64,000 bases of DNA, taken from NCBI GenBank assembly GCA_019748235.1, contig JAIEPU010000105.1, forward strand, positions 1 through 64,000, given 5' to 3'. How positions within the stretch are numbered: position 1 is the first letter of the stretch; each line of letters opens with the position of its first letter. A program made the translations under genes and the position numbers. The notes beneath the pieces were generated by a model. It saw only the letters and a list, made by a program, of their open reading frames with translations, ran no database searches and had not been told where the DNA came from. Positions 1 to 64,000 of this stretch are shown piece by piece. This DNA is from a bacterium (GTDB lineage Bacteria > Planctomycetota > Planctomycetia > Kolteriales > Kolteriaceae).

Positions 1-1
1 G

Positions 2-511
2 ACGTTTCGCGACGAGTTTCATCTCGTCGTCTCGTTCAACGCACTCCATTGGGTGACGGAACAGAGCGAGGCATTGACGGGCATTCGAAACGCGCTGAAG
101 CCAGGGGGCCGGGCTCAGCTTCGATTCGTTTCCGAGGGAACCCGACCGAGCCTGGAGGACATCATCGAAGAGACGCGGCAGGATGCGAAGTGGTCATCTT
201 ACTTTGCCGACTATCAAAAGCCGTTCGCTCACTTCACGCCGGACGAGTATCGGACTCTCGCGGAAACAGCCGGCCTGCGCGTCGTTCAGATCGACGTGGA
301 GGATGGGTCGTGGGACTTCAAGACGCGGGAAGGTTTCGAGGCGTTTGCGAATGCGACGTTCGTCGAATGGACGCAGCACATCCCGCGCGACCAGTGGCAC
401 CCCTTCATCACCGATGTGCTCGATCGCTATCAAAAGATCGCGGCCACGAACCCGTCTGAGTTGCACACCTTCAAGTTCTATCAGATGAACGTTTCGCTCG
501 AAAAGCCGTGA
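2..511 (+). CDS. Class I SAM-dependent methyltransferase, trans-aconitate methyltransferase-like (5' truncated by window edge)
   Basis: Frame is open from base 2 (TFRDEFHLVVSFNALHWVTEQ...), giving the post-motif region FHLVVSFNALHWV and IRNALKPGGRAQLRF typical of class I methyltransferases; stop at 511. Confidence 0.8.
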   Translation, partial: TFRDEFHLVVSFNALHWVTEQSEALTGIRNALKPGGRAQLRFVSEGTRPSLEDIIEETRQDAKWSSYFADYQKPFAHFTPDEYRTLAETAGLRVVQIDVEDGSWDFKTREGFEAFANATFVEWTQHIPRDQWHPFITDVLDRYQKIAATNPSELHTFKFYQMNVSLEKP

Positions 512-523
512 GGAATGACTCGC

Positions 524-1114
524 TTAACTCGCTGGTGACAGCTTCAATCCGGTGATCTCATAGAAGCGAGGGGTTCGGCGAAGGATGCCAACTTGCTCGA
601 CGCACCAATCGGACCAGTCCTTCGGCGAATGATCGACCATGCGGACAAACTCGTCCCAATCGATCCAGCGGACTGCCTCGACTTCATCAGGATCAGGACT
701 CGGCTCGGCATCGACGATCCCGACCAGGATTGGGCAGATCTCGTTCTCCATCACGCCGTCGCGGGTGAAGCAATAACGATAGGGGGCGACTTCCTCCAAC
801 AGGATCGGGTCGAGGGACAACTCGAGCCGAAGCCGGCGCCGGGCAGCATCGACGTTCGATTCATGGAGAGCCGGATGCCCGCAACAGGTGTTCGACCAGA
901 CGAGGGGCCAAGTCTTCTTTCGGGAACTCCGCTGTTGCAGCAGGAACTTCCGATCGCTTTTGCGAAAGATGTACGATGAAAACGCCCGGTGGAGCGGCGT
1001 GGTGCTTTGATGAATCGTGCTCTTCGGCGCGGTCCCGAGGACGTTGTTCTCATCATCGACGAGAACGACATGCTCCTCCCCCGCTCCGTCCACGCTCCCC
1101 GCTACGTTCCCCAT
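524..1114 (-). CDS. idi: Isopentenyl-diphosphate delta-isomerase type I (Nudix fold)
   Basis: LHRAFSSYIFRKSDRKFLLQQRSSRKKTWPLVWSNTCCGHPA...AARRRLRLELSL and YRYCFTRDGVMENEICPILVG. The ATG at 1114 has a GGAGAGGTGG Shine-Dalgarno; the ORF track extends to 1186. Confidence 0.92.
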   Translation of the reverse strand: MGNVAGSVDGAGEEHVVLVDDENNVLGTAPKSTIHQSTTPLHRAFSSYIFRKSDRKFLLQQRSSRKKTWPLVWSNTCCGHPALHESNVDAARRRLRLELSLDPILLEEVAPYRYCFTRDGVMENEICPILVGIVDAEPSPDPDEVEAVRWIDWDEFVRMVDHSPKDWSDWCVEQVGILRRTPRFYEITGLKLSPAS

Positions 1115-1267
1115 CCACCTCTCCCCCCATGAAACCTTCGCCACCCCTACGGTATCAAAGCCAGCCCGCGCGGGTAGAACGTGCAAAAGATGGTGGGCGT
1201 CCGGGAGGGGACGACTCTAAAATCGATGCTCCACCCCGAATGAACCGGTCTTTTAGGAAGTGATGCG

Positions 1268-1678
1268 ATGCAAGTTAGACATATGACACCGATCCTGAAT
1301 GTTTCTGATATGCGGCAAAGCTTCGATTGGTTCGCACGGCTCGGTTGGCAAAAGGGGTTTGAGTGGGGCCATCCCCCCACGTTCGGCAGCGTCTGTAACG
1401 GCCACTTCGAGATCTTCCTTTGTCTGGAAGGTCAAGGGGGCCGTGGGAAAGGGACGAACCAGACCACCTTCGGCGAGGAAGGGAGCCAAACAACTGACCA
1501 AGGGGTTTGGATGTCGATCTGGGTCGACGATGTCGACGCTGTCCATCAGCACTGCCTCGCCCACGAGATCGAAGTGACCTATCCTCCAACCGACATGCCC
1601 TGGAACGTCCGCGAAATGCACCTCCGCCACCCAGACGGCCATGTGTTTCGAATCAGCAAGGGGTTGGGGGAGGGCTAA
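1268..1678 (+). CDS. VOC/glyoxalase-bleomycin resistance family protein
   Basis: 136 aa; 'TPILNVSDMRQSFDWFARLGWQKGFEWG...DPDGHVFRISKGLG' type architecture. Confidence 0.85.
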   Translation: MQVRHMTPILNVSDMRQSFDWFARLGWQKGFEWGHPPTFGSVCNGHFEIFLCLEGQGGRGKGTNQTTFGEEGSQTTDQGVWMSIWVDDVDAVHQHCLAHEIEVTYPPTDMPWNVREMHLRHPDGHVFRISKGLGEG

Positions 1679-1917
1679 GGCACATTCAACCAAGTGATTC
1701 TCGAGTTAATTGAAGCGACGTTTTATTTATAGATCGCCACGAGAAGGAAGGACCTTAAGATGAACTCGAGCAAAAGAAGTAACTTCACAGTCCCATCGGG
1801 GATACCTGTACAATCCCACATCAAATGAAGTAACATTGAGACCACTCGGCGATGTATTATACGGCCATCGTTAATGCAGATTGAATCGGAAGGAACAAAT
1901 GCAGCAAGGATGCCTTA

Positions 1918-3044
1918 ATGAACTCTAATCCGGACATTCCCATCCTGCCCGTCGAAGATCGTTTGAGCATTTTACCCTATGTAAATCGTAAACATTTAGA
2001 GTTGTCTAATAAGTATTCACGATCAAAGAAGATCTATTTAGATACCAAATACTGGCTGATACTTCGCGACCATCGGCTTGGCCGCGCGAAAATTCCAGAA
2101 GCAGCAAAATTACATGACACATTAGTGCATGGATTATTAGAGAATAGATTTGTATGCCCAATAAGTGCAACTACTTGGCTTGAGATTTTATCACAAACAG
2201 ACCCGACAACCCTCAGAGAGAGCGCCAAACTTATCGATAACCTTTCACTCGGCCTTTCAATTATCGAAGAGCGACAGCGAATTTCGATTAAGATTAAACA
2301 CTTTCTGTATCATGGCTTATTCAAGATAGAACATTTGCATCCACTAGAATCTCTTGTCTGGACAAAAGTTGGATACATATTAGGTTTTACAACTCCAGTT
2401 AACGAGAAACTTTCGCGGGAATTGGACATTACACTGCAAAAAGATTCTTTGACTTTATGTGGTCGACGACGTTCATTGATTTTTTAACTCATGTTGGCGA
2501 CAGAATAGCATCGTTCCCGAGAAACTTGCAAGATGTATCCCCAACGCTTAATGCAGGTAAAATTGCACACATCAATGATTGCAGCTCATACAAAGAACTC
2601 TTCTTAGAGGAAATAGCAGGTATTTTAGACGTTTACTCTGAAACAATAGATAATATAATAGTAAGCGCCTACGAGAGCATCTTTCGCACAAAAGTAGCGA
2701 GTTCTCATCAGGTCGACGCCTTAAAAACCGTTAGAAATTATATATACAATTTATTTAAATTGAATAAAATCACTGGTCATTTGCCTTCGATCAATGTTAG
2801 TGCACGGCTTCATTCGGCTTGGCGATGGGACAAGAATAGGCGGTTCAAGAAGAACGACTTCCATGACTTTCACCATGCGACAGCAGCAATTCCGTATTGT
2901 GACGTATTCTTAACAGAGAGAAGTTTAAAGCATCTTTTAACTCAAGAATCTGTCGGACTTACCAGACTATTCAAATGCAAAGTGATCTCTGACCCAAAAG
3001 AAGCAATTTCCGTGATATCTGGGCTCGGCGTGGAATATCCGTAA
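1918..3044 (+). pseudogene. PIN-like domain protein split across two frames (1918..2487 and 2457..3044)
   Basis: N-part has KKIYLDTKYWLIL (acidic beta-1 motif); C-part has KKNDFHDFHHATAAIPYCDVFLTERSLKHLL (D..H..A.PYCD.F.T.R). The frames join at the A5 run 2438-2442. AT-rich compared with neighbours. Confidence 0.6.
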
Positions 3045-3180
3045 CTGAAAACAATTTCCCCAAGACCGATATTACCAATCAATTTGAGCGGAGCGAGACG
3101 AACAAACACGGATGAGTTGAACCGCCGAGAGCGGAGCAGAAATCACATCGCGAAGGAGCGAAATGAATGAATTAAAAAAT

Positions 3181-3254
3181 GGGCGATACTGGACTCGAAC
3201 CAGTGAACCCCCACGATGTCAACGTGGTGCTCTAACCAACTGAGCTAATCGCCC
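3181..3254 (-). tRNA. tRNA-Val (anticodon GAC)
   Basis: Minus strand GGGCGATTAGCTCAGTTGGTTAGAGCACCACGTTGACATCGTGGGGGTTCACTGGTTCGAGTCCAGTATCGCCC folds as a cloverleaf; acceptor GGGCGAT/ATCGCCC; anticodon loop TTGACAT. Confidence 0.95.
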
Positions 3255-3886
3255 GACCCTTGCAACGTAAGGGCTTCTGGGTATCGCGTCAAGGGTGGGC
3301 CGGAAGGTTGCCGGTTCCTGGACGCGGTTTCGGCCGGTCTTCTCCCCCCTTTCGTGAAACAACTCCCAGCCACCCAAGTACTTCGTGTGGACGACACGAC
3401 CCGCACCGCAGATAATGAGTTCACCCGAAAGACCATCATTTTCTTTCTCGAAACGATTGGGTGATGGCCTTCGGGTGACGGATTCGCGATACTAGCGGGG
3501 TCCTTTTTTCGGCTCTCGTGCGGCCATCTGCTCCGCGATGCTCTCGGCTCGGCGGATGGAACAGAAGGCGTGTGCACGAGTTACCGCAAGCAAGCATCGC
3601 CCAGTTTTCTTTTCGGTCCTTCGACCTGACCGATCATGGATCAGATCGGCCGTGGGACAATGTTGTTCGCAAGCTGCTGGCATACAGTGAGTTAGCTGGT
3701 TACCATCGGACATCCCACGGGAGATGACGGGTCATCAGCAAAGAGTGCCGAGCGGGCGGCCGGCTCTGTAAAGAGTCTGACCGGCCCTGGCGGGTTCGCG
3801 TGGGCTTTGGGTCCCCGGCGAGTGAATTGAACCGGAAAGTGGCGGAGCCTGACCGATCAGGCATCGCGACTTCAAGCTTTTAGCGT

Positions 3887-4909
3887 ATGGAGGTCCCCCT
3901 GGCTGCCGTTCACAACCAGATCAATCCGATCACCAAGCTGTTCATGATTCTCCTGCGGATCGCAATCGGCTGGCACCTCCTCTACGAGGGTTACACCAAG
4001 ATTAACTCGACGATCGAGGGGAAGAAGCCTTTCTCGGCCGAGATGTATCTTCGAAATTCGACCGGCCCGCTTCGCTTCTATTTCCGTGGACTGGTGGACG
4101 ACAATCACGGCGTCGGCTTTTTGAATGCCGAGGTCGTCGGTCCGAAGTGGGACGAATACGTCAACGCGGAAGCATCGAAGCTCGGACTTTCGCAAGAGAG
4201 TAAGAAGCGGGTCGAGGATGTCGTCGCGACGAACAAGGACCTCTTGAAGAAGTACCTCGACGAGAAGTCCAAGGAGATCGATCGATACGAGGAAGATATC
4301 CAGGCGTTTGAAGATCAGGAACAGCGCCCGCTCGAGGGGTATGGCAAGCTCGCCGAGGGTCAGCTTCTTCGCCCTGCTCTGCCGAAGTTTGAATGGGACG
4401 CCCACAAGAAGGCGCAGCAGGCTCTCGACAAGAAGCGAATGGAGCTGACGGCTCCGGTGATGAAGTGGTCGGACGAGATCGTGGCGGCGGTAAAGACGGA
4501 AGCGTCGGGCAAGCCCGATCCGAAGACTGCCTCGGCCGCGACGCCGACGGTGCCGGGGATCGAGTGGCGGCCGCAACTTCGCGAAATCAATTTGACCACG
4601 ATGTATGGCCTGACCATCATCGGCGCTCTCATGATCGTAGGACTGTTTACGCGGACCGCGTGTCTGGCGGGGGCCGCGCTGTTGACGCTCTTTTACTTGT
4701 CGATGCCCCCCTGGCCCGGCCTAGACCCGGCTCCGATCGCGGAAGGGTCCTACCTGATCGTCAATAAGAACCTCGTCGAGATCATCGCCATGCTGATGAT
4801 GGCGACGTCGCCGGTCGGCGTGTGGGGGGGACTCGATTCGTTGATTCGGGGGTTGATCACTCGCCCGCTCTTCGGCGTCGGCAAGAAGGAAGTCCTCACG
4901 CTCGAATAA
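3887..4909 (+). CDS. DoxX family membrane protein
   Basis: 340 aa; FMILLRIAIGWHLLYEGYTKI...LTTMYGLTIIGALMIVGLFTRTACLAGAALLTLFYLSMPPW; followed by two Gfo/Idh genes. Confidence 0.8.
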   Translation: MEVPLAAVHNQINPITKLFMILLRIAIGWHLLYEGYTKINSTIEGKKPFSAEMYLRNSTGPLRFYFRGLVDDNHGVGFLNAEVVGPKWDEYVNAEASKLGLSQESKKRVEDVVATNKDLLKKYLDEKSKEIDRYEEDIQAFEDQEQRPLEGYGKLAEGQLLRPALPKFEWDAHKKAQQALDKKRMELTAPVMKWSDEIVAAVKTEASGKPDPKTASAATPTVPGIEWRPQLREINLTTMYGLTIIGALMIVGLFTRTACLAGAALLTLFYLSMPPWPGLDPAPIAEGSYLIVNKNLVEIIAMLMMATSPVGVWGGLDSLIRGLITRPLFGVGKKEVLTLE

Positions 4910-5033
4910 GCCCGAGAGCTTCTCCGCATGGAGAGGCTTTCCTTGGAATGAGCATTCGACCGGTCGGGTTGCTCATCGAATGGCAATCGAACAGATGTGT
5001 CGCGAACGGCCATGAAGTCGCGAAAGGGAAGAG

Positions 5034-6572
5034 ATGGCAGTATCACGAGAGCGTTTCGAGCGAGAAAAGCGAAATCTGTCACGCTTACTGTCGTTCAACC
5101 GCCGCGATTTCATGCGAGCGAGCGTGGCTGTCCCCGCGATGGGGGCGGTCTACTTCGGCTATCGTGAGCTGAAGGGAAGCCCGGTGCGAGCGGGCATCGT
5201 CGGAACGGGCAACGAAGGTTGTCAGGCGATGATCGATCAGAGCCCGCCGGGGTATCTAGAATATGTCGCCTATCACGACATTCGCCCTTCGCAGATCGCC
5301 CGCGGTCGTCGCGCTTTCCAAACGCTGTACGGTCAGACGGCGGGGAACAAGGTCAAGTTCTACGACAAGTACAGCGAAATGCTGGCCGATCCGAACATCG
5401 AGGTCATCGTCATCGCGACGCCCCTCTGGACCCATGCTAAGCTTGCGGTGGAAGCACTAAAGGCGGGGAAGCACGTCTTCTGTGAAAAGCTGATGGCTCA
5501 CAACATCACCGATGCTAAGGCGATGGTGCGAGCGGCCGACAACGCGGGGAAGCTGCTCGGCATCGGGCATCAACGACATTACAGCACCCTCTATGCCGAT
5601 GCGGTGAAGAACATCGACCAGGGGGTGATCGGCGAAGTGAAATACATTCGCGCGTTTTGGCATCGAAACAATGCCCTGACCGATCCCGTCACGGGCGAGA
5701 TCCGCGATTCGTGGAAGCCCGCGATCCCGGCCGATGACGAGGCGATCCGTAGCGTGGTCAAAGAGTACGGCTACGACAGCCTGGAACAGCTCATTCGCTG
5801 GCGACTGTATGACCGGACTGGCGGAGGATTGATGGCGGAACTCGGAAGCCATCAGCTTGATGCATGCAGCATCTTCCTGGGGCACGTGCATCCGGTCTCG
5901 GTGAGCGGCATGGGTGGGATCAACTTCTACAAGGATGATCGTGAGGCTTACGATCACGTCTATTGCACGTTCGAGTTCCCAAGCGGACAAGTCGTGACGT
6001 ATTCCTCCATCAACACCAACCAACTCGAAGGCTATGGTGAAGTGGTGATGGGAACTCGCGGCACGATGATGGTCCTCAACGAGCGCGACGTGTCGCTTTA
6101 CACCGAGCTTGATCCGAAGAAGCGCGAGCGAGATCAGGCGAAGGCAGCCGCCGAAGCGGGTAAGAGTGGCGGTGAGCCAGACGCGACGAACAAGCAGATC
6201 AAGGAAACCGTGAAGCTTCCCAAGCCGGGCGAAGCGACGATGTACTCTGCCGCGAGCCTGGGTGCCGCCGCCGCAGCCGCCGCCAAATCAAGCGAAGTCG
6301 TCAGTCGTGGTTACAAGGAAGAGCTCGAGCACTTCGCGTATTGCATTCGCCATCCGGGCGAAGGACAGAAGCCTCGCTGTGATGGGCGAGTCGGTTTGGC
6401 CGACGCAGTGATGGCACTCGCCGCGAATGTGGCGATCAAGGGGAATACTCGGATCGAGTTCAAAGATAGCTGGTACGATCCCGCGAGCCCAGACGTTCCC
6501 GATCCGGTGCCGGCGGACAAGTCACTGGCTCGGTCGGTCCCGGTACGGCGTCGACGAGTAAGCGTGTCGTAA
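5034..6572 (+). CDS. Gfo/Idh/MocA family oxidoreductase with Tat-like N-terminus
   Basis: NRRDFMRASVAVPAMG, then VRAGIVGTGNEGCQAMI and VIVIATPLWTHAKLAVEALKAGKHVFCEKLMAH. Confidence 0.9.
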   Translation: MAVSRERFEREKRNLSRLLSFNRRDFMRASVAVPAMGAVYFGYRELKGSPVRAGIVGTGNEGCQAMIDQSPPGYLEYVAYHDIRPSQIARGRRAFQTLYGQTAGNKVKFYDKYSEMLADPNIEVIVIATPLWTHAKLAVEALKAGKHVFCEKLMAHNITDAKAMVRAADNAGKLLGIGHQRHYSTLYADAVKNIDQGVIGEVKYIRAFWHRNNALTDPVTGEIRDSWKPAIPADDEAIRSVVKEYGYDSLEQLIRWRLYDRTGGGLMAELGSHQLDACSIFLGHVHPVSVSGMGGINFYKDDREAYDHVYCTFEFPSGQVVTYSSINTNQLEGYGEVVMGTRGTMMVLNERDVSLYTELDPKKRERDQAKAAAEAGKSGGEPDATNKQIKETVKLPKPGEATMYSAASLGAAAAAAAKSSEVVSRGYKEELEHFAYCIRHPGEGQKPRCDGRVGLADAVMALAANVAIKGNTRIEFKDSWYDPASPDVPDPVPADKSLARSVPVRRRRVSVS

Positions 6573-6626
6573 CGACTCGCGGCAAAATCCGAATAAAGCA
6601 CGAATCAACTTCCACGGGGAAGAGGC

Positions 6627-8147
6627 ATGAATCTCGACAGCAAGCAGACAGAGATCGGCAAGCAGAACTTCCTGACGGCGCTCGGCTCGCTGCAAGGAGA
6701 CTTTCTCCGTGGGGCACTCACCGCACCGGCCGTCGGACCGTACTTTTTCGAATACGGCACCATCGACAAGCCAGTGAAGGCAGGCATCGTCGGGACGGGG
6801 AACGAAGGTTGCCAGGCGATGATCGAGCAGAGCTCGCCGGCTTACCTCGAATTCATCGGTTATCACGACATCCGTCCAAGCCAGATCGCCCGCGGTCGTC
6901 GGACGTTCCAAAAGATTTATGGCACCGAGGAGGGAGACAAGGTCAAGTTCCACGAGAAGTGGGAGGATATGCTTGCCGATAAGGACATCGAAGCAATCGT
7001 CATCGCTACCCCGCTTTGGACTCACAAGAAGTTCGCGATTGAAGCGATGGAAGCGGGCAAGCACGTCCTCTGTGAAAAGCTGATGGCCCACAGCATTGCC
7101 GAGTGCAAGGAAATGGTCCGCACGAGTGAAAAGACAGGCAAGATTCTTTCGATCGGCCATCAACGACATTACAGCCCGCTCTATCAGCTCGCGCTCAAGG
7201 TTGTCGAATCAGGCGTGCTCGGCGACATCCGCCACGTCCGCGCTCTTTGGCATCGAAACAACACGTGGACGCTCTCGAACCCACACCGACCGGACCAGCC
7301 GACCATGGCCGCTCCTGACTTTGGTGTCTCGGGCGATAGCTGGTGTCCCATCGTTCCGACGGAAGACAACAGTGTGAACGCTTCCGCTTTTGGTTATAAG
7401 TCGCCTGAGGAACTGGTGCGCTGGCGGCTGTATGACCGGACAGGCGGCGGTTTGATGGCGGAACTAGGAAGCCATCAGCTCGACGCGTGCTCGCTCTTCC
7501 TCGGCAAAGTCCATCCGCTTCGGCTTCTCGCCACCGGCGGTAAATTCTTCTTCGAAGACAATCGCGAGTGCGAGGATCACGTCTACTGCATGTATCAGAT
7601 GCCGGGAGGAGTGACGCTCACTTACTCCACAATCAACACGAATACCCAAGAGGGCTATGGCGAAGTCGTGATGGGAACGCGCGGCACGCTCTGTGTGATG
7701 AATGAACGGGACGTCATGCTCTTCAAAGAACGAGAACCTGGCGACACGACCATCCCGGAAGAGACGTACATCACTGTTGTTACTGATCCGAAGGGGGGCA
7801 AGCCGGTGTTAAAGAGTACGACCAGCACCGCCCTGACGGCAGAGGCAGGACTCGCCAAGACGGCATACGAGCGCAGTGTTTACTTCGTACCGAAGGGGGC
7901 AACCGCACCCACCGTGAATAGGGGCTATTTCACCGAGATCGAAGCGTTCGCTTTCGCGATTCGCAATCCTGATTCGTACAAGGTCCGCTGCACCGGACAG
8001 GTGGCCTTGGCGGACGCAGTCATGGCACTCTCAGCGAATGTCTCGATGCGATCGAAGCGGCCGATCGAGTTCAAGGATAGCTGGTACGATCCAGCCTCTG
8101 AGGACGCTCCCGAAACCGCGCCGGCGAGCGTCGTTAAGAACGCTTGA
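6627..8147 (+). CDS. Gfo/Idh/MocA family oxidoreductase, tandem paralogue of upstream gene
   Basis: VKAGIVGTGNEGCQAMIEQSSPAYLEFIGYHDIRPSQIARGRRTF...ATPLWTHKKFAIEAMEAGKHVLCEKLMAH; collinear with the preceding ORF. Confidence 0.9.
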   Translation: MNLDSKQTEIGKQNFLTALGSLQGDFLRGALTAPAVGPYFFEYGTIDKPVKAGIVGTGNEGCQAMIEQSSPAYLEFIGYHDIRPSQIARGRRTFQKIYGTEEGDKVKFHEKWEDMLADKDIEAIVIATPLWTHKKFAIEAMEAGKHVLCEKLMAHSIAECKEMVRTSEKTGKILSIGHQRHYSPLYQLALKVVESGVLGDIRHVRALWHRNNTWTLSNPHRPDQPTMAAPDFGVSGDSWCPIVPTEDNSVNASAFGYKSPEELVRWRLYDRTGGGLMAELGSHQLDACSLFLGKVHPLRLLATGGKFFFEDNRECEDHVYCMYQMPGGVTLTYSTINTNTQEGYGEVVMGTRGTLCVMNERDVMLFKEREPGDTTIPEETYITVVTDPKGGKPVLKSTTSTALTAEAGLAKTAYERSVYFVPKGATAPTVNRGYFTEIEAFAFAIRNPDSYKVRCTGQVALADAVMALSANVSMRSKRPIEFKDSWYDPASEDAPETAPASVVKNA

Positions 8148-8237
8148 CATCTGAGGCTCGTGTTCGATCCATGAGTCCGTCGTCGTTCGATCAAGCCGCT
8201 TGATGCGATGACCACTGAGTCGATTTTCGACTGGCCA

Positions 8238-9803
8238 CTACGTTTCGCTAGGGTCGCACACTCGGATTAAATCACTGATCAGCAGTTCCGCGCTCGCGTA
8301 GCGATCCTCTGGGTAGAATGCCAAACACTTTGCTAATAACTCCTCGACTTCGACGGGAAGATCGGGACGAATCGTTCGGACGGACGGAAGATTCTCAAAG
8401 ACGTTCCCCTTATTCCGGCTAAAGACCGTCGTCGCTTGAGCCGGCGAAATATGCGTCAATAATTCGAAGAGCAAAATACCGAGAGAAAATATGTCTGTGG
8501 CAGGACCGATCTCACGCTTCACAACGCCTGCTTGCTCAGGGGACATGTAAAAAGGTGTCCCTAGTAGGTCTCCGCTCGCGGTGATGCCACTCTCTTCCAT
8601 CAAACTTTTCGCGAGCCCGAAATCGGCGAGCTTCGGAACAAATCGAAAGACTGAGTCGTCGTCTGGAGCCAGAACTGCTGGATCGGTAAGAGGGGTCAGT
8701 AGTATGTTCGCGGGCTTGATGTCTCGGTGAATGACACCCTTCGAATGGCAATGAGCTACTGCTGCTGCAATCTGAATCACCATAGAAGCGGCGAGTGATA
8801 ACGGAATGGGCTGCCCATGAGACGATTGCCACTCACGCAATGACGGCCCTTCACATTGCTCGCACGCTATATAACAAATATCTTCTAATTCACCCACCTC
8901 GATGATCTTGACTAGATTCTTGTGATCCAAAGCGGAAAGGATCTTTCCCTCACGCAGGAATCGGTCTCGAATTTGGGGAAACGATGACACACTTGTGCGA
9001 AGGCACTTCAAAGCCACCAGCCGACTTGTTCGCACGTCAGTCGCCAGAAACACCACCCCGAACGCGCCACTCCCGAGGTCTCGCTCGATTCGATACGGGC
9101 CCAATTTCTCCGGCATGTCTTCCGGCGGCGGTTCAGGCAAAAGCAACGCGTGCAGGTCCGCCGACTCGATATCAAAGGTCGCCCCCTCTTTCCGGGCGAG
9201 TGCGACCCACTCCTCTAACCCTCTGGAAATCACCTTTCGAACGGCGTCCTGGGACATTTTCAGGACCAATGCAATATCCTCGAGCGACTCTCCATCCTTG
9301 AATCTTGCTTTGAGGAACTCTCGAGCCCGATCAGGCAGCTTTTCAAATGCCGCCAAAATCATTGCCTTTTCCTCGTTCATCGATGCAAGAAGGCTAGGAG
9401 TCGGGTCACTTCCGGAAACGTCGAAGTCGCCGATTTGTCTTTCTTTCTCAATGTTTTTGTTTTCCGCTTCCGTGTATTCCTCAATCACGTGTCCAATATC
9501 GTGACTTAAGATCGTTTGCAGCCAAGCGACCAACTGCGGCAAATGGTCCCCTTTAAACTGCGGAAAATCACGGTCCGCTTTGATCATTGTCCTTTGAACG
9601 ATGTCAGAGGCGCCGATTTTCCTTCGTAAGTGCGAGCCGAGTTTTCGATGGGCAATCGCCCAAAGGTACCGGCGAAAACTCTCTAGAAGCTCCGTTTTCG
9701 CACTCTCGCTGCCTGATTTCGCTCGTGCGAGAGTCTGCTCGAGTTTCCTCGTCGATACGGATTCTAAATCAGACATGTCCATTCCGCTGCCTGTGACATC
9801 CAT
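8238..9803 (-). CDS. ECF-type RNA polymerase sigma factor fused to Ser/Thr protein kinase
   Basis: N-term sigma2-like (RRKIGASDIVQRTMIKADRDFPQFKG) and sigma4-like (FEKLPDRAREFLKARFKDGESLEDIALVLKMSQDAVRKVISRGLEEW). C-term kinase has GSGAFGVVFLA, HRDIKPANILL, ADFGLAKSL, GTPFYMSPEQAG. Single 521-aa ORF. Confidence 0.88.
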   Translation of the reverse strand: MDVTGSGMDMSDLESVSTRKLEQTLARAKSGSESAKTELLESFRRYLWAIAHRKLGSHLRRKIGASDIVQRTMIKADRDFPQFKGDHLPQLVAWLQTILSHDIGHVIEEYTEAENKNIEKERQIGDFDVSGSDPTPSLLASMNEEKAMILAAFEKLPDRAREFLKARFKDGESLEDIALVLKMSQDAVRKVISRGLEEWVALARKEGATFDIESADLHALLLPEPPPEDMPEKLGPYRIERDLGSGAFGVVFLATDVRTSRLVALKCLRTSVSSFPQIRDRFLREGKILSALDHKNLVKIIEVGELEDICYIACEQCEGPSLREWQSSHGQPIPLSLAASMVIQIAAAVAHCHSKGVIHRDIKPANILLTPLTDPAVLAPDDDSVFRFVPKLADFGLAKSLMEESGITASGDLLGTPFYMSPEQAGVVKREIGPATDIFSLGILLFELLTHISPAQATTVFSRNKGNVFENLPSVRTIRPDLPVEVEELLAKCLAFYPEDRYASAELLISDLIRVCDPSET

Positions 9804-9886
9804 TAGGTTCCGGCACTCACCGATCCCAAGAACTCGACGGCAAAACTAGGCCTTTGCCCCATACAGCGATGAATGGGAACAGGCAA

Positions 9887-9911
9887 TAAGAATGTTAGAA
9901 TGATATTCTTA
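9887..9911. promoter_or_regulatory. Inverted repeat TAAGAAT-N11-ATTCTTA in the divergent intergenic region (operator candidate)
   Basis: Perfect 7-bp arms at 9887-9893 and 9905-9911, between the sigma-kinase gene and the rightward genes. Confidence 0.3.
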
Positions 9912-10294
9912 CCTATCTTTCCACCAAGATGTTGAGACGTCGAAAGCCTAACGTTACTATCCATATTCAAACAAGAGAAATTCGAAACGCCGCCTGAACC
10001 TCTTGACGCACGAAGGAGGGCAATGCTGGGTGCCGCATCATTAGTTCACCTTAATCGTTAGAATATCAAAATAAGGTCACGCTGATCAGGACGAAAGCCT
10101 CACCTTCTTTCGAGTGTCAGTCTCATCGAACTTCTTAAGAACGTTGAGACGATTCCGAAGTGAACGGAACCGAACACGATTGATGGCTTTGCCGACATCT
10201 GAATCCCTTTTAGACCGTGGGATCGCGCGGAATCAAAGCTGTCGATATGACCTTCCTTGATCCTATGAATGAATTTCGCACAGGAGAGCAGCAC

Positions 10295-10774
10295 ATGTGG
10301 TCGACCGTTAAAGTTCAGCACGATATTGATATCGCACGCATCGTTGACTTTCAGAGAAAGACAGACATTCGCTATAGCGGATTCACCGAAGAAGATTTGA
10401 ATGAATGGATTTCAAGAGGAAACACTTCCCTTCTTTTCTTTGATAATGGTGATTACCAGCTCGGCATTTCATTGTTTTATGACGCTGACAAAGATCGATA
10501 CTATGTGACAGAAATGGGGGCGAACGGGGAAATTTCGAATCAGGATGCCTTCAAGGAAATCGCGACTCAATTGATATTCTTTCTACAAACAAGACATACT
10601 GACACTTGTTATGGAACGATTCCGATTAATCCGAAGCTATCCGCCGTTGACCTCTATGCCGAAGTATTCAATGAGCCTCGATTTAATGTCGAGGTACTTG
10701 TCGAGGATCCAAGCTTCCAACGACTGAGAGTTACGATAATCGCAAATCCAGTGGACGCCGTGAACCCACAATAA
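10295..10774 (+). CDS. Hypothetical protein
   Basis: Start ATG at 10295 has an AGGAG 8 nt upstream; ORF track starts at 10217. MWSTVKVQHDIDIARIVDFQRKTDIRYSGFTEEDLNEWI...; no family recognised. Confidence 0.65.
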   Translation: MWSTVKVQHDIDIARIVDFQRKTDIRYSGFTEEDLNEWISRGNTSLLFFDNGDYQLGISLFYDADKDRYYVTEMGANGEISNQDAFKEIATQLIFFLQTRHTDTCYGTIPINPKLSAVDLYAEVFNEPRFNVEVLVEDPSFQRLRVTIIANPVDAVNPQ

Positions 10775-10823
10775 TTCCGTACGAACCAGTAATTCTTACC
10801 TCAACATAAGCCTGGAGATTACC

Positions 10824-11126
10824 ATGCCAGATTTCACTATGTCCGCAGACACGTCGAATGCGAAACCAGGAACGACCGTGGCCATCACGATTACCGCTGA
10901 TGCAAGCTTTAAAGATACCGTTAATTTGAATGGAAATACGCTTTACGGCTCGACATTTTTGATCAATCCCAGCTCTGTCTATTTCTGTCCAAATGACGCC
11001 AAAACCGCGTCAGTTAAGATTGAAACAATGCCAGAAAATGTCGCAGAAGACACGCTCACCATAACGGCATCAGCCGCAGCTTCAGCAGCGTTTCACGATT
11101 TGGAGATATCACTCACCAAAACCTAA
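10824..11126 (+). CDS. Small hypothetical protein, beta-rich/Ig-like in appearance
   Basis: 100 aa with upstream GGAG; MPDFTMSADTSNAKPGTTVAITITADASFKDTVNLNGNTLYGS...; alternating hydrophobic pattern. Confidence 0.6.
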   Translation: MPDFTMSADTSNAKPGTTVAITITADASFKDTVNLNGNTLYGSTFLINPSSVYFCPNDAKTASVKIETMPENVAEDTLTITASAAASAAFHDLEISLTKT

Positions 11127-11310
11127 GCAACCCATTCCATTCATGAGAAGCTCTTGGGCCAGCAACGAGATTCCCTGATGAGCGTACAACGAAAAGACGC
11201 CCTGGCGAATCGATTCGCGGGTAGGAAATACCTGTAACGTCCCCCTCGGGGAATGTACGATGATCGTACTCTTTTAAAACTGTTAAAGATTCCTAAAGGG
11301 TCGATCAGCG

Positions 11311-14300
11311 TTGCAGGGCACACGACGAATAAGCCAATACTCTTTATCGGATGAACTCGGTCGCGGCGGGACCGGGGTTGTCTATCGAGCCTACGATTCG
11401 AATCTTGATCGCACCGTCGCATTAAAGCTACTCATCGCCGGAAGATTCGCGAGCAAAGACGAAAGAGAACGTTTCCTTCGACAGGCGCGATATGCAGCCG
11501 CCATCGAGCACCCGCTGATCGTCAAGCAATATGACGCGGCCGTTATCGACAACGTCCCGTACATTGCCAGCGAACTCATTGAAGGAACGAAGCTCGAGGG
11601 AAGTGCCGATTTTTTTGGGTGGTCTCCCAAGCAAGTCGCAATCGTTATTGCCGAGATTGCCGACGCGATCGCTGCCGCCCATCGAGCAGGCATCATCCAT
11701 CGAGATCTGAAACCCGCTAATATCATCGTCGATGGAAACGACCATCCTCACATCACAGACTTCGGACTCGCGAAAGCAATTGAAGCACAAGTTTCGCTGA
11801 CTCACTCGGGACAAATTCTCGGCACCCCCGCCTACATGAGTCCCGAACAAGCTTCGGGTGGTTCGGAGCAAGTCGACTTTCGAACGGATATCTACAGCAT
11901 CGGGGCGATTCTCTACGAACTTCTCACGGGAGTTCCACCTTTCCAGGGAACGCCGGAGCAAGTGATCTTCCAAGTCCTTCAGGATGAGCCCGTCCCTCCA
12001 AGCAGACTCAATCCGACCGCCCCAAAAGACCTTGAAACGATCTGCCTTCGGGCGATGTCTAAGGATCCTGCTCGGCGATTCTTGTCTGCGGAAGCTTTAC
12101 GAGAGGAACTCCTCCGTTTCACACGGGGAGAGCCCATTCTTTCTCGTCCGATATCACGTCTTGAGCGGGCCATACGATTCTGTCGGCGATACCCAACACA
12201 AACCGCATCGACTGCCGGAATCGTTCTCCTCTTAACGACTACAACCATTGCCGTTACTCTCTGGGGAATCGACTCTCGGGCAAAGGCTGAAAAAGAACGT
12301 GAACTTCGGTCCGTCACACAGAATCTGCTTCGAGATCGCACCAAAGAGCTTGTCCGACTCAATCTCGATCGAGCAAACGAATCGGCAGAACGAGGGCAAA
12401 TGGGGCGATCACTCGCGTGGATCCATAACGCCAGAAAGATTGACGACCAAGGACTGATTCCCCAGGAGACCTATGAACGCCATTGGGCATTGACTTCAGC
12501 GTCACACCCGACCCTCTCGACTTGCATACCGATGGATTCGTCCTCAAGACTACTCAGATTCAACGATCAAACCAAGTCCCTCGCCATGCGCACCGCCCAA
12601 GGAATTATTATATACAATACAACAACTGGACTGCTTCACCGCGAAATAAAACTTCCGTCCAAGCATAGCACCATCACCGCGAATCGAGACTGCACGCAGG
12701 TTGCAATCGCATACAGCAAGAACGAGAACGAGGATATCTTACAAATATGGGACATCCCGACGTCCTGTCTAATAACTCAAATGAACATTCCCATCAAACC
12801 GACTAATATTACTTTTGCACCAAACTCTGATGATGTTATTCTTAATAATTCAATAATCAATAAATGTATTCTTTTCTCTCGGACAACCAAGTCCGTTGAA
12901 CCCATCTTTACAGGAAAAGCAGTACTCTTCTTGAAATCCGACATGCGAAACACCGTTATTGCCACGATTGAAGATCAGCACACATTGTGTGTATTCACGA
13001 ACGATTTATTCCATCCCGTCGCTTCGACACGACTATCGAAGCAAATGAAATTTATTCAATCAGACCAAACGGATGGTTATATAATATCTACAATGCACGA
13101 TTCTGAGGGGACGCAGTTTCTCAGTTGGCATTACGAGGATCCTCAATCATCGCCATCGATTTGGCCCAACAAATTCATTCAATCAGTCGACATTGATCCC
13201 GCTCACGCGAGAATATTACTTTCAAGTAAACATTCAATCGATGTTTATAGTCTCGCGAACCAAGAGCATTTATATCGTTTGGAAAGAGCTAACTCATCGA
13301 TTCATTCTGCTTACTTTGCATCCGATGACAAGGTCCTCTATACCACCGGACCCAGCCATTCGCATCTCTCCTTGAATCAATGGGACATGGACTCAAACCG
13401 CGTTTGCGAGAATTATTTATCACTCGCATCGGGGATTCGAACAATTCAGCGATCAAGTGACAGTTACTCTCTCTTAACGATCGGGAATGATTCAATCGCC
13501 CGAATCTGGACTCCGCCATTAGAAGAGTGTTCGTCGCCGCCGTTTGCGGCCAAGTCCGAAGTTAGAAAACAGATCACACTGCCGGAGTCGACGCCCTTCC
13601 ATGAGGCAACGCCTGAAATCGCAGCTGTACAATTCGTTCAAGCAAGTCTTGGCCGCCACACACTTCCTGAGAATCTCCCACTACCACCCAATCGAATTGG
13701 CACCTATTTACAGGATAGCCAAAGAAGAATAGTCGCCTACTTAACGAGAAATCATCGATTTCAAGTCATGAATCAAGCGGATTCAAAATTGTTGTTTGAT
13801 CAACCTGTTGACAAGAGTCGAGGAATGGAGATTTTCATCGATGACAAGGAGACGATGTTTGCAATATTGTCTTCGAATGCCGAAGTCCTCGTTTTGCCAG
13901 TTAACCCAGTGGGATCCGCGGTTAGACTCATATTTCCTGAACCAAGCCCAAACTGGAAACTGCAGTTTCATCCTCATCTTCCGTTCATCGCGGCATATAA
14001 TCTAACTGGATCGATTTACATTTGGAAAATCGTCGATGGAACAAAGCCTTTCATTCACCTTAAGCATCGAAGCCCAGTGTCTATTCTTCACTGGTCAGAT
14101 CGCGACAATAAAATAGTCGTCATTGGACAAGATGGTAAGGTCGCCATGTATCAAGTCGAAGGCGAGAATACCACGATAGCAAGCCAATTCAACTTAGACA
14201 AAGTCATTGATGCATCCACGGTTGATATTTCCGGATCAATGCTTGCGGTAATCTCAAACCAAACCGAATTACAAATCTGGGACCTGCTCCGCGGCGAGCC

Positions 14301-15297
14301 TTTTACTGGGATACTTCGTTTTCAATCTCCCATCTCCTCTCTCCGATTCACATCCGACGGTTCCTCCCTTTTCCTGGGGGATACGTTCGGCCTCATCCAC
14401 CACTATTCCGTCAAGCCTCTTGCCGTCATGCCTGAACTGCGGGACGACTATATAGGACTACTCCTCGGCGAAAGAATCCGTACTGATGGACGATGGGAGG
14501 ATATCCCGGCAAATGTATTGAAAGAGAGTGCCCTCAAATGGCAAATCGCGTCTCCACTTAAAAGGTCATCGAATTCGGAGCATAGGATTAAATGGCATAA
14601 GCGACAAGCCGTGGAAGCAATCGTCGCGAATCACCCTGAGCTCGCAGCCTATCACTATGAAGAGGCGTTGGCTATCAATCCCAAAGATTATCTTTTGAAT
14701 GTAACTCACGCTCATGCTTGCGCACGTAGTAAACAGTTCGATGCAAGTCTGCGAAGCTGGCGACATGCCATTGATTTAGGTGATCGACATTTCTCGACCT
14801 ATTACGATGCATGTCTGATCGCGGCGAAGATTGGGCATGAGAATGCTCTACGACAACTGATGAGTGAGATTCAATCGGAATTCGGTGATTCAAGTGATCC
14901 TGACATCATGATAAAACTGGCGCAAATTTACACATCTGTCCCCCCTCCCTTTGGTGATCTAAATTTATCGATTAAGTTTGCCCGGAGAGCACTGGAAACT
15001 CGAAAATCAGACCCGAGAGCTCAAATGATCTTAGGCGGCACACTCTATCTCAAAGGTGACAAGAAAGAGGCTGGCAAGATCATGAACAGTGCTATCCAAA
15101 ATACGCCGTTCGCATTTATCGCAATCGCGAATTCTGATGGAGCCCTCACCCCACGAATCATCCGCGAGCAAGTAAAATACTTCCGCGGGCAAGCGGACCA
15201 GAAACCCTTAAGTCTCGAACAAGCCTTCACTGGTTGGAGAACTTCCGTCGAAGCCGATCTGATCGAGAAAAGATCACTCGAGTTTCAAGAGAAGTGA
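11311..15297 (+). CDS. Large Ser/Thr protein kinase with TM helix, WD40-like repeats and TPR-like C-terminus
   Basis: YSLSDELGRGGTGVVYRAYD, HRDLKPANIIVDG, DFGLAKA, GTPAYMSPEQ; TM near TASTAGIVLLLTTTTIAVTLW; repeated '..LQIWD' type beta-propeller segments; AAYHYEEALAINPKDYLLNVTHAHACA. TTG start. Confidence 0.88.
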   Translation: MQGTRRISQYSLSDELGRGGTGVVYRAYDSNLDRTVALKLLIAGRFASKDERERFLRQARYAAAIEHPLIVKQYDAAVIDNVPYIASELIEGTKLEGSADFFGWSPKQVAIVIAEIADAIAAAHRAGIIHRDLKPANIIVDGNDHPHITDFGLAKAIEAQVSLTHSGQILGTPAYMSPEQASGGSEQVDFRTDIYSIGAILYELLTGVPPFQGTPEQVIFQVLQDEPVPPSRLNPTAPKDLETICLRAMSKDPARRFLSAEALREELLRFTRGEPILSRPISRLERAIRFCRRYPTQTASTAGIVLLLTTTTIAVTLWGIDSRAKAEKERELRSVTQNLLRDRTKELVRLNLDRANESAERGQMGRSLAWIHNARKIDDQGLIPQETYERHWALTSASHPTLSTCIPMDSSSRLLRFNDQTKSLAMRTAQGIIIYNTTTGLLHREIKLPSKHSTITANRDCTQVAIAYSKNENEDILQIWDIPTSCLITQMNIPIKPTNITFAPNSDDVILNNSIINKCILFSRTTKSVEPIFTGKAVLFLKSDMRNTVIATIEDQHTLCVFTNDLFHPVASTRLSKQMKFIQSDQTDGYIISTMHDSEGTQFLSWHYEDPQSSPSIWPNKFIQSVDIDPAHARILLSSKHSIDVYSLANQEHLYRLERANSSIHSAYFASDDKVLYTTGPSHSHLSLNQWDMDSNRVCENYLSLASGIRTIQRSSDSYSLLTIGNDSIARIWTPPLEECSSPPFAAKSEVRKQITLPESTPFHEATPEIAAVQFVQASLGRHTLPENLPLPPNRIGTYLQDSQRRIVAYLTRNHRFQVMNQADSKLLFDQPVDKSRGMEIFIDDKETMFAILSSNAEVLVLPVNPVGSAVRLIFPEPSPNWKLQFHPHLPFIAAYNLTGSIYIWKIVDGTKPFIHLKHRSPVSILHWSDRDNKIVVIGQDGKVAMYQVEGENTTIASQFNLDKVIDASTVDISGSMLAVISNQTELQIWDLLRGEPFTGILRFQSPISSLRFTSDGSSLFLGDTFGLIHHYSVKPLAVMPELRDDYIGLLLGERIRTDGRWEDIPANVLKESALKWQIASPLKRSSNSEHRIKWHKRQAVEAIVANHPELAAYHYEEALAINPKDYLLNVTHAHACARSKQFDASLRSWRHAIDLGDRHFSTYYDACLIAAKIGHENALRQLMSEIQSEFGDSSDPDIMIKLAQIYTSVPPPFGDLNLSIKFARRALETRKSDPRAQMILGGTLYLKGDKKEAGKIMNSAIQNTPFAFIAIANSDGALTPRIIREQVKYFRGQADQKPLSLEQAFTGWRTSVEADLIEKRSLEFQEK

Positions 15298-15410
15298 CTC
15301 AGTGTCTCATTTAAAGCTTGCTTCCTGATCCCGAAATGTTGGGGTTCGCATTCGAGTCATCCTCGATGTAAAATAGATGCTTTCACCTCATCGTTTCGCG
15401 AGCATCGAGC

Positions 15411-17585
15411 ATGACTCCTTTTCGTGCATCTCTACTTGTTTTCGTCTTAATCGTGACGTCAGGATCGGCGGATGATCGATCCCTTTTCATCATTCCCGGT
15501 GAAGTCCCCAAAGCTGATTCACTCAATCGCCTCTTTGAGAGGCACTATAATGACCCAATTTTAAAAGGGGCGGCGACCCTCTGGGACCAATGGCTGGTCG
15601 GTTCGACGATCTGGCGAGCAACTTCCCCGCGAGACTCGGGAGACGCAATGCGGGAACATTGGCGCCGAACATTGCTGTCTCGAAGGATCGACGCCGATGG
15701 ATATGTCTCGACGCATCAACACGCGGGCGCCGCACATATCGAAGGTTGGCCGTTCCCGTTCTGGTCGCAGGCGGGAGGCATTGGTTATCACTTCTCGCTG
15801 GTCAATATCCCCTACCTCTCACAAAACGGCCACTCGCCGCTCAAGAACACTAGCGGTTGGACGTTCGAAAACTGCTCGACCAAATCGCTGGATGAGCAAA
15901 ACGGTCTCGTGCTTTCGCTTGATAAACCGAATGCGTCTGTGGAAACCCCTCTCTTTCATGTCGATCCGTTCGTCGCTCCCTTTGTCGGTTTAGAATGGGC
16001 TGCGGAGGGCCTAAACCCGACAGATCTCTGTGCCTTGGAATGGACGATCGGCACCGGGGGGCGCCGGTTGGAAACCCGTCGCGCTTACTTCACACCTATT
16101 TCGGCAGTGGATGGTACTAAGTTCACGATGATTCCGCTCCACCGACATCCCGTGCCGGCCTGTGAGTTACAGCGTTTTCGGATTTGCTTCCATAACAGCG
16201 CTCCCGCCACGGTCACCGTCAAGTCGCTATTTACCTCGATCGACTCACGGCACAACATCAACAATACATCTCTTCTCTTGGGCGCGATCGACTACATTCG
16301 ATGGACGCGCGACCTAAATCTGCTTCGCGAAATGCTCCCACGGTTGCGGCGAATCCTCGGTTATTCACTCGTTGAATTTGACGTTCATTCGTCAGGAATC
16401 GTGTACACGCGATGGACGGGACATGACGGCAAGCCGGGATTCAAACGGGATGCCGACGGCAAAAAAACGATGCTTAAAGGACACGGCATCGGAAGCAATT
16501 ACTGGGATCTGCTTCCCTTTGGAAGTCGTGACACGCTCGCGACGATCTATCTGTATGCGGCCCTGAGGAAGATGGCGGAACTTGAGGAGATGATCGCGCG
16601 CCATCCTGAGTGGAATCTGCCGGGCGGCCCGGAGCGATTTGAACCTTTTGACCTGAATAAGTTGGCCGATCGAGTGCAGGAGACTGCCCAACGGACCTTC
16701 TGGAACGAGGAAACGGGCCGATTCGTCGCCTGTATCGACGAAGACGGCGTTCATCATGACTACGGATACACCTTCGTCAATCTGGAAGCAATTCATTACG
16801 GCCTGGCATCTCCTGCTCAAGCGAAAGCGATCTTCGCTTGGATTGATGGTCAACGGACCGTGGATGGAGATACTTCACAGGGAGGGGACATTTATCATTT
16901 TCGGTTTGCGCCACGGGCGACGACACGTCGAAACATCGATTGGTACATGTTCGCCTGGATTGATCCGGAGTCGATCCCCTTCGGAGGCCAAGTGCAAGAT
17001 GGAGGTGCGGTGCTGGGATTTTCGTACCACGATGTCATGGCACGCTTGAGAATCCTCGGACCTGACAATGCGTGGAATCGACTCGGAGCGATTGCCGATT
17101 GGTACCGGGAGGTCGAAGCGGAAGGGGGTTATCGGAAATACTACTCCGTTCCCGGTCGAGGAACACTACAAGGTGGCGGAACTGCCGGGGGCTTGGGATT
17201 GGACCAAGAGTTCGTCGAAAGCGTGATGGTTCCCTCCGCGATGATCGAGGGTTTCGCCGGGCTTTCCCCGACCCTCGAAGGGCTTCACCTTCATCCGCGG
17301 ATCCCTACCTCTTGGCCAAAGTTAGTGATCAACGGAATCGCCGTGCATCAGCAGGTGATTGACGTCGAAATCGAGCCGCAAAAGATCCGCCTCACGCGTG
17401 TGTCGGGCGATGCAGGGACATTAAATATCTTCCCTCCCGCGGGAAATTGGAAAGTCTCCATGAAAGGATCAACCGGCGCGGTCGAAGCCAAGCATTACGT
17501 TCCATTACTCAGCGAACGCTCTCCACTCCCTTGGAACGTCGATTCATTCCGTGAACTGACGTTGGAGATGCTATCAGATAAGTGA
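15411..17585 (+). CDS. Secreted glycoside hydrolase-like protein (six-hairpin glycosidase type)
   Basis: Signal peptide MTPFRASLLVFVLIVTSGSADD; six-hairpin-like segments DYIRWTRDLNLLREMLPRLRRILGYSL, YWDLLPFGSRDTLATIYLYAALRKMAEL, GFSYHDVMARLRILG; C-term LHLHPRIPTSWPKL. Confidence 0.7.
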   Translation: MTPFRASLLVFVLIVTSGSADDRSLFIIPGEVPKADSLNRLFERHYNDPILKGAATLWDQWLVGSTIWRATSPRDSGDAMREHWRRTLLSRRIDADGYVSTHQHAGAAHIEGWPFPFWSQAGGIGYHFSLVNIPYLSQNGHSPLKNTSGWTFENCSTKSLDEQNGLVLSLDKPNASVETPLFHVDPFVAPFVGLEWAAEGLNPTDLCALEWTIGTGGRRLETRRAYFTPISAVDGTKFTMIPLHRHPVPACELQRFRICFHNSAPATVTVKSLFTSIDSRHNINNTSLLLGAIDYIRWTRDLNLLREMLPRLRRILGYSLVEFDVHSSGIVYTRWTGHDGKPGFKRDADGKKTMLKGHGIGSNYWDLLPFGSRDTLATIYLYAALRKMAELEEMIARHPEWNLPGGPERFEPFDLNKLADRVQETAQRTFWNEETGRFVACIDEDGVHHDYGYTFVNLEAIHYGLASPAQAKAIFAWIDGQRTVDGDTSQGGDIYHFRFAPRATTRRNIDWYMFAWIDPESIPFGGQVQDGGAVLGFSYHDVMARLRILGPDNAWNRLGAIADWYREVEAEGGYRKYYSVPGRGTLQGGGTAGGLGLDQEFVESVMVPSAMIEGFAGLSPTLEGLHLHPRIPTSWPKLVINGIAVHQQVIDVEIEPQKIRLTRVSGDAGTLNIFPPAGNWKVSMKGSTGAVEAKHYVPLLSERSPLPWNVDSFRELTLEMLSDK

Positions 17586-17593
17586 GAAGGGAT

Positions 17594-18706
17594 TTATTGA
17601 CAAATCTGCGTCAGCAATCGGTCCCAGTCGTCAACCATGCGCTGAATGGTAAAGTGCTTTTCAACGTGTATTCGACCTGCGACGCCGAACGACTCTCGTT
17701 TTTCGGGCGATGTCATCCAATCCACGAGAGCATTTGCCAATGCTGTTGGATCGTTTTGGGGAACTAACCAACCCGTTTCCCCCGGAATAACGAGCTCCGT
17801 CGTCCCTTCGACTTGGGTTCCAATAACTGTTCGACGGCATGCCATGGCTTCCAGCACAACATTGGGCATCCCTTCCCATCGAGAAGCCAGCACCAATCCA
17901 TCGCTTCGTTCAATCCACCCCAGAGCATCCTTTTGCTGTCCGACGAAAGTGACGATCGACTCGAGTTGATGCTCTCGAACGAATGATTGAAGCGAAGCTC
18001 GCATCGGCCCCTCACCGACGAACACAAGACGCAAGCGATGCTGCGTCGCAGCGGGCACAATCTTCGATATTGCATCCAAAAGAACGTCGGGACCTTTTTG
18101 TTTTGTCAGCCGACCAACAGCGACGAGCACGAGATCGCTTGACCCAATCCGGCACTCACTCGTGTCGAGAGGAACGACCTGATCGATTCGGCGCAGATCA
18201 ATCCCGTTCCGAATCACATTGATGTCGCTCCAAGGTGCCTTCACTCTTTGGTGCGTGAAATCGGCAACCGCCTGGCTCACGCAAACATATCGGTCGCCAC
18301 TTCGCCTCGTCCATCTGTCGAGCGCGAGGTGCCATTGAGCAGACCGTTCCGCCACACGGATACTGCTTACATGAAGGGGAATCCCCCCTGCTCTCGCGAC
18401 CTGACGACCGAGGATATTGGCATGGAATAGAAACGTGATCAGTGCGGCGGGTCGACTCTCGGTCAGCAGTTTTTTCCACACCCGATAGGCGTTGAAAGTA
18501 TCCCAGAGAGAGTTCATCTCAAGTGATGCAACCGGGATTTCTAAACTCTGCAATTCGGCTGCAAGTGGTCCCAACGGCTGAAGGGAAACGACCGAGGGAC
18601 TCCATCGACTTCGATCCAAACGAATCACCAGGTCGACGAGGCTTTTCTCCGCGCCGCCGATATTGAGTTCGGTGATTCCAAATGCGAGAGGCCTCGGTCC
18701 CGGCAT
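17594..18706 (-). CDS. Glycosyltransferase family 4 (GT-B)
   Basis: LNIGGAEKSLVDLVIRLD...VAVGRLTKQKGPDVLLDAI...GLVLASRWEGMPNVVLEAMACRRTVIGTQVEGTTELVIPGETGWLV. Confidence 0.9.
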   Translation of the reverse strand: MPGPRPLAFGITELNIGGAEKSLVDLVIRLDRSRWSPSVVSLQPLGPLAAELQSLEIPVASLEMNSLWDTFNAYRVWKKLLTESRPAALITFLFHANILGRQVARAGGIPLHVSSIRVAERSAQWHLALDRWTRRSGDRYVCVSQAVADFTHQRVKAPWSDINVIRNGIDLRRIDQVVPLDTSECRIGSSDLVLVAVGRLTKQKGPDVLLDAISKIVPAATQHRLRLVFVGEGPMRASLQSFVREHQLESIVTFVGQQKDALGWIERSDGLVLASRWEGMPNVVLEAMACRRTVIGTQVEGTTELVIPGETGWLVPQNDPTALANALVDWMTSPEKRESFGVAGRIHVEKHFTIQRMVDDWDRLLTQICQ

Positions 18707-18765
18707 CGGAAGATTACACTCCGCTACAGTCGATCTGAACCGACTCCTCCGTAAAACAAATCGGT

Positions 18766-19797
18766 ATGCGTGTCGACCTCTTTGACTACGAATTACCGCC
18801 GGAACGGATCGCGCAGCATGCCCTCGAGCCGCGCGATTCGTCGCGACTTCTCATTCTGGATCGCCAAACGGGAAAACTCGAACATCGAGTATTTCGCGAT
18901 ATTGTCGATTATATTCACGCAGGTGATCTCCTGATCGTGAACGATACCCGCGTATTGCCCGCACGATTGTACGGTACTCGGACGAAGACCGGCGGGAAAT
19001 GGGAGGGATTGTTCCTTCAATCCACCGCCGATGGCTGGGAGATGATGGCCCAGACGCGTGGCAAGCCCGAAATCGGTGAAACGATCACTATCGAAGGTGC
19101 CGATTGGCAATTGACGCTCCTCGAGCGAACGCCGAACAAGACGTGGATCGTTCGACCGTCGAAAGAGGGTTCACCGGAAGAGCTTCTGAGCCCGGTGGGC
19201 CATACTCCCCTGCCGCCGTATATTCGTGGCGGCCATGACGAAGCGAACGATCAGTCTCGCTATCAGACCGTCTTTGCCGACAAGCCGGGCGCGGTAGCGG
19301 CCCCCACGGCCGGCCTACATTTCACGCCAGAACTCTTGGAATCACTGCAGCGAAAAGGCGTTATGCTCGAAAAGGTCACGCTGCACGTCGGACCAGGGAC
19401 TTTCTTGCCGATGACGGTCGAGGAAACCGACGAGCATGTGATGCACTTCGAATGGTGCCAGCTTACGCCGGCGGTCGCTCGTCGAATTCGCGACGTGAAG
19501 GATTCAGGGGGGCGCGTGGTTGCTGTCGGCACCACCGCCGTTCGCACATTGGAAACAGCCGCTTTGCACGGCCATCAAGAGGGCGGATTCTCCGGGAGCA
19601 CCAATCTATTCATTGTGCCCCCGTTTGAATTCAAAATGGTGGACTGTCTGGTCACTAACTTTCATTTGCCGAAATCAACATTACTCATGCTGGTGTCGGC
19701 ATTGGCCGGGCGGGAGGCAATTCTCGCGGCCTATCGCGAAGCGATTGAAAAAGAGTATCGATTCTACAGCTACGGAGATGCCATGCTGATCCTCTGA
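18766..19797 (+). CDS. queA: S-adenosylmethionine:tRNA ribosyltransferase-isomerase
   Basis: MRVDLFDYELPPERIAQHALEPRDSSRLLIL, LIVNDTRVLPARLYG, GAVAAPTAGLHFTPELL, LVTNFHLPKSTLLMLVSALAG. Confidence 0.96.
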   Translation: MRVDLFDYELPPERIAQHALEPRDSSRLLILDRQTGKLEHRVFRDIVDYIHAGDLLIVNDTRVLPARLYGTRTKTGGKWEGLFLQSTADGWEMMAQTRGKPEIGETITIEGADWQLTLLERTPNKTWIVRPSKEGSPEELLSPVGHTPLPPYIRGGHDEANDQSRYQTVFADKPGAVAAPTAGLHFTPELLESLQRKGVMLEKVTLHVGPGTFLPMTVEETDEHVMHFEWCQLTPAVARRIRDVKDSGGRVVAVGTTAVRTLETAALHGHQEGGFSGSTNLFIVPPFEFKMVDCLVTNFHLPKSTLLMLVSALAGREAILAAYREAIEKEYRFYSYGDAMLIL

Positions 19798-19810
19798 TGA
19801 CGCCGCATGA

Positions 19811-21034
19811 TTAGCGAGGAATCGACTGAAGCACCTTCTCGAATTGTGGAATCGACCGTTCGATGACGTCCGCCTCGACGGCATAGGAAAGTCGAATGTA
19901 GCCTGGTCGCGCGAATCCAGCCCCAGGGACGCTAAGTATCCGCTCCGATTGCAGCAGTTTGACAAAGGCGACATCATCGGCAAGCGGCGACTTTGGGAAG
20001 AGATAAAACGCCCCTTCCGGCTTCACGATCTCCAGCCCGAGACTAACCAGCGCGTCATAAAGTCTGTCTCGATTCCGCTTATACGCATCAATGTCGACCG
20101 TCGCTCCCAGTGACTTGGCCACTGCCAACTGGATGATGGCGGGAGCATTCACGAATCCCATTGTTCGCAAGCAAAAGACGAGCCCACGGAGTACCTCCGA
20201 CGCTTCTGGAAAATCGGGGTGAACGAGCATGTATCCAATGCGCTCCCCCGCGAGACCGAGGTCCTTTGAGAACGAACTGATACCGATCGTCGCGCTGTAA
20301 TGAGGCATGATCGGCGAAACCGTGACGCCATCATAAACGAGACTTCGGTACGGTTCGTCGGTGACAAGGATGATCGGTCGACCGAACTCCTTGCTCTTCT
20401 CTTCGAGAAGCTTGCAGAGACCAATAATCGTTTGTTCGGGATAGACCCGGCCGGTCGGATTGTTCGGTGAATTGATGAGAACCATGCGCGTGCGAGGATT
20501 GATCGCCTCGGCCAGTCGATTCAAGTCGATATTGAATTCGTCATCGGTCTCAACAAAACGGCAAGTCCCTCTCTGATGCATCACGTAAAAGCGGTATTCC
20601 GCAAAGATCGGTACGAAGAGAACAACTTCATCTCCGGCCTCAAGGAGAGTCCGCATCGCCACATTGATCGCGCCGGCGGCACCGCAGGTCATGACGACAT
20701 GCTCCGTCGGAATCTTGACTCCTTCGCGGTCTCCGTACCACTTGCCGATGGCCTCTCTGACCTCGGTAAATCCAGGATTGGGCATGTAGCGGTGAACACC
20801 TTTGGCGGGGTGCGTCGCTAGCTCACGAAGCGCGTCGACGAATTCGGCCGGAGGTTCAAGATGCGGATTGCCAAGAGAGAAATCATAGACGTTCTCATCG
20901 CCGAATTGAGCGCGAAGGCGATTCCCCTCCTCAAACATTCGGCGAATCCAAGACGCGGAATCGAGGCTCCCTTCGACCTCTCGGTTCAACAATGACACGA
21001 AGTGAACTCCTCGATGAATGATGAGATGAGTCAA
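19811..21034 (-). CDS. Pyridoxal phosphate-dependent aminotransferase, class I/II
   Basis: VYDFSLGNPHLEPPAEFVDAL, VMTCGAAGAINVAMRTLLEAGDEVV, INSPNNPTGRVYPEQTI, SSFSKDLGLAGERIGY. Confidence 0.9.
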   Translation of the reverse strand: MTHLIIHRGVHFVSLLNREVEGSLDSASWIRRMFEEGNRLRAQFGDENVYDFSLGNPHLEPPAEFVDALRELATHPAKGVHRYMPNPGFTEVREAIGKWYGDREGVKIPTEHVVMTCGAAGAINVAMRTLLEAGDEVVLFVPIFAEYRFYVMHQRGTCRFVETDDEFNIDLNRLAEAINPRTRMVLINSPNNPTGRVYPEQTIIGLCKLLEEKSKEFGRPIILVTDEPYRSLVYDGVTVSPIMPHYSATIGISSFSKDLGLAGERIGYMLVHPDFPEASEVLRGLVFCLRTMGFVNAPAIIQLAVAKSLGATVDIDAYKRNRDRLYDALVSLGLEIVKPEGAFYLFPKSPLADDVAFVKLLQSERILSVPGAGFARPGYIRLSYAVEADVIERSIPQFEKVLQSIPR

Positions 21035-21036
21035 AC

Positions 21037-22362
21037 TTAGCTTGGCTGTGTCGCGACTTTTGTCGCTCGGCCGATACTCGCATAAGTGAAGCCAAGGGAA
21101 GCGATGGCATTCGGATCGTACAGGTTACGCCCGTCCACGATGATCGGTGTATTCATTAATCGACGAACGATCTCAAAGTCAGGATTGCGGAACTCCTGCC
21201 ATTCCGTGACGATCGCGAGCACGTCGGCCCCCTCGACCGTTCCATAGGCACGATCGCAATAGACGATCTGCTCGCCGAAAATCTCCTTCACATTGCCAAT
21301 CGCCTTGGGATCATGAACTCGAACTTCAGCCCCCGCGTCGAGAAGTTCGCGAATCAGCACCAATGACGGAGCCTCGCGAATGTCGTCGGTTCGTGGCTTG
21401 AACGAAAGTCCCCAAAGCGCGACGGTTTTCCCTTTCAGGTCATTACCGACAAGTTCCTTGATCTTCGTGCCAAGCCTGTTCTTTTGATTCTCGTTGACAT
21501 CATCGACACTTTTCAGAATGGTGGAGTCGATACCATGCTGCTTGGCGAGCGCGATCATGGCTCTGACATCTTTGGGAAAACAGGAACCGCCGTAACCGAC
21601 TCCGGGAAACAAGAATTGAAAGCCGATTCGGCTATCGTGTCCGATCCCGATCCGAACATCATTAATGTCGGCGTTCATCGTTTCGCATAGATTCGCCATC
21701 TCATTGATGAACGAGATCTTCGTCGCGAGCATGCAGTTGGCAACATATTTGGTCATCTCCGCGCTCTCGGGAGACATGACGAGAAATGGATGGTTCGTTC
21801 GAAGAAAAGGTTCATGAAGCTTGCGAAGTCGCTTTTCCGCGATGGAACTTCGCACACCGACGACGACCCGGTCAGGCTTCATGAAGTCCTCGACTGCGTA
21901 TCCCTCCTTTAAGAATTCAGGATTGCTGGCCGCTTCATGTTCGAATTTCGATTCGTGATTGAGTCGCGCGTGGATCTTCGAATTCGTTCCGACCGGCACG
22001 GTGCTTTTCACGACGACGATTTTAGGAGCAGTCGCCGCCTCGCGAATCCCATCGACGACGGACCAAAGCGCATTAAGATTCGCTGACCCGTCATCTCCTT
22101 GGGGCGTTCCGACTGCAATGAAGATCAGCTCCGCCTTCTCGATTCCCTTGGCAAGGTCCGTGGTGAATTCGAGACGTTCCGCAGCAATGTTGCTCTGGAC
22201 AAGTTCAGCCAATCCAGGCTCATAGATGGGCACGATCCCTTTGCGCAGTCGCTCGACCTTCGATGCATCCACGTCGATGCACGTGACGTTATTGCCGCTC
22301 TCGGCAAAACATGTTCCTGAGACGAGGCCGACATATCCCGTCCCCACGAAAGCCAAGTGCAT
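21037..22362 (-). CDS. UDP-glucose 6-dehydrogenase
   Basis: MHLAFVGTGYVGLVSGTCFAESGNNVTCIDVD, NPEFLKEGYAVEDFMKPDRVVVG, GVGYGGSCFPKDVRAMI, ALWGLSFKPRTDDIREAPS. Confidence 0.95.
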   Translation of the reverse strand: MHLAFVGTGYVGLVSGTCFAESGNNVTCIDVDASKVERLRKGIVPIYEPGLAELVQSNIAAERLEFTTDLAKGIEKAELIFIAVGTPQGDDGSANLNALWSVVDGIREAATAPKIVVVKSTVPVGTNSKIHARLNHESKFEHEAASNPEFLKEGYAVEDFMKPDRVVVGVRSSIAEKRLRKLHEPFLRTNHPFLVMSPESAEMTKYVANCMLATKISFINEMANLCETMNADINDVRIGIGHDSRIGFQFLFPGVGYGGSCFPKDVRAMIALAKQHGIDSTILKSVDDVNENQKNRLGTKIKELVGNDLKGKTVALWGLSFKPRTDDIREAPSLVLIRELLDAGAEVRVHDPKAIGNVKEIFGEQIVYCDRAYGTVEGADVLAIVTEWQEFRNPDFEIVRRLMNTPIIVDGRNLYDPNAIASLGFTYASIGRATKVATQPS

Positions 22363-22455
22363 CAGACGTCTCCTTACCTACTGGGCGAACAATTGGATCA
22401 AGTCGTCGTGACCCATCCTTGAAAGCACGAGTTCCCGTATCAAATCACTCTCAAA

Positions 22456-24144
22456 TCACTTCTTTGCCGTCTCTTCGCGGAGCTTCTTGAAGAGCATCTC
22501 CGCGGGAGCAAGTTCGAGACCAGCCGGCAATTCCTGAGCAGCGTTACTCCATCCTCGCGCGGCGGGTTCGAGCTTCAGCATCGTCGCGACCTTGTCGGCA
22601 GCGAACGGCAAGAATGGCTCCATGATCACCGCGAGCGTGCGAATCACCTGCAGGCAAACGTTGATCGTCGTGCCGCACGCCTCCATGCTTTCCTTTCGCT
22701 GCGACCACGGCTTCTTCTGATCGAGATAAAGATTACCGGCACGTGCGAGCTTCATCATTTCGCCAAGGGCGTTTTTGAAGTGGTAACCTTCGATCTCCTC
22801 CGCCACCTTGTCCGCTTGCGTTTGACACTCTGCCAGCATCGCACGATCGACATCGTCTCGCTCGCCGACGGCGGGAACCTTCCCTTCGAAGTACTTGTGT
22901 GTGAACGAAATGTTCCGATTGACGAAGTTCCCGAGCGCGGCCACCAGTTCGCTGTCGTTCCGTTCGAGAAAATCCTCGGGACTATAGGCCGTCCGGGCCG
23001 TCTCTGGGGCAATGGCTGTCAAATAGTAACGCAATGGATCGGGATCGTACTCGTTCAGAAAATCTTCGATCCAAATCGCCGTCCCGCGGCTCTTGCTGAT
23101 CTTCTCTTCCTCAGCGCCGGGGAACTTGATGTTGAGGAATGAGTTCGCCACGACTTGGTCAGGAAGCTGAAACGTCCCTTCCGCCATCAACATTGCCGGC
23201 CAAATGAGCGCGTGGAAGACGATGTTGTCTTCGCCGATGAAGTGAACAATCTTCGAATCTGAATCCTTCCAGTACCGTTCGTAGTCATTCGGCGAACCTC
23301 CCGATCGCTCGAGTAGCGTCGAGGTGAAGGAGACGTACCCGATCGGCGCATCGAACCAGACATAGAGAACTTTTCCCGCCGCATCAGGATCATCCAGCGG
23401 AACAGGAATTCCCCAACTCAGGTCACGCGTCATCGAGCGTTCGGGAAGTCCCTCTTTGATTTGGCCGAGCGAAAAATTGACGACGCTGGGGCGCCAGTTC
23501 GTCTTCTTGGAAAGCCACTCTTTCAGAGGCTCCTGAAATTGAGCGAGCTTTAGGTACCAGTGGGTCGTCTCTCGCACCTCAACCGATGCACCTGTAAGAA
23601 CGCTTCTCGGATTGCCCAGAAGCAAGGGATCGATCGTTCGGCCACAGTTTTCACACTGATCACCGTAAGCTTTCTCATAGCCGCAATCGGGGTAGTGACA
23701 TTTTCCCGTCACGTATCGATCGGCAAGGAATCGCTTTGCCTCAGGATCGTAGAGTTGCTTGTCGGTCCGCTTGGAAAAATAACCCTTGTCGTGAATCGTC
23801 TTAAAGAAGTCCTGGCTGATCTGATTGTGCCTGGTCGTGTAACCGAGGGTGTGCGTTCCGCCGTAGACGTCGAAGCTGATGCCGAGCCCGCGAAACGACG
23901 CCTCTTGCGACGTGTGATACTTCGAAACAATTTCTGCGGGAGTAACACCTTCTTTGAAGGCCGAAATCTCGATCGCCCCGCCGTTGTCGTCTGACCCGCA
24001 GATGAACTTCACGTCTCTTCCCGCCGCGCGGAGGTACCGAACGTAAATGTCAGCAGGGATATACGCGCCGGCCATGTGACCAACGTGCAGCCGACCGTTC
24101 GAATAAGGCAAAGCCGCGGTAACAAGGAACCGATTAGCCATCAA
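22456..24144 (-). CDS. metG: Methionine--tRNA ligase
   Basis: FLVTAALPYSNGRLHVGHMAGAYIPADIYVRY, zinc knuckle CHYPDCGYEKAYGDQCENCG, KISKSRGTAIWI (KMSKS). Confidence 0.96.
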   Translation of the reverse strand: MMANRFLVTAALPYSNGRLHVGHMAGAYIPADIYVRYLRAAGRDVKFICGSDDNGGAIEISAFKEGVTPAEIVSKYHTSQEASFRGLGISFDVYGGTHTLGYTTRHNQISQDFFKTIHDKGYFSKRTDKQLYDPEAKRFLADRYVTGKCHYPDCGYEKAYGDQCENCGRTIDPLLLGNPRSVLTGASVEVRETTHWYLKLAQFQEPLKEWLSKKTNWRPSVVNFSLGQIKEGLPERSMTRDLSWGIPVPLDDPDAAGKVLYVWFDAPIGYVSFTSTLLERSGGSPNDYERYWKDSDSKIVHFIGEDNIVFHALIWPAMLMAEGTFQLPDQVVANSFLNIKFPGAEEEKISKSRGTAIWIEDFLNEYDPDPLRYYLTAIAPETARTAYSPEDFLERNDSELVAALGNFVNRNISFTHKYFEGKVPAVGERDDVDRAMLAECQTQADKVAEEIEGYHFKNALGEMMKLARAGNLYLDQKKPWSQRKESMEACGTTINVCLQVIRTLAVIMEPFLPFAADKVATMLKLEPAARGWSNAAQELPAGLELAPAEMLFKKLREETAKK

Positions 24145-24417
24145 AACTCATCCTGAACGCCGCGATCGGCGGTGCTCCCTGCCCCGGAATTCAAAGGCGG
24201 GTTGTCCGATTCACGAAAGTATACCTAGAATACGAGGCTTAGGGGGCCAGACACCCCGCGGACGCTACAATCGATACGATTCGAATAAAAGTTACAAGGT
24301 TCATCCGACGTGACCGATCCTCGACGTTCTCTGCGAGCACATCCCCCACGGCTTTAGCCGTCTCCATCCCCCTTTGTCTCTGTTGTTCAGAGCCAAAGCG
24401 ACTCCCCATTCTATCTC

Positions 24418-25527
24418 GTGATTTTTCCGCAGATCCTCGAGGAATACCAGATGCTCGACAAACTACGCCAAAAGCTGGATGAAAAACTCACCCGTTACAA
24501 CACCCTTGAAAAGCAAATGGCCGATCCTGACGTCGCCGCCGACAATGCCCGCTATCAAGCGGTCGCCCGCGAGTTCAGCGGCCTGAGCAAGCTCGTCAGC
24601 CGGTACCGCAAATACGTCGAAACCGAGAAGAATCTTGCCAGCGCTCGGGAAGTGCTTGACGACCCCGACATGGGAGAAATGGCCCAGGAGGAAGTCGCCA
24701 CCCTCGAGCCCAAGCTGGCGAGCGCGGAAAATCACCTGGTCGATATGCTTCTGGTCGATCCCGAGGAAAACCACGAAAGCATCATCGTCGAAATCCGCGG
24801 CGGTACAGGAGGTGAAGAGGCCGCCCTTTTCGCCCGCGACCTTTTCGACATGTACAAGCATTATGCCGAGGCCCAGGGATGGAAGGTCGAGATCATCGAC
24901 TTCAACGCCTCCGAGCACCGGGGATACAAAGAGATTTCGTTTAGCATCAAAGGCGAAGATGCTTATCGGAACCTTCGTTACGAAAGTGGAGGCCACCGCG
25001 TTCAGCGAGTCCCGGAGACCGAACAACAAGGGCGCATTCATACTTCAGCCGCCACCGTCGCCGTCATGGCGGAACCCGAGGAAGTAGAAATCGACATTCG
25101 CCCGGAAGACATCGAGATGGAGGCGACTCGCTCAAGCGGACCAGGTGGCCAGCACGTCAATAAGACTTCGAGCGCGGTCCGATTGACGCACATCCCCAGT
25201 GGCCTTGTCGTCTTCTGTCAAGATGAACGTAGTCAGCACAAGAACCGTGCGAAGGCGATGCGACTCCTCCGAACAAGACTTTATGATCAGCAGCTCCGCG
25301 CCAGTCAGCAAAAGCGAGCATCACTTCGCCGAAGTTTGATCGGATCGGGGGATCGCTCGGAACGAATTCGAACTTATAACTTCCCACAAAATCGCTGCAC
25401 GGATCACCGGATCAATGTGAACCTCAACCTCGAGGCCATCATCGCAGGTGATTTGAGCAAGCTCGTCGAGGCGCTCCAAGAGTTTGACCGACAACAGCGG
25501 ATCGATGAGATCGCTGGAGAACTCTAA
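24418..25527 (+). CDS. prfA: Peptide chain release factor 1 (likely start MLDKLRQKL at 24451)
   Basis: [65 protein letters not shown] (GGQ motif). Confidence 0.96.
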
Positions 25528-25560
25528 GAGACCGACCGCATCTCTTAAAAGGAGATAACC

Positions 25561-26439
25561 CTGAGCACCACGCGGGATGAAACCTGGACGGTAGGACGAC
25601 TTCTGGAGTGGACCAATGGGTTCTTCCGGGAGCGAAACATCGATACGCCTAGGCTCGACGCGGAAGTGCTGCTTGCTCATGTTCTCTCGTGTGAGCGGAT
25701 CGATCTCTACGCGATGTACGATGCGGAAGTCACGCCAGGAGATCGGACGACATTTCGAGACCTCGTGCGCGAGCGAACCAAAGGAAAGCCGGTCGCTTAC
25801 CTGGTTGGCATGCGCGAGTTTTATTCACTCGATTTCGAGGTGAATCCCAGCGTTTTGATTCCCCGACCAGAGACTGAAGTCCTCGTCAGCGAGGCGATTC
25901 ATCGACTTCCCGTCGATGCTCCGAGCCGTTTCCTCGATGTCGGCACCGGTTCGGGAGCAATTGCCATTGCAATTGCGCATCATCGACCGCACGCGACGGG
26001 CGTGGCGGTGGATGTCTCTGCTGCCGCTCTTGAAGTCGCGCGGCGGAACTGCACCAAACATAAGCTTGACGAGCGGTTAACATTCGTCGAGTCGGATCTC
26101 TTCGCTGGACTTGCACCGGAGGATCGATTCGATCTCATTGTCAGCAATCCTCCTTACGTGCGCGAGGAGGAATGGACAACGCTTGATCCGGAAGTCAAGA
26201 ACTTTGAACCAAGGTCGGCCCTTGAGTCAGGGGTGGACGGCCTAGATCTCTTTCGTCGATTGATCTCGGAATCACCGAATCGGATACATCCGGGGGGCTG
26301 GCTGCTTGCTGAGTTCGGTATCAATCAGGTCGACTTGCTGCGCGATCTTGTGGCGCGAACAGAACTTTACGAAAATCCTTTATTCGTCGAAGACGATTCT
26401 CGTAAGCCGCGCGTTCTGTGCGTGCGCGTAAAATCATGA
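25561..26439 (+). CDS. prmC: Release factor glutamine methyltransferase, probable CTG start
   Basis: FDLIVSNPPYVREEEW (NPPY) and FLDVGTGSGAIAIAIA. The open frame starts after the TAA at 25546; upstream in-frame residues WTVGRLLEWTNGFFRERNIDTPRLDAEVLLAHVL match a PrmC N-terminal domain; AAAAGGAG SD ends 6 nt before CTG 25561. Confidence 0.92.
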   Translation: MSTTRDETWTVGRLLEWTNGFFRERNIDTPRLDAEVLLAHVLSCERIDLYAMYDAEVTPGDRTTFRDLVRERTKGKPVAYLVGMREFYSLDFEVNPSVLIPRPETEVLVSEAIHRLPVDAPSRFLDVGTGSGAIAIAIAHHRPHATGVAVDVSAAALEVARRNCTKHKLDERLTFVESDLFAGLAPEDRFDLIVSNPPYVREEEWTTLDPEVKNFEPRSALESGVDGLDLFRRLISESPNRIHPGGWLLAEFGINQVDLLRDLVARTELYENPLFVEDDSRKPRVLCVRVKS

Positions 26440-26505
26440 TCGCACGTTACTGACAAGTTATCCCGACTTTTCGGTTTGGTGAGGTAGCAACTTCTGCCGA
26501 ATCCT

Positions 26506-26660
26506 TGTCGCTTCGCGACTCAACTCTTGCCTTTGCGATCAAGGTCGGGTATTGAATGAACGACTGTGACTCGTTCACAGGAGACACGGGGTAGCGGCTG
26601 GGCGGCTTCCTAGGAGGAAGAGCGCTCAGCGCTGGGAGCCGCTACCTCGTGCTTTTTTAT
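26506..26660 (+). ncRNA. Structured RNA / terminator-like element ending in a T-run
   Basis: Hairpins GTCGC-TTC-GCGAC (about 26507-26519) and CTGTGA-N5-TCACAG (26564-26580), then a 15-bp stem with one G-U wobble (26585-26599/26637-26651) enclosing smaller stems, followed by CTTTTTTATTT. Confidence 0.45.
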
Positions 26661-26929
26661 TTCTTGCCGCAACCTGTTACACCATGAAACTTCTGGTCCG
26701 CCCTCCGAGAAGACGCTATCCTTGGGTCATGAAAACGTTTGATGAAAGATGCTCTCGCGAATCGATGGATCTTTCACCAATGGTGACCGATCACCGCATT
26801 GACGCGGACACCCCGAGAAGATGAGTCTCGGTCCAATAGATCGAAAGCGCGACGAGTCATTGACGCCCGAAATGACCCGCGGTCCTCAAGATTAAAAGGG
26901 TTAACCTGCCGGCTTGGTAGGAAAGTGGT

Positions 26930-28777
26930 GTGATGCCTTCGGAACCTCTCGCAGAACATGTTCGTCGCTTAGTTCAGAGCCGACCGGGCTGGTGGGAAAT
27001 CGATGGCTCGCGCGTCTGTCTTTTCGACGTCGAAGCGGAACTGAGCGCTTTACACTGGGCATTTTTCGACGAAGTGGGCATGAGTGCCGCCCATTTCCTC
27101 TATCTCGCGGGGCTCAGGGCCGCCGTCGAACTTACATCGACGCTTAAAAGATCGGATTTGTCCGGGGGCTTTCTGGAAGCGGGACTTCGCCTCCTTTCCG
27201 AACGAGGTTACGGACTCTTCCGCCTTGTACGTTTCGAGGACAGTGACGATATCATCGCCGTCGAAGCGTCCGCGACTCTCGAAGCATGGGCCTACCTAAA
27301 ACATCAAGACCGAGCCCATTCCCCCGTCTGTAATTACACTCGGGGCCTGCTTGCGGGCCTCGCATGCATGGCCACTGAGCCTGAGGGGACGCCGAGCCCG
27401 AATATTGTCTGCTGGGAAATCGACTGTGTCGCCTGCGGGGCGACCTGCCGGTTCGTGATTGGTTCCGCCGAGACCCTCGCGCGGCGAGGCTACCGAAATC
27501 CAGATGAGCAGCGATCTCCTCGCTGGGCTCTTGAAGTCTTGAATACTGAACTCAAGGTTTCCACCGATCAGCTTAAGGAAGCGCAGTCGCGGCTCATTGA
27601 ACGGCAACAAGCGTATGAGCATCTTCTCGATAACATGCTCGATCCGTTGCTCGTTTTGAACCGCGCGCGAAAGATTCTCTTCACGAACCTTCGGTTCCAC
27701 GAGATCACGGGACTCACACAGGAGCAGACAAGCCGATTCAACGCGCTCGAGCTCATCCATGTCGATGACAGACCGCGCGTGGATGAGGCATTTGACGACT
27801 TGATCGACGACGTTCGTCCTGCCATGACGATTTCATTCCGCGTGCAGCGCCGAGATGGAGAGGTCGTCCTCGAGTGCTCGGCTCGACGAATCATGACGAT
27901 GGGAGAAGTGGCGGTCGAAGCGATCTGCCGAGATGTGACCGAGCGGGAACGGACACGGGTCGCTCTTGAAGCGGCCAATCGAAAACTCGTGATGAAGCAG
28001 CGCGAGGCGGACAACGATCTCAGACTTGCGAAGCGCGTGCATGAGAGCTTGCTACCCAAGCCAATCGCTAACGAATGGATCAATGTCGACGTCAAATACG
28101 TTCCGGTCGATCGAGTGGGCGGAGATTATTGCCACATCGCGACGGTCGACAGCCGATACGTCGTCATCACGCTTTGCGACGTCTCCGGTCACGGCGTGGC
28201 TGCGGCATTGATGGCGTCGCGCGTGAACAGCCACCTGAGCGAGCAGGAACTCATCGATCCCGATCCCTGGGCGATCACCCGCGACATGAATGAATTCCTC
28301 TGTCGTAATTTCGGCGACACGGGCATGTTCGTTACCTTTTTGGCTGTCACCATTGATCTCAAGACGCTGACTGCACGGATTTGCGGTGCTGGTCATCCCG
28401 GCCCCATCATCTGGCGGAAGGAAACGGGGGAGACTTCGTCCCTACGAAGTCAGCATTTGCCGATCGGCATCCTGGACGATTTCCAGCGAACGCCGCACTT
28501 TGCAACAATCGAGCTCTCTCCGGGAGATCGACTGATCCTTTACACTGATGGCATCATCGACGCGACCGATCGCAAAGGACGGCCGCTTCGCCCGGCGGGC
28601 ATGGAAGAACTCGTTCACGGCGCAGGGGATGTTCCGTTATTCGAACTTGCCGATTGGCTTCTCGGCGAAGTCGCCGTCGAAGGCAAGGTCCGTGCGCACG
28701 ATGACATGACGCTTATGCTGATCGAGGTTTTGAAGCCGCTGAAGTCGCGGTCGGAGTATTCGGTGGGGACGATTTAG
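26930..28777 (+). CDS. V4R (4-vinyl reductase-type sensor) - PAS - SpoIIE/PP2C phosphatase
   Basis: V4R-like ...GLLAGLACMATEPEG...CWEIDCVACGATCRFVIG; PAS (LLDNMLDPLLVLNRARKILFTNLRFHEITGL); SpoIIE ADNDLRLAKRVHESLLPK...RVGGDYCHIATVDSRYVVITLCDVSGHGVAAALMA...LILYTDGIIDA. Confidence 0.85.
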   Translation: MMPSEPLAEHVRRLVQSRPGWWEIDGSRVCLFDVEAELSALHWAFFDEVGMSAAHFLYLAGLRAAVELTSTLKRSDLSGGFLEAGLRLLSERGYGLFRLVRFEDSDDIIAVEASATLEAWAYLKHQDRAHSPVCNYTRGLLAGLACMATEPEGTPSPNIVCWEIDCVACGATCRFVIGSAETLARRGYRNPDEQRSPRWALEVLNTELKVSTDQLKEAQSRLIERQQAYEHLLDNMLDPLLVLNRARKILFTNLRFHEITGLTQEQTSRFNALELIHVDDRPRVDEAFDDLIDDVRPAMTISFRVQRRDGEVVLECSARRIMTMGEVAVEAICRDVTERERTRVALEAANRKLVMKQREADNDLRLAKRVHESLLPKPIANEWINVDVKYVPVDRVGGDYCHIATVDSRYVVITLCDVSGHGVAAALMASRVNSHLSEQELIDPDPWAITRDMNEFLCRNFGDTGMFVTFLAVTIDLKTLTARICGAGHPGPIIWRKETGETSSLRSQHLPIGILDDFQRTPHFATIELSPGDRLILYTDGIIDATDRKGRPLRPAGMEELVHGAGDVPLFELADWLLGEVAVEGKVRAHDDMTLMLIEVLKPLKSRSEYSVGTI

Positions 28778-28839
28778 AGACTTGGCATCGCCGCCAATTC
28801 ACATCTCCCCAAGAGCGGCTGGCGATGTCATATCCCTTA

Positions 28840-28935
28840 CTAGCGGGGTGCCATGTCTCACGCTTGCGTGAGCATGCAGAATTCCTTTCATTTTCGCTGT
28901 TTTACGAGCATGCCCGCGGCAGCGTGGCGGCATTA
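28840..28935. repeat. Palindrome-rich intergenic element
   Basis: GGGGTGCCATGT-CTCACGC-TT-GCGTGAG-CATGC (28857-28872 perfect palindromic stem) followed by GAGCATGCCCGCGGCAGCGTGG. Confidence 0.4.
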
Positions 28936-29640
28936 CTAGGGATCGATTTGTCGCGACTTTTGATTCGGCGATGAAAAGATGGTGAGACTGAGGTTCTCCG
29001 GCGTGAACCCTTGCGCCTTTGCCCATTCCGTCTGGCACATCAACGCGCGTTGACGTTGATAGGTTTTCTTCATCCAAAAGTACATCAGCACGAGATTCAT
29101 GATCACAAATCCCGCCCACAAAACCGTCGAGATAGGCCATGCCAAAGTCATGCTCGCAAACACGAGCGGAAAGATGAATAGAACAGGAATGATGATCCGA
29201 ATATCGGTGGCATTCTTTATGATCGCGTCAAAGAACCAAGCTTGTTCCTCGGGTGACATGTGAGCGAGGATCGCAGTTGCATCGGATGATGTGATTGAAA
29301 ACCGCGCCCCGAGCGGGCTTGGTTTCATAGGTGGAATCATCCAAATAGTCTTCGCAAGTCCGGGATCACGCCGAATTCGGCCTCGCATCCAGATTGAATA
29401 AACTTCGAACGAAACTAGGTAGACAATCATCATGGGACCAAAGAAGTCAATCGGCGAAATGCGAGTGAGAGTCACCACGGACGAAACAAGCGTGAGAAGA
29501 AACCAAACGAGGTTTACCCATAAAAACGGTCCAGAAGTAGGCACATAATGCCATTGCTCCTGCTTTCGAAACCGCCAATGAACGAGATTAGCTGCCGCGA
29601 ATAGAATCCATAGCGTGAAACACCATCCAATTGAGTCCAT
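28936..29640 (-). CDS. Hypothetical multi-pass membrane protein
   Basis: 234 aa with several hydrophobic helices (WCFTLWILFAAANLVHW, LWVNLVWFLLTLVSSVVTL, IRIIIPVLFIFPLVFASMTLAW, VLWAGFVIMNLVLMYF). Confidence 0.65.
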   Translation of the reverse strand: MDSIGWCFTLWILFAAANLVHWRFRKQEQWHYVPTSGPFLWVNLVWFLLTLVSSVVTLTRISPIDFFGPMMIVYLVSFEVYSIWMRGRIRRDPGLAKTIWMIPPMKPSPLGARFSITSSDATAILAHMSPEEQAWFFDAIIKNATDIRIIIPVLFIFPLVFASMTLAWPISTVLWAGFVIMNLVLMYFWMKKTYQRQRALMCQTEWAKAQGFTPENLSLTIFSSPNQKSRQIDP

Positions 29641-29726
29641 AGCCCTATCTCCGTCATGATGACAGAAACATGTTCTCCATCATAAGGCAAACGATAGCCG
29701 TTGCTGGCGCGTCTTATAAAAGAAAC

Positions 29727-30908
29727 TTACATCAACGACTCATACATCTCGTGCGTTCGAGCGCCGATGGCTTGCCAGGAGAATCGGCTATCGACGTCTT
29801 TCTTTGCCGCGACTCCCATTTCATCGGTCCGCTCGGGATGCGAAAGCGCGTCTGTGATCGCTTCCGCGAGGAGCGTGGTGTTCTCGGGCGGAACGACCCA
29901 TCCGGTTTGACCGGGACGAATGACTTCGGGAAGGCCACCGACCGCCGTGACGACGGCCGGGCGAGCGAACGCCATCGAAGACAGTAGGACACCGCTCTGT
30001 GTGATGTTCCGATAGGGAAGCGCGACGACATCCGCCGCCATGTAATAGCTCCAGGCATCCTTGTTCGCGATGAAATGCATATCCGCGCGATACGAGATCC
30101 CTCGTCGCTTCAGCGACGATAAATCCGGAGCATCGGCCGGTCGTGCCGGACGACCCGCCAGAAGAAGATAAGTCTTCGGGACCGACTGTGCGACCATAGG
30201 GACCGCCGACACTAAGAGATCGAGTCCCTTATACGGTTTGATGCTTCCAAAGTTGAGTACGACACGTGCATCGTCGGGGATACCGAGATAGTTCCGAGCC
30301 GTCTGACGTGTCGCTCCCGCTGGGGAATCCTCGGCTTGGAGCGGCCCGTGCGGAATCACATGTACCCGATGAACGTCGATCGCGGGATAACGCTCGAGCA
30401 AATCGCGACGGTTCGCTTCCGTGTGAACGATCAGTGCGTCACAACTTTCGTAGACACGACCCAGCCCCGACATATCCGCCCCCCCTTCATAAAGAGGCTC
30501 GACGTCGTGAACGGTATGAACGACCTTGATTCCTTCCTTCTTCAGCCTTGAGACCATCCTACGATCGAACATCGGCAATCGACTCCACTGGAAGTGGACG
30601 ATATCAGGCCGATTCTCTTTTGATGCTCGTATGCGACGAAGCAGAGATCGGTGATCGATGGGGTATCGAAACGCGCGGTATGCCTTACGGGCAACATTGC
30701 CGAATCGATCCCAATTCGCGGCTCCGCGAAAATAATGATGGTCGACTTCCACCTCCGTTGGAACGCATAGGTCCGGATCGTAAGTGAACTTGGATGTCAC
30801 GAAGCGAACGCGATCCCCTTCTCCGATGAGCGACTGGGCGAGCGCGAACGAATAGAACGGCGTCAAGTTGGCTGGATCTAGAATCCATACATTCAGCGGT
30901 CTAGGCAT
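29727..30908 (-). CDS. Glycosyltransferase family 4
   Basis: [24 protein letters not shown]...[48 protein letters not shown]. Confidence 0.9.
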
Positions 30909-32769
30909 CGTCGATACGCTTTCCTGCCACCTCGGCCTTCACCACTGAATTCATCAGCAACTCGGCGAGTGGCCGTGTCGCTTGATCAAGTTCATCGAGG
31001 GCCGCTTGCAGTTTATCCGAATTTCGCGATTCGAGAGACGATCTAACTTTCGAAATTGCATGATCGACCGCAGACCGCTCCTCGCTCGTCAGATTACTAC
31101 CCGCTTGGGTCAATCCCTTATCGGTGGCACGGAGATTCGTCTCCGCCTTGTTCGAAAGATCGATGAAGCGTCGCTCTTCAAAGTCCACTTTCCCATGCAC
31201 GATGCTTTCACGGATCATTCGTTCGACTTCATCACGATTCAATCCCTGGCTCGGCTGAATCTCAATCGAAGCTTGCTTGTTACTTCGCAATTCGCGGGCA
31301 TTTACCTGCAACATGCCGTTGGCGTCGAGCAGAAAGGTGACGTCGATTTGCGGCAGTCCCGCCGGCATCGGGGGGATTCCCCCTAGTTTGAAGCGCCCCA
31401 GACTTCTGCAATCGCGCGCCAGTTCCCGCTCTCCTTGCAGGATGTGAATATCAACGCCCGTCTGATCATCGACAAACGTCGTGAACCGCTCGGTCGCTTG
31501 CACGGGGATGGTGCTGTTCCGTGCGATCAGACGGCTCACCGCTCCCCCCATTGTCTCGATCCCAAGGGAAAGAGGAGTGATGTCGAGAAGCAGAACCTGG
31601 CGAAGCTGACCAGCGAGAATGCTCCCTTGCACCGCTGCTCCGGCGGCTACCACTTCGTCCGGATTGATTTCCATATGAGGACGCCGGCCAAACAGTTCTT
31701 CGACGCGTCGCCGGACAATCGGTAATCGCGATGAACCACCGACCAGGACGACTTCATCAATTGCCGATGGGTCGGTTCCCGCATCGCGCAGAGCGGCCAG
31801 ACAACTCTTGAGAGTCCGCTCGATCAGTGGACCGATCAGTTTTTCGAACTCGATCCGGGTCACCGTTCGACGATAGTTGATCGATGAAACGATGAATGAT
31901 GCCGATTCGTCGCGAGAGAGGGCAATTTTGACAGCCTCGGCCGCATCACGAATCTCTTGTTTGAGGATCGGGTCCATGTCGTCAAGCGATTGACCCAACT
32001 CGCCAACGGCTAACTGCATCAATGCCCGATCAACGTCGTCGCCACCGAGATGCGTATCGCCGTGCGTGCTTAGGACCTTGAAGATCCCCGCGTGTAGATC
32101 GAGGATCGAACAGTCGAACGTACCGCCGCCGAAATCATAGACGGCAATCTTACCTTCCTTGCGGGATTCGAGCCCGTACGCCAGCGCGGCCGCCGTCGGC
32201 TCGTTGACGATGCGAACGACGTCTAGGCCCGCAATTCGACCAGCATCGCGCGTGGCTTGTCGCTGAGTTTCATCGAAGTACGCCGGAACGGTGATGACGA
32301 CTTTCCGTATGGACTTGCCCGTAGCCCGTTCCGCTCGCCGTACGACCTCTCGAAGAATGAACGAAGAAAGCTCTTCCGGGGTGTGTTCTTTCTGATCAAT
32401 TTTCACGTGGAGCACGCGGCGTCCGTCCGACGTCTCGCGCTCGATGATTTGATACGGAACGAAGGAGAGGTCTTTTCTTAGATCTTCAAGCGTTCGGCCG
32501 ATCAATCGTTTGATGCTGTAAGCGGTATGAGTCGGGTCCGCAATCGATCGAGCCTTGGCCTTTGCTCCAATCTCAACGGTGCCGTTATCAAGAAATGCAA
32601 TCGCGCTCGGCACTCGTCCGTCGCCTGACTCATCGCGCACGATGGAGGGCTGACCAGCTTTCATGAAGGCGCCCAGGCTGTACGTCGTTCCAAGGTCGAT
32701 CCCGAGAATAATCTCCGGTTCTTCCTGCGAGGCGTTCGGCTGGAGAATGGTAAGTCCAGGGTGTGCCAT
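30901..32769 (-). CDS. hscA: Hsp70-family Fe-S assembly chaperone
   Basis: [99 protein letters not shown]; next to hscB and isc genes. ATG at 32769 (ORF track 32820). Confidence 0.92.
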
Positions 32770-32807
32770 CGTTTGCTTGAATGCTTCCTCTGTTCGGACT
32801 CGTGACG

Positions 32808-33482
32808 TCAAACACCACAACTCGACAGTTCGCGAAGCAGGCCGTCTCGATATTTCACCGTATTAAGTTGCTCCCGAATCGTCGCTAGCGTTGCTGTCGC
32901 GGGGGGCTCGGCCGAAGTTTCAATCTGGCGAAACATTTCACCGATCGTTCCCATCACTTCGTCCCGTTCCCGTTTGATGCGATCTCTCAATCCTTGCACG
33001 GAGGGTGAATCAAGCAGCCCCTCTTCCTTGGCTTCGTCGATCTCCATTCGAAGCTCGAGGATCTCCTCTAAAAATCCTTCCGGCATCGAACGATGCTCGG
33101 CCGCGGTCGGCCCCTCGAATAAGAAGAGAAGATATTCCGCTCGCCGGACAGGATCTTTAAGCGTCGAATACGCGTCATTGAGCGCTGCGGAAAGCTTAAG
33201 GCTCATGGCTTGCTCTTCCGCCGTGCGTGTCTGGTAAAAATCGGGATGGAGTTCTCGGCTCCATGCAAGATACCGGCGTTCCAAATCGGGTAACGCCAGA
33301 CTGAATTGAGTGGGCAGACCCAGTCGGTCGAAATGGGTTAGTTCGGAGCTTGACGGGTAAATCGTATGGCAGCTCAGACATCCGATCGGCGAATCCATCG
33401 GCTTCTGGCAATGATGACATCGTTCCGGTCGATCGACCGGCCCAGATTCACCGGCCATTATCTCACTCCCCATCCGGGACAA
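32808..33482 (-). CDS. hscB: Fe-S assembly J-domain co-chaperone with N-terminal CxxC-x9-CxxC
   Basis: [17 protein letters not shown], then [36 protein letters not shown] (HPD), [19 protein letters not shown]. Confidence 0.92.
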
Positions 33483-33555
33483 CGTTATTCACAGCCACGA
33501 CAGACGCGATCCATCGAAGTCAGCAGTCTTCGGCTTCCCCATTTTATAATGAAAG

Positions 33556-33596
33556 GAGCCGATCGCTCTCCCCATCTTGAGGAGCGGGATCGGCTC
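33556..33596 (-). terminator. Hairpin between iscA and hscB (terminator/attenuator candidate)
   Basis: GAGCCGATC (33556-33564) pairs with GATCGGCTC (33588-33596), plus inner GCTC/GAGC; minus-strand downstream is CTTTCATTATAAAAT, so not a clean U-tract. Confidence 0.4.
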
Positions 33597-33697
33597 ATCT
33601 TCCAATGAATGGCGGAACACGAACGGCTCGAAACAGCTCCCTACCCCATTCAACCTTCCAGGTCACCGTGAAAGGAACTGTGGCAAGGACCGACGTC

Positions 33698-34030
33698 CTA
33701 GACGGAGAACGAGCTTCCGCAACCGCAACTCTTCGTGGCGTTGGGGTTGTTGAAGACGAAGCCACGCTTCTCGAGGCCGTCGTAGAAGTCGACGCTCGTC
33801 CCATCGAGATAAAGGTCGCTCTTGCGATCCACCACCACCTTGACGCCGTGACATTCATAAATGTCATCCGCCAAGTCATCATGCTTGGTGTCAAAGGTTA
33901 GGCTGTACGAAAATCCACTACAACCGCCGCCAGCGACTCCGACGCGAAGCATCGTCTCTGCCGGGAGGTTTTGCTCCTGGATAATCTTCAAAACTTCCTG
34001 AGCCGCCTTTTCAGAAACTAACACGGCCAT
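33698..34030 (-). CDS. iscA: Iron-sulfur cluster assembly A-type protein
   Basis: [16 protein letters not shown] and terminal [10 protein letters not shown]. Confidence 0.93.
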
Positions 34031-34126
34031 GCAACAAGCCCTCACTACTCGATTCGCTCAATCGGGGAGCCTACCCGGCTCACTCCGTTATCTTAGGTCT
34101 GAATGACTGTTCACACAAGTCCGGTG

Positions 34127-34543
34127 CTATTTCGCCTCGGCACTGGCAAGCGTCTCCACCGGAGCCTGCTGTTTTTGCTTGTAATCCTTGAGAGCGGCCT
34201 TAATGGCATCCTCGGCGAGGACCGAACAATGCACCTTCACCGGAGGTAGGCTGAGTTCTTTGACGATCTCAGTGTTCTTAATCCCCTCCGCCTCGGCCAA
34301 AGTCTTTCCTTTGAGCCATTCGGTCGCCAAACTGCTCGAGGCAATCGCGCTGCCGCAGCCGAACGTCTTGAACTTGGCGTCTTCAATGACACCTAGTTCA
34401 TTGACCTTGATCTGCAACTTCATCACATCGCCGCACTCGGGAGCCCCGACGACGCCAGTCCCGACTTTCGGATCGGCTTTGTCGAAGCTTCCAATGTTGC
34501 GGGGGTGATAGTAGTGATCGAGTACCTGCTCGCTGTACGCCAT
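34127..34543 (-). CDS. iscU: Fe-S cluster assembly scaffold IscU
   Basis: MAYSEQVLDHYYHPRNIGSFDKADPKVGTGVVGAPECGDVMKLQIKV; KTFGCGSAIASSSLATEW; LPPVKVHCSVLAEDAIKAALKDY (LPPVK chaperone-binding motif). Confidence 0.97.
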   Translation of the reverse strand: MAYSEQVLDHYYHPRNIGSFDKADPKVGTGVVGAPECGDVMKLQIKVNELGVIEDAKFKTFGCGSAIASSSLATEWLKGKTLAEAEGIKNTEIVKELSLPPVKVHCSVLAEDAIKAALKDYKQKQQAPVETLASAEAK

Positions 34544-34684
34544 GACTGCATCCCCTCAAACGCCGCGGACTCGTCCGCGGAATAACACTCTCACGAAACC
34601 ATGCCCGATCAGGGCTCGTCACGCTGTTTCCTCATTGCCTCACCCCATACTCATGAGCGAAGCCTGAGCAACTCGCGGGAAAGA

Positions 34685-35902
34685 TTAGTGCCCTGCCCAC
34701 TGGACAGTCGACAAATCGATTCCCTCTTGAGCCATCTCGTAGAGAGGGCTCATCTTTCGCAAATGATTCACTGCTTCGGCCACCTTTTCGATGGTCATAT
34801 CGATATCGGCCTCGGTGTTGAATCGACCGATGCCAAACCGAAGGCTGGAGTGAGCCAATTCGTCGCCGACTCCAAGGGCCCGAAGAACGTAGCTCGGCTC
34901 CAGGCTCGCTGAGGTACAAGCAGAGCCAGAACTGCAGGCCACATCCTTGATTCCCATCATCAACGCTTCTCCCTCGACCCAAGCGAAGCTCAGGTTCAGG
35001 GTGTTGGGAAGCCGTTCAGTCGGATGTCCGTTCAGCTTCACTTCTTCTAGGCGGCTGCTTAACCCTTGATGAAGCCGCTCTCTTAGTCCCAGGTAATGGG
35101 CCGTATCCTTTTCCATTTCCCGATGGCAGATTGCACAGGCCTCTCCAAGCCCGACGATGCCGGGAACGGCAAGTGTCCCGCTTCGCATTCCACGTTCATG
35201 CCCGCCGCCATCCATGATCGGATCGAGACGAACACGAGGATCTTTACGCCGAACGTACAACGCGCCCGAGCCCTTCGGACCGTAAAGTTTATGAGCCGAC
35301 ACGCTCAAGAGGTCGATTCCCATTTCATCCACGTCGACAGGTACCTTGCCGACCGCCTGGGTGGCATCGGTGTGGAAGATGACTCCTCGTTCCTTGCAAA
35401 GCTTGCCGATGGCCGAGACCGGATGAATCGTGCCGATCTCGTTATTGGCGAACATAATGCTGACGAGGATCGTGTCAGGAGTCATCACCTCAGCGAGTTG
35501 TTCGAGGCTGATTTGGCCGAACTTATCGACCGGAAGGTAGGTGACCCGGAACCCTTCCCGTTCGAGCCGCTTGCAAGGATCGAGCACCGCTTTATGCTCG
35601 GTCAAGCAAGTGATGATGTGGTTCCCCTTCTTTTGGTACATGTGAGCAACCCCCTTGATGGCGAGGTTGTTGCTCTCAGTGGAACCACTCGTGAAAATGA
35701 TCTCTTTGGGGCTGCATCCGATGAGAGAGGCGATCTGAGAACGAGCTTGATCAACCGCCTCTTCCGCTTTCCATCCGAAGATGTGATTTCGGCTAGCCGC
35801 GTTCCCGTAGATCTCGGTGAAGTAAGGAAGCATCTTCTCGACCACGCGCGGATCGGTCCGGGTGGTCGCGTTATTGTCCAGGTAGATCGGCAACATTGCC
35901 AT
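34685..35902 (-). CDS. iscS: Cysteine desulfurase IscS
   Basis: [82 protein letters not shown]. Confidence 0.97.
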
Positions 35903-36344
35903 GCGCGATTGTCTCCAGATTCAGCGGCACCATGCATCCTTCGGATCGACCCAAATCCTCGAGCGTGGTCGAGGATAAGACGGATAGAATCCGGTCGTGG
36001 ACCAATTTCAGTGAGCTCTTCACCGGACAGATCTCAGCGATTCCACACGCCTCGCTCTCTTCCGGACGAGCACAGCTCATCAATTGAAACGGCCCATCCA
36101 GTGCGGCAACGATTTGATCGACCGTTACCGAACTTGGCTCTTTGACGAGGCGATAGCCACCGTTGATTCCACGATGACTTTCGATGAAGCCGTGCTGACA
36201 AAGCTCCTTGAGAATGTTTGCCACGAAAGGTCGCGAAAGGCCGTACGCCTCGGCGACTTCCCGAGCGCTCGCCCCCCCCGCCGTCTTCATCAAGTGGACG
36301 AGGGCGAGGATGGCATAATCGACCTTCCGACTGATCAGCACCAT
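35871..36344 (-). CDS. iscR: Rrf2 family transcriptional regulator, IscR-like
   Basis: [49 protein letters not shown]-x8-C-x5-C cluster-ligand region; overlaps the iscS start. Confidence 0.9.
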
Positions 36345-36620
36345 TACTCGAACCTCCACACAGGAGGGGAATAATGGTGACTCTTCAGCCAGCCATTCTT
36401 CTCACCCTCACCATAATAGTATCGATGAGGTGCTATATCAACACTTTGATCATCGATTCCAAAAACATCCAATGCGTCAGGAGCGTCGGGCGCACCTGTC
36501 GCAAAGGGGATGTACCTAAAATGTTATCAAGAAAAAACGACGGGGAAAAGCGAAAGGCTGGAAGCATCAAAAGGGAGCGACAATTTCACCGATCAACGAA
36601 AGTGATGAAACCATACCGAT

Positions 36621-36830
36621 CTACGTGGTCCCGTTCTCCGAAGGAGTTACCGCTCCACCGGAATTCGGCTGACCGTTGATCTGGTTATAAATCTCCTCTC
36701 GATGCACCGGAATGTTCTTCGGAGCTTCGATTCCGAGGCGAACCTTATCGCCGCGGATTTCCACAACCGTCACCTTGATGTTGTTGTTGATGACGATACT
36801 TTCGTTGCTCTTGCGCGATAAAACCAACAT
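36621..36830 (-). CDS. csrA: Carbon storage regulator CsrA
   Basis: MLVLSRKSNESIVINNNIKVTVVEIRGDKVRLGIEAPKNIPVHREEIYNQI. Confidence 0.97.
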   Translation of the reverse strand: MLVLSRKSNESIVINNNIKVTVVEIRGDKVRLGIEAPKNIPVHREEIYNQINGQPNSGGAVTPSENGTT

Positions 36831-37469
36831 GAGAGCATCCTTCCCCGCTCAACCTCATGGCTGCCGCTTGGCGTCACTCTTGATCCTTCATCCTAGCTGC
36901 ACCGGGTTGTAGCGCTGGCACGCCTCAAACGTGCCGTCGACTCCTATGTCTTCCTGAACGAACAAGAATGGATGTTAGACCACCGTGCACGATCGAGGTT
37001 AGACACCTTTAACCCGCTCAACTCTAAGGCCTGCTAGGGCCAAGCGTCAAGTCTGTGAACGCAAATTGCGAAAACCGCTGGTCGCTAAGACCAATCAATC
37101 CGTAGGTCCCTCACCTCCTGAACTCGCCCTCGCGTCAAATCAGAATCCCATTGGGCCTGAATTTCTCATCACGAAAGCTGGGAGGCTTAGGCAAACTGTA
37201 TCACCGCCTTCCCCATAAAGTCCATTCCGAGGATTAAACTCATCCCAGTTTACCCACGCCTATGTTCCGAATTTAACGGCACTGTCCTTTTGAATGATCA
37301 ATTGATCACGTAGTTTCGAGTAAGTTTGAAGTTCCGGAACTGAATTTGGCCGACCTTGCGGTCTAATCGGTCCCAAGGTATGATTTAAAGATAAGCAGGG
37401 GTTCGATTTATAAGATTTGAGGAAATATTGCTTGATGTGATGCCGAACCATAAGAGGCGAGGTGACGCG

Positions 37470-37811
37470 ATGTACCAATCTCTCGATATCATCGGATCAT
37501 TCACAGCGGGGACCACTTCGGTTCAGCAACAGGTCCACTCCGATAAGTCCCGTTCCGATGCCTACCGATCCCTTCTCAAGGACCAGATGCAGCATCGGAA
37601 TCCGGCCGATCCGGACACACCTATCTCGAAGCTGGACACTGACCGAATCACGATTGGTGACGCTCCTGAGGAGGAACGAAATCCACCTCACATGGCCCGA
37701 GTGAAACAGTCACCTCGCAAAAGCAAGGAGGAGGGCGGTGCTGACGAATCGTCTTCGGCACCGGTTCTGGATGACGACGGCCCAGGATCGATCATCGACA
37801 CGGTGATTTGA
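37470..37811 (+). CDS. Small hydrophilic hypothetical protein
   Basis: MYQSLDIIGSFTAGTTSVQQQVHSDKSRSDAYRSLLKDQM...; GAGGTG upstream of ATG 37470; acidic, low-complexity tail. The ORF track also allows a start at 37428. Confidence 0.5.
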   Translation: MYQSLDIIGSFTAGTTSVQQQVHSDKSRSDAYRSLLKDQMQHRNPADPDTPISKLDTDRITIGDAPEEERNPPHMARVKQSPRKSKEEGGADESSSAPVLDDDGPGSIIDTVI

Positions 37812-37838
37812 CGGTGAGTTTCCATCCGCGAAATCCTC

Positions 37839-39176
37839 TCAGTCCCCCTCCAAACGCTTCGACTCTTTCGATCCTTTGACTCGATCCGATTTCTTCCTCT
37901 CCTGCGACTTCCGTTTGGTATCCTTCGGTTCCTCTTTCGTTGGTTCGTCGACTATTCCCTTATGTCGTTCATGTACGACTCCTTCGACGTTGAGTTGAAC
38001 TCCCCCGGTTGAGACTTGGATTGCCCTCGATCGTTGCACGAAATTCACCATCGGCTCAACTTCCATCACTGGGGGAACAGTGGGAACGACGTAGTCGGCG
38101 ATCTCGGCCTTCAAATCCCAATCGATCTTTCGATGAAGTTCATCCGCGGTGATCAAGGCGGCCACGACCGCAAGATCTGTGACGTTCTGCAAATCCGCGA
38201 ATGAAGGGAGCTGCTCGCATAATGGCTCCATGTGTTCGTTGAGCATATCCGCGAATTTCTGCGCAGCGGGCGACGCATCGCTTCGCTCCGTTGGGGAATC
38301 GCTTGCCAGAACTCTCAGTCTCGGACCTGACAATTGATAGGTGTTCCCATCCTCCGATACTCCGATCGGCTTATAGTTCGCAACGAACCACCATCGGTTG
38401 TAGACGGCTTCCCTTTCCTTCGCCATTGATAGATGACTCTTGATCTTCTTGATTGGCGAGACGTCGAGCCCCAAGGCAAGTCGCTTCAAACCGACATCGG
38501 CCGTCAAACAGACGAGCGCGAAAGGAGTGTCCGCTTCAAGGCCGAAGAATCGAACCTTCTGGTTTCCAATGGCGTCCTGCATTGTTCGAACGATGATATC
38601 TGGCTGATAATTTTGCGTCGCAATCAGCGGTTCGGCCGCGCGCGTCAGTCGAGCATTCACATCAGCAGGCAAATCGATCGAACAACCAAGCGGACGCGGT
38701 TTCTGACCTGGACCGACTTTTCTCAATGCCACGACAAAGTCGTCGAGCCGAAGGGCAGGTCGACCCGAGCTTTTCCCAACCGGCCTTGAGGGATCACTCA
38801 GATCCAAGTCCTCGACCGGTCCCGTGAGGTAAATCTCCTTCTTGTCTACATCGACAGTGATTCGTTCCACACGGAGCAAGCCACCGATGATTCGACTCTG
38901 TTCTAAGACGGGCTTTCCTGATGCTTGTGCCCTTTTCGCGCGATCGAGCGTCTCGCGAAGGCCGACTGTTTTCTCGTTCTTGTTTTCGCTCTCTTTCGGA
39001 GCCCGCCTCTTTGATGGTGTCGATTCCAATTGCCGTGAACGAAGTACTCCCTCGGCATCAATGTAAACGCCTGCCGGCGGACGCGGAGGGATCACAATCT
39101 GACCAAAGGCAGCGGGAACGAACTGGAAAAGGTGAGATGAAAACACCAAGACGAGCCCGACGTATCGCCGAGACAT
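37839..39176 (-). CDS. DUF1598-like planctomycete secreted protein
   Basis: Signal peptide MSRRYVGLVLVFSSHLFQFVPAAFGQ; GCSIDLPADVNARLTRA... and YNRWWFVANYKPIGVSEDGNTYQLSGPRLRVL resemble DUF1598. Confidence 0.7.
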   Translation of the reverse strand: MSRRYVGLVLVFSSHLFQFVPAAFGQIVIPPRPPAGVYIDAEGVLRSRQLESTPSKRRAPKESENKNEKTVGLRETLDRAKRAQASGKPVLEQSRIIGGLLRVERITVDVDKKEIYLTGPVEDLDLSDPSRPVGKSSGRPALRLDDFVVALRKVGPGQKPRPLGCSIDLPADVNARLTRAAEPLIATQNYQPDIIVRTMQDAIGNQKVRFFGLEADTPFALVCLTADVGLKRLALGLDVSPIKKIKSHLSMAKEREAVYNRWWFVANYKPIGVSEDGNTYQLSGPRLRVLASDSPTERSDASPAAQKFADMLNEHMEPLCEQLPSFADLQNVTDLAVVAALITADELHRKIDWDLKAEIADYVVPTVPPVMEVEPMVNFVQRSRAIQVSTGGVQLNVEGVVHERHKGIVDEPTKEEPKDTKRKSQERKKSDRVKGSKESKRLEGD

Positions 39177-39320
39177 GTTTTGAGTCCTTCTGGATGCCAA
39201 GGACAGGCTGGCGGCTGTATCAACCATCGTTCATGCGAGGCGGATCTCAAGAATAGCGAAAGTCGCGAATGAAATCATCCGCGACTTCCGAAAACAGGTC
39301 GTTAATGCCCAGACGAATCG

Positions 39321-40115
39321 CTAACAACTCAAGCGCACTCGCTCCAAAACTCTCTCAGCGACGGGTTGAGCCATTGAAATCGGCCGTTCCGCCAAGATCG
39401 ACTGCAAAATTCGCTTTGCGTCCGCTTGCTTGCCCTTCCCATTCAAATTCGCTGCCAGACGCACACGAGCTTTCGCCAAGCTTCCGGCTTGCTGTGGCGT
39501 CAGGGGAACACTTTTGTCGTTGATGATCGCGAGAATGATCTCGTCTCCAGAAGGATCGGACTGCTGGGAGATTGCTTCGCCCACCGCAACACGAATTTCG
39601 GCATTAGGAGACTTCGCCAGCTCCGACAAAGCGGCAACGACTCCTTCGCCCGTGCGCTGGCCAAGAGCGTTGACGATCCCGATGACGAAACGATCTCCCA
39701 GAAGTTGTTTCGATGCCTGGATGAGTGCCGCAGTTGCCGCAGGAGTAGGAATCCGATCGAGCGCTCCGCGAGCTGACTCCCGCAGTTCCAGGTCAACAAG
39801 GGCTGACTGGAGAGCGGGAATCTCGGAATCTCCCCCAATCTCGCCGAGTCGCCGGGCAATCTCTCGACGGGCGGCAATTGGATATTTCCCGCCGTTAACG
39901 AGTCCCTCGGCCAGTTTCCGTGCGACCTCGGCCCGCTTGGCGTCGTTGCCTGGCGCTCCTGCTTCTCCCATCACGCGCGTCAGAGCCAATTGTCCCTTGT
40001 AGAAATCCTCCTGCGAACCGGTCAGCTTTTCGAGAGCGGCATCTAACCCTTCTGTTGCGTTCTGCATGGTGTCAAACTTTCTTTGTCTCTGTGATTGTGT
40101 TTCGTTTCCGTCCAT
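39321..40115 (-). CDS. HEAT-repeat-like protein
   Basis: Helical repeats AARREIARRLGEIGGDSEIPALQSALVDLELRESARGALDRIPTPAATAALIQAS...GEGVVAALSELAKSPNAEIRVAVGEAI. Confidence 0.65.
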   Translation of the reverse strand: MDGNETQSQRQRKFDTMQNATEGLDAALEKLTGSQEDFYKGQLALTRVMGEAGAPGNDAKRAEVARKLAEGLVNGGKYPIAARREIARRLGEIGGDSEIPALQSALVDLELRESARGALDRIPTPAATAALIQASKQLLGDRFVIGIVNALGQRTGEGVVAALSELAKSPNAEIRVAVGEAISQQSDPSGDEIILAIINDKSVPLTPQQAGSLAKARVRLAANLNGKGKQADAKRILQSILAERPISMAQPVAERVLERVRLSC

Positions 40116-40133
40116 GTCGCGGATGCGACGGCA

Positions 40134-41435
40134 TTAAACCTGCCAGGGAGCACGCATCGGTTTGCGGACCAATCGGCTCGCCAGTTCGTCGTTGACGAAG
40201 TCTTCCTTCACCGGGTCCCACTCGAGGGGTCGACCCAACTTCATCGCGATGTTCCCCAAGTGGCAGATCGTGCAGGAACGATGCCCCACCTCGACGTCGC
40301 AGATCGGCTTCTCGCGAGACTTGATGCAGTCGAGCCAGTTGTTGTGATGGTGATCACTCTTATAGAGACGCGTATCCGTGGACTTGAACTCGGTCTTCAG
40401 CAAGTCGGGATTTGAGGCTTCGATCTTGCCGCGACTGACGAAGACCCACCCGTTTTCACCCGTGAACTTGATGCCATTTTCCCCCTCCGCGTGACAGATG
40501 AGGACGACGCCATTGCCGTAGGTGTATTTCACTTCGAAATCACCGGCGACGTCGTAGGGACCTGTCTCGCTGAAGACACCTTTCCCTTCAACTTTGACCG
40601 GGCCCGAGCCATCGGCTCCGATTCCCCACTGGGCAATGTCGTTGTGGTGGGCACCCCAGTCGGTCATTTTTCCACCAGAGAAATCAGAGAACCAGCGGAA
40701 GTCATAATGGACGCGGTTCGGCGAATACTCGCGATACGGAGCCGGACCGAGCCAGAAATCCCAGTTCAATTCGGGAGGCGGAGTCGTCACCGGTTTCCAC
40801 TCCCCAGACCCGATGCCACCGATGTGAGTATCGACCTGTTTGAGCTTGCCGATATATCCGTTGCGGACGAGTTCGCATGCCAATCGAAATCGGCTATCCG
40901 AACGTTGTTGACTTCCGGTTTGTACGACCGCACCGTAGCGGCGAGCGGTCGCCACAAAGTTCTTTCCTTCATCGATCGTAAGTGTAAGGGGCTTTTCGCA
41001 GTAAACGTCCTTGCCCGATTCGATCGCATAGATCGAGGTCAACGTGTGCCAATGATCGGGCGTAGCCACCAAGACGGCATCGATGTCGGTGCGGTCACAA
41101 AGCTCACGGAAATCCTCGTAAACGCCGACTTTCCGTTTCGTCTTGTTGTAGACGTCGATCGCGGCTTGATCGCGATGGTTTTGGTCGACATCACACACGG
41201 CGGCCACTTCGATGCGCGGATTCGGAAGAAGCATGTTGTTCAGGTGATGGCGGCGCCCGAGGTCACCGGTACCAATACATCCCACGACCACTCGATCGCT
41301 GGGCGCGGGACGATCCCCGTTGGCAAATGCGGTGGCGGGCACAATCGTCGGAGCCACAAACGTCGCTGCGGCTGACGCTTTGAGAAAGTTTCTCCGACTC
41401 GATCGCTTTGGATCGCTCACTGTCTCTTCTCCCAT
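40134..41435 (-). CDS. Gfo/Idh/MocA family oxidoreductase, Tat-exported
   Basis: SSRRNFLKASAAATFVAPTIVPATAFA Tat signal; VVVGCIGTGDLGRRHHL; AVLVATPDHWHTLTSIYAIESGKDVYCEKPLTLTIDEGK. Confidence 0.92.
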   Translation of the reverse strand: MGEETVSDPKRSSRRNFLKASAAATFVAPTIVPATAFANGDRPAPSDRVVVGCIGTGDLGRRHHLNNMLLPNPRIEVAAVCDVDQNHRDQAAIDVYNKTKRKVGVYEDFRELCDRTDIDAVLVATPDHWHTLTSIYAIESGKDVYCEKPLTLTIDEGKNFVATARRYGAVVQTGSQQRSDSRFRLACELVRNGYIGKLKQVDTHIGGIGSGEWKPVTTPPPELNWDFWLGPAPYREYSPNRVHYDFRWFSDFSGGKMTDWGAHHNDIAQWGIGADGSGPVKVEGKGVFSETGPYDVAGDFEVKYTYGNGVVLICHAEGENGIKFTGENGWVFVSRGKIEASNPDLLKTEFKSTDTRLYKSDHHHNNWLDCIKSREKPICDVEVGHRSCTICHLGNIAMKLGRPLEWDPVKEDFVNDELASRLVRKPMRAPWQV

Positions 41436-41609
41436 TCGCTTTGACTGAGTTCCCCACTCCCACCCGTTCACACCCAGGCAATGCTTGGCGAGAGTGAGAC
41501 CGGCACAAATTAACTTCGCGGGGCGATCAGCGGGGTGCAAGCAGAAAATGGATGTCCGACGGACGAATCGTCCGGCAAGGTGCTCAAAGTCGAACGATGG
41601 ATCAAAATG

Positions 41610-44348
41610 CTAGCGAGCGGCGACGGTCTCAAGGGCAGCTTTATAGCAGTGAGGAGGCCCATCACACCACGATAACTCCCGTACCTGGTCGGTGTGGTAC
41701 TGCTTTTTTTCGGTTTGGCCGGTCCGTTTGTAGATCGAAGCGAGGAAGGCGTGGATGTCTACTTGGAGCAAGACCGCCTGATACCGCTTTGCCAATCGGA
41801 GGGCAAGCATGGCCTCTTGAATCGCACGATCGGCTTGCGACTGATCGCGAGCGACATAAATCTGCGCCCGAATCAAGCGGATCTCCGGCTCAAGTGCATA
41901 CAGTCCCCGGCGCCAAAGAAGCCGGAGAGCGGCGTGGACATGATCGAGAGCTTGATCCAGTAAGCTTTCCCGTTCCTTCGCGTGTTGCTTCGCCGCGGCA
42001 ATCATCGCGCGGGCGAAAGTCCCTTCGCTACGAACGACAACCACCGGATCGATCTCCGTTCCGTTCATGACGGCTTGGCAGGTCGCCTGAGCTTGTTCCG
42101 CCGCTTCCAAGGCTTCAGGAACACGGTCGCTTGCCAGAAGAATCTCGGCATAAGTGGAAAGGCACTGCGCCATCAATGCTGGCTGATCCCAAGATTGAAC
42201 AATATCGATCGCGAGAGCCACTTCAGTAATCGCGTCGTCCCGCTGGCCTTCAATCAGGAGAAGTCTCGCTTGTAGTTCCCGTGCAACGGCAATCCGAAAC
42301 TTTTCCCCCGCCGCGTTACACGAGGCCATGCACTGCTGAATCGAATCATTTGACTTATGGAGTTCACCTCGGCGCAGATGCGCTTCTGCCTCGATCGCGA
42401 AATCGATGTCGAGCGTTTGCTTGGTGTTCCACTGTCGCGACTGTTTCACCGCCATCCGCATCAGCGACGTCACTTGAGACGGTTCGCCGATACTGAGAAG
42501 GAGGTCCGACAAATTTCGAACTGTTGCCGCGTTCGAACTCCCTTTCTCCATCGTCGGCGGCATCGACATTCCCTGACCGAACAAGCCGCGCAGGAGTGAC
42601 GCCGCCAAGGGAAGATCCGCGAACTTGCCGATGATTTGTCGACTGAGGGCATCTCGAAAATACTCGCGAGCCACTTCGAATTGATTGGCGGCCGCCAGAT
42701 GATGATAACGCTCGATCATGGTACGCACGTGATTCAGCCTTGGAGGATCAACGACATCTCCTCGATCCGCATAATATCCTGCGAGAATTCCATGAAAACC
42801 GAACACATCGGGGAGCCGTTCGTATGCAGCCGCGCGCACGAGAGGATGCAATTCATAACTTTTTTGGTCGGCGCTGATCTGGAGGAGGCCGCGCGAAACC
42901 AAATCAGCAATCGCGCTATCGAGACTGGCCCCCTTCCCGACTGTGCTGACCATCTCGGCGTCAACGCGGTCAATCGTCCCTCGAAACGCCGAAAGCCGAC
43001 TCAAAAGGTCACGATGGACGCGATCGACCGCAGCGATGGCGGCACGTACCACGTAGGGTGGATTGGGATTCTTTGCCACTAGTGGATGATCGATCACCGA
43101 AGCGACATCACCAGGCGACCTGTTTTCCGCCTTAGCCATTCCGATGGCGAGCCGCAGAGCAAGCGGCCGAAAGCTACAGATCCTGGCGAGAACCGAGAAT
43201 CGAACACGGTCTCCGACAAGCTTTTCTTGTTCCATCCACGAAAGACAGTCATTCGGCTCGAGCCCGCCGATTTCGATGGAATCGGCCCCTTTGACGTCCT
43301 CGCAATAGCCGTTCTCGCATTCGATGGGTATCTGCCGAGTCGTCAGAATGAGCCGGCTACCCTCCCGTAACTTTGAGACCCGTAACAGGAATTCCGCGGC
43401 CAGCGGATCAGCACATTGTCGGGAATCGCGCTCTCCGACCGCTGAAAGCCGATCCGCATGATAGAGCGCGGTGGGAAAAGCGTAGCCGCCGAGAAGGTGT
43501 TCGAAGCCGTCGAGGATGAGTAGCGCGGACCGCTGCGCCATCTCGTCGATCACGAAATCGAGTTTGGCCGCCCATGTGTTCAAACTGACGGCAGACGATT
43601 TACCCACCAGAAAAAAGTCCGTCAGTTCATCGAGCAGCATCAGAAAGCTCAGCGTTCCATCCTCAAGCGATGCCCAAAAGACGCTCGATGGACGATGATG
43701 CTCCGGGATCTGACAACCGCGCAGGGTGGATTTGTCTTCCTTCTTCTGACCTTCCAATTGCTTGCCCAAAACATCGTGATGGAGCCAAAGCCATGCAAGA
43801 GAGGTCTTGCCCATGCCTCCACGACCACTGATCACCAATACCGAGCTTACGCCGGCCCGGAGCCACTCCGAGAGTTTCTCCCGCTCCCGCGTCCGGCCAA
43901 CGATTTGCTCTGCTCCCATCAAATAGGGAGCAACAAGATGGATTCGAGTTTCCACCTCTTTGGACGGTTGCGGTGCTGAAGGCTCGGGGAGTTTTTCCTC
44001 GACGACCGGCGGAGCCGGTTCGACGACGGCTCCCTTGATGGGAGCGCTCGGAGGATTAAGACCGTGAAAGATCCACGCGACAATGGCAAGCAATAACATC
44101 GTCCATGAGACGAGCCGGATGGGAACGATCCAGATCGTGGACAATTCCGTCCCCGACCAGGAGTAGCGAATCAACAGCTCCATCACCACGGTGATAATGA
44201 GTGTCAACAACACTACCCATCCGAGGGTCCGTGAGAAACTCGCGTGTTCTCGAAGTCGTAGATGACTTGAAGGGTGACTTGCCAAAGACATCAACATTTC
44301 CTTCGAGCACACTTCATTGATGGCACTCTTGCACGAGTGCTGAATCAA
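41610..44348 (-). CDS. STAND-class NTPase (NB-ARC-like) with N-terminal TM helices and TPR-like C-terminus
   Basis: TM segments WVVLLTLIITVVMELLIRY and LVSWTMLLLAIVAWIFHGL; P-loop VLVISGRGGMGKTSLAW; Walker B SALLILDGFE; SRLILTTRQ; RPLALRLAIG; C-terminal helical repeats. Confidence 0.85.
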   Translation of the reverse strand: MIQHSCKSAINEVCSKEMLMSLASHPSSHLRLREHASFSRTLGWVVLLTLIITVVMELLIRYSWSGTELSTIWIVPIRLVSWTMLLLAIVAWIFHGLNPPSAPIKGAVVEPAPPVVEEKLPEPSAPQPSKEVETRIHLVAPYLMGAEQIVGRTREREKLSEWLRAGVSSVLVISGRGGMGKTSLAWLWLHHDVLGKQLEGQKKEDKSTLRGCQIPEHHRPSSVFWASLEDGTLSFLMLLDELTDFFLVGKSSAVSLNTWAAKLDFVIDEMAQRSALLILDGFEHLLGGYAFPTALYHADRLSAVGERDSRQCADPLAAEFLLRVSKLREGSRLILTTRQIPIECENGYCEDVKGADSIEIGGLEPNDCLSWMEQEKLVGDRVRFSVLARICSFRPLALRLAIGMAKAENRSPGDVASVIDHPLVAKNPNPPYVVRAAIAAVDRVHRDLLSRLSAFRGTIDRVDAEMVSTVGKGASLDSAIADLVSRGLLQISADQKSYELHPLVRAAAYERLPDVFGFHGILAGYYADRGDVVDPPRLNHVRTMIERYHHLAAANQFEVAREYFRDALSRQIIGKFADLPLAASLLRGLFGQGMSMPPTMEKGSSNAATVRNLSDLLLSIGEPSQVTSLMRMAVKQSRQWNTKQTLDIDFAIEAEAHLRRGELHKSNDSIQQCMASCNAAGEKFRIAVARELQARLLLIEGQRDDAITEVALAIDIVQSWDQPALMAQCLSTYAEILLASDRVPEALEAAEQAQATCQAVMNGTEIDPVVVVRSEGTFARAMIAAAKQHAKERESLLDQALDHVHAALRLLWRRGLYALEPEIRLIRAQIYVARDQSQADRAIQEAMLALRLAKRYQAVLLQVDIHAFLASIYKRTGQTEKKQYHTDQVRELSWCDGPPHCYKAALETVAAR

Positions 44349-44516
44349 AGAAGGCTTATCGAGCTCGCTTCATCCTCGCACGATTCGTTGATCGAATTGA
44401 AACTGGTCGAGTGACGAACGCAGTCCGGGCGGCGCGATCGCATCGATGACGCTATTCCTAGCGCCTGCAAGAGAAATATGGCTTGTGAATTGGGAGGTTA
44501 CAAATTGAGTACTATC

Positions 44517-44540
44517 GTCGCATCAGGGGTCGCATCAGGG
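44517..44540. repeat. Tandem duplication of GTCGCATCAGGG
   Basis: Two exact adjacent 12-mers at 44517-44528 and 44529-44540. Confidence 0.7.
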
Positions 44541-44578
44541 CTGATACGACAGGCATGGAGAATGAGACAGGCATCTTC

Positions 44579-45445
44579 TCATCGAGATAAAGCCGCATTT
44601 TCGCAGAACGTCAGAATGAGCTCGCTGGCGGAAAAGGCAGTCGTCCACTTACCTAAATAGCTCACGATGGGAGGGCGTCCTGGCCAAGTATGACCGCCAT
44701 TCTCTACGGTCACCACTTTCATCATGCATCGATCACGCCCCGGCCCGAAATCTTCAATACGAGAGATGAGCGTCGGATCGTTCACATCAATCAGTTCTTC
44801 GACATGTCGTAGTTGGGTACAACCCGTGGCGCGCCGCCAATGATCGAGCATTTGGCTGACAGGGGGAAAATCGATCGGCAGATCCTTTCTCGCCGTTCGA
44901 CCACCCTGATAGGGAATGAAGCGGTCCCGTGTGCCATGAATATGAATGATCGAAATGGGATGTTCGATTCGAAATCGAGCAAAATCGACAATCCCCGCCA
45001 CACATCCGATCGCGGTGAAGCGACTCGTCATCCAGCGAGCCATCGCATAACAGATCATTCCTCCATTCGAAAACCCAACCCCGTAAACGCGATTGTGATC
45101 GATTGGATAATCCGCGAAGAGACGATTCAGTAGCTCATTCATGAATGGGAGTTCAGATGATCCGGTGACCACGGCATTCTCATCATAATCGAGAAACCAG
45201 ATTCTTCCTCCCGCCGGATCGGGCCTGCCATTGGGATAGACGACGATGAAACCTTCGCGATCAGCAAGCTCGTTCATGCCACAGAGCCTGACCATTCCAT
45301 CGGCATCAATCCCTCGTCCATGGAGCGCGAGCATCACAGGACAAGGCTTCGAGGGAGAAAGTCGAAAAGGGATATGGACGAGATAGGAGCGTGTCTCATC
45401 TTCGACGACAAGTTCCTTCCAATGGTCGCCCGGAGTGAGTTCCAT
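44579..45445 (-). CDS. Alpha/beta hydrolase, PHB depolymerase/LpqC-like esterase
   Basis: CPVMLALHGRGIDADGMVRLCGMNELADREGFIVVYPNG; VYGVGFSNGGMICYAMA (GxSxG); IIHIHGTRDRFIPYQGG; ENGGHTWPG. Confidence 0.85.
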   Translation of the reverse strand: MELTPGDHWKELVVEDETRSYLVHIPFRLSPSKPCPVMLALHGRGIDADGMVRLCGMNELADREGFIVVYPNGRPDPAGGRIWFLDYDENAVVTGSSELPFMNELLNRLFADYPIDHNRVYGVGFSNGGMICYAMARWMTSRFTAIGCVAGIVDFARFRIEHPISIIHIHGTRDRFIPYQGGRTARKDLPIDFPPVSQMLDHWRRATGCTQLRHVEELIDVNDPTLISRIEDFGPGRDRCMMKVVTVENGGHTWPGRPPIVSYLGKWTTAFSASELILTFCENAALSR

Positions 45446-45458
45446 CGCTCCCCCTCAT

Positions 45459-46115
45459 TCAATTCGTCGTGTTCAATGAACCGGTTGCTGAAGCAAAGAT
45501 GTGATTGAAGAGGATCCACCACTCCGCCTGCTGAATCTCCTTACAAATGCGTTCGCATGAGGTCCCTCTTCCGATCGATTGCTCCACCGCGTCCACGAAC
45601 AGAAATGGATCCCAATCGGATTGCTTGAGCAGATATGACGTGATCTTGCCGGGCTTTTCGCGTGCGCAAATTTCGAGACTCGCCTCTTGAAGAGACGCAA
45701 ATACTGGATGCTGGCCGACCCGTCGGTACCAATACTTGGCGTTGCCAAAATCCCCTTCCCGACGATGCATAATGCCGTGAAGAAAACTTCCGGTGGAGGT
45801 TTCTATCGACTGGCTGACAGTATGTGATTCGTTGAGAAAATCGTGGTAGAGCCAAAGGGCCGACACGAGGCAACTCGCCATGGAGCGATCGTGCGCCGCC
45901 ATGCCACCAAGTACATTCTGCGGCGTCAGACCTCGAAGCTGATCTTCGACGGCGATATTCGGCGTACCCGCCCCAAGCGAGATGGGGCGAGCCTCGCGAA
46001 GGAGTTCATCAATGGGAGCCCCGTATTGCTCGCGGCGTTCGGTAGACATCAATGTCTCCCACTCCGTTGATCGGCAAGCGAGTCGCGCGCGGACGGAGGA
46101 ATTGGAGTCACCCAC
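45459..46115 (-). CDS. Conserved-looking hypothetical protein (likely start MSTERREQYG)
   Basis: 218-aa ORF; SALWLYHDFLNESHTVSQSIETSTGSFLHGIMHRREGDFGNAKYWYRRVGQHPVF. Confidence 0.6.
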   Translation of the reverse strand: MGDSNSSVRARLACRSTEWETLMSTERREQYGAPIDELLREARPISLGAGTPNIAVEDQLRGLTPQNVLGGMAAHDRSMASCLVSALWLYHDFLNESHTVSQSIETSTGSFLHGIMHRREGDFGNAKYWYRRVGQHPVFASLQEASLEICAREKPGKITSYLLKQSDWDPFLFVDAVEQSIGRGTSCERICKEIQQAEWWILFNHIFASATGSLNTTN

Positions 46116-46135
46116 CCATCCACCGGCATGCGAAC

Positions 46136-47911
46136 TTAACTGGAACCCTTTTTAACGGGAACCGTGTCGAATCCGAGTTCTCGCAGCTGCTTGGTATCGA
46201 CTTCGCTTGGCGCTCCCATCATCAGGTCTTGACCTCGCTGTGTCTTCGGGAATGCCATCGTTTCACGGATGCTTTCGACCCCGGCGAGCTTCATAACCCA
46301 TCGGTCAATGCCGAAGGCGATACCACCGTGGGGGGGTGCTCCAAACTTAAGCGCTTCCAGGAAGAAGCCGAACCGCTTCTCCTGTTCTTCCTTGTCAAGG
46401 CCGATCAGCTCGAAGATCTTCATCTGACGCTCGAACTGATGAAGTCGAATCGTCCCGCCGCCGCATTCTTCCCCATTCAGAACGAGGTCGTACGCTTTCG
46501 CTCTCGCCTTATCGGGAGTCTTTTCCATCAAATCCCAGTCTTCGTCGAGCGGCGAAGTGAATGGATGGTGAGCCGCATAGTAGCGTTTGTCTTCTTCGTT
46601 CCATTCGAACATGGGGAACTTGACGACCCACGAGAAATGGAGTTCATTGGGATCATACAGTTCGAGGTCTTTCCCCAGCTTATTGCGAAGCGCGTTCAGC
46701 GGACCATGCGTCGCCTCTCTCTTGTCCGCCACGAAAAAGAGAAGGTCTCCCGGCTCGGCGTTCAGTTTCTGCCGCAGGGTTGTTTGCTGCGAATCGCTAA
46801 AGAACTTCGAGATGGGGGACTGAAGCTTGTCCGCCTCGACTTTCATCCAGGCCAGCCCCTTAGCCCCCTGCTCCATGACGAATGCCGTGATGTCGTCGAG
46901 ATTCTTGCGGCTGAACTTTTCGGCCGCTCCCTTGGCGTTGATCGCCCGAACGCAAGGAGCGTTTTTGAAGACCGAAAACTCCGTCTGATGGCCGAGCTCG
47001 GTGATGTCCACGATCTCAAGCCCGAAACGAAGGTCGGGCCGGTCGACGGCATACTTTTCCATCGCATCGTCGTAGTCGATGTGCACGAACGGACGTTTGA
47101 CTTCACGGCCGACGACCTTCTCGACGACGTGACACGTCAACCCCTCGATGGTGTTCATCACGTCTTCCGCCTCGACGAATGCCATCTCGATATCGAGCTG
47201 AGTGAATTCGGGCTGGCGATTCGAGCGAAGATCTTCATCTCGAAAGCAGCGTGCGAGCTGATAGTACCGATCATAACCCGCCACCATGAGAATCTGCTTC
47301 AACAGCTGCGGACTTTGCGGAAGCGCGTACCAAGAGCCGGGGTGCATACGGCTTGGGACGAGGAAGTCTCGTGCTCCTTCCGGAGTGCTGCGGCCCAGGA
47401 TCGGCGTTTCGATCTCGCAGAATCGCTGCGAGTTCAAGTACTCGCGCATGGCGGTGACGATCTGATGGCGGAGCATGATGATCCGCTGCATTTTCGGCCT
47501 GCGCAGATCGAGGAATCGATAGCGGAGACGAATCTCCTCACTCGCAGGCTCGTCTTCGGTCCCAATTTCGAAAGGCGGAGGTTCGCTCTTGTTAAGAAGG
47601 GTCAACGAAGTCGCTTTGATTTCGATGTCGCCGGTCGCCAGTTTGGGATTCTTGGCTTCGCCGCGATCCTTCACCTTACCGGTCGCCGAAACGACGAACT
47701 CCGAACGGAGCGAGCGAGCGAGTTCGTGCATAGCGGGATCGATGGCGGAGTCGAAAACGATTTGAGTCTTGCCGTATCGGTCCCTGAGATCGATGAATAC
47801 CAGCCCGCCGTAATCTCGGTAATTCTGGACCCACCCATTGAGCGTGACGGTCTCGCCGACATTTTCCAGTCGAAGCTCGCCACAGGTGTGTGTCCGCCGC
47901 CAAGATCCCAT
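46136..47911 (-). CDS. aspS: Aspartate--tRNA(Asp/Asn) ligase
   Basis: THTCGELRLENVGETVTLNGWVQNYRDYGGLVFIDLRDRYGKTQIVF; FLDLRRPKMQRIIMLRH; ETPILGRSTPEGARDFLVPSR; PPHGGIAFGIDRWVMKLAG. Confidence 0.97.
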   Translation of the reverse strand: MGSWRRTHTCGELRLENVGETVTLNGWVQNYRDYGGLVFIDLRDRYGKTQIVFDSAIDPAMHELARSLRSEFVVSATGKVKDRGEAKNPKLATGDIEIKATSLTLLNKSEPPPFEIGTEDEPASEEIRLRYRFLDLRRPKMQRIIMLRHQIVTAMREYLNSQRFCEIETPILGRSTPEGARDFLVPSRMHPGSWYALPQSPQLLKQILMVAGYDRYYQLARCFRDEDLRSNRQPEFTQLDIEMAFVEAEDVMNTIEGLTCHVVEKVVGREVKRPFVHIDYDDAMEKYAVDRPDLRFGLEIVDITELGHQTEFSVFKNAPCVRAINAKGAAEKFSRKNLDDITAFVMEQGAKGLAWMKVEADKLQSPISKFFSDSQQTTLRQKLNAEPGDLLFFVADKREATHGPLNALRNKLGKDLELYDPNELHFSWVVKFPMFEWNEEDKRYYAAHHPFTSPLDEDWDLMEKTPDKARAKAYDLVLNGEECGGGTIRLHQFERQMKIFELIGLDKEEQEKRFGFFLEALKFGAPPHGGIAFGIDRWVMKLAGVESIRETMAFPKTQRGQDLMMGAPSEVDTKQLRELGFDTVPVKKGSS

Positions 47912-48124
47912 CGGTTGATCCCTTCTTTCGATCCCTAGCCACTCCGCAAGCCATTTTGATTGCGGGCTTTGCGATAACAGACCGCCGTTCGTGGCGATCG
48001 GTTCAGAGATTTCCGTTGTATGGAGAGGCCGAAATCGGTCGAGGTGAGCCCATTCCAGATGTTAAAAGCCTGGATGTGAGAATCGAGGGGCGAGAATCTC
48101 GAATCGTGTCAAGAAAAAGCAACG

Positions 48125-48153
48125 CCCGGGCAGCACTCGAGCTGCTACCCGGG
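48125..48153 (-). terminator. Intrinsic terminator downstream of the DUF1573 gene
   Basis: Minus strand CCCGGGTAGCA-GCTCGAG-TGCTGCCCGGG followed by CGTTGCTTTTTCTT; a second 8-bp hairpin AGAGGTAC/GTACCTCT lies at 48171-48198. Confidence 0.65.
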
Positions 48154-48415
48154 TCCAAGGTCGCTGAGAAAGAGGTACCCCCTGGTTTTCGTACCTCTGT
48201 CGCCCCCTGGCGATCCTGTTTCGAATTCTCTCGTTTGATATTCCGAGAGAAGGAAACTGGTCCGTGCCGTTGCGGGCTATCGACGTGATCGTTCGAAAAC
48301 GATCGTGCGTCGCGTTGCCTCGCCTTTCGAATGATGGAGCATCACGTTCAGGCTCCCACTCAACCCTAAGTCACTCTTCAGATGGGTCAAACTTCTATGC
48401 CGAACTGATGAGTCC

Positions 48416-49387
48416 TTATTTCTCAATCTCGACGCTGAGAATCCGTTCGCCACCAAGATCGGTCACAATGTCGACATGCTGCGGGATCTCATCGACTTTA
48501 TCGGGAACCTTGAGGGTCAAGGTGACGAGCTGGACGGCCTTCGCCTGTCCATCGGACTTGAACTGGAGGATGCCGTCGGCGTTATCGACCCGCACCACCT
48601 TGAATGGATTGGGGGCCTTGATCATGACCTTTCGTTCAACGGTTTGTCCGGGGGAAAGTTCGCCGAGGCGAATCGCTGCCGGGGTGACCACGACGTCCGC
48701 TTCCACTTGAGCCTTTGGTTTGACGAGAACGATCGGCGTCGCGGGATCGTTCGTATGGACGCGAATTGTGTCCTCAATCGTTCCGGGAGCGATGCTTGGC
48801 AAAAGCTTGATCAACAGTTCGTAACGGACCTTGCCTGGTTCACGCGATACCTCGCGGACCTCGGTATGGAAGCTTGGATTTCCGAAATCGAGGTCAAGCA
48901 CCTTCCAGTCGATCGGACCGGTATAGTCGAGGTTAAGTCGCTTCTCTTGGACCGCTCCCTGAGGAAGGATTCCAAAATCGACTTCAGTCGCTTCCGAGCC
49001 GAGTTTACCGACACTCTCACAGCTCACACGAAGGGTAACCTCGGCACGCCACGGACGCTCGAACTGCACGTAAATCGTGACCGCCTTGGTCCCCTGGAAC
49101 CCGCTCGTGTCCATCGTCGCATTGACGATGGTCGAGCCTCCAGGAGGAATGCGGCCGTTGTCAGCTACCGCCTTGGTGCAGGAGCACGAAACTTTGATTG
49201 CTCGAATCCGGACTTCCCGATTCGAGGTGTTCGTGATGATAAAGTCGTGGCTGGGGCGTTCTCCTCGAACGACTTTTCCGAAGTCATGTTGACGTTCGGT
49301 GAATAACTCATTGGCCCAACTCGCCCCCCAACCGCTGGTCGGAATAACGACGGCCAGCAGAAGAGCAGGCATGAACGACCGGATCAT
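48416..49387 (-). CDS. DUF1573 domain-containing secreted protein
   Basis: Signal MIRSFMPALLLAVVIPTSGWGASWA; HDFGKVVRGERPSHDFIITNTSNREVRIRAIKVSCSCTKA. Confidence 0.85.
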   Translation of the reverse strand: MIRSFMPALLLAVVIPTSGWGASWANELFTERQHDFGKVVRGERPSHDFIITNTSNREVRIRAIKVSCSCTKAVADNGRIPPGGSTIVNATMDTSGFQGTKAVTIYVQFERPWRAEVTLRVSCESVGKLGSEATEVDFGILPQGAVQEKRLNLDYTGPIDWKVLDLDFGNPSFHTEVREVSREPGKVRYELLIKLLPSIAPGTIEDTIRVHTNDPATPIVLVKPKAQVEADVVVTPAAIRLGELSPGQTVERKVMIKAPNPFKVVRVDNADGILQFKSDGQAKAVQLVTLTLKVPDKVDEIPQHVDIVTDLGGERILSVEIEK

Positions 49388-49734
49388 CGAGAGTCCCTCC
49401 CGTTGTCCGCCAACACCATCTCCCCGTATGTCACTCGCCGTAAGCTGGATAAACTTTGCGGGCAAATCTATCGGCGTGAACTTAGGTGTTGAGGGCTTCA
49501 ATAACAATGTCATCGTGGGGATACTAGGGTCATACCCCCGCGTGGGTGGTCCCTTTCGGTACCACTCTCGCAACTACTATCGGAGGATTGGCAGGGTCAG
49601 AATGACACGATACACTGGCCGGGGCCTTTGGCAAAAACACACAGTCCGGGCAATCGCCACAGCCGATAAAGCATGAATAGTTTCTCGGCCTATGCGGCTG
49701 TACCGTACACCACGTTCCTAGGGACAATAACTCG

Positions 49735-50580
49735 ATGACCATCGAACCGTTCGAAATTGGCGTTTGTAGCTGGTCGCTGCAAGTCAAAAGCATTCCTGAG
49801 CTTGAGACATTTCTCGATGAATTGCGGATTGATCTCGTCCAGATCGCATGCGGTGATCCGCACCACGCGAGCTGGGTTGAGGGAGAGGCCATGCCCGGCG
49901 TGGCAGGAGATGCTGGTTTCCGAATGTCGGGCGCGATGATTGGCTTCCCAGGGGAAGACTACACCACTCCCCAGACTATTAAGGAGACCGGAGGATTTGG
50001 GAATCCGGCAACGAGGAAGGAACGGCTCGAAGTCCTGCATTGGGCCGTGAGCCGAACTGTCCAGCTTGGAATCAAGGATCTGATGTTCCATGCTGGCTTT
50101 ATTCCAGAGCCAACGAGCGCCGACCGGAAAGCATTCCTCGACACGTTGATCGAGGCGTCACGAATCGCGAAGGAAAAAGGAGTTCATCTAGCCCTCGAAA
50201 CCGGTCAGGAACCGGCTGACTTGCTCCTCAAGACACTGAACGAGCTCGAACTAGATAACGTTCACGTCAATTTTGATCCCGCCAATATGTTGCTTTATGA
50301 CATGGGGGACCCGATCAAGGCGGTCGAGACCCTTGGTCCGCATATCAGAAGCGTTCACTTAAAGGATGCCAAGCGGCCCAAGATCAAGGGGCAATGGGGT
50401 GAGGAAGTCCCGCTCGGCCAAGGGCAGGCGAACATCCCCTTGTTTGTGAAGAAACTTAAAGAGGTGGGGTTCAAAGGCCCGCTCATCATCGAGCGAGAAG
50501 CCGGGGATCAGCAGGCGCGACTTCGTGACATCGCCCACGGCGTGCGCTACTTGAAGGAAGTACTGAGCGGATTGAAATAA
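49735..50580 (+). CDS. Sugar phosphate isomerase/epimerase (TIM barrel)
   Basis: FEIGVCSWSLQVKSIPELETFLDEL; VNFDPANMLLYDMGDPIKAVETLGPHIRSVHLKDAKRP; GPLIIEREAGD. Confidence 0.9.
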   Translation: MTIEPFEIGVCSWSLQVKSIPELETFLDELRIDLVQIACGDPHHASWVEGEAMPGVAGDAGFRMSGAMIGFPGEDYTTPQTIKETGGFGNPATRKERLEVLHWAVSRTVQLGIKDLMFHAGFIPEPTSADRKAFLDTLIEASRIAKEKGVHLALETGQEPADLLLKTLNELELDNVHVNFDPANMLLYDMGDPIKAVETLGPHIRSVHLKDAKRPKIKGQWGEEVPLGQGQANIPLFVKKLKEVGFKGPLIIEREAGDQQARLRDIAHGVRYLKEVLSGLK

Positions 50581-50597
50581 GTGTCCGTCAACGAAAC

Positions 50598-50632
50598 AAA
50601 GCCGCGTGGTAATATCAATCCCACGCGGCTTT
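50598..50632. terminator. Bidirectional intrinsic terminator between convergent genes
   Basis: AAAGCCGCGTGG-N11-CCACGCGGCTTT, perfect 12-bp stem with A/T-ended arms. Confidence 0.8.
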
Positions 50633-50667
50633 CGACGTATTTGAGAATGTAAGCTAGTGCAGTAATT

Positions 50668-51318
50668 CTACTTCGCGGGCGTCTCATCGAGACTCTTCAG
50701 CCGAAGGTTCTTGAACTCAACCTGAGTGCCGTGGCCAAGGAAGCCGATGTGTCCGGTCTTGTTTTTCAGGCCAGGATGCTTCTTGAGCGTTCCCTCGTCG
50801 GTCACAGTGCTAATATCCGCATCGACGATCACCTGGTCATTCAGCGTCACCTTCACCTTGTTACCTTCGGCATGGATTTCCATCGAGTTCCACTCGCCCG
50901 TCGGCTTGAGGGCTCCACGTTTCGCGCCAAAGACATCGTAGATCGAACCGGTGTACTGGTTCGGCCGGAGCGCTACGTATTGGGGAGCGGGATCGTCCAG
51001 AAGTTGGATTTCCATTCCCTGGTACGCCGCGTCACCTTGCAAGGGAGCACGAATGCCAACACCGTTGTTGCCGCCGGGTCCGAGCTTGAAGTCAAAGCGG
51101 AGGATAAAGTTTCCATACTCAGCCGTGGTGAAGAGGTTTCCTCCCCCCTTCTCCGGGCAGATGAGAATCCCTTCTTTCACCTCATAACCTGGTCCGTGCT
51201 TGTGCACCAGAGTCCAGCCCTCGAGCGATTTGCCGTCAAAGATCGGCTTGAAGCCCTCTTCGACAGGAGGATCTGCACCAAGAAAACAAAGGGCGGCAAC
51301 CAGCGGAATGATATTCAT
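50668..51318 (-). CDS. DUF1080 (3-keto-disaccharide hydrolase-like) protein
   Basis: GFKPIFDGKSLEGWTLVHKHGPGYEVKEGILICPEKGGGNLFTTAEYGNFILRFDFKLGPGGNNGVGIRAPLQGDAAYQGMEIQLLDD. Confidence 0.9.
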   Translation of the reverse strand: MNIIPLVAALCFLGADPPVEEGFKPIFDGKSLEGWTLVHKHGPGYEVKEGILICPEKGGGNLFTTAEYGNFILRFDFKLGPGGNNGVGIRAPLQGDAAYQGMEIQLLDDPAPQYVALRPNQYTGSIYDVFGAKRGALKPTGEWNSMEIHAEGNKVKVTLNDQVIVDADISTVTDEGTLKKHPGLKNKTGHIGFLGHGTQVEFKNLRLKSLDETPAK

Positions 51319-51419
51319 TGATGCCTCGTGGTGATGAACTAGAAGTGCGGCACAAATTTCGGCCGGTCGGCCCTCAGTTTTGCGAAAGCAGCGACCGGCC
51401 AATGATCATTCAAAACGGA

Positions 51420-51749
51420 TTACTTCTGAGGGAAGATGGACTGCATCTTCATCGCGAGTCCCATGTCTCCCGAGATCTTGAGCTTACCCGACATGTAAGC
51501 CATGGTCGGATTGAGCTGACCGTTGGTCATGGCAACGAAATCGGCAGATGCCATGTTGATGGTGATGTTCGGGCTGTCGTGGACCCCTTCGGCCGTTTCC
51601 AACCCACCGTCCTTGATCGCCAGGTAATGCTGAGAGGGCTCGGCACCCGTGAGATTGACCTGGTACACCGCGTTCAAACCCGAGGCCGCCGACGGATTGA
51701 AACGGGACTTCATGATCTCCACTGCTTCGGCGACATTGCTGGCTGACAT
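51420..51749 (-). CDS. SCP2 sterol-binding domain protein
   Basis: GLNAVYQVNLTGAEPSQHYLAIKDGGLETAEGVHDSPNITINMASADFVAMTNGQLNPTMAYMSGKLKISGDMGLAMKMQSIF. Confidence 0.88.
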   Translation of the reverse strand: MSASNVAEAVEIMKSRFNPSAASGLNAVYQVNLTGAEPSQHYLAIKDGGLETAEGVHDSPNITINMASADFVAMTNGQLNPTMAYMSGKLKISGDMGLAMKMQSIFPQK

Positions 51750-51922
51750 GACGGTCTTCCCCTTCGATGCTTGATTGGAGCGTTGGAATTCCCAGGACCC
51801 TTTTGTGTGCCCTCGGGCAACACCATTTTCTAGGAGAGGCTAACGGGTTGGGAAATAGATTTCACCTTCGTTCCAAGATTTTTCAATGTTTCGACAAGGG
51901 GCTGTCATCTTCGCCGGGCACC

Positions 51923-52162
51923 TCAACGACGGGCCCGGCGCTCGAGTGACGGACGCTCGATGGAGAGAATCCCTTTCTTAATAGCGGAGTTGATATCGTA
52001 GACCTCGACATCGTTGGTGACATAGATTTCCCCGGCCGTGATGCGGGCATGAGCCTCCGCTCCTTCCTCCTTCCAGAAGGAATAAAGCGTTTGACCGTCG
52101 TCTGGTTTGATGTGGACCTTCCACCCCGTTTCGACGACGTAAAGCCGATGATCCGTGTCCAT
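51923..52162 (-). CDS. Small hypothetical protein
   Basis: MDTDHRLYVVETGWKVHIKPDDGQTLYSFWKEEGAEAHARITAGEIYVTNDVEVYDINSAIKKGILSIER; internal ATG of a 100-aa ORF. Confidence 0.5.
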   Translation of the reverse strand: MDTDHRLYVVETGWKVHIKPDDGQTLYSFWKEEGAEAHARITAGEIYVTNDVEVYDINSAIKKGILSIERPSLERRARR

Positions 52163-52346
52163 TCCGTCATACTCCCGTTTTGATCCAGAATAGGCCGATC
52201 CCCTCTCGCCCTGAGAGGGACCCACTCTGTAGAATCATCGTACCGTCAATGACAGTCGTCGCCTCTCAGCGATTGGTCAATTGACGAGCCCCCCACAACC
52301 TATGGTTTAGGAATTAGTTTCATTCACTCGATTGCCGGGAATTCAA

Positions 52347-53015
52347 ATGGCGACGCTGACCGTCGAGACCTATGTGAAGGCAATTTACCAAATCTGCACC
52401 GAGGCGCATTCCCGGTCGGCAGCCACGGGATCGGTGGCCAAAAGGCTTGGAGTCTCTCCGGGCACAGTCACCAGCATGCTTCGAACGCTCGCGGAATCGG
52501 GACTGGCCAATTATCAGGCATATGAAGGGGTACAACTGACGGAAGCGGGTCGTCGTCTCGCCCTTCGGGTTCTTCGTCGCCACCGGCTCATCGAACTCTT
52601 CCTCGTCCAGACCCTCGGACTCACTTGGGATGAGGTTCACGAGGAAGCGGAACATTTGGAGCATGCTGTGTCGGATCGACTAATCGATCGGATCGACAGC
52701 TTCCTCGAATATCCGAATCGGGATCCTCACGGTGATCCCATTCCCCGTCCAGACGGTTCATTTCCCGACGACGAGACCACTGAGCCCCTCGTGCGATGTG
52801 AAGCTGCGACCGAGTTCGTGCTCGACCGCGTGATCGAGCAGTCGCCTGAGTTCCTCCGTTATTTGAGCGATGCTGGACTATCGATCGGCAGTAGCGGGAC
52901 AGTGGTCGAGAATCACCCCAGCGCTCGCGCGCTCGTCGTGAAGACGTCTGACGGGCAAGTCACGCTTGGGCATGATCTGGCGGAAAAGATTCTCATTCGC
53001 CGCTCGCGCGATTAA
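52347..53015 (+). CDS. DtxR/MntR-type metal-dependent transcriptional regulator
   Basis: TVETYVKAIYQICTEAHSRSAATGSVAKRLGVSPGTVTSMLRTLAESGLANYQAYEGVQLTEAGRRLALRVLRRHRLIELFL; HEEAEHLEHAVSDRLIDRID. Confidence 0.9.
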   Translation: MATLTVETYVKAIYQICTEAHSRSAATGSVAKRLGVSPGTVTSMLRTLAESGLANYQAYEGVQLTEAGRRLALRVLRRHRLIELFLVQTLGLTWDEVHEEAEHLEHAVSDRLIDRIDSFLEYPNRDPHGDPIPRPDGSFPDDETTEPLVRCEAATEFVLDRVIEQSPEFLRYLSDAGLSIGSSGTVVENHPSARALVVKTSDGQVTLGHDLAEKILIRRSRD

Positions 53016-53065
53016 GTGGCGAGCTTTGATCCTCTGTGTTTGCTCCCCCATGTTCCGAGACAAGC

Positions 53066-55714
53066 TCAAGCCGCGCGGCGTTTCCGCATGGGCTGATATG
53101 TCTTCACGCGGTCGATCCAGAGAAGTAGCGATGGAAGGACCGTCATCGAGGCGGCCATCGTCAGAATGCATCCGATGAGCATGATCAATCCCAAACTTCG
53201 AGCACCACGATGCTCTGAGATGAGAAGTGAGCCAAATCCGATCATATTCGTGAATGATGTGAGTAGGACTGCCAGATTCGTTGATCCCATCGATTGAATC
53301 CCCGCTCGTTCGCTGTTAAAGCGGTGGACAATGTGAATGCCGTTATCGACGCTTATACCGATCAAAATCGGAATGCCGATGAAGTTCACCAGGTTGAAGT
53401 GAATGCCCACCAACCCCATCCAGCCGAGCGTCCAAAGAAGAGCCACCGTCATGGGTGTCATCGCCAAAGCGGTTTGGACAATAGACCGGCAATCAAGCCA
53501 AACGATCGCCACCACCGAACCGAGTGCGAGCAGTGATGACAGATAGAAACTTGCCTTCAAATCATTGACGGTGCCGAAGTGAATGATGGGGAACCCAGTC
53601 ACGCCGGGATCGACCGTCCGCAGATCGCTCACGAAATGATCGAGATGTTTGAAATCCCAAATATTCTGCCTCGGATGGACCATCACCAGGAATTTACCGT
53701 TGGGAGACATGAGTAGCGAACGAATCGACTCGGGAAGAGAATCACGGAGAGGCATCTTGTTACCCGCGAGGACCTGACCCAGCGACGTTCGAACTCTACT
53801 AAGAAACGTTTCGATCGAAGTTCGAGTCTTTTGCACGATGGCTGGGTCTGGCGAGCGAAGGCCGTTCGATAGTTCACGCAGATCTTTCGCCAGACGCGCC
53901 ATTCGTTCGGCATCCTTCGGAGAACGGACGCGCGCGAACGGTTCCAGCGCGAGAAGCGCCGAGCTAACACTTGCGAGAGAGTCAGAATCATATGCGACAG
54001 CATTTTCGTGTTCTGGTTGAAGGGGAGACTCGGCGATCCTGCCGCGGAGTTCCTCGCGCCGAGTCGTCGGAACCTTCACGCCATCGAGCACCGAGTGAAC
54101 GACGCCGACCGTCGAGAGTTTTTGTGCGCGCTCCACGACCTTGGGCACGTTGGAAAGGTCGTCCACCACGATCGCGGCAAAGAGAGTCGAATCGCCGTCG
54201 GCGAGAATCTTCTCCTCCCATTTGACCGAAGGGAGATGAGGAGGCTGCAGTTCGAGAACATTGTCGCGAAATCCAACGCGCGGCGCGAGCATCACCCACC
54301 ATGCGGTAGCAACAGCGCACCCGACCACCACGCCAGGCCCAAGGAAACGCTGTGGAACCGGCATGCGAATCGATCGGAGCGGAGTAACGACCAGTGGAGA
54401 TCCGAACATCCGCTCGTGAAGAATGATCATCGCTGGCAAAACAACCGTCATTGAAAGCATGCAGAGGATGACACCGCTGCCCGCGATAAATCCCAGCTGA
54501 TTGAACCCCGGCGAATTAGTCAGCATCGCCGTATAGAAGGCCGCACATGTCGTAAGAGAACCGGTAACGTTTCCATGAGAGGTTGCTTCAAGTGCTCGTC
54601 GCATCGCCGGCTCGGGCGCGGAATGACGGCGTTCCTCCTGGTAACGAGCGATCAAATGAATGCCGAAATCAATGCCGATACCGACGAGCATCGGCGTGAA
54701 CGCCGCACTTAGGAGTGTCAGCTCACCGACCGCAAACGTCGTGAGACCAAACGTCCATGCGATACCCATCGCGAGCGCGATCATCGCATAGGTCGGAAAG
54801 AGCAGGCCTCGCAACCCAATGACGAATGCCACAAAAACGAGGATGCTCGACAAGGCAGTCGACAGAGTCATGTCGCGGCTGCCGATCACCATTTGATCGG
54901 AAAGGAGCACCAGCTTGCCAGTCAAGCCGACCTCGACGTCGGGGAATTCCTTCTCCACTTTCGTGATGACATCGCGAACTTTATCGATCACTTTGTAGAC
55001 GATGTGAAGGGATTGATACTCCTTGGTCGGCAAGAGCCGAATGAAAAGGAACTTCCCACTGTCCGCGCGCAGATATTGACGATCCTTCTCCTCGCGAAGA
55101 AGTGGACTGAGCGAGATATTTGCTTCGGAACCGTCGACGGCACCGCCGATCGCGTTCAATAACAACAGCGCGGAAGAGCCGATTTCCTCTTGCTCATGCT
55201 TGGTCATGATGACGGCGCGAGCCGCAAGGTCGGTCAACATCCGCCGGGCATCACGCAAAACACGGCCCGGCCCCTCGCCGGCGAGAATCGCTGGAAACGC
55301 TCCGGAGGAATCCGCCAAGAGGGAAAGATCCGATTCGGGCATCGCGCGCGTGGCGAGATGAAGCTGTTCGGCGGGTCCGATACTCGCATGAACGGCGGAG
55401 AGTTCTGGAATCTTTCTGAGTTCCTCTTCCAACCGATCGACGCATGCTCGAGATCGAAGCCCATCCCCCTGATTGCTGACAACGACAAAGATTCGTTCTA
55501 AATCGCCGAACTCATCGATTAATTGCTTATGGTCAGAGAGATACTGACTCCCGCGAGCAGCCAACTCTTCGGGACTGGTATTCCAGCGAAGGTATTTCGC
55601 GGAGGAGACCGTGGAGACAAGGGCTAAGATCGCGGAGACGACGATGATGGACTTGGGAATTCGAAAAGGAAGGTATGCGATCAAGTACGACAAACGGCCG
55701 ATCATGCAGTACAT
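53066..55714 (-). CDS. MMPL/RND-superfamily transporter
   Basis: 882 aa; two TM-rich halves, GIGIDFGIHLIARYQEE and GISVDNGIHIVHRFNSE, with large extracytoplasmic loops. Confidence 0.88.
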   Translation of the reverse strand: MYCMIGRLSYLIAYLPFRIPKSIIVVSAILALVSTVSSAKYLRWNTSPEELAARGSQYLSDHKQLIDEFGDLERIFVVVSNQGDGLRSRACVDRLEEELRKIPELSAVHASIGPAEQLHLATRAMPESDLSLLADSSGAFPAILAGEGPGRVLRDARRMLTDLAARAVIMTKHEQEEIGSSALLLLNAIGGAVDGSEANISLSPLLREEKDRQYLRADSGKFLFIRLLPTKEYQSLHIVYKVIDKVRDVITKVEKEFPDVEVGLTGKLVLLSDQMVIGSRDMTLSTALSSILVFVAFVIGLRGLLFPTYAMIALAMGIAWTFGLTTFAVGELTLLSAAFTPMLVGIGIDFGIHLIARYQEERRHSAPEPAMRRALEATSHGNVTGSLTTCAAFYTAMLTNSPGFNQLGFIAGSGVILCMLSMTVVLPAMIILHERMFGSPLVVTPLRSIRMPVPQRFLGPGVVVGCAVATAWWVMLAPRVGFRDNVLELQPPHLPSVKWEEKILADGDSTLFAAIVVDDLSNVPKVVERAQKLSTVGVVHSVLDGVKVPTTRREELRGRIAESPLQPEHENAVAYDSDSLASVSSALLALEPFARVRSPKDAERMARLAKDLRELSNGLRSPDPAIVQKTRTSIETFLSRVRTSLGQVLAGNKMPLRDSLPESIRSLLMSPNGKFLVMVHPRQNIWDFKHLDHFVSDLRTVDPGVTGFPIIHFGTVNDLKASFYLSSLLALGSVVAIVWLDCRSIVQTALAMTPMTVALLWTLGWMGLVGIHFNLVNFIGIPILIGISVDNGIHIVHRFNSERAGIQSMGSTNLAVLLTSFTNMIGFGSLLISEHRGARSLGLIMLIGCILTMAASMTVLPSLLLWIDRVKTYQPMRKRRAA

Positions 55715-56244
55715 CCTTGCTTGGGCCCGTAGACCCTACATCTTCGTCAGGCCGCAAAAAACCTGCAGTTCGCCATTCCTGCAAGCCGATTGCCGTTTAT
55801 CCCGAACCTGAAAGAAGCGGAATCCATTCCCATGACTCGCACTCCCGCGAGCGAAGGCTCCCCATCTTCCCCGGCTTTCGCGAAAAATCAAGCCCATAAA
55901 TCACTCCGCTAATCCTTAGCTGGCAATAAGTTACAACACCGACCAAGATTGCCGTTTCACCGAGCAAAGTACGGGAATTATCGAGCGGAATTGAATAAGA
56001 GGCGCAAAATCGACAACCCGTACCATCGTCAGAACCCTGTCCCGACACGGAACAAGCCACATTTCTAGCCCTTTGGATCGTCTAGTGATTTTGACAATCG
56101 GTCGATGATTGAATTGACCGGAGCGAGTACCGCCCTTACATGTCGCGGTGCTCCAAAGTAAACAGGCCAAACGGATTGATGACCCAACCAGGCCCCTTGC
56201 CGCAAGGGACGTGGTTGTCTCATCGCCGCTGCCAGGAGTCGCGG

Positions 56245-58386
56245 ATGCAAGGCGCGTGTCCACCGAACCCGAATGCGAGACGCGCCATTTCCTGTCGCTC
56301 GCTTCACATCGAGAGTCTTGAAGACCGCTCGATGTTAACCGCCTCTCCCCTTCAAGCACTTTTGGCAATCAGTCCAAAGACTCTTAGTGACACTCCCGCG
56401 CCCCTTCGAATCGATCCCAATTCAAATACCGATACTCAAGGCGAAAAAACGTCAGACATCAGTGCCCAGGCGGCATCCATCGTGTCATGGGCGGGATGGC
56501 AAGACTTTGGGATTTCATCGACCGTCTCCCAAGTCGCAACGAATGCCGACGGGCGACTCGAGACGTTTGCTCTCACGGCAGATGGAAATCTGCTTCATCG
56601 ATGGCAAGTGAAGCCGAACGGCAATTGGTCGAACTGGGAATCCCTCGGAACGGGATACAAGACGTTCGACATCGCAACGAATTCTGACGGTCGGCTTGAA
56701 ATCTTCGCCATCGGCAATGACGGGTCTCTCTACCAGCGCTGGCAAAGCGTCGCGAACGGGGCATGGAACGGCACTTGGTTGAAAACACCAGGTGGATTCA
56801 AATCCGTTGATGTCATCCAAAACCTGGATGGTCGACTCCAAGCTTTCCTCATTAACAACGATGGATCGATCACCACCCGCGCTCAGGTGGTAGCGAACGG
56901 AACGTGGGGCGCGAACACACGCTGGGATGGCTCATTTCAAACAATCAAAACAGAGCGTGACGCTGACGGCCGATTGGACACCTTCGCGCTAGGCACTGAT
57001 GGAGTCATTAATCAGCGGTGGCAAAACAGCCTCAACGGGAGCTGGTCCAGTTTTCAGCGATGGGCGGGAACATACAAAAGTTTCGACGTCATCGATAATG
57101 CCGATGGAAGACTCGAACTGTTCGCCCTCGGAACGGATAATGCCCTTTATCAACGATGGCAGCTCAGCCCCAATAGCGTGTGGGGAAGCATTCAAAAGCT
57201 TGGTGGAAGCTATAACGAAGTCGATTTGTTCCGTGCTAGTGACGGACGATTGCAACTTTTTGTCGTCAACACCGCGAATCGGCTGTCGATGCGATCACAG
57301 ATCAGTCCAGGAACCGCTTGGAATGCATGGACCGATATCGGCGGCACGACAGGAGGCGTCGTTATTGGGCAAAATCTGGACGGCAGGTTCGAAGTATTTG
57401 CGAACAGTTCGTCCGGCAGACTCATTCGCAATGTTCAGAATGTCACCGTCCTCGCCAAGGACTATAGCTCTGCATGGAACATCGATAATCTCAAGGCTCA
57501 AGACGTTTGGAATTCCGGCTATAGCGGCAAGGGAATCATCGTTGCCGTCCTTGATACAGGCATTCAACTCAATCATCCGGATCTCGTTGACAATGTTTGG
57601 ACCAACTACGGAGAGATCCCGAATAACGGGATCGATGATGACAAGAATGGTTATGTGGATGACGTGAACGGCTGGGATTTCGTCAATCTCGACAACACCC
57701 CGTCTGATGTCAACGGGCACGGCACCTTCGTGGCAGGAGAAATTGCTGGCGAGAGCAATGGATTTGGAGTGACCGGACTCGCCCCCAATGTCACGCTGAT
57801 GCCGCTTCAGGTGTTGAACAATGCAGGCACCGGATCGAGCAACGACTTGGCGAAGGCCATTCGCTACGCCGTCGATAATGGCGCCCAGATTATTAACGTC
57901 AGCATCGGTGGTTCCGAGAATAACCCACTGGTGACCAACGCCATTGGCTATGCCCAGAGTAAGGGAGTCTTCATCGTCGCCGCATCCGGTAACGACTCAG
58001 CGAAGAGCCCGAGCTATCCCGCCGTCTATAGTAAGACCTATTCGAATGTACTTTCTGTTGGTGCCTATGATGTCAACGGAAACGTCCTTGCGACAGCCAA
58101 TAAGGTCGGTTCCACCGGCGCGGTTCAAGTAGATGCACCGGGAGTCGATATCTACAGCACCACGACCCAGAGCGGATATCGATTCATGACGGGCACGAGC
58201 ATGGCCGCCCCCGAAGTGACGGGAATTGCCGCCCTTTTACTCTCAGCAAAACCGAATCTCCGTCCTGATCAATTGCGGAGCATCATTACCCAGTCTGTAA
58301 CGAAGAAGATCACCGGTTCGGACAGTATCGGCGCCGTCAACGCGAAGGCGGCTCTCGACCTCGCCCTATCGGGCAAATTCGGTTAA
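56245..58386 (+). CDS. Subtilisin-family (S8) protease with N-terminal seven-repeat PLL/DUF346-like beta-propeller
   Basis: Catalytic motifs VAVLDTGIQLNHPDL (D), NGHGTFVAGEIAG (H), MTGTSMAAPEVTG (S). Seven DGR[LF].[TIALV]F repeats. N-term HIESLEDRSMLTAS. ATG 56245 has an AGGAG upstream. Confidence 0.88.
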   Translation: MQGACPPNPNARRAISCRSLHIESLEDRSMLTASPLQALLAISPKTLSDTPAPLRIDPNSNTDTQGEKTSDISAQAASIVSWAGWQDFGISSTVSQVATNADGRLETFALTADGNLLHRWQVKPNGNWSNWESLGTGYKTFDIATNSDGRLEIFAIGNDGSLYQRWQSVANGAWNGTWLKTPGGFKSVDVIQNLDGRLQAFLINNDGSITTRAQVVANGTWGANTRWDGSFQTIKTERDADGRLDTFALGTDGVINQRWQNSLNGSWSSFQRWAGTYKSFDVIDNADGRLELFALGTDNALYQRWQLSPNSVWGSIQKLGGSYNEVDLFRASDGRLQLFVVNTANRLSMRSQISPGTAWNAWTDIGGTTGGVVIGQNLDGRFEVFANSSSGRLIRNVQNVTVLAKDYSSAWNIDNLKAQDVWNSGYSGKGIIVAVLDTGIQLNHPDLVDNVWTNYGEIPNNGIDDDKNGYVDDVNGWDFVNLDNTPSDVNGHGTFVAGEIAGESNGFGVTGLAPNVTLMPLQVLNNAGTGSSNDLAKAIRYAVDNGAQIINVSIGGSENNPLVTNAIGYAQSKGVFIVAASGNDSAKSPSYPAVYSKTYSNVLSVGAYDVNGNVLATANKVGSTGAVQVDAPGVDIYSTTTQSGYRFMTGTSMAAPEVTGIAALLLSAKPNLRPDQLRSIITQSVTKKITGSDSIGAVNAKAALDLALSGKFG

Positions 58387-58486
58387 GCCAAAATCAATCC
58401 GAGCATGTGCGCAAATGAAAAGAGCGGTCCCCAATCGGCGACCACCCTTTAGCGTTTTAATCGATCATTCGAACGCACGAGCGCGC

Positions 58487-59323
58487 TTACATCGACATCA
58501 AATAGTCGCCACCGAACCACGGATCGTAGTCGGTCTCGAACTTATTGAGCCAACGGATCAGAGCGGCGAACTGGAATGGGTAACGGTGCGGCTGCGTGTA
58601 AACAGCTCGAGCCTGCCGCGCGCTTTCGGCGGGAACCGGATGAACTTTCTTGCCGGTCGCGTAAGCCTTCAAGTTGACATTACACGTCCGCTCCATGTCG
58701 AGCATGTCAATCAATGCCTGCTCCACGTTTGCCCCGCCCGTGAGCAGCCCGTGATTCTGAAGCACGAGCGATCTCTTATTGCCGAGAGCTTTCGCAATAC
58801 CCATCGCGTAGTCACTATCGAGCACCACGCCTCCGTACTCCGTGTGGAGAACGTGATCTTCGAAGAACGAGCAGCCGACTTGATCAAGCGGCTCAAGCTC
58901 AATCCCGAGGGCGGAGAACGCCGTTCCGCCGGGGGGATGCGTATGGCATGCACAGTTAACGTCTGGCCGTAGCTGGTGAATGGCTGAGTGTATGCAGAAT
59001 CCGGCGAAGTTGATCATCGTCCCGCCGTCGATGATCTCTCCATGATGATTAACGAGGACGAGGTTATCCGCTCGTACTTCATGGAAGTATAGACCGAAGG
59101 GGTTCACCCAGAAATAGTCCGGCGCTCCAGGCACCCGAAGGCTAATATGACCGGCGATGCCATCATCGAGTCCCATCCGGGCGATGATCCGATAAGCGGC
59201 CGCTAACTTGACTCGCTCACGCTTGGCTTGTTCGGTGTTCGCGAGCTTGATAACCCGTGCTCGTTCTTCTTCGTTGTTACTGACCGCTGTGTGGCTGATC
59301 AGATCGGGTGCGACCGTGGCCAT
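58487..59323 (-). CDS. Class II aldolase/adducin family protein
   Basis: GLDDGIAGHISLRVPGAPDYFWVNPFGLYFHEVRADNLVLVNHHGEII; CACHTHPPGGTAFSALG; LVLQNHGLLTGG. Confidence 0.92.
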   Translation of the reverse strand: MATVAPDLISHTAVSNNEEERARVIKLANTEQAKRERVKLAAAYRIIARMGLDDGIAGHISLRVPGAPDYFWVNPFGLYFHEVRADNLVLVNHHGEIIDGGTMINFAGFCIHSAIHQLRPDVNCACHTHPPGGTAFSALGIELEPLDQVGCSFFEDHVLHTEYGGVVLDSDYAMGIAKALGNKRSLVLQNHGLLTGGANVEQALIDMLDMERTCNVNLKAYATGKKVHPVPAESARQARAVYTQPHRYPFQFAALIRWLNKFETDYDPWFGGDYLMSM

Positions 59324-59529
59324 GTGATTCCCCTTCACGACAATTCTGCAAAAGTCTCCCCCCACTATTACCCGCGACCGGCAAATCGGGCGACGAAAAA
59401 AATGGGAGTTCGATTCTTTTCACCCACCTGTTTGAAATCCCGCGCCGTTCGGCCTCCTCGTAGAATGGCTCTTGAGACTATGATGATTGTATTCGCAGGG
59501 TCCGAAATCCGGACGACGCCTGGCTCAAG

Positions 59530-61770
59530 GTGATCCAACCGTCTGTCCAGGCGTCACTTGCGTATGAACTGTTTCCAGAACATCGAGTTGCAGCGAGCGT
59601 TATGACCGTTGACCCTATCGTTCATTGGTCATTCGTGTCGTTAATCGGCATCGCGCTTCTCCTCTTTTCATTTTGGACTTACCCGAAAGGTGTTCGCGGT
59701 CGGCGACTACTCCTCATTCTTCGCACCCTTGCGATTCTCGTGCTCCTCTTCATCATGTTTCGGCCCAGTATTATTTACACCCATCAAGAACAGCTCTCCT
59801 CCACACTTCTCATGCTGGTCGATGAATCGCGGAGTATGCAGCTTGCTGATGAAACGGCCGGTCGCACACGTTGGGACGCGGTGACCAAAGATCTGACTGA
59901 TTCGCAGGCACCCATCGAACGTCTGCAACAGAAAGTCAACATTCGTTGGTTCGGATTTGGATCAAGCCTTGCTGAAGCCTCGAAGCAGGCGATTGTCGAT
60001 GCGAAACCGATCGAGGAACGAACCGCGATCGGAGACGCCCTTGATCAAGCACGCAGACAACTTGCCGGCGAACGAGTCGCGGGAGTGATCCTCTTCAGCG
60101 ATGGAACGAACACAGCGGGCATCTCTCCCGCCCAGGTCGCGAAGCAATTCCGTTCCACCAAAACGCCGATCCACACTTTCGGCTATGGCCAGGAAGTCGT
60201 CTCGGAACAAGCACGCGACCTCATTGCACGATCGATCCGAACGAATCCGACCGTCTTCGCAAAAAATCGTCTTCCCGTGACGGGTGAATTCGACATCGCG
60301 GGCTTCGCGAATCAACCGATTAGTATTCGCCTCCTCTTCAACGACGTCGAGCAGGCAAAGGGGGAGTTTCGCTCCCCAGCCGAGGCGAGCCGCTTACTCG
60401 CGGACCTTCAAGCGGTCCCCACGATTCCTGGCGATCTCAAAGTCACCCTCGAAGCAAGCGCAACCGGCGACCGGCAAACGAGCAATAACTCGGTCAGCAC
60501 CTGGGTGACGGTCCTATCGGGTGGCATCAGCGTGCTCGAAATCGAGGGGAAGTATCGGTTCTGGGAACCGAAGTACGTTCGTTGGGCGCTCGATCAGTCG
60601 GCCGACATCGAACTATCGCAAATCTTTCTCCTCAACGAGGGAGGGAATCGTGCGACGCTTCCCGACGAATTGATTCAACCAGGAAGATTCGACGTCATCA
60701 TTCTCGGCGATATTGCGTCGTCCCAGCTTTCACCAGAACAAATCACGAAGATCGCAAGTCTCGTCAAAGATCGTGGCACCGGCTTCATGATGATGGGGGG
60801 CTACGATTCATTTGGACCAGGGGGCTGGGGAACATCACCACTCGCCGGCGTCCTCCCTGTTGACGTTCAACCGGGAGACGGACAACTTCAGGGTCAGTTG
60901 CCGATGATCCCGACCGACATTGGCCTGCGCCACTTCATCATGCGGCTTGCCAATACACCCGAGGCAAATCTGGCGATTTGGAAACAACTCAAACCTCTGG
61001 ACGGCGCGAGCCGTTGGTCTGGGTTGAAGCCGGCCGCACAACTCCTCGCCACGTCAAACAACAAATTGCCGATGCTCGCCGCTCAAACCGTCGGCGCGGG
61101 GCGTTCGATCGCCTTCGCGGGAGATACCACCTGGCGATGGCGAAAGGACAAGACAGGAATCGGCTATCACGCCCGGTTCTGGCGACAGCTCATTCTTTGG
61201 CTCGCGAAGAAAGAGGACTCCGGCTCACCAAGCTTAAAAGTATCTCTCCCCACGCGCCGACTTTCCCTTGGTCAAAGTCTTCCGATTTCCATTCATGCCC
61301 ATGAAGCCGATGGTGCTCCCATCACCAAGGCGACCGTGACCGCTTCGGTGGAGACTCCTGACGGAAAGAAAGTCCCGCTCGAAATCTTTCAACAGGGAGA
61401 GAGTTTTCAGGGGACCTTTTGGCAAACCGACGCGGTCGGGGACTTCACGCTCGAGGTAACGGGAAAGTCAGGGGAACGGGACCTGGGCACGACGAAGGTC
61501 AAGTTTCTGGTCTTTTCGGAAGATGCCGAATCGCAGCAGCCAGCGGCCGATCTCACCTTGCTGCAGAACATCGCCAAGACGACGGGGGGAGAATTCCATC
61601 GGCATTTGGAGCTCGCCGACTTCCTCCAGTCGCTCGACAAAAAAGATCTCAACTTGGAAGTCTCTCAGCCGATCGTCGTCACGCTTTGGGATCGCTGGGA
61701 AGTGCTGACCCTTTTCCTCGTTCTGATGACGATCGAATGGATCGCTCGCAAACGGTTCGGAATGGTTTGA
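59530..61770 (+). CDS. Membrane-anchored VWA/glutamine amidotransferase-like protein (start could be MTVDPIVHW at 59602)
   Basis: Two N-term TM helices, LLMLVDESRSMQLADE (VWA MIDAS DxSxS), VILFSDGTNT, IILGDIASSQLSPEQ..., GAGRSIAFAGDTTWRW, C-term TM. Confidence 0.8.
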   Translation: MIQPSVQASLAYELFPEHRVAASVMTVDPIVHWSFVSLIGIALLLFSFWTYPKGVRGRRLLLILRTLAILVLLFIMFRPSIIYTHQEQLSSTLLMLVDESRSMQLADETAGRTRWDAVTKDLTDSQAPIERLQQKVNIRWFGFGSSLAEASKQAIVDAKPIEERTAIGDALDQARRQLAGERVAGVILFSDGTNTAGISPAQVAKQFRSTKTPIHTFGYGQEVVSEQARDLIARSIRTNPTVFAKNRLPVTGEFDIAGFANQPISIRLLFNDVEQAKGEFRSPAEASRLLADLQAVPTIPGDLKVTLEASATGDRQTSNNSVSTWVTVLSGGISVLEIEGKYRFWEPKYVRWALDQSADIELSQIFLLNEGGNRATLPDELIQPGRFDVIILGDIASSQLSPEQITKIASLVKDRGTGFMMMGGYDSFGPGGWGTSPLAGVLPVDVQPGDGQLQGQLPMIPTDIGLRHFIMRLANTPEANLAIWKQLKPLDGASRWSGLKPAAQLLATSNNKLPMLAAQTVGAGRSIAFAGDTTWRWRKDKTGIGYHARFWRQLILWLAKKEDSGSPSLKVSLPTRRLSLGQSLPISIHAHEADGAPITKATVTASVETPDGKKVPLEIFQQGESFQGTFWQTDAVGDFTLEVTGKSGERDLGTTKVKFLVFSEDAESQQPAADLTLLQNIAKTTGGEFHRHLELADFLQSLDKKDLNLEVSQPIVVTLWDRWEVLTLFLVLMTIEWIARKRFGMV

Positions 61771-61944
61771 CCCCTCCCCGCTTGTTTCGCCGAGTAATTG
61801 GCGGATCAGGTCTCTCGAATCGAACTTCAGTAGCCCTCGGCTTGGTGCATTGATAGTTTGTGCGATACGCGGACAATAAGAGTAGTGGATCGTCCACGGC
61901 ATGATCCCCGCGAAGCGTCATCACCCCTTTCAGGAATCGGTCGC

Positions 61945-62790
61945 ATGAGACGTCGGCAGACACGATCGGAGATTTTGGCCCGTTTTCGCGCTTTGATGGC
62001 CGAGGGTAAACCGATCATCGGCGGCGGCGCGGGGACCGGCATCAGTGCTAAATGTGCTGAGGCGGGGGGGATCGACCTCATCATCATCTATAACTCGGGC
62101 CGATTCCGCATGGCCGGACGCGGCTCCCTCTCAGGCTTGATGCCGTACGGCGACGCGAATCAGATCGTCGTCGATATGTCGCGCGAAGTCCTTCCCATCG
62201 TTCAAAAGACTCCTGTCCTCGCCGGCGTGTGTGGCACCGACCCGTTTCGGCAGATGGACCATTTCCTTGCCGAGATCAAATCGCTCGGCTTCGCGGGGGT
62301 CCAAAACTTCCCCACCGTCGGGCTCATCGACGGCGTCTTCCGTCAGAACTTGGAAGAGACCGGAATGAGCTATGACCTCGAGATCGACATGATCCGCCAA
62401 GCGAATGAGCTCGACCTCTTGACCTGTCCTTATGTCTTCAACGAGCACGATGCCGCTCGCATGACCGAGGCAGGCGCGGACATCTTAATCCCGCACATGG
62501 GGCTCACCACTTCGGGCACGATCGGCGCGAAGACGCATCTTACGCTCGAAGACTGCGTGAAGCCGATCCAGGCGATGTACGATGCCGCGGTCAAGGTCCG
62601 CTCCGACATCATCGTCCTCTGCCACGGCGGCCCGATCGCGATGCCGGAAGATGCCAAGTACATCCTCGAGAACACCAAAGGCATTGCCGGCTTCTTCGGG
62701 GCATCGAGCATGGAACGACTTCCGACCGAACCCGCCATCACCGGCCAAGTGAAGGCGTTCAAGGACCTGACCATCGCATTGCCGGAATAG
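61945..62790 (+). CDS. Phosphoenolpyruvate hydrolase-like TIM-barrel protein
   Basis: [91 protein letters not shown]. Confidence 0.88.
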
Positions 62791-62848
62791 TGGATTGGTA
62801 AAAGTCGAATCCGATCGCGGCGTCTTATTGTCCCGCGGGTTCTGCAGT

Positions 62849-62897
62849 CCGGGTGGCCCCGACAACTCGTTGTCGGGGTTGCGAAGCAACAAGAGGG
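62849..62897 (+). repeat. Double-hairpin palindromic element, copy 1
   Basis: GGGTGGCCCCGACAACTCGTTGTCGGGGTTGCGAAGCAACAAGAGGG; stem CCCCGACAAC/GTTGTCGGGG and mini-stem TTGC-GAA-GCAA. Confidence 0.8.
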
Positions 62898-62957
62898 CTA
62901 TTGACTTGGTGCATCCAACGATATCGAACACGTCAGCAATTGCTCGAAAACAGCATT

Positions 62958-63005
62958 CCCTCTTGTGCCTTCGGCATCCAGACAACAAGTTGTCTGGACC
63001 ACCCG
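62958..63005 (-). repeat. Double-hairpin palindromic element, copy 2 (inverted)
   Basis: Minus strand GGGTGGTCCAGACAACTTGTTGTCTGGATGCCGAAGGCACAAGAGGG; stem TCCAGACAAC/GTTGTCTGGA and mini-stem TGCC-GAA-GGCA. Confidence 0.8.
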
Positions 63006-63113
63006 ATCGGCATTTGTATGCGAGGTCGGATACTAAGAGACACTCGCGCTGGCCATTCATGCATCGATTGGACCACTCATCAAATCACTCACTCACACAC
63101 AGGAACCGCACGC

Positions 63114-63290
63114 ATGCTGACCGTTGAACAAATTCTGGTGAAGCTTCAAGAACTCCGCAAGGACTACCAAGACGACGAGGAGGACCCGACGTACCAGGCC
63201 CTCCACCACGCCTTCCTCTTCATCAGTTACAAGATCAACGACTTCAAAGCCTACGTCCAAGAGGCGAAGCGGCTGGAGGAAGAAGGTTAG
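63114..63290 (+). CDS. Small hypothetical protein (58 aa)
   Basis: AGGAA upstream of ATG 63114; MLTVEQILVKLQELRKDYQDDEEDPTYQALHHAFLFISYKINDFKAYVQEAKRLEEEG. Confidence 0.6.
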   Translation: MLTVEQILVKLQELRKDYQDDEEDPTYQALHHAFLFISYKINDFKAYVQEAKRLEEEG

Positions 63291-64000
63291 GGAGCGGATT
63301 TACTCAGCCGAAATCTCATTATTTTCTCGTCGATACTCTGTATCGGGCGTTTCGATGCGGCTTCCTTCTTGGAATCTGGTTTGTAATCGTATCCGTCATA
63401 AGCTTCTGCCCGAAGCCCGTACCACGGGTCATTCAATGGTGCGAGAAACAGCTCTGAATACGCCCATTCCGTGAATTGTTGGAGGGACTGATCGGCACCC
63501 TTTGGGTCTGCCAGAGCAGCGTGAATGGCGCGGTGGAATCCATATTCGTTTTGGACGGTGTCGATGTCACGACGGAGGCTGAAATCCTCTAACTCCATCA
63601 TGAACCCGTCCACGATGGGTCTTTCCACCACATTCTTCGGAAGCGCTGTCGCATTAGCACGCTCGACGGGCCGCTCAATCCCGCGAATTGCGAGCATCAC
63701 GTTCTTATCAGATGCAACGTTCGATCGTGTGGAGGTTGCCCCTACCATTATCGCCAAACTTATGGGTGAGATCATGGGATTCGGGCGAGTATTGCTGTCA
63801 ACACTGGATTGCGATTGTTGACGTTGCGAATGGCTCAACCAATTTCGAAATTCGTTGGCTTGATCGCTGGTTATGCCCCATGACTTAAAAAGTCCGCTGA
63901 GCTTCGTATCGAGTCGAGTGATACATTCCGAGTGATAGGCAACGAGCGCATCGATCCTCTTCTCGTCGCTGTGGGTGCTACACGACTTCGCTAAGTCGTA
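63287..64000 (-). CDS. Hypothetical protein, 5' end beyond the window
   Basis: The track gives 63287..63838, but the frame stays open to base 64000 (YDLAKSCSTHSDEKRIDALVAYHSECITRLDTKLSGLFKSWGITSDQANEFRNWLSHSQRQQ...). Confidence 0.65.
   Translation of the reverse strand, partial: YDLAKSCSTHSDEKRIDALVAYHSECITRLDTKLSGLFKSWGITSDQANEFRNWLSHSQRQQSQSSVDSNTRPNPMISPISLAIMVGATSTRSNVASDKNVMLAIRGIERPVERANATALPKNVVERPIVDGFMMELEDFSLRRDIDTVQNEYGFHRAIHAALADPKGADQSLQQFTEWAYSELFLAPLNDPWYGLRAEAYDGYDYKPDSKKEAASKRPIQSIDEKIMRFRLSKSAP

What the first reader, a model, noticed from the sequence alone, without database searches (positions are those of the whole stretch)
8238..9803. Single-polypeptide ECF-like sigma factor / Ser-Thr kinase fusion
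One 521-aa ORF has sigma region 2-like and region 4-like segments in its first ~200 residues, then an apparently complete kinase domain (G-loop, HRDIKPAN, DFG, APE-type MSPEQ). Separate ECF sigma factors encoded near kinases are described in Planctomycetes, so the association has precedent. A direct fusion suggests a sigma factor whose promoter activity is set by its own kinase through cis-phosphorylation, without a separate anti-sigma factor.
Basis: partly seen in the sequence, partly recalled or inferred. Interest (0 to 1): 0.72.

Follow-up and report, generated by a model that had tools for sequence, protein, structure and literature searches.

The report
Sigma factor fused to protein kinase
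A planctomycete gene really does encode one soluble protein that joins a transcription-initiating sigma factor to a complete Ser/Thr kinase; it most likely arose by fusing a common two-gene pair and losing the membrane sensor, and a separate, older family of similar fusions turned out to be common in the same bacterial class.

Summary
Window 8238-9803 (-) is one uninterrupted 521-aa ORF: an ECF-type sigma domain (residues ~28-205), a ~31-residue linker and a complete RD-type Hanks kinase (237-515). It ends just past the kinase and has no sensor domain. In its relatives both halves come from one neighbouring gene pair: nearly every related sigma gene is followed by a same-strand kinase gene, usually overlapping it. 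The fusion removed the pair's spacer and the kinase's C-terminal sensor region.

The architecture is not unique. A junction search and then a profile search found a second, widespread sigma-kinase fusion family: 40 of 298 Planctomycetia genomes, 38 verified uninterrupted ORFs, none in ~190 genomes sampled mainly from other planctomycete classes. That family has acidic DxED in sigma 2.2 and a non-RD kinase (38/38). The window protein has GASD and HRD, like the separate pairs, and both its domains sit among pairs in trees. So it is most likely an independent fusion, although AU tests do not exclude one origin.

Best mechanism: the kinase phosphorylates its own sigma domain, probably at Ser66, the position phosphorylated (as Thr) in EcfP. 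This is inferred, not shown. A marked loss of basic charge in sigma 2.3-2.4 leaves promoter binding in doubt.

The parts
8238..9803 (-). Whole fusion ORF, 521 aa, ATG start
   Evidence: domains
9429..9722 (-). Sigma region 2 (residues ~28-125), including core-binding 2.2 and -10 recognition 2.3-2.4
   Evidence: Sigma70_r2, TIGR02937; AF2 helices 33-115
9606..9608 (-). Ser66 codon in the GASDIVQ motif (the DAED position); candidate phosphosite
   Evidence: alignment (Ser in 51 of 62 paired sigmas); literature PMC8103513, PMC8999054
9441..9494 (-). Acidic 2.4 segment GHVIEEYTEAENKNIEKE (residues 104-121), basic in related sigmas
9189..9362 (-). Sigma region 4 helix-turn-helix (residues 148-205)
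9096..9188 (-). Linker (residues 206-236), acidic and proline-rich, predicted disordered
   Evidence: pLDDT <50 over 223-270
8259..9095 (-). Complete Hanks-type RD Ser/Thr kinase domain (residues 237-515), K266, HRD 359-361, DFG 394-396

Best explanation
The gene is a real in-frame fusion of an ECF sigma factor and the Ser/Thr kinase gene that follows it in the common planctomycete ECF-STK two-gene arrangement. The fusion lost the kinase's N-terminal spacer and its whole C-terminal sensor region. It most likely works as a self-contained regulator: the RD kinase autophosphorylates, then phosphorylates its own sigma domain (in cis, or in trans within a dimer), most likely at Ser66 in region 2.2 and possibly in the Thr135-Pro-Ser137 loop between sigma2 and sigma4. 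That restores the negative charge needed to dock on the RNA polymerase beta' clamp. With no membrane sensor, activity would be set by expression level, dimerisation, a soluble ligand or a phosphatase. Shown: the fusion, intact catalytic residues, the sigma fold, derivation from the pair type, and conservation of Ser66 in paired sigmas. Inferred: phosphorylation, its site, its effect and the input.
For: ORF and domains. The best sigma hit and the best kinase hit in family relative G001 are one adjacent pair on C34; in G002 the best sigma hit is adjacent to the second-best kinase hit. Similarities of the two halves across 53 pairs correlate (Spearman 0.52, p 6e-5). The domain-to-domain gap is 109 nt, against a minimum of 176 and a median of 335 in 74 separate pairs, so a plain stop-codon error does not explain it. 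Both domains nest among pairs in trees: sigma in a 97%-supported 47-row set of pairs and unpaired ECFs, kinase in a 98%-supported 20-row set with 19 pairs. The protein shares the pairs' marker states: Ser at DAED position 3 (51/62 pairs) and HRD (52/53 pairs), against acidic and non-RD in all or nearly all of the other fusions. Ser at that position is enriched in paired over unpaired sigmas (51 S:3 E against 16:12, Fisher p 8e-5; not corrected for phylogeny). Published: EcfP is activated by phosphorylation at that position (PMC8999054), a Ser equivalent is proposed for ECF59/60 (PMC8103513), and EcfK is also phosphorylated in the sigma2-sigma4 loop (PMC13147305).
Against: Asp67 remains acidic, so region 2.2 is not stripped as in EcfP. 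Region 2.3-2.4 net charge is the lowest of all sigmas compared (-4; z -4.3 against pairs), with R108E and R109E, which argues against normal promoter binding; on the other hand 20 of 23 strongly conserved sigma positions are kept and Glu108 also occurs in 15 of 38 other fusions. AlphaFold shows a disordered linker and no defined sigma-kinase docking. The window's own fusion is known from one genome only. AU tests do not reject a common origin with the other fusions (p 0.23 and 0.10).
Confidence: 0.5

Rival explanations
1. The sigma domain no longer recognises promoters. It keeps core-RNAP contact and tethers a soluble kinase to RNA polymerase, or acts as a decoy, so the output is phosphorylation of RNAP or of other sigma factors.
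For: Region 2.3-2.4 has net charge -4 against +4.5 +/- 2.0 in 62 paired sigmas (none as low) and +3.9 in 38 other fusions; R96Q, R108E, R109E, K115N. Long terminal branches for both domains (1.25 and 1.01).
Against: 20 of 23 strongly conserved sigma positions and 6 of 8 conserved basic columns are kept, both ordinary. Region 2.2 is also unusually positive (+2), which does not favour strong core binding without phosphorylation.
Confidence: 0.22
2. It is a divergent member of the widespread sigma-STK fusion family, which was fused once, rather than an independent fusion.
For: Identical architecture and size; 29% identity end to end (119 bits); AU tests do not reject one clade (p 0.23 kinase, 0.10 sigma).
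Against: The best trees place both domains inside the pair clades and are 21.8 and 39.4 log-units better. It has HRD and GASD, while 38/38 fusions are non-RD and 37/38 have E or D at the Ser66 position.
Confidence: 0.13
3. Two-product reading: an internal start at Met230 (DMPEKLGPY) also makes a free soluble kinase, so sigma and kinase act partly in trans.
For: A GGAAG stretch lies just upstream of this ATG, and the ATG sits where a stand-alone kinase would start.
Against: Spacing of the GGAAG is only ~2 nt; no comparable internal start was tested in other fusions; not testable from sequence.
Confidence: 0.08
4. Assembly artefact or decaying gene.
For: Fragmented assembly (326 contigs, 89.8% complete); no orthologous fusion in the two family relatives even with all candidates scored.
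Against: Interior of a long contig; continuous coding signal; intact catalytic residues; the joint lacks sequence present in every separate pair; the same architecture is conserved elsewhere.
Confidence: 0.07

Closest known systems
ECF-STK two-gene systems of Planctomycetes (ECF59/ECF60-type groups as described in PMC8103513)
   Same: Same sigma subtype and kinase type; Ser at the DAED position; no anti-sigma factor; both halves of the fusion retrieve the same pair loci.
   Different: There the kinase is a separate gene, commonly overlapping the sigma gene, with a spacer; in the two pairs examined by Pfam it has C-terminal WD40 repeats after a hydrophobic segment. Here it is one soluble protein without the sensor.
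ECF43: EcfP/PknT (Vibrio parahaemolyticus) and EcfK/PknS (Xanthomonas citri)
   Same: Proposed logic: the kinase phosphorylates region 2.2 (and, in EcfK, the sigma2-sigma4 loop) to allow RNAP binding (PMC8999054, PMC13147305).
   Different: There Thr in a mostly uncharged motif (STTA/QTTA) and a separate transmembrane kinase (PknS); here Ser in GASD with Asp67 kept, and a fused soluble kinase.
Second sigma-STK fusion family found here (type member G462 C21; 38 verified ORFs)
   Same: Same order, size and soluble architecture: sigma, 15-51 aa linker, kinase, short tail.
   Different: Acidic DxED in 2.2 and HCD/HGD non-RD kinase; different sigma subgroup.
ECFs with C-terminal regulatory extensions (ECF41 SnoaL, ECF42 TPR, ECF57 WD40)
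   Same: A regulator fused C-terminally to an ECF instead of an anti-sigma factor (PMC8999054).
   Different: The extension is a catalytic kinase; none of the reviews read lists a kinase extension.

Membership tests
ECF sigma factors (sigma70 group 4) | sigma2 and sigma4 present, no sigma3 | tested here: met
   TIGR02937 above cut-off; Sigma70_r4 above and Sigma70_r2 below cut-off; fold matches AlgU/SigmaE
ECF sigma factors (sigma70 group 4) | Functional core and promoter binding | not testable with these tools
   Charge reversal in 2.3-2.4 raises doubt
TIGR02984 Sig-70_plancto1 subfamily | Score over the curated cut-off of 183.75 bits | tested here: not met
   118.5 bits for the sigma part alone; related but not a member by this criterion
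Hanks-type Ser/Thr kinases | Complete fold with K, HRD, DFG, APE/SPE motifs | tested here: met
   Foldseek match to PknB
ECF-STK two-gene pairs | Separate sigma gene followed by a same-strand kinase gene | tested here: not met
   Single ORF; works like and derives from the pairs
ECF43 | Phosphorylated Thr in an uncharged region 2.2 motif | tested here: not met
   GASD: Ser not Thr, and Asp67 kept; ECF group HMMs were not available
Widespread sigma-STK fusion family (this work) | Acidic DxED motif and non-RD (HCD/HGD) kinase | tested here: not met
   GASD and HRD in the window; 37/38 and 38/38 in the family
Widespread sigma-STK fusion family (this work) | Common origin in sigma and kinase trees | tested here: inconclusive
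   Best trees place it outside; AU p 0.23 and 0.10

The most novel reading that the evidence does not exclude
Fusion of a sigma factor to its own activating kinase has evolved at least twice in Planctomycetia: once as an old, widespread family (acidic region 2.2, non-RD kinase) and once, more recently, in the window's lineage by collapse of an ECF-STK operon. This would be a sensor-less, anti-sigma-free 'self-phosphorylating sigma factor'.
Probability: 0.45. Interest if true: 0.75.

Novelty: new variant of a known kind. Interest (0 to 1): 0.6.

Why it matters
Regulation of sigma factors by direct phosphorylation has been worked out for only a few two-gene systems. A natural one-chain version would let sigma activation by phosphorylation be reconstituted with one purified protein plus core RNA polymerase, and mutants in two places (Ser66 and the kinase) would test the model directly. 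The widespread second family (about 13% of the Planctomycetia genomes sampled) shows that the architecture is stable and selected, and its different chemistry (acidic 2.2, non-RD kinase) asks whether fused kinases still activate sigma the same way.

Tried and rejected
First conclusion, later overturned: searches with the sigma part, the full protein and TIGR02984 found no other fusion, because only a few candidates per genome are scored and kinases crowd them out. The junction query and then a two-member profile revealed the second family. Long open frames holding a sigma domain (L154, L155, L156, L157, L021) were checked and are not kinase fusions: the sigma lies at their C-terminal end. 'Degenerate sigma' as a general statement was rejected: conserved positions are retained at the median rate. 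Simple stop-codon loss from an overlapping pair was rejected because the joint is shorter than in all 74 pairs. The first combined alignment (A1) laid the sigma rows over the kinase and was discarded. Promoter and terminator scans of the upstream region gave chance-level results. The search for related loci returned only kinases. Key subscription papers (the ECF re-classification, the EcfP paper, Jogler 2012, Mahajan 2020) were not held, so I cannot exclude that such fusions are listed there.

Full report
OBSERVATION. Window 8238-9803 (-) is one ATG-started ORF of 521 codons without internal stops. Pfam and NCBIfam recognise sigma region 4 and the ECF superfamily above their cut-offs, region 2 just below its cut-off, and a full protein kinase domain. 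The kinase keeps the glycine loop, K266, HRD 359-361, DFG 394-396 and a GTPFYMSPEQ segment. GC by codon position keeps a coding pattern in one frame through the linker. AlphaFold models of the full chain and of the sigma part give well-defined sigma2 and sigma4, a disordered linker, and a kinase whose C-lobe is confident but whose N-lobe is not. Foldseek matches the sigma model to AlgU, SigmaE and SigW and the kinase to PknB.

ORIGIN. In the loci examined, almost every relative of this sigma factor is followed by a same-strand kinase gene: 74 such separate pairs (62 non-identical sigmas) were found, 55 with overlapping open frames. At least seven lie in this genome, and the two checked with Pfam carry WD40 repeats C-terminal to the kinase. 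When every candidate in the two family relatives was scored, no fusion was found, but in G001 the best sigma hit and the best kinase hit were neighbours in one pair. Across 53 pairs, similarity to the window sigma and to the window kinase are correlated (some loci were fetched by sigma and some by kinase hits, so the value is indicative). The window joint is 109 nt between domain ends, shorter than in all separate pairs (176-870 nt), and the protein ends a few residues after the kinase. So the fusion is not a mere lost stop codon; it involved deletion of the spacer and of the sensor region. The three genes on its 3' side (3887-8147) are a block conserved in both family relatives, whereas the fusion is absent there.

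A SECOND, WIDESPREAD FUSION FAMILY. Early searches suggested a unique gene. A query across the junction found two other single-frame fusions in distant families of the class, 49% identical to each other end to end. A profile of those two matched 40 of 298 Planctomycetia genomes at E<=1e-70. In a phylum-wide sample of 199 genomes, mostly from other classes, the only match was in a genome of the same class. Scanning the fetched ORFs verified 38 uninterrupted fusions (L241 duplicates L237), each with sigma, a 15-51 residue linker, kinase and a tail that is mostly under 25 residues. In trees these fusions group together for sigma (3 changes, 1 not excluded) and for kinase (one side of a branch, support 92). 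The window protein does not join them: its sigma sits in a supported set of pairs and unpaired ECFs, its kinase in a supported set with 19 paired kinases. Marker residues agree: DAED position 3 is Ser in 51/62 paired sigmas and in the window but E or D in 37/38 fusions, and the kinase is RD in 52/53 pairs and in the window but non-RD in 38/38 fusions. AU tests do not formally reject one origin (p 0.23 kinase, 0.10 sigma). An independent second fusion is therefore favoured, not proven.

MECHANISM. In EcfP the residue at DAED position 3 (Thr) is phosphorylated by the partner kinase and restores the negative charge needed to contact the RNAP beta' clamp (PMC8999054); a serine equivalent is proposed for the planctomycete-type groups ECF59 and ECF60 (PMC8103513); EcfK is additionally phosphorylated in the sigma2-sigma4 loop (PMC13147305). 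The window has Ser66 at that position, has lost Asp64 and the acids at 71 and 75, and has region 2.2 net charge +2, among the most positive of the set. That is the state expected of a sigma factor that needs phosphorylation. The loop retains the family's T-P-S motif (Thr135-Pro136-Ser137). The kinase is of the RD type, expected to autophosphorylate. Hence the best reading is self-phosphorylation in cis or within a dimer that enables core binding. What is shown is anatomy, derivation and conservation; phosphorylation, site, effect and input are inferred. The lack of the sensor region means the input must be cytosolic (abundance, dimerisation, ligand, phosphatase).

DOUBT. Region 2.3-2.4, which contacts the -10 element, has net charge -4 where 62 paired sigmas average +4.5 (none as low) and the 38 other fusions average +3.9. 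Strongly conserved positions are otherwise kept at the median rate. A sigma-like RNAP tether for a kinase is thus a serious rival.

NOVELTY. Separate kinase-regulated ECFs and ECFs with C-terminal extensions are known; a kinase as the extension was not mentioned in the papers I could read nor found by ten literature searches. The main ECF re-classification and the Planctomycetes-specific papers were not available, so prior mention cannot be excluded. I rate it a new variant of a known kind.

Noticed in passing
window 11311-15297 (+): A 1328-aa (TTG start) Ser/Thr kinase with C-terminal WD40-like and TPR-like repeats lies 1.5 kb from the fusion on the other strand; it has no sigma gene directly beside it.
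   Followed up: partly
window 3887-8147 (+): A three-gene block ending in two tandem oxidoreductase paralogues (the second is Gfo/Idh/MocA by Pfam) is conserved in order in both family relatives (L223, L224), while the fusion next to it is not.
   Followed up: yes
G000 C287:578-1179 (L164): An ECF sigma factor split over two overlapping frames (218 and 120 aa frames), either a frameshifted pseudogene or an assembly error.
   Followed up: no
G000 C295:9951-11573 (L198): A sigma gene and a zinc-ribbon kinase with a hydrophobic segment lie in the same reading frame, separated by a stop codon, with a further in-frame TAA in the kinase: a near-fusion arrangement or a decayed gene.
   Followed up: partly
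L252 (G030 C13) and L271 (G476 C1): Two members of the widespread fusion family carry one in-frame TAG; sequencing error, pseudogene or read-through not distinguished.
   Followed up: no
L154 (797-aa frame), L155 (585-aa frame), L073 (619-aa frame): Sigma domains at the C-terminal end of long open frames, possibly ECFs with large N-terminal extensions or just open upstream sequence.
   Followed up: no
alignment of 97 related sigmas: Ser replaces Glu at DAED position 3 in sigmas with an adjacent kinase far more often than in those without (51 S:3 E against 16:12), fitting a phosphoswitch across Planctomycetes; not corrected for phylogeny.
   Followed up: partly
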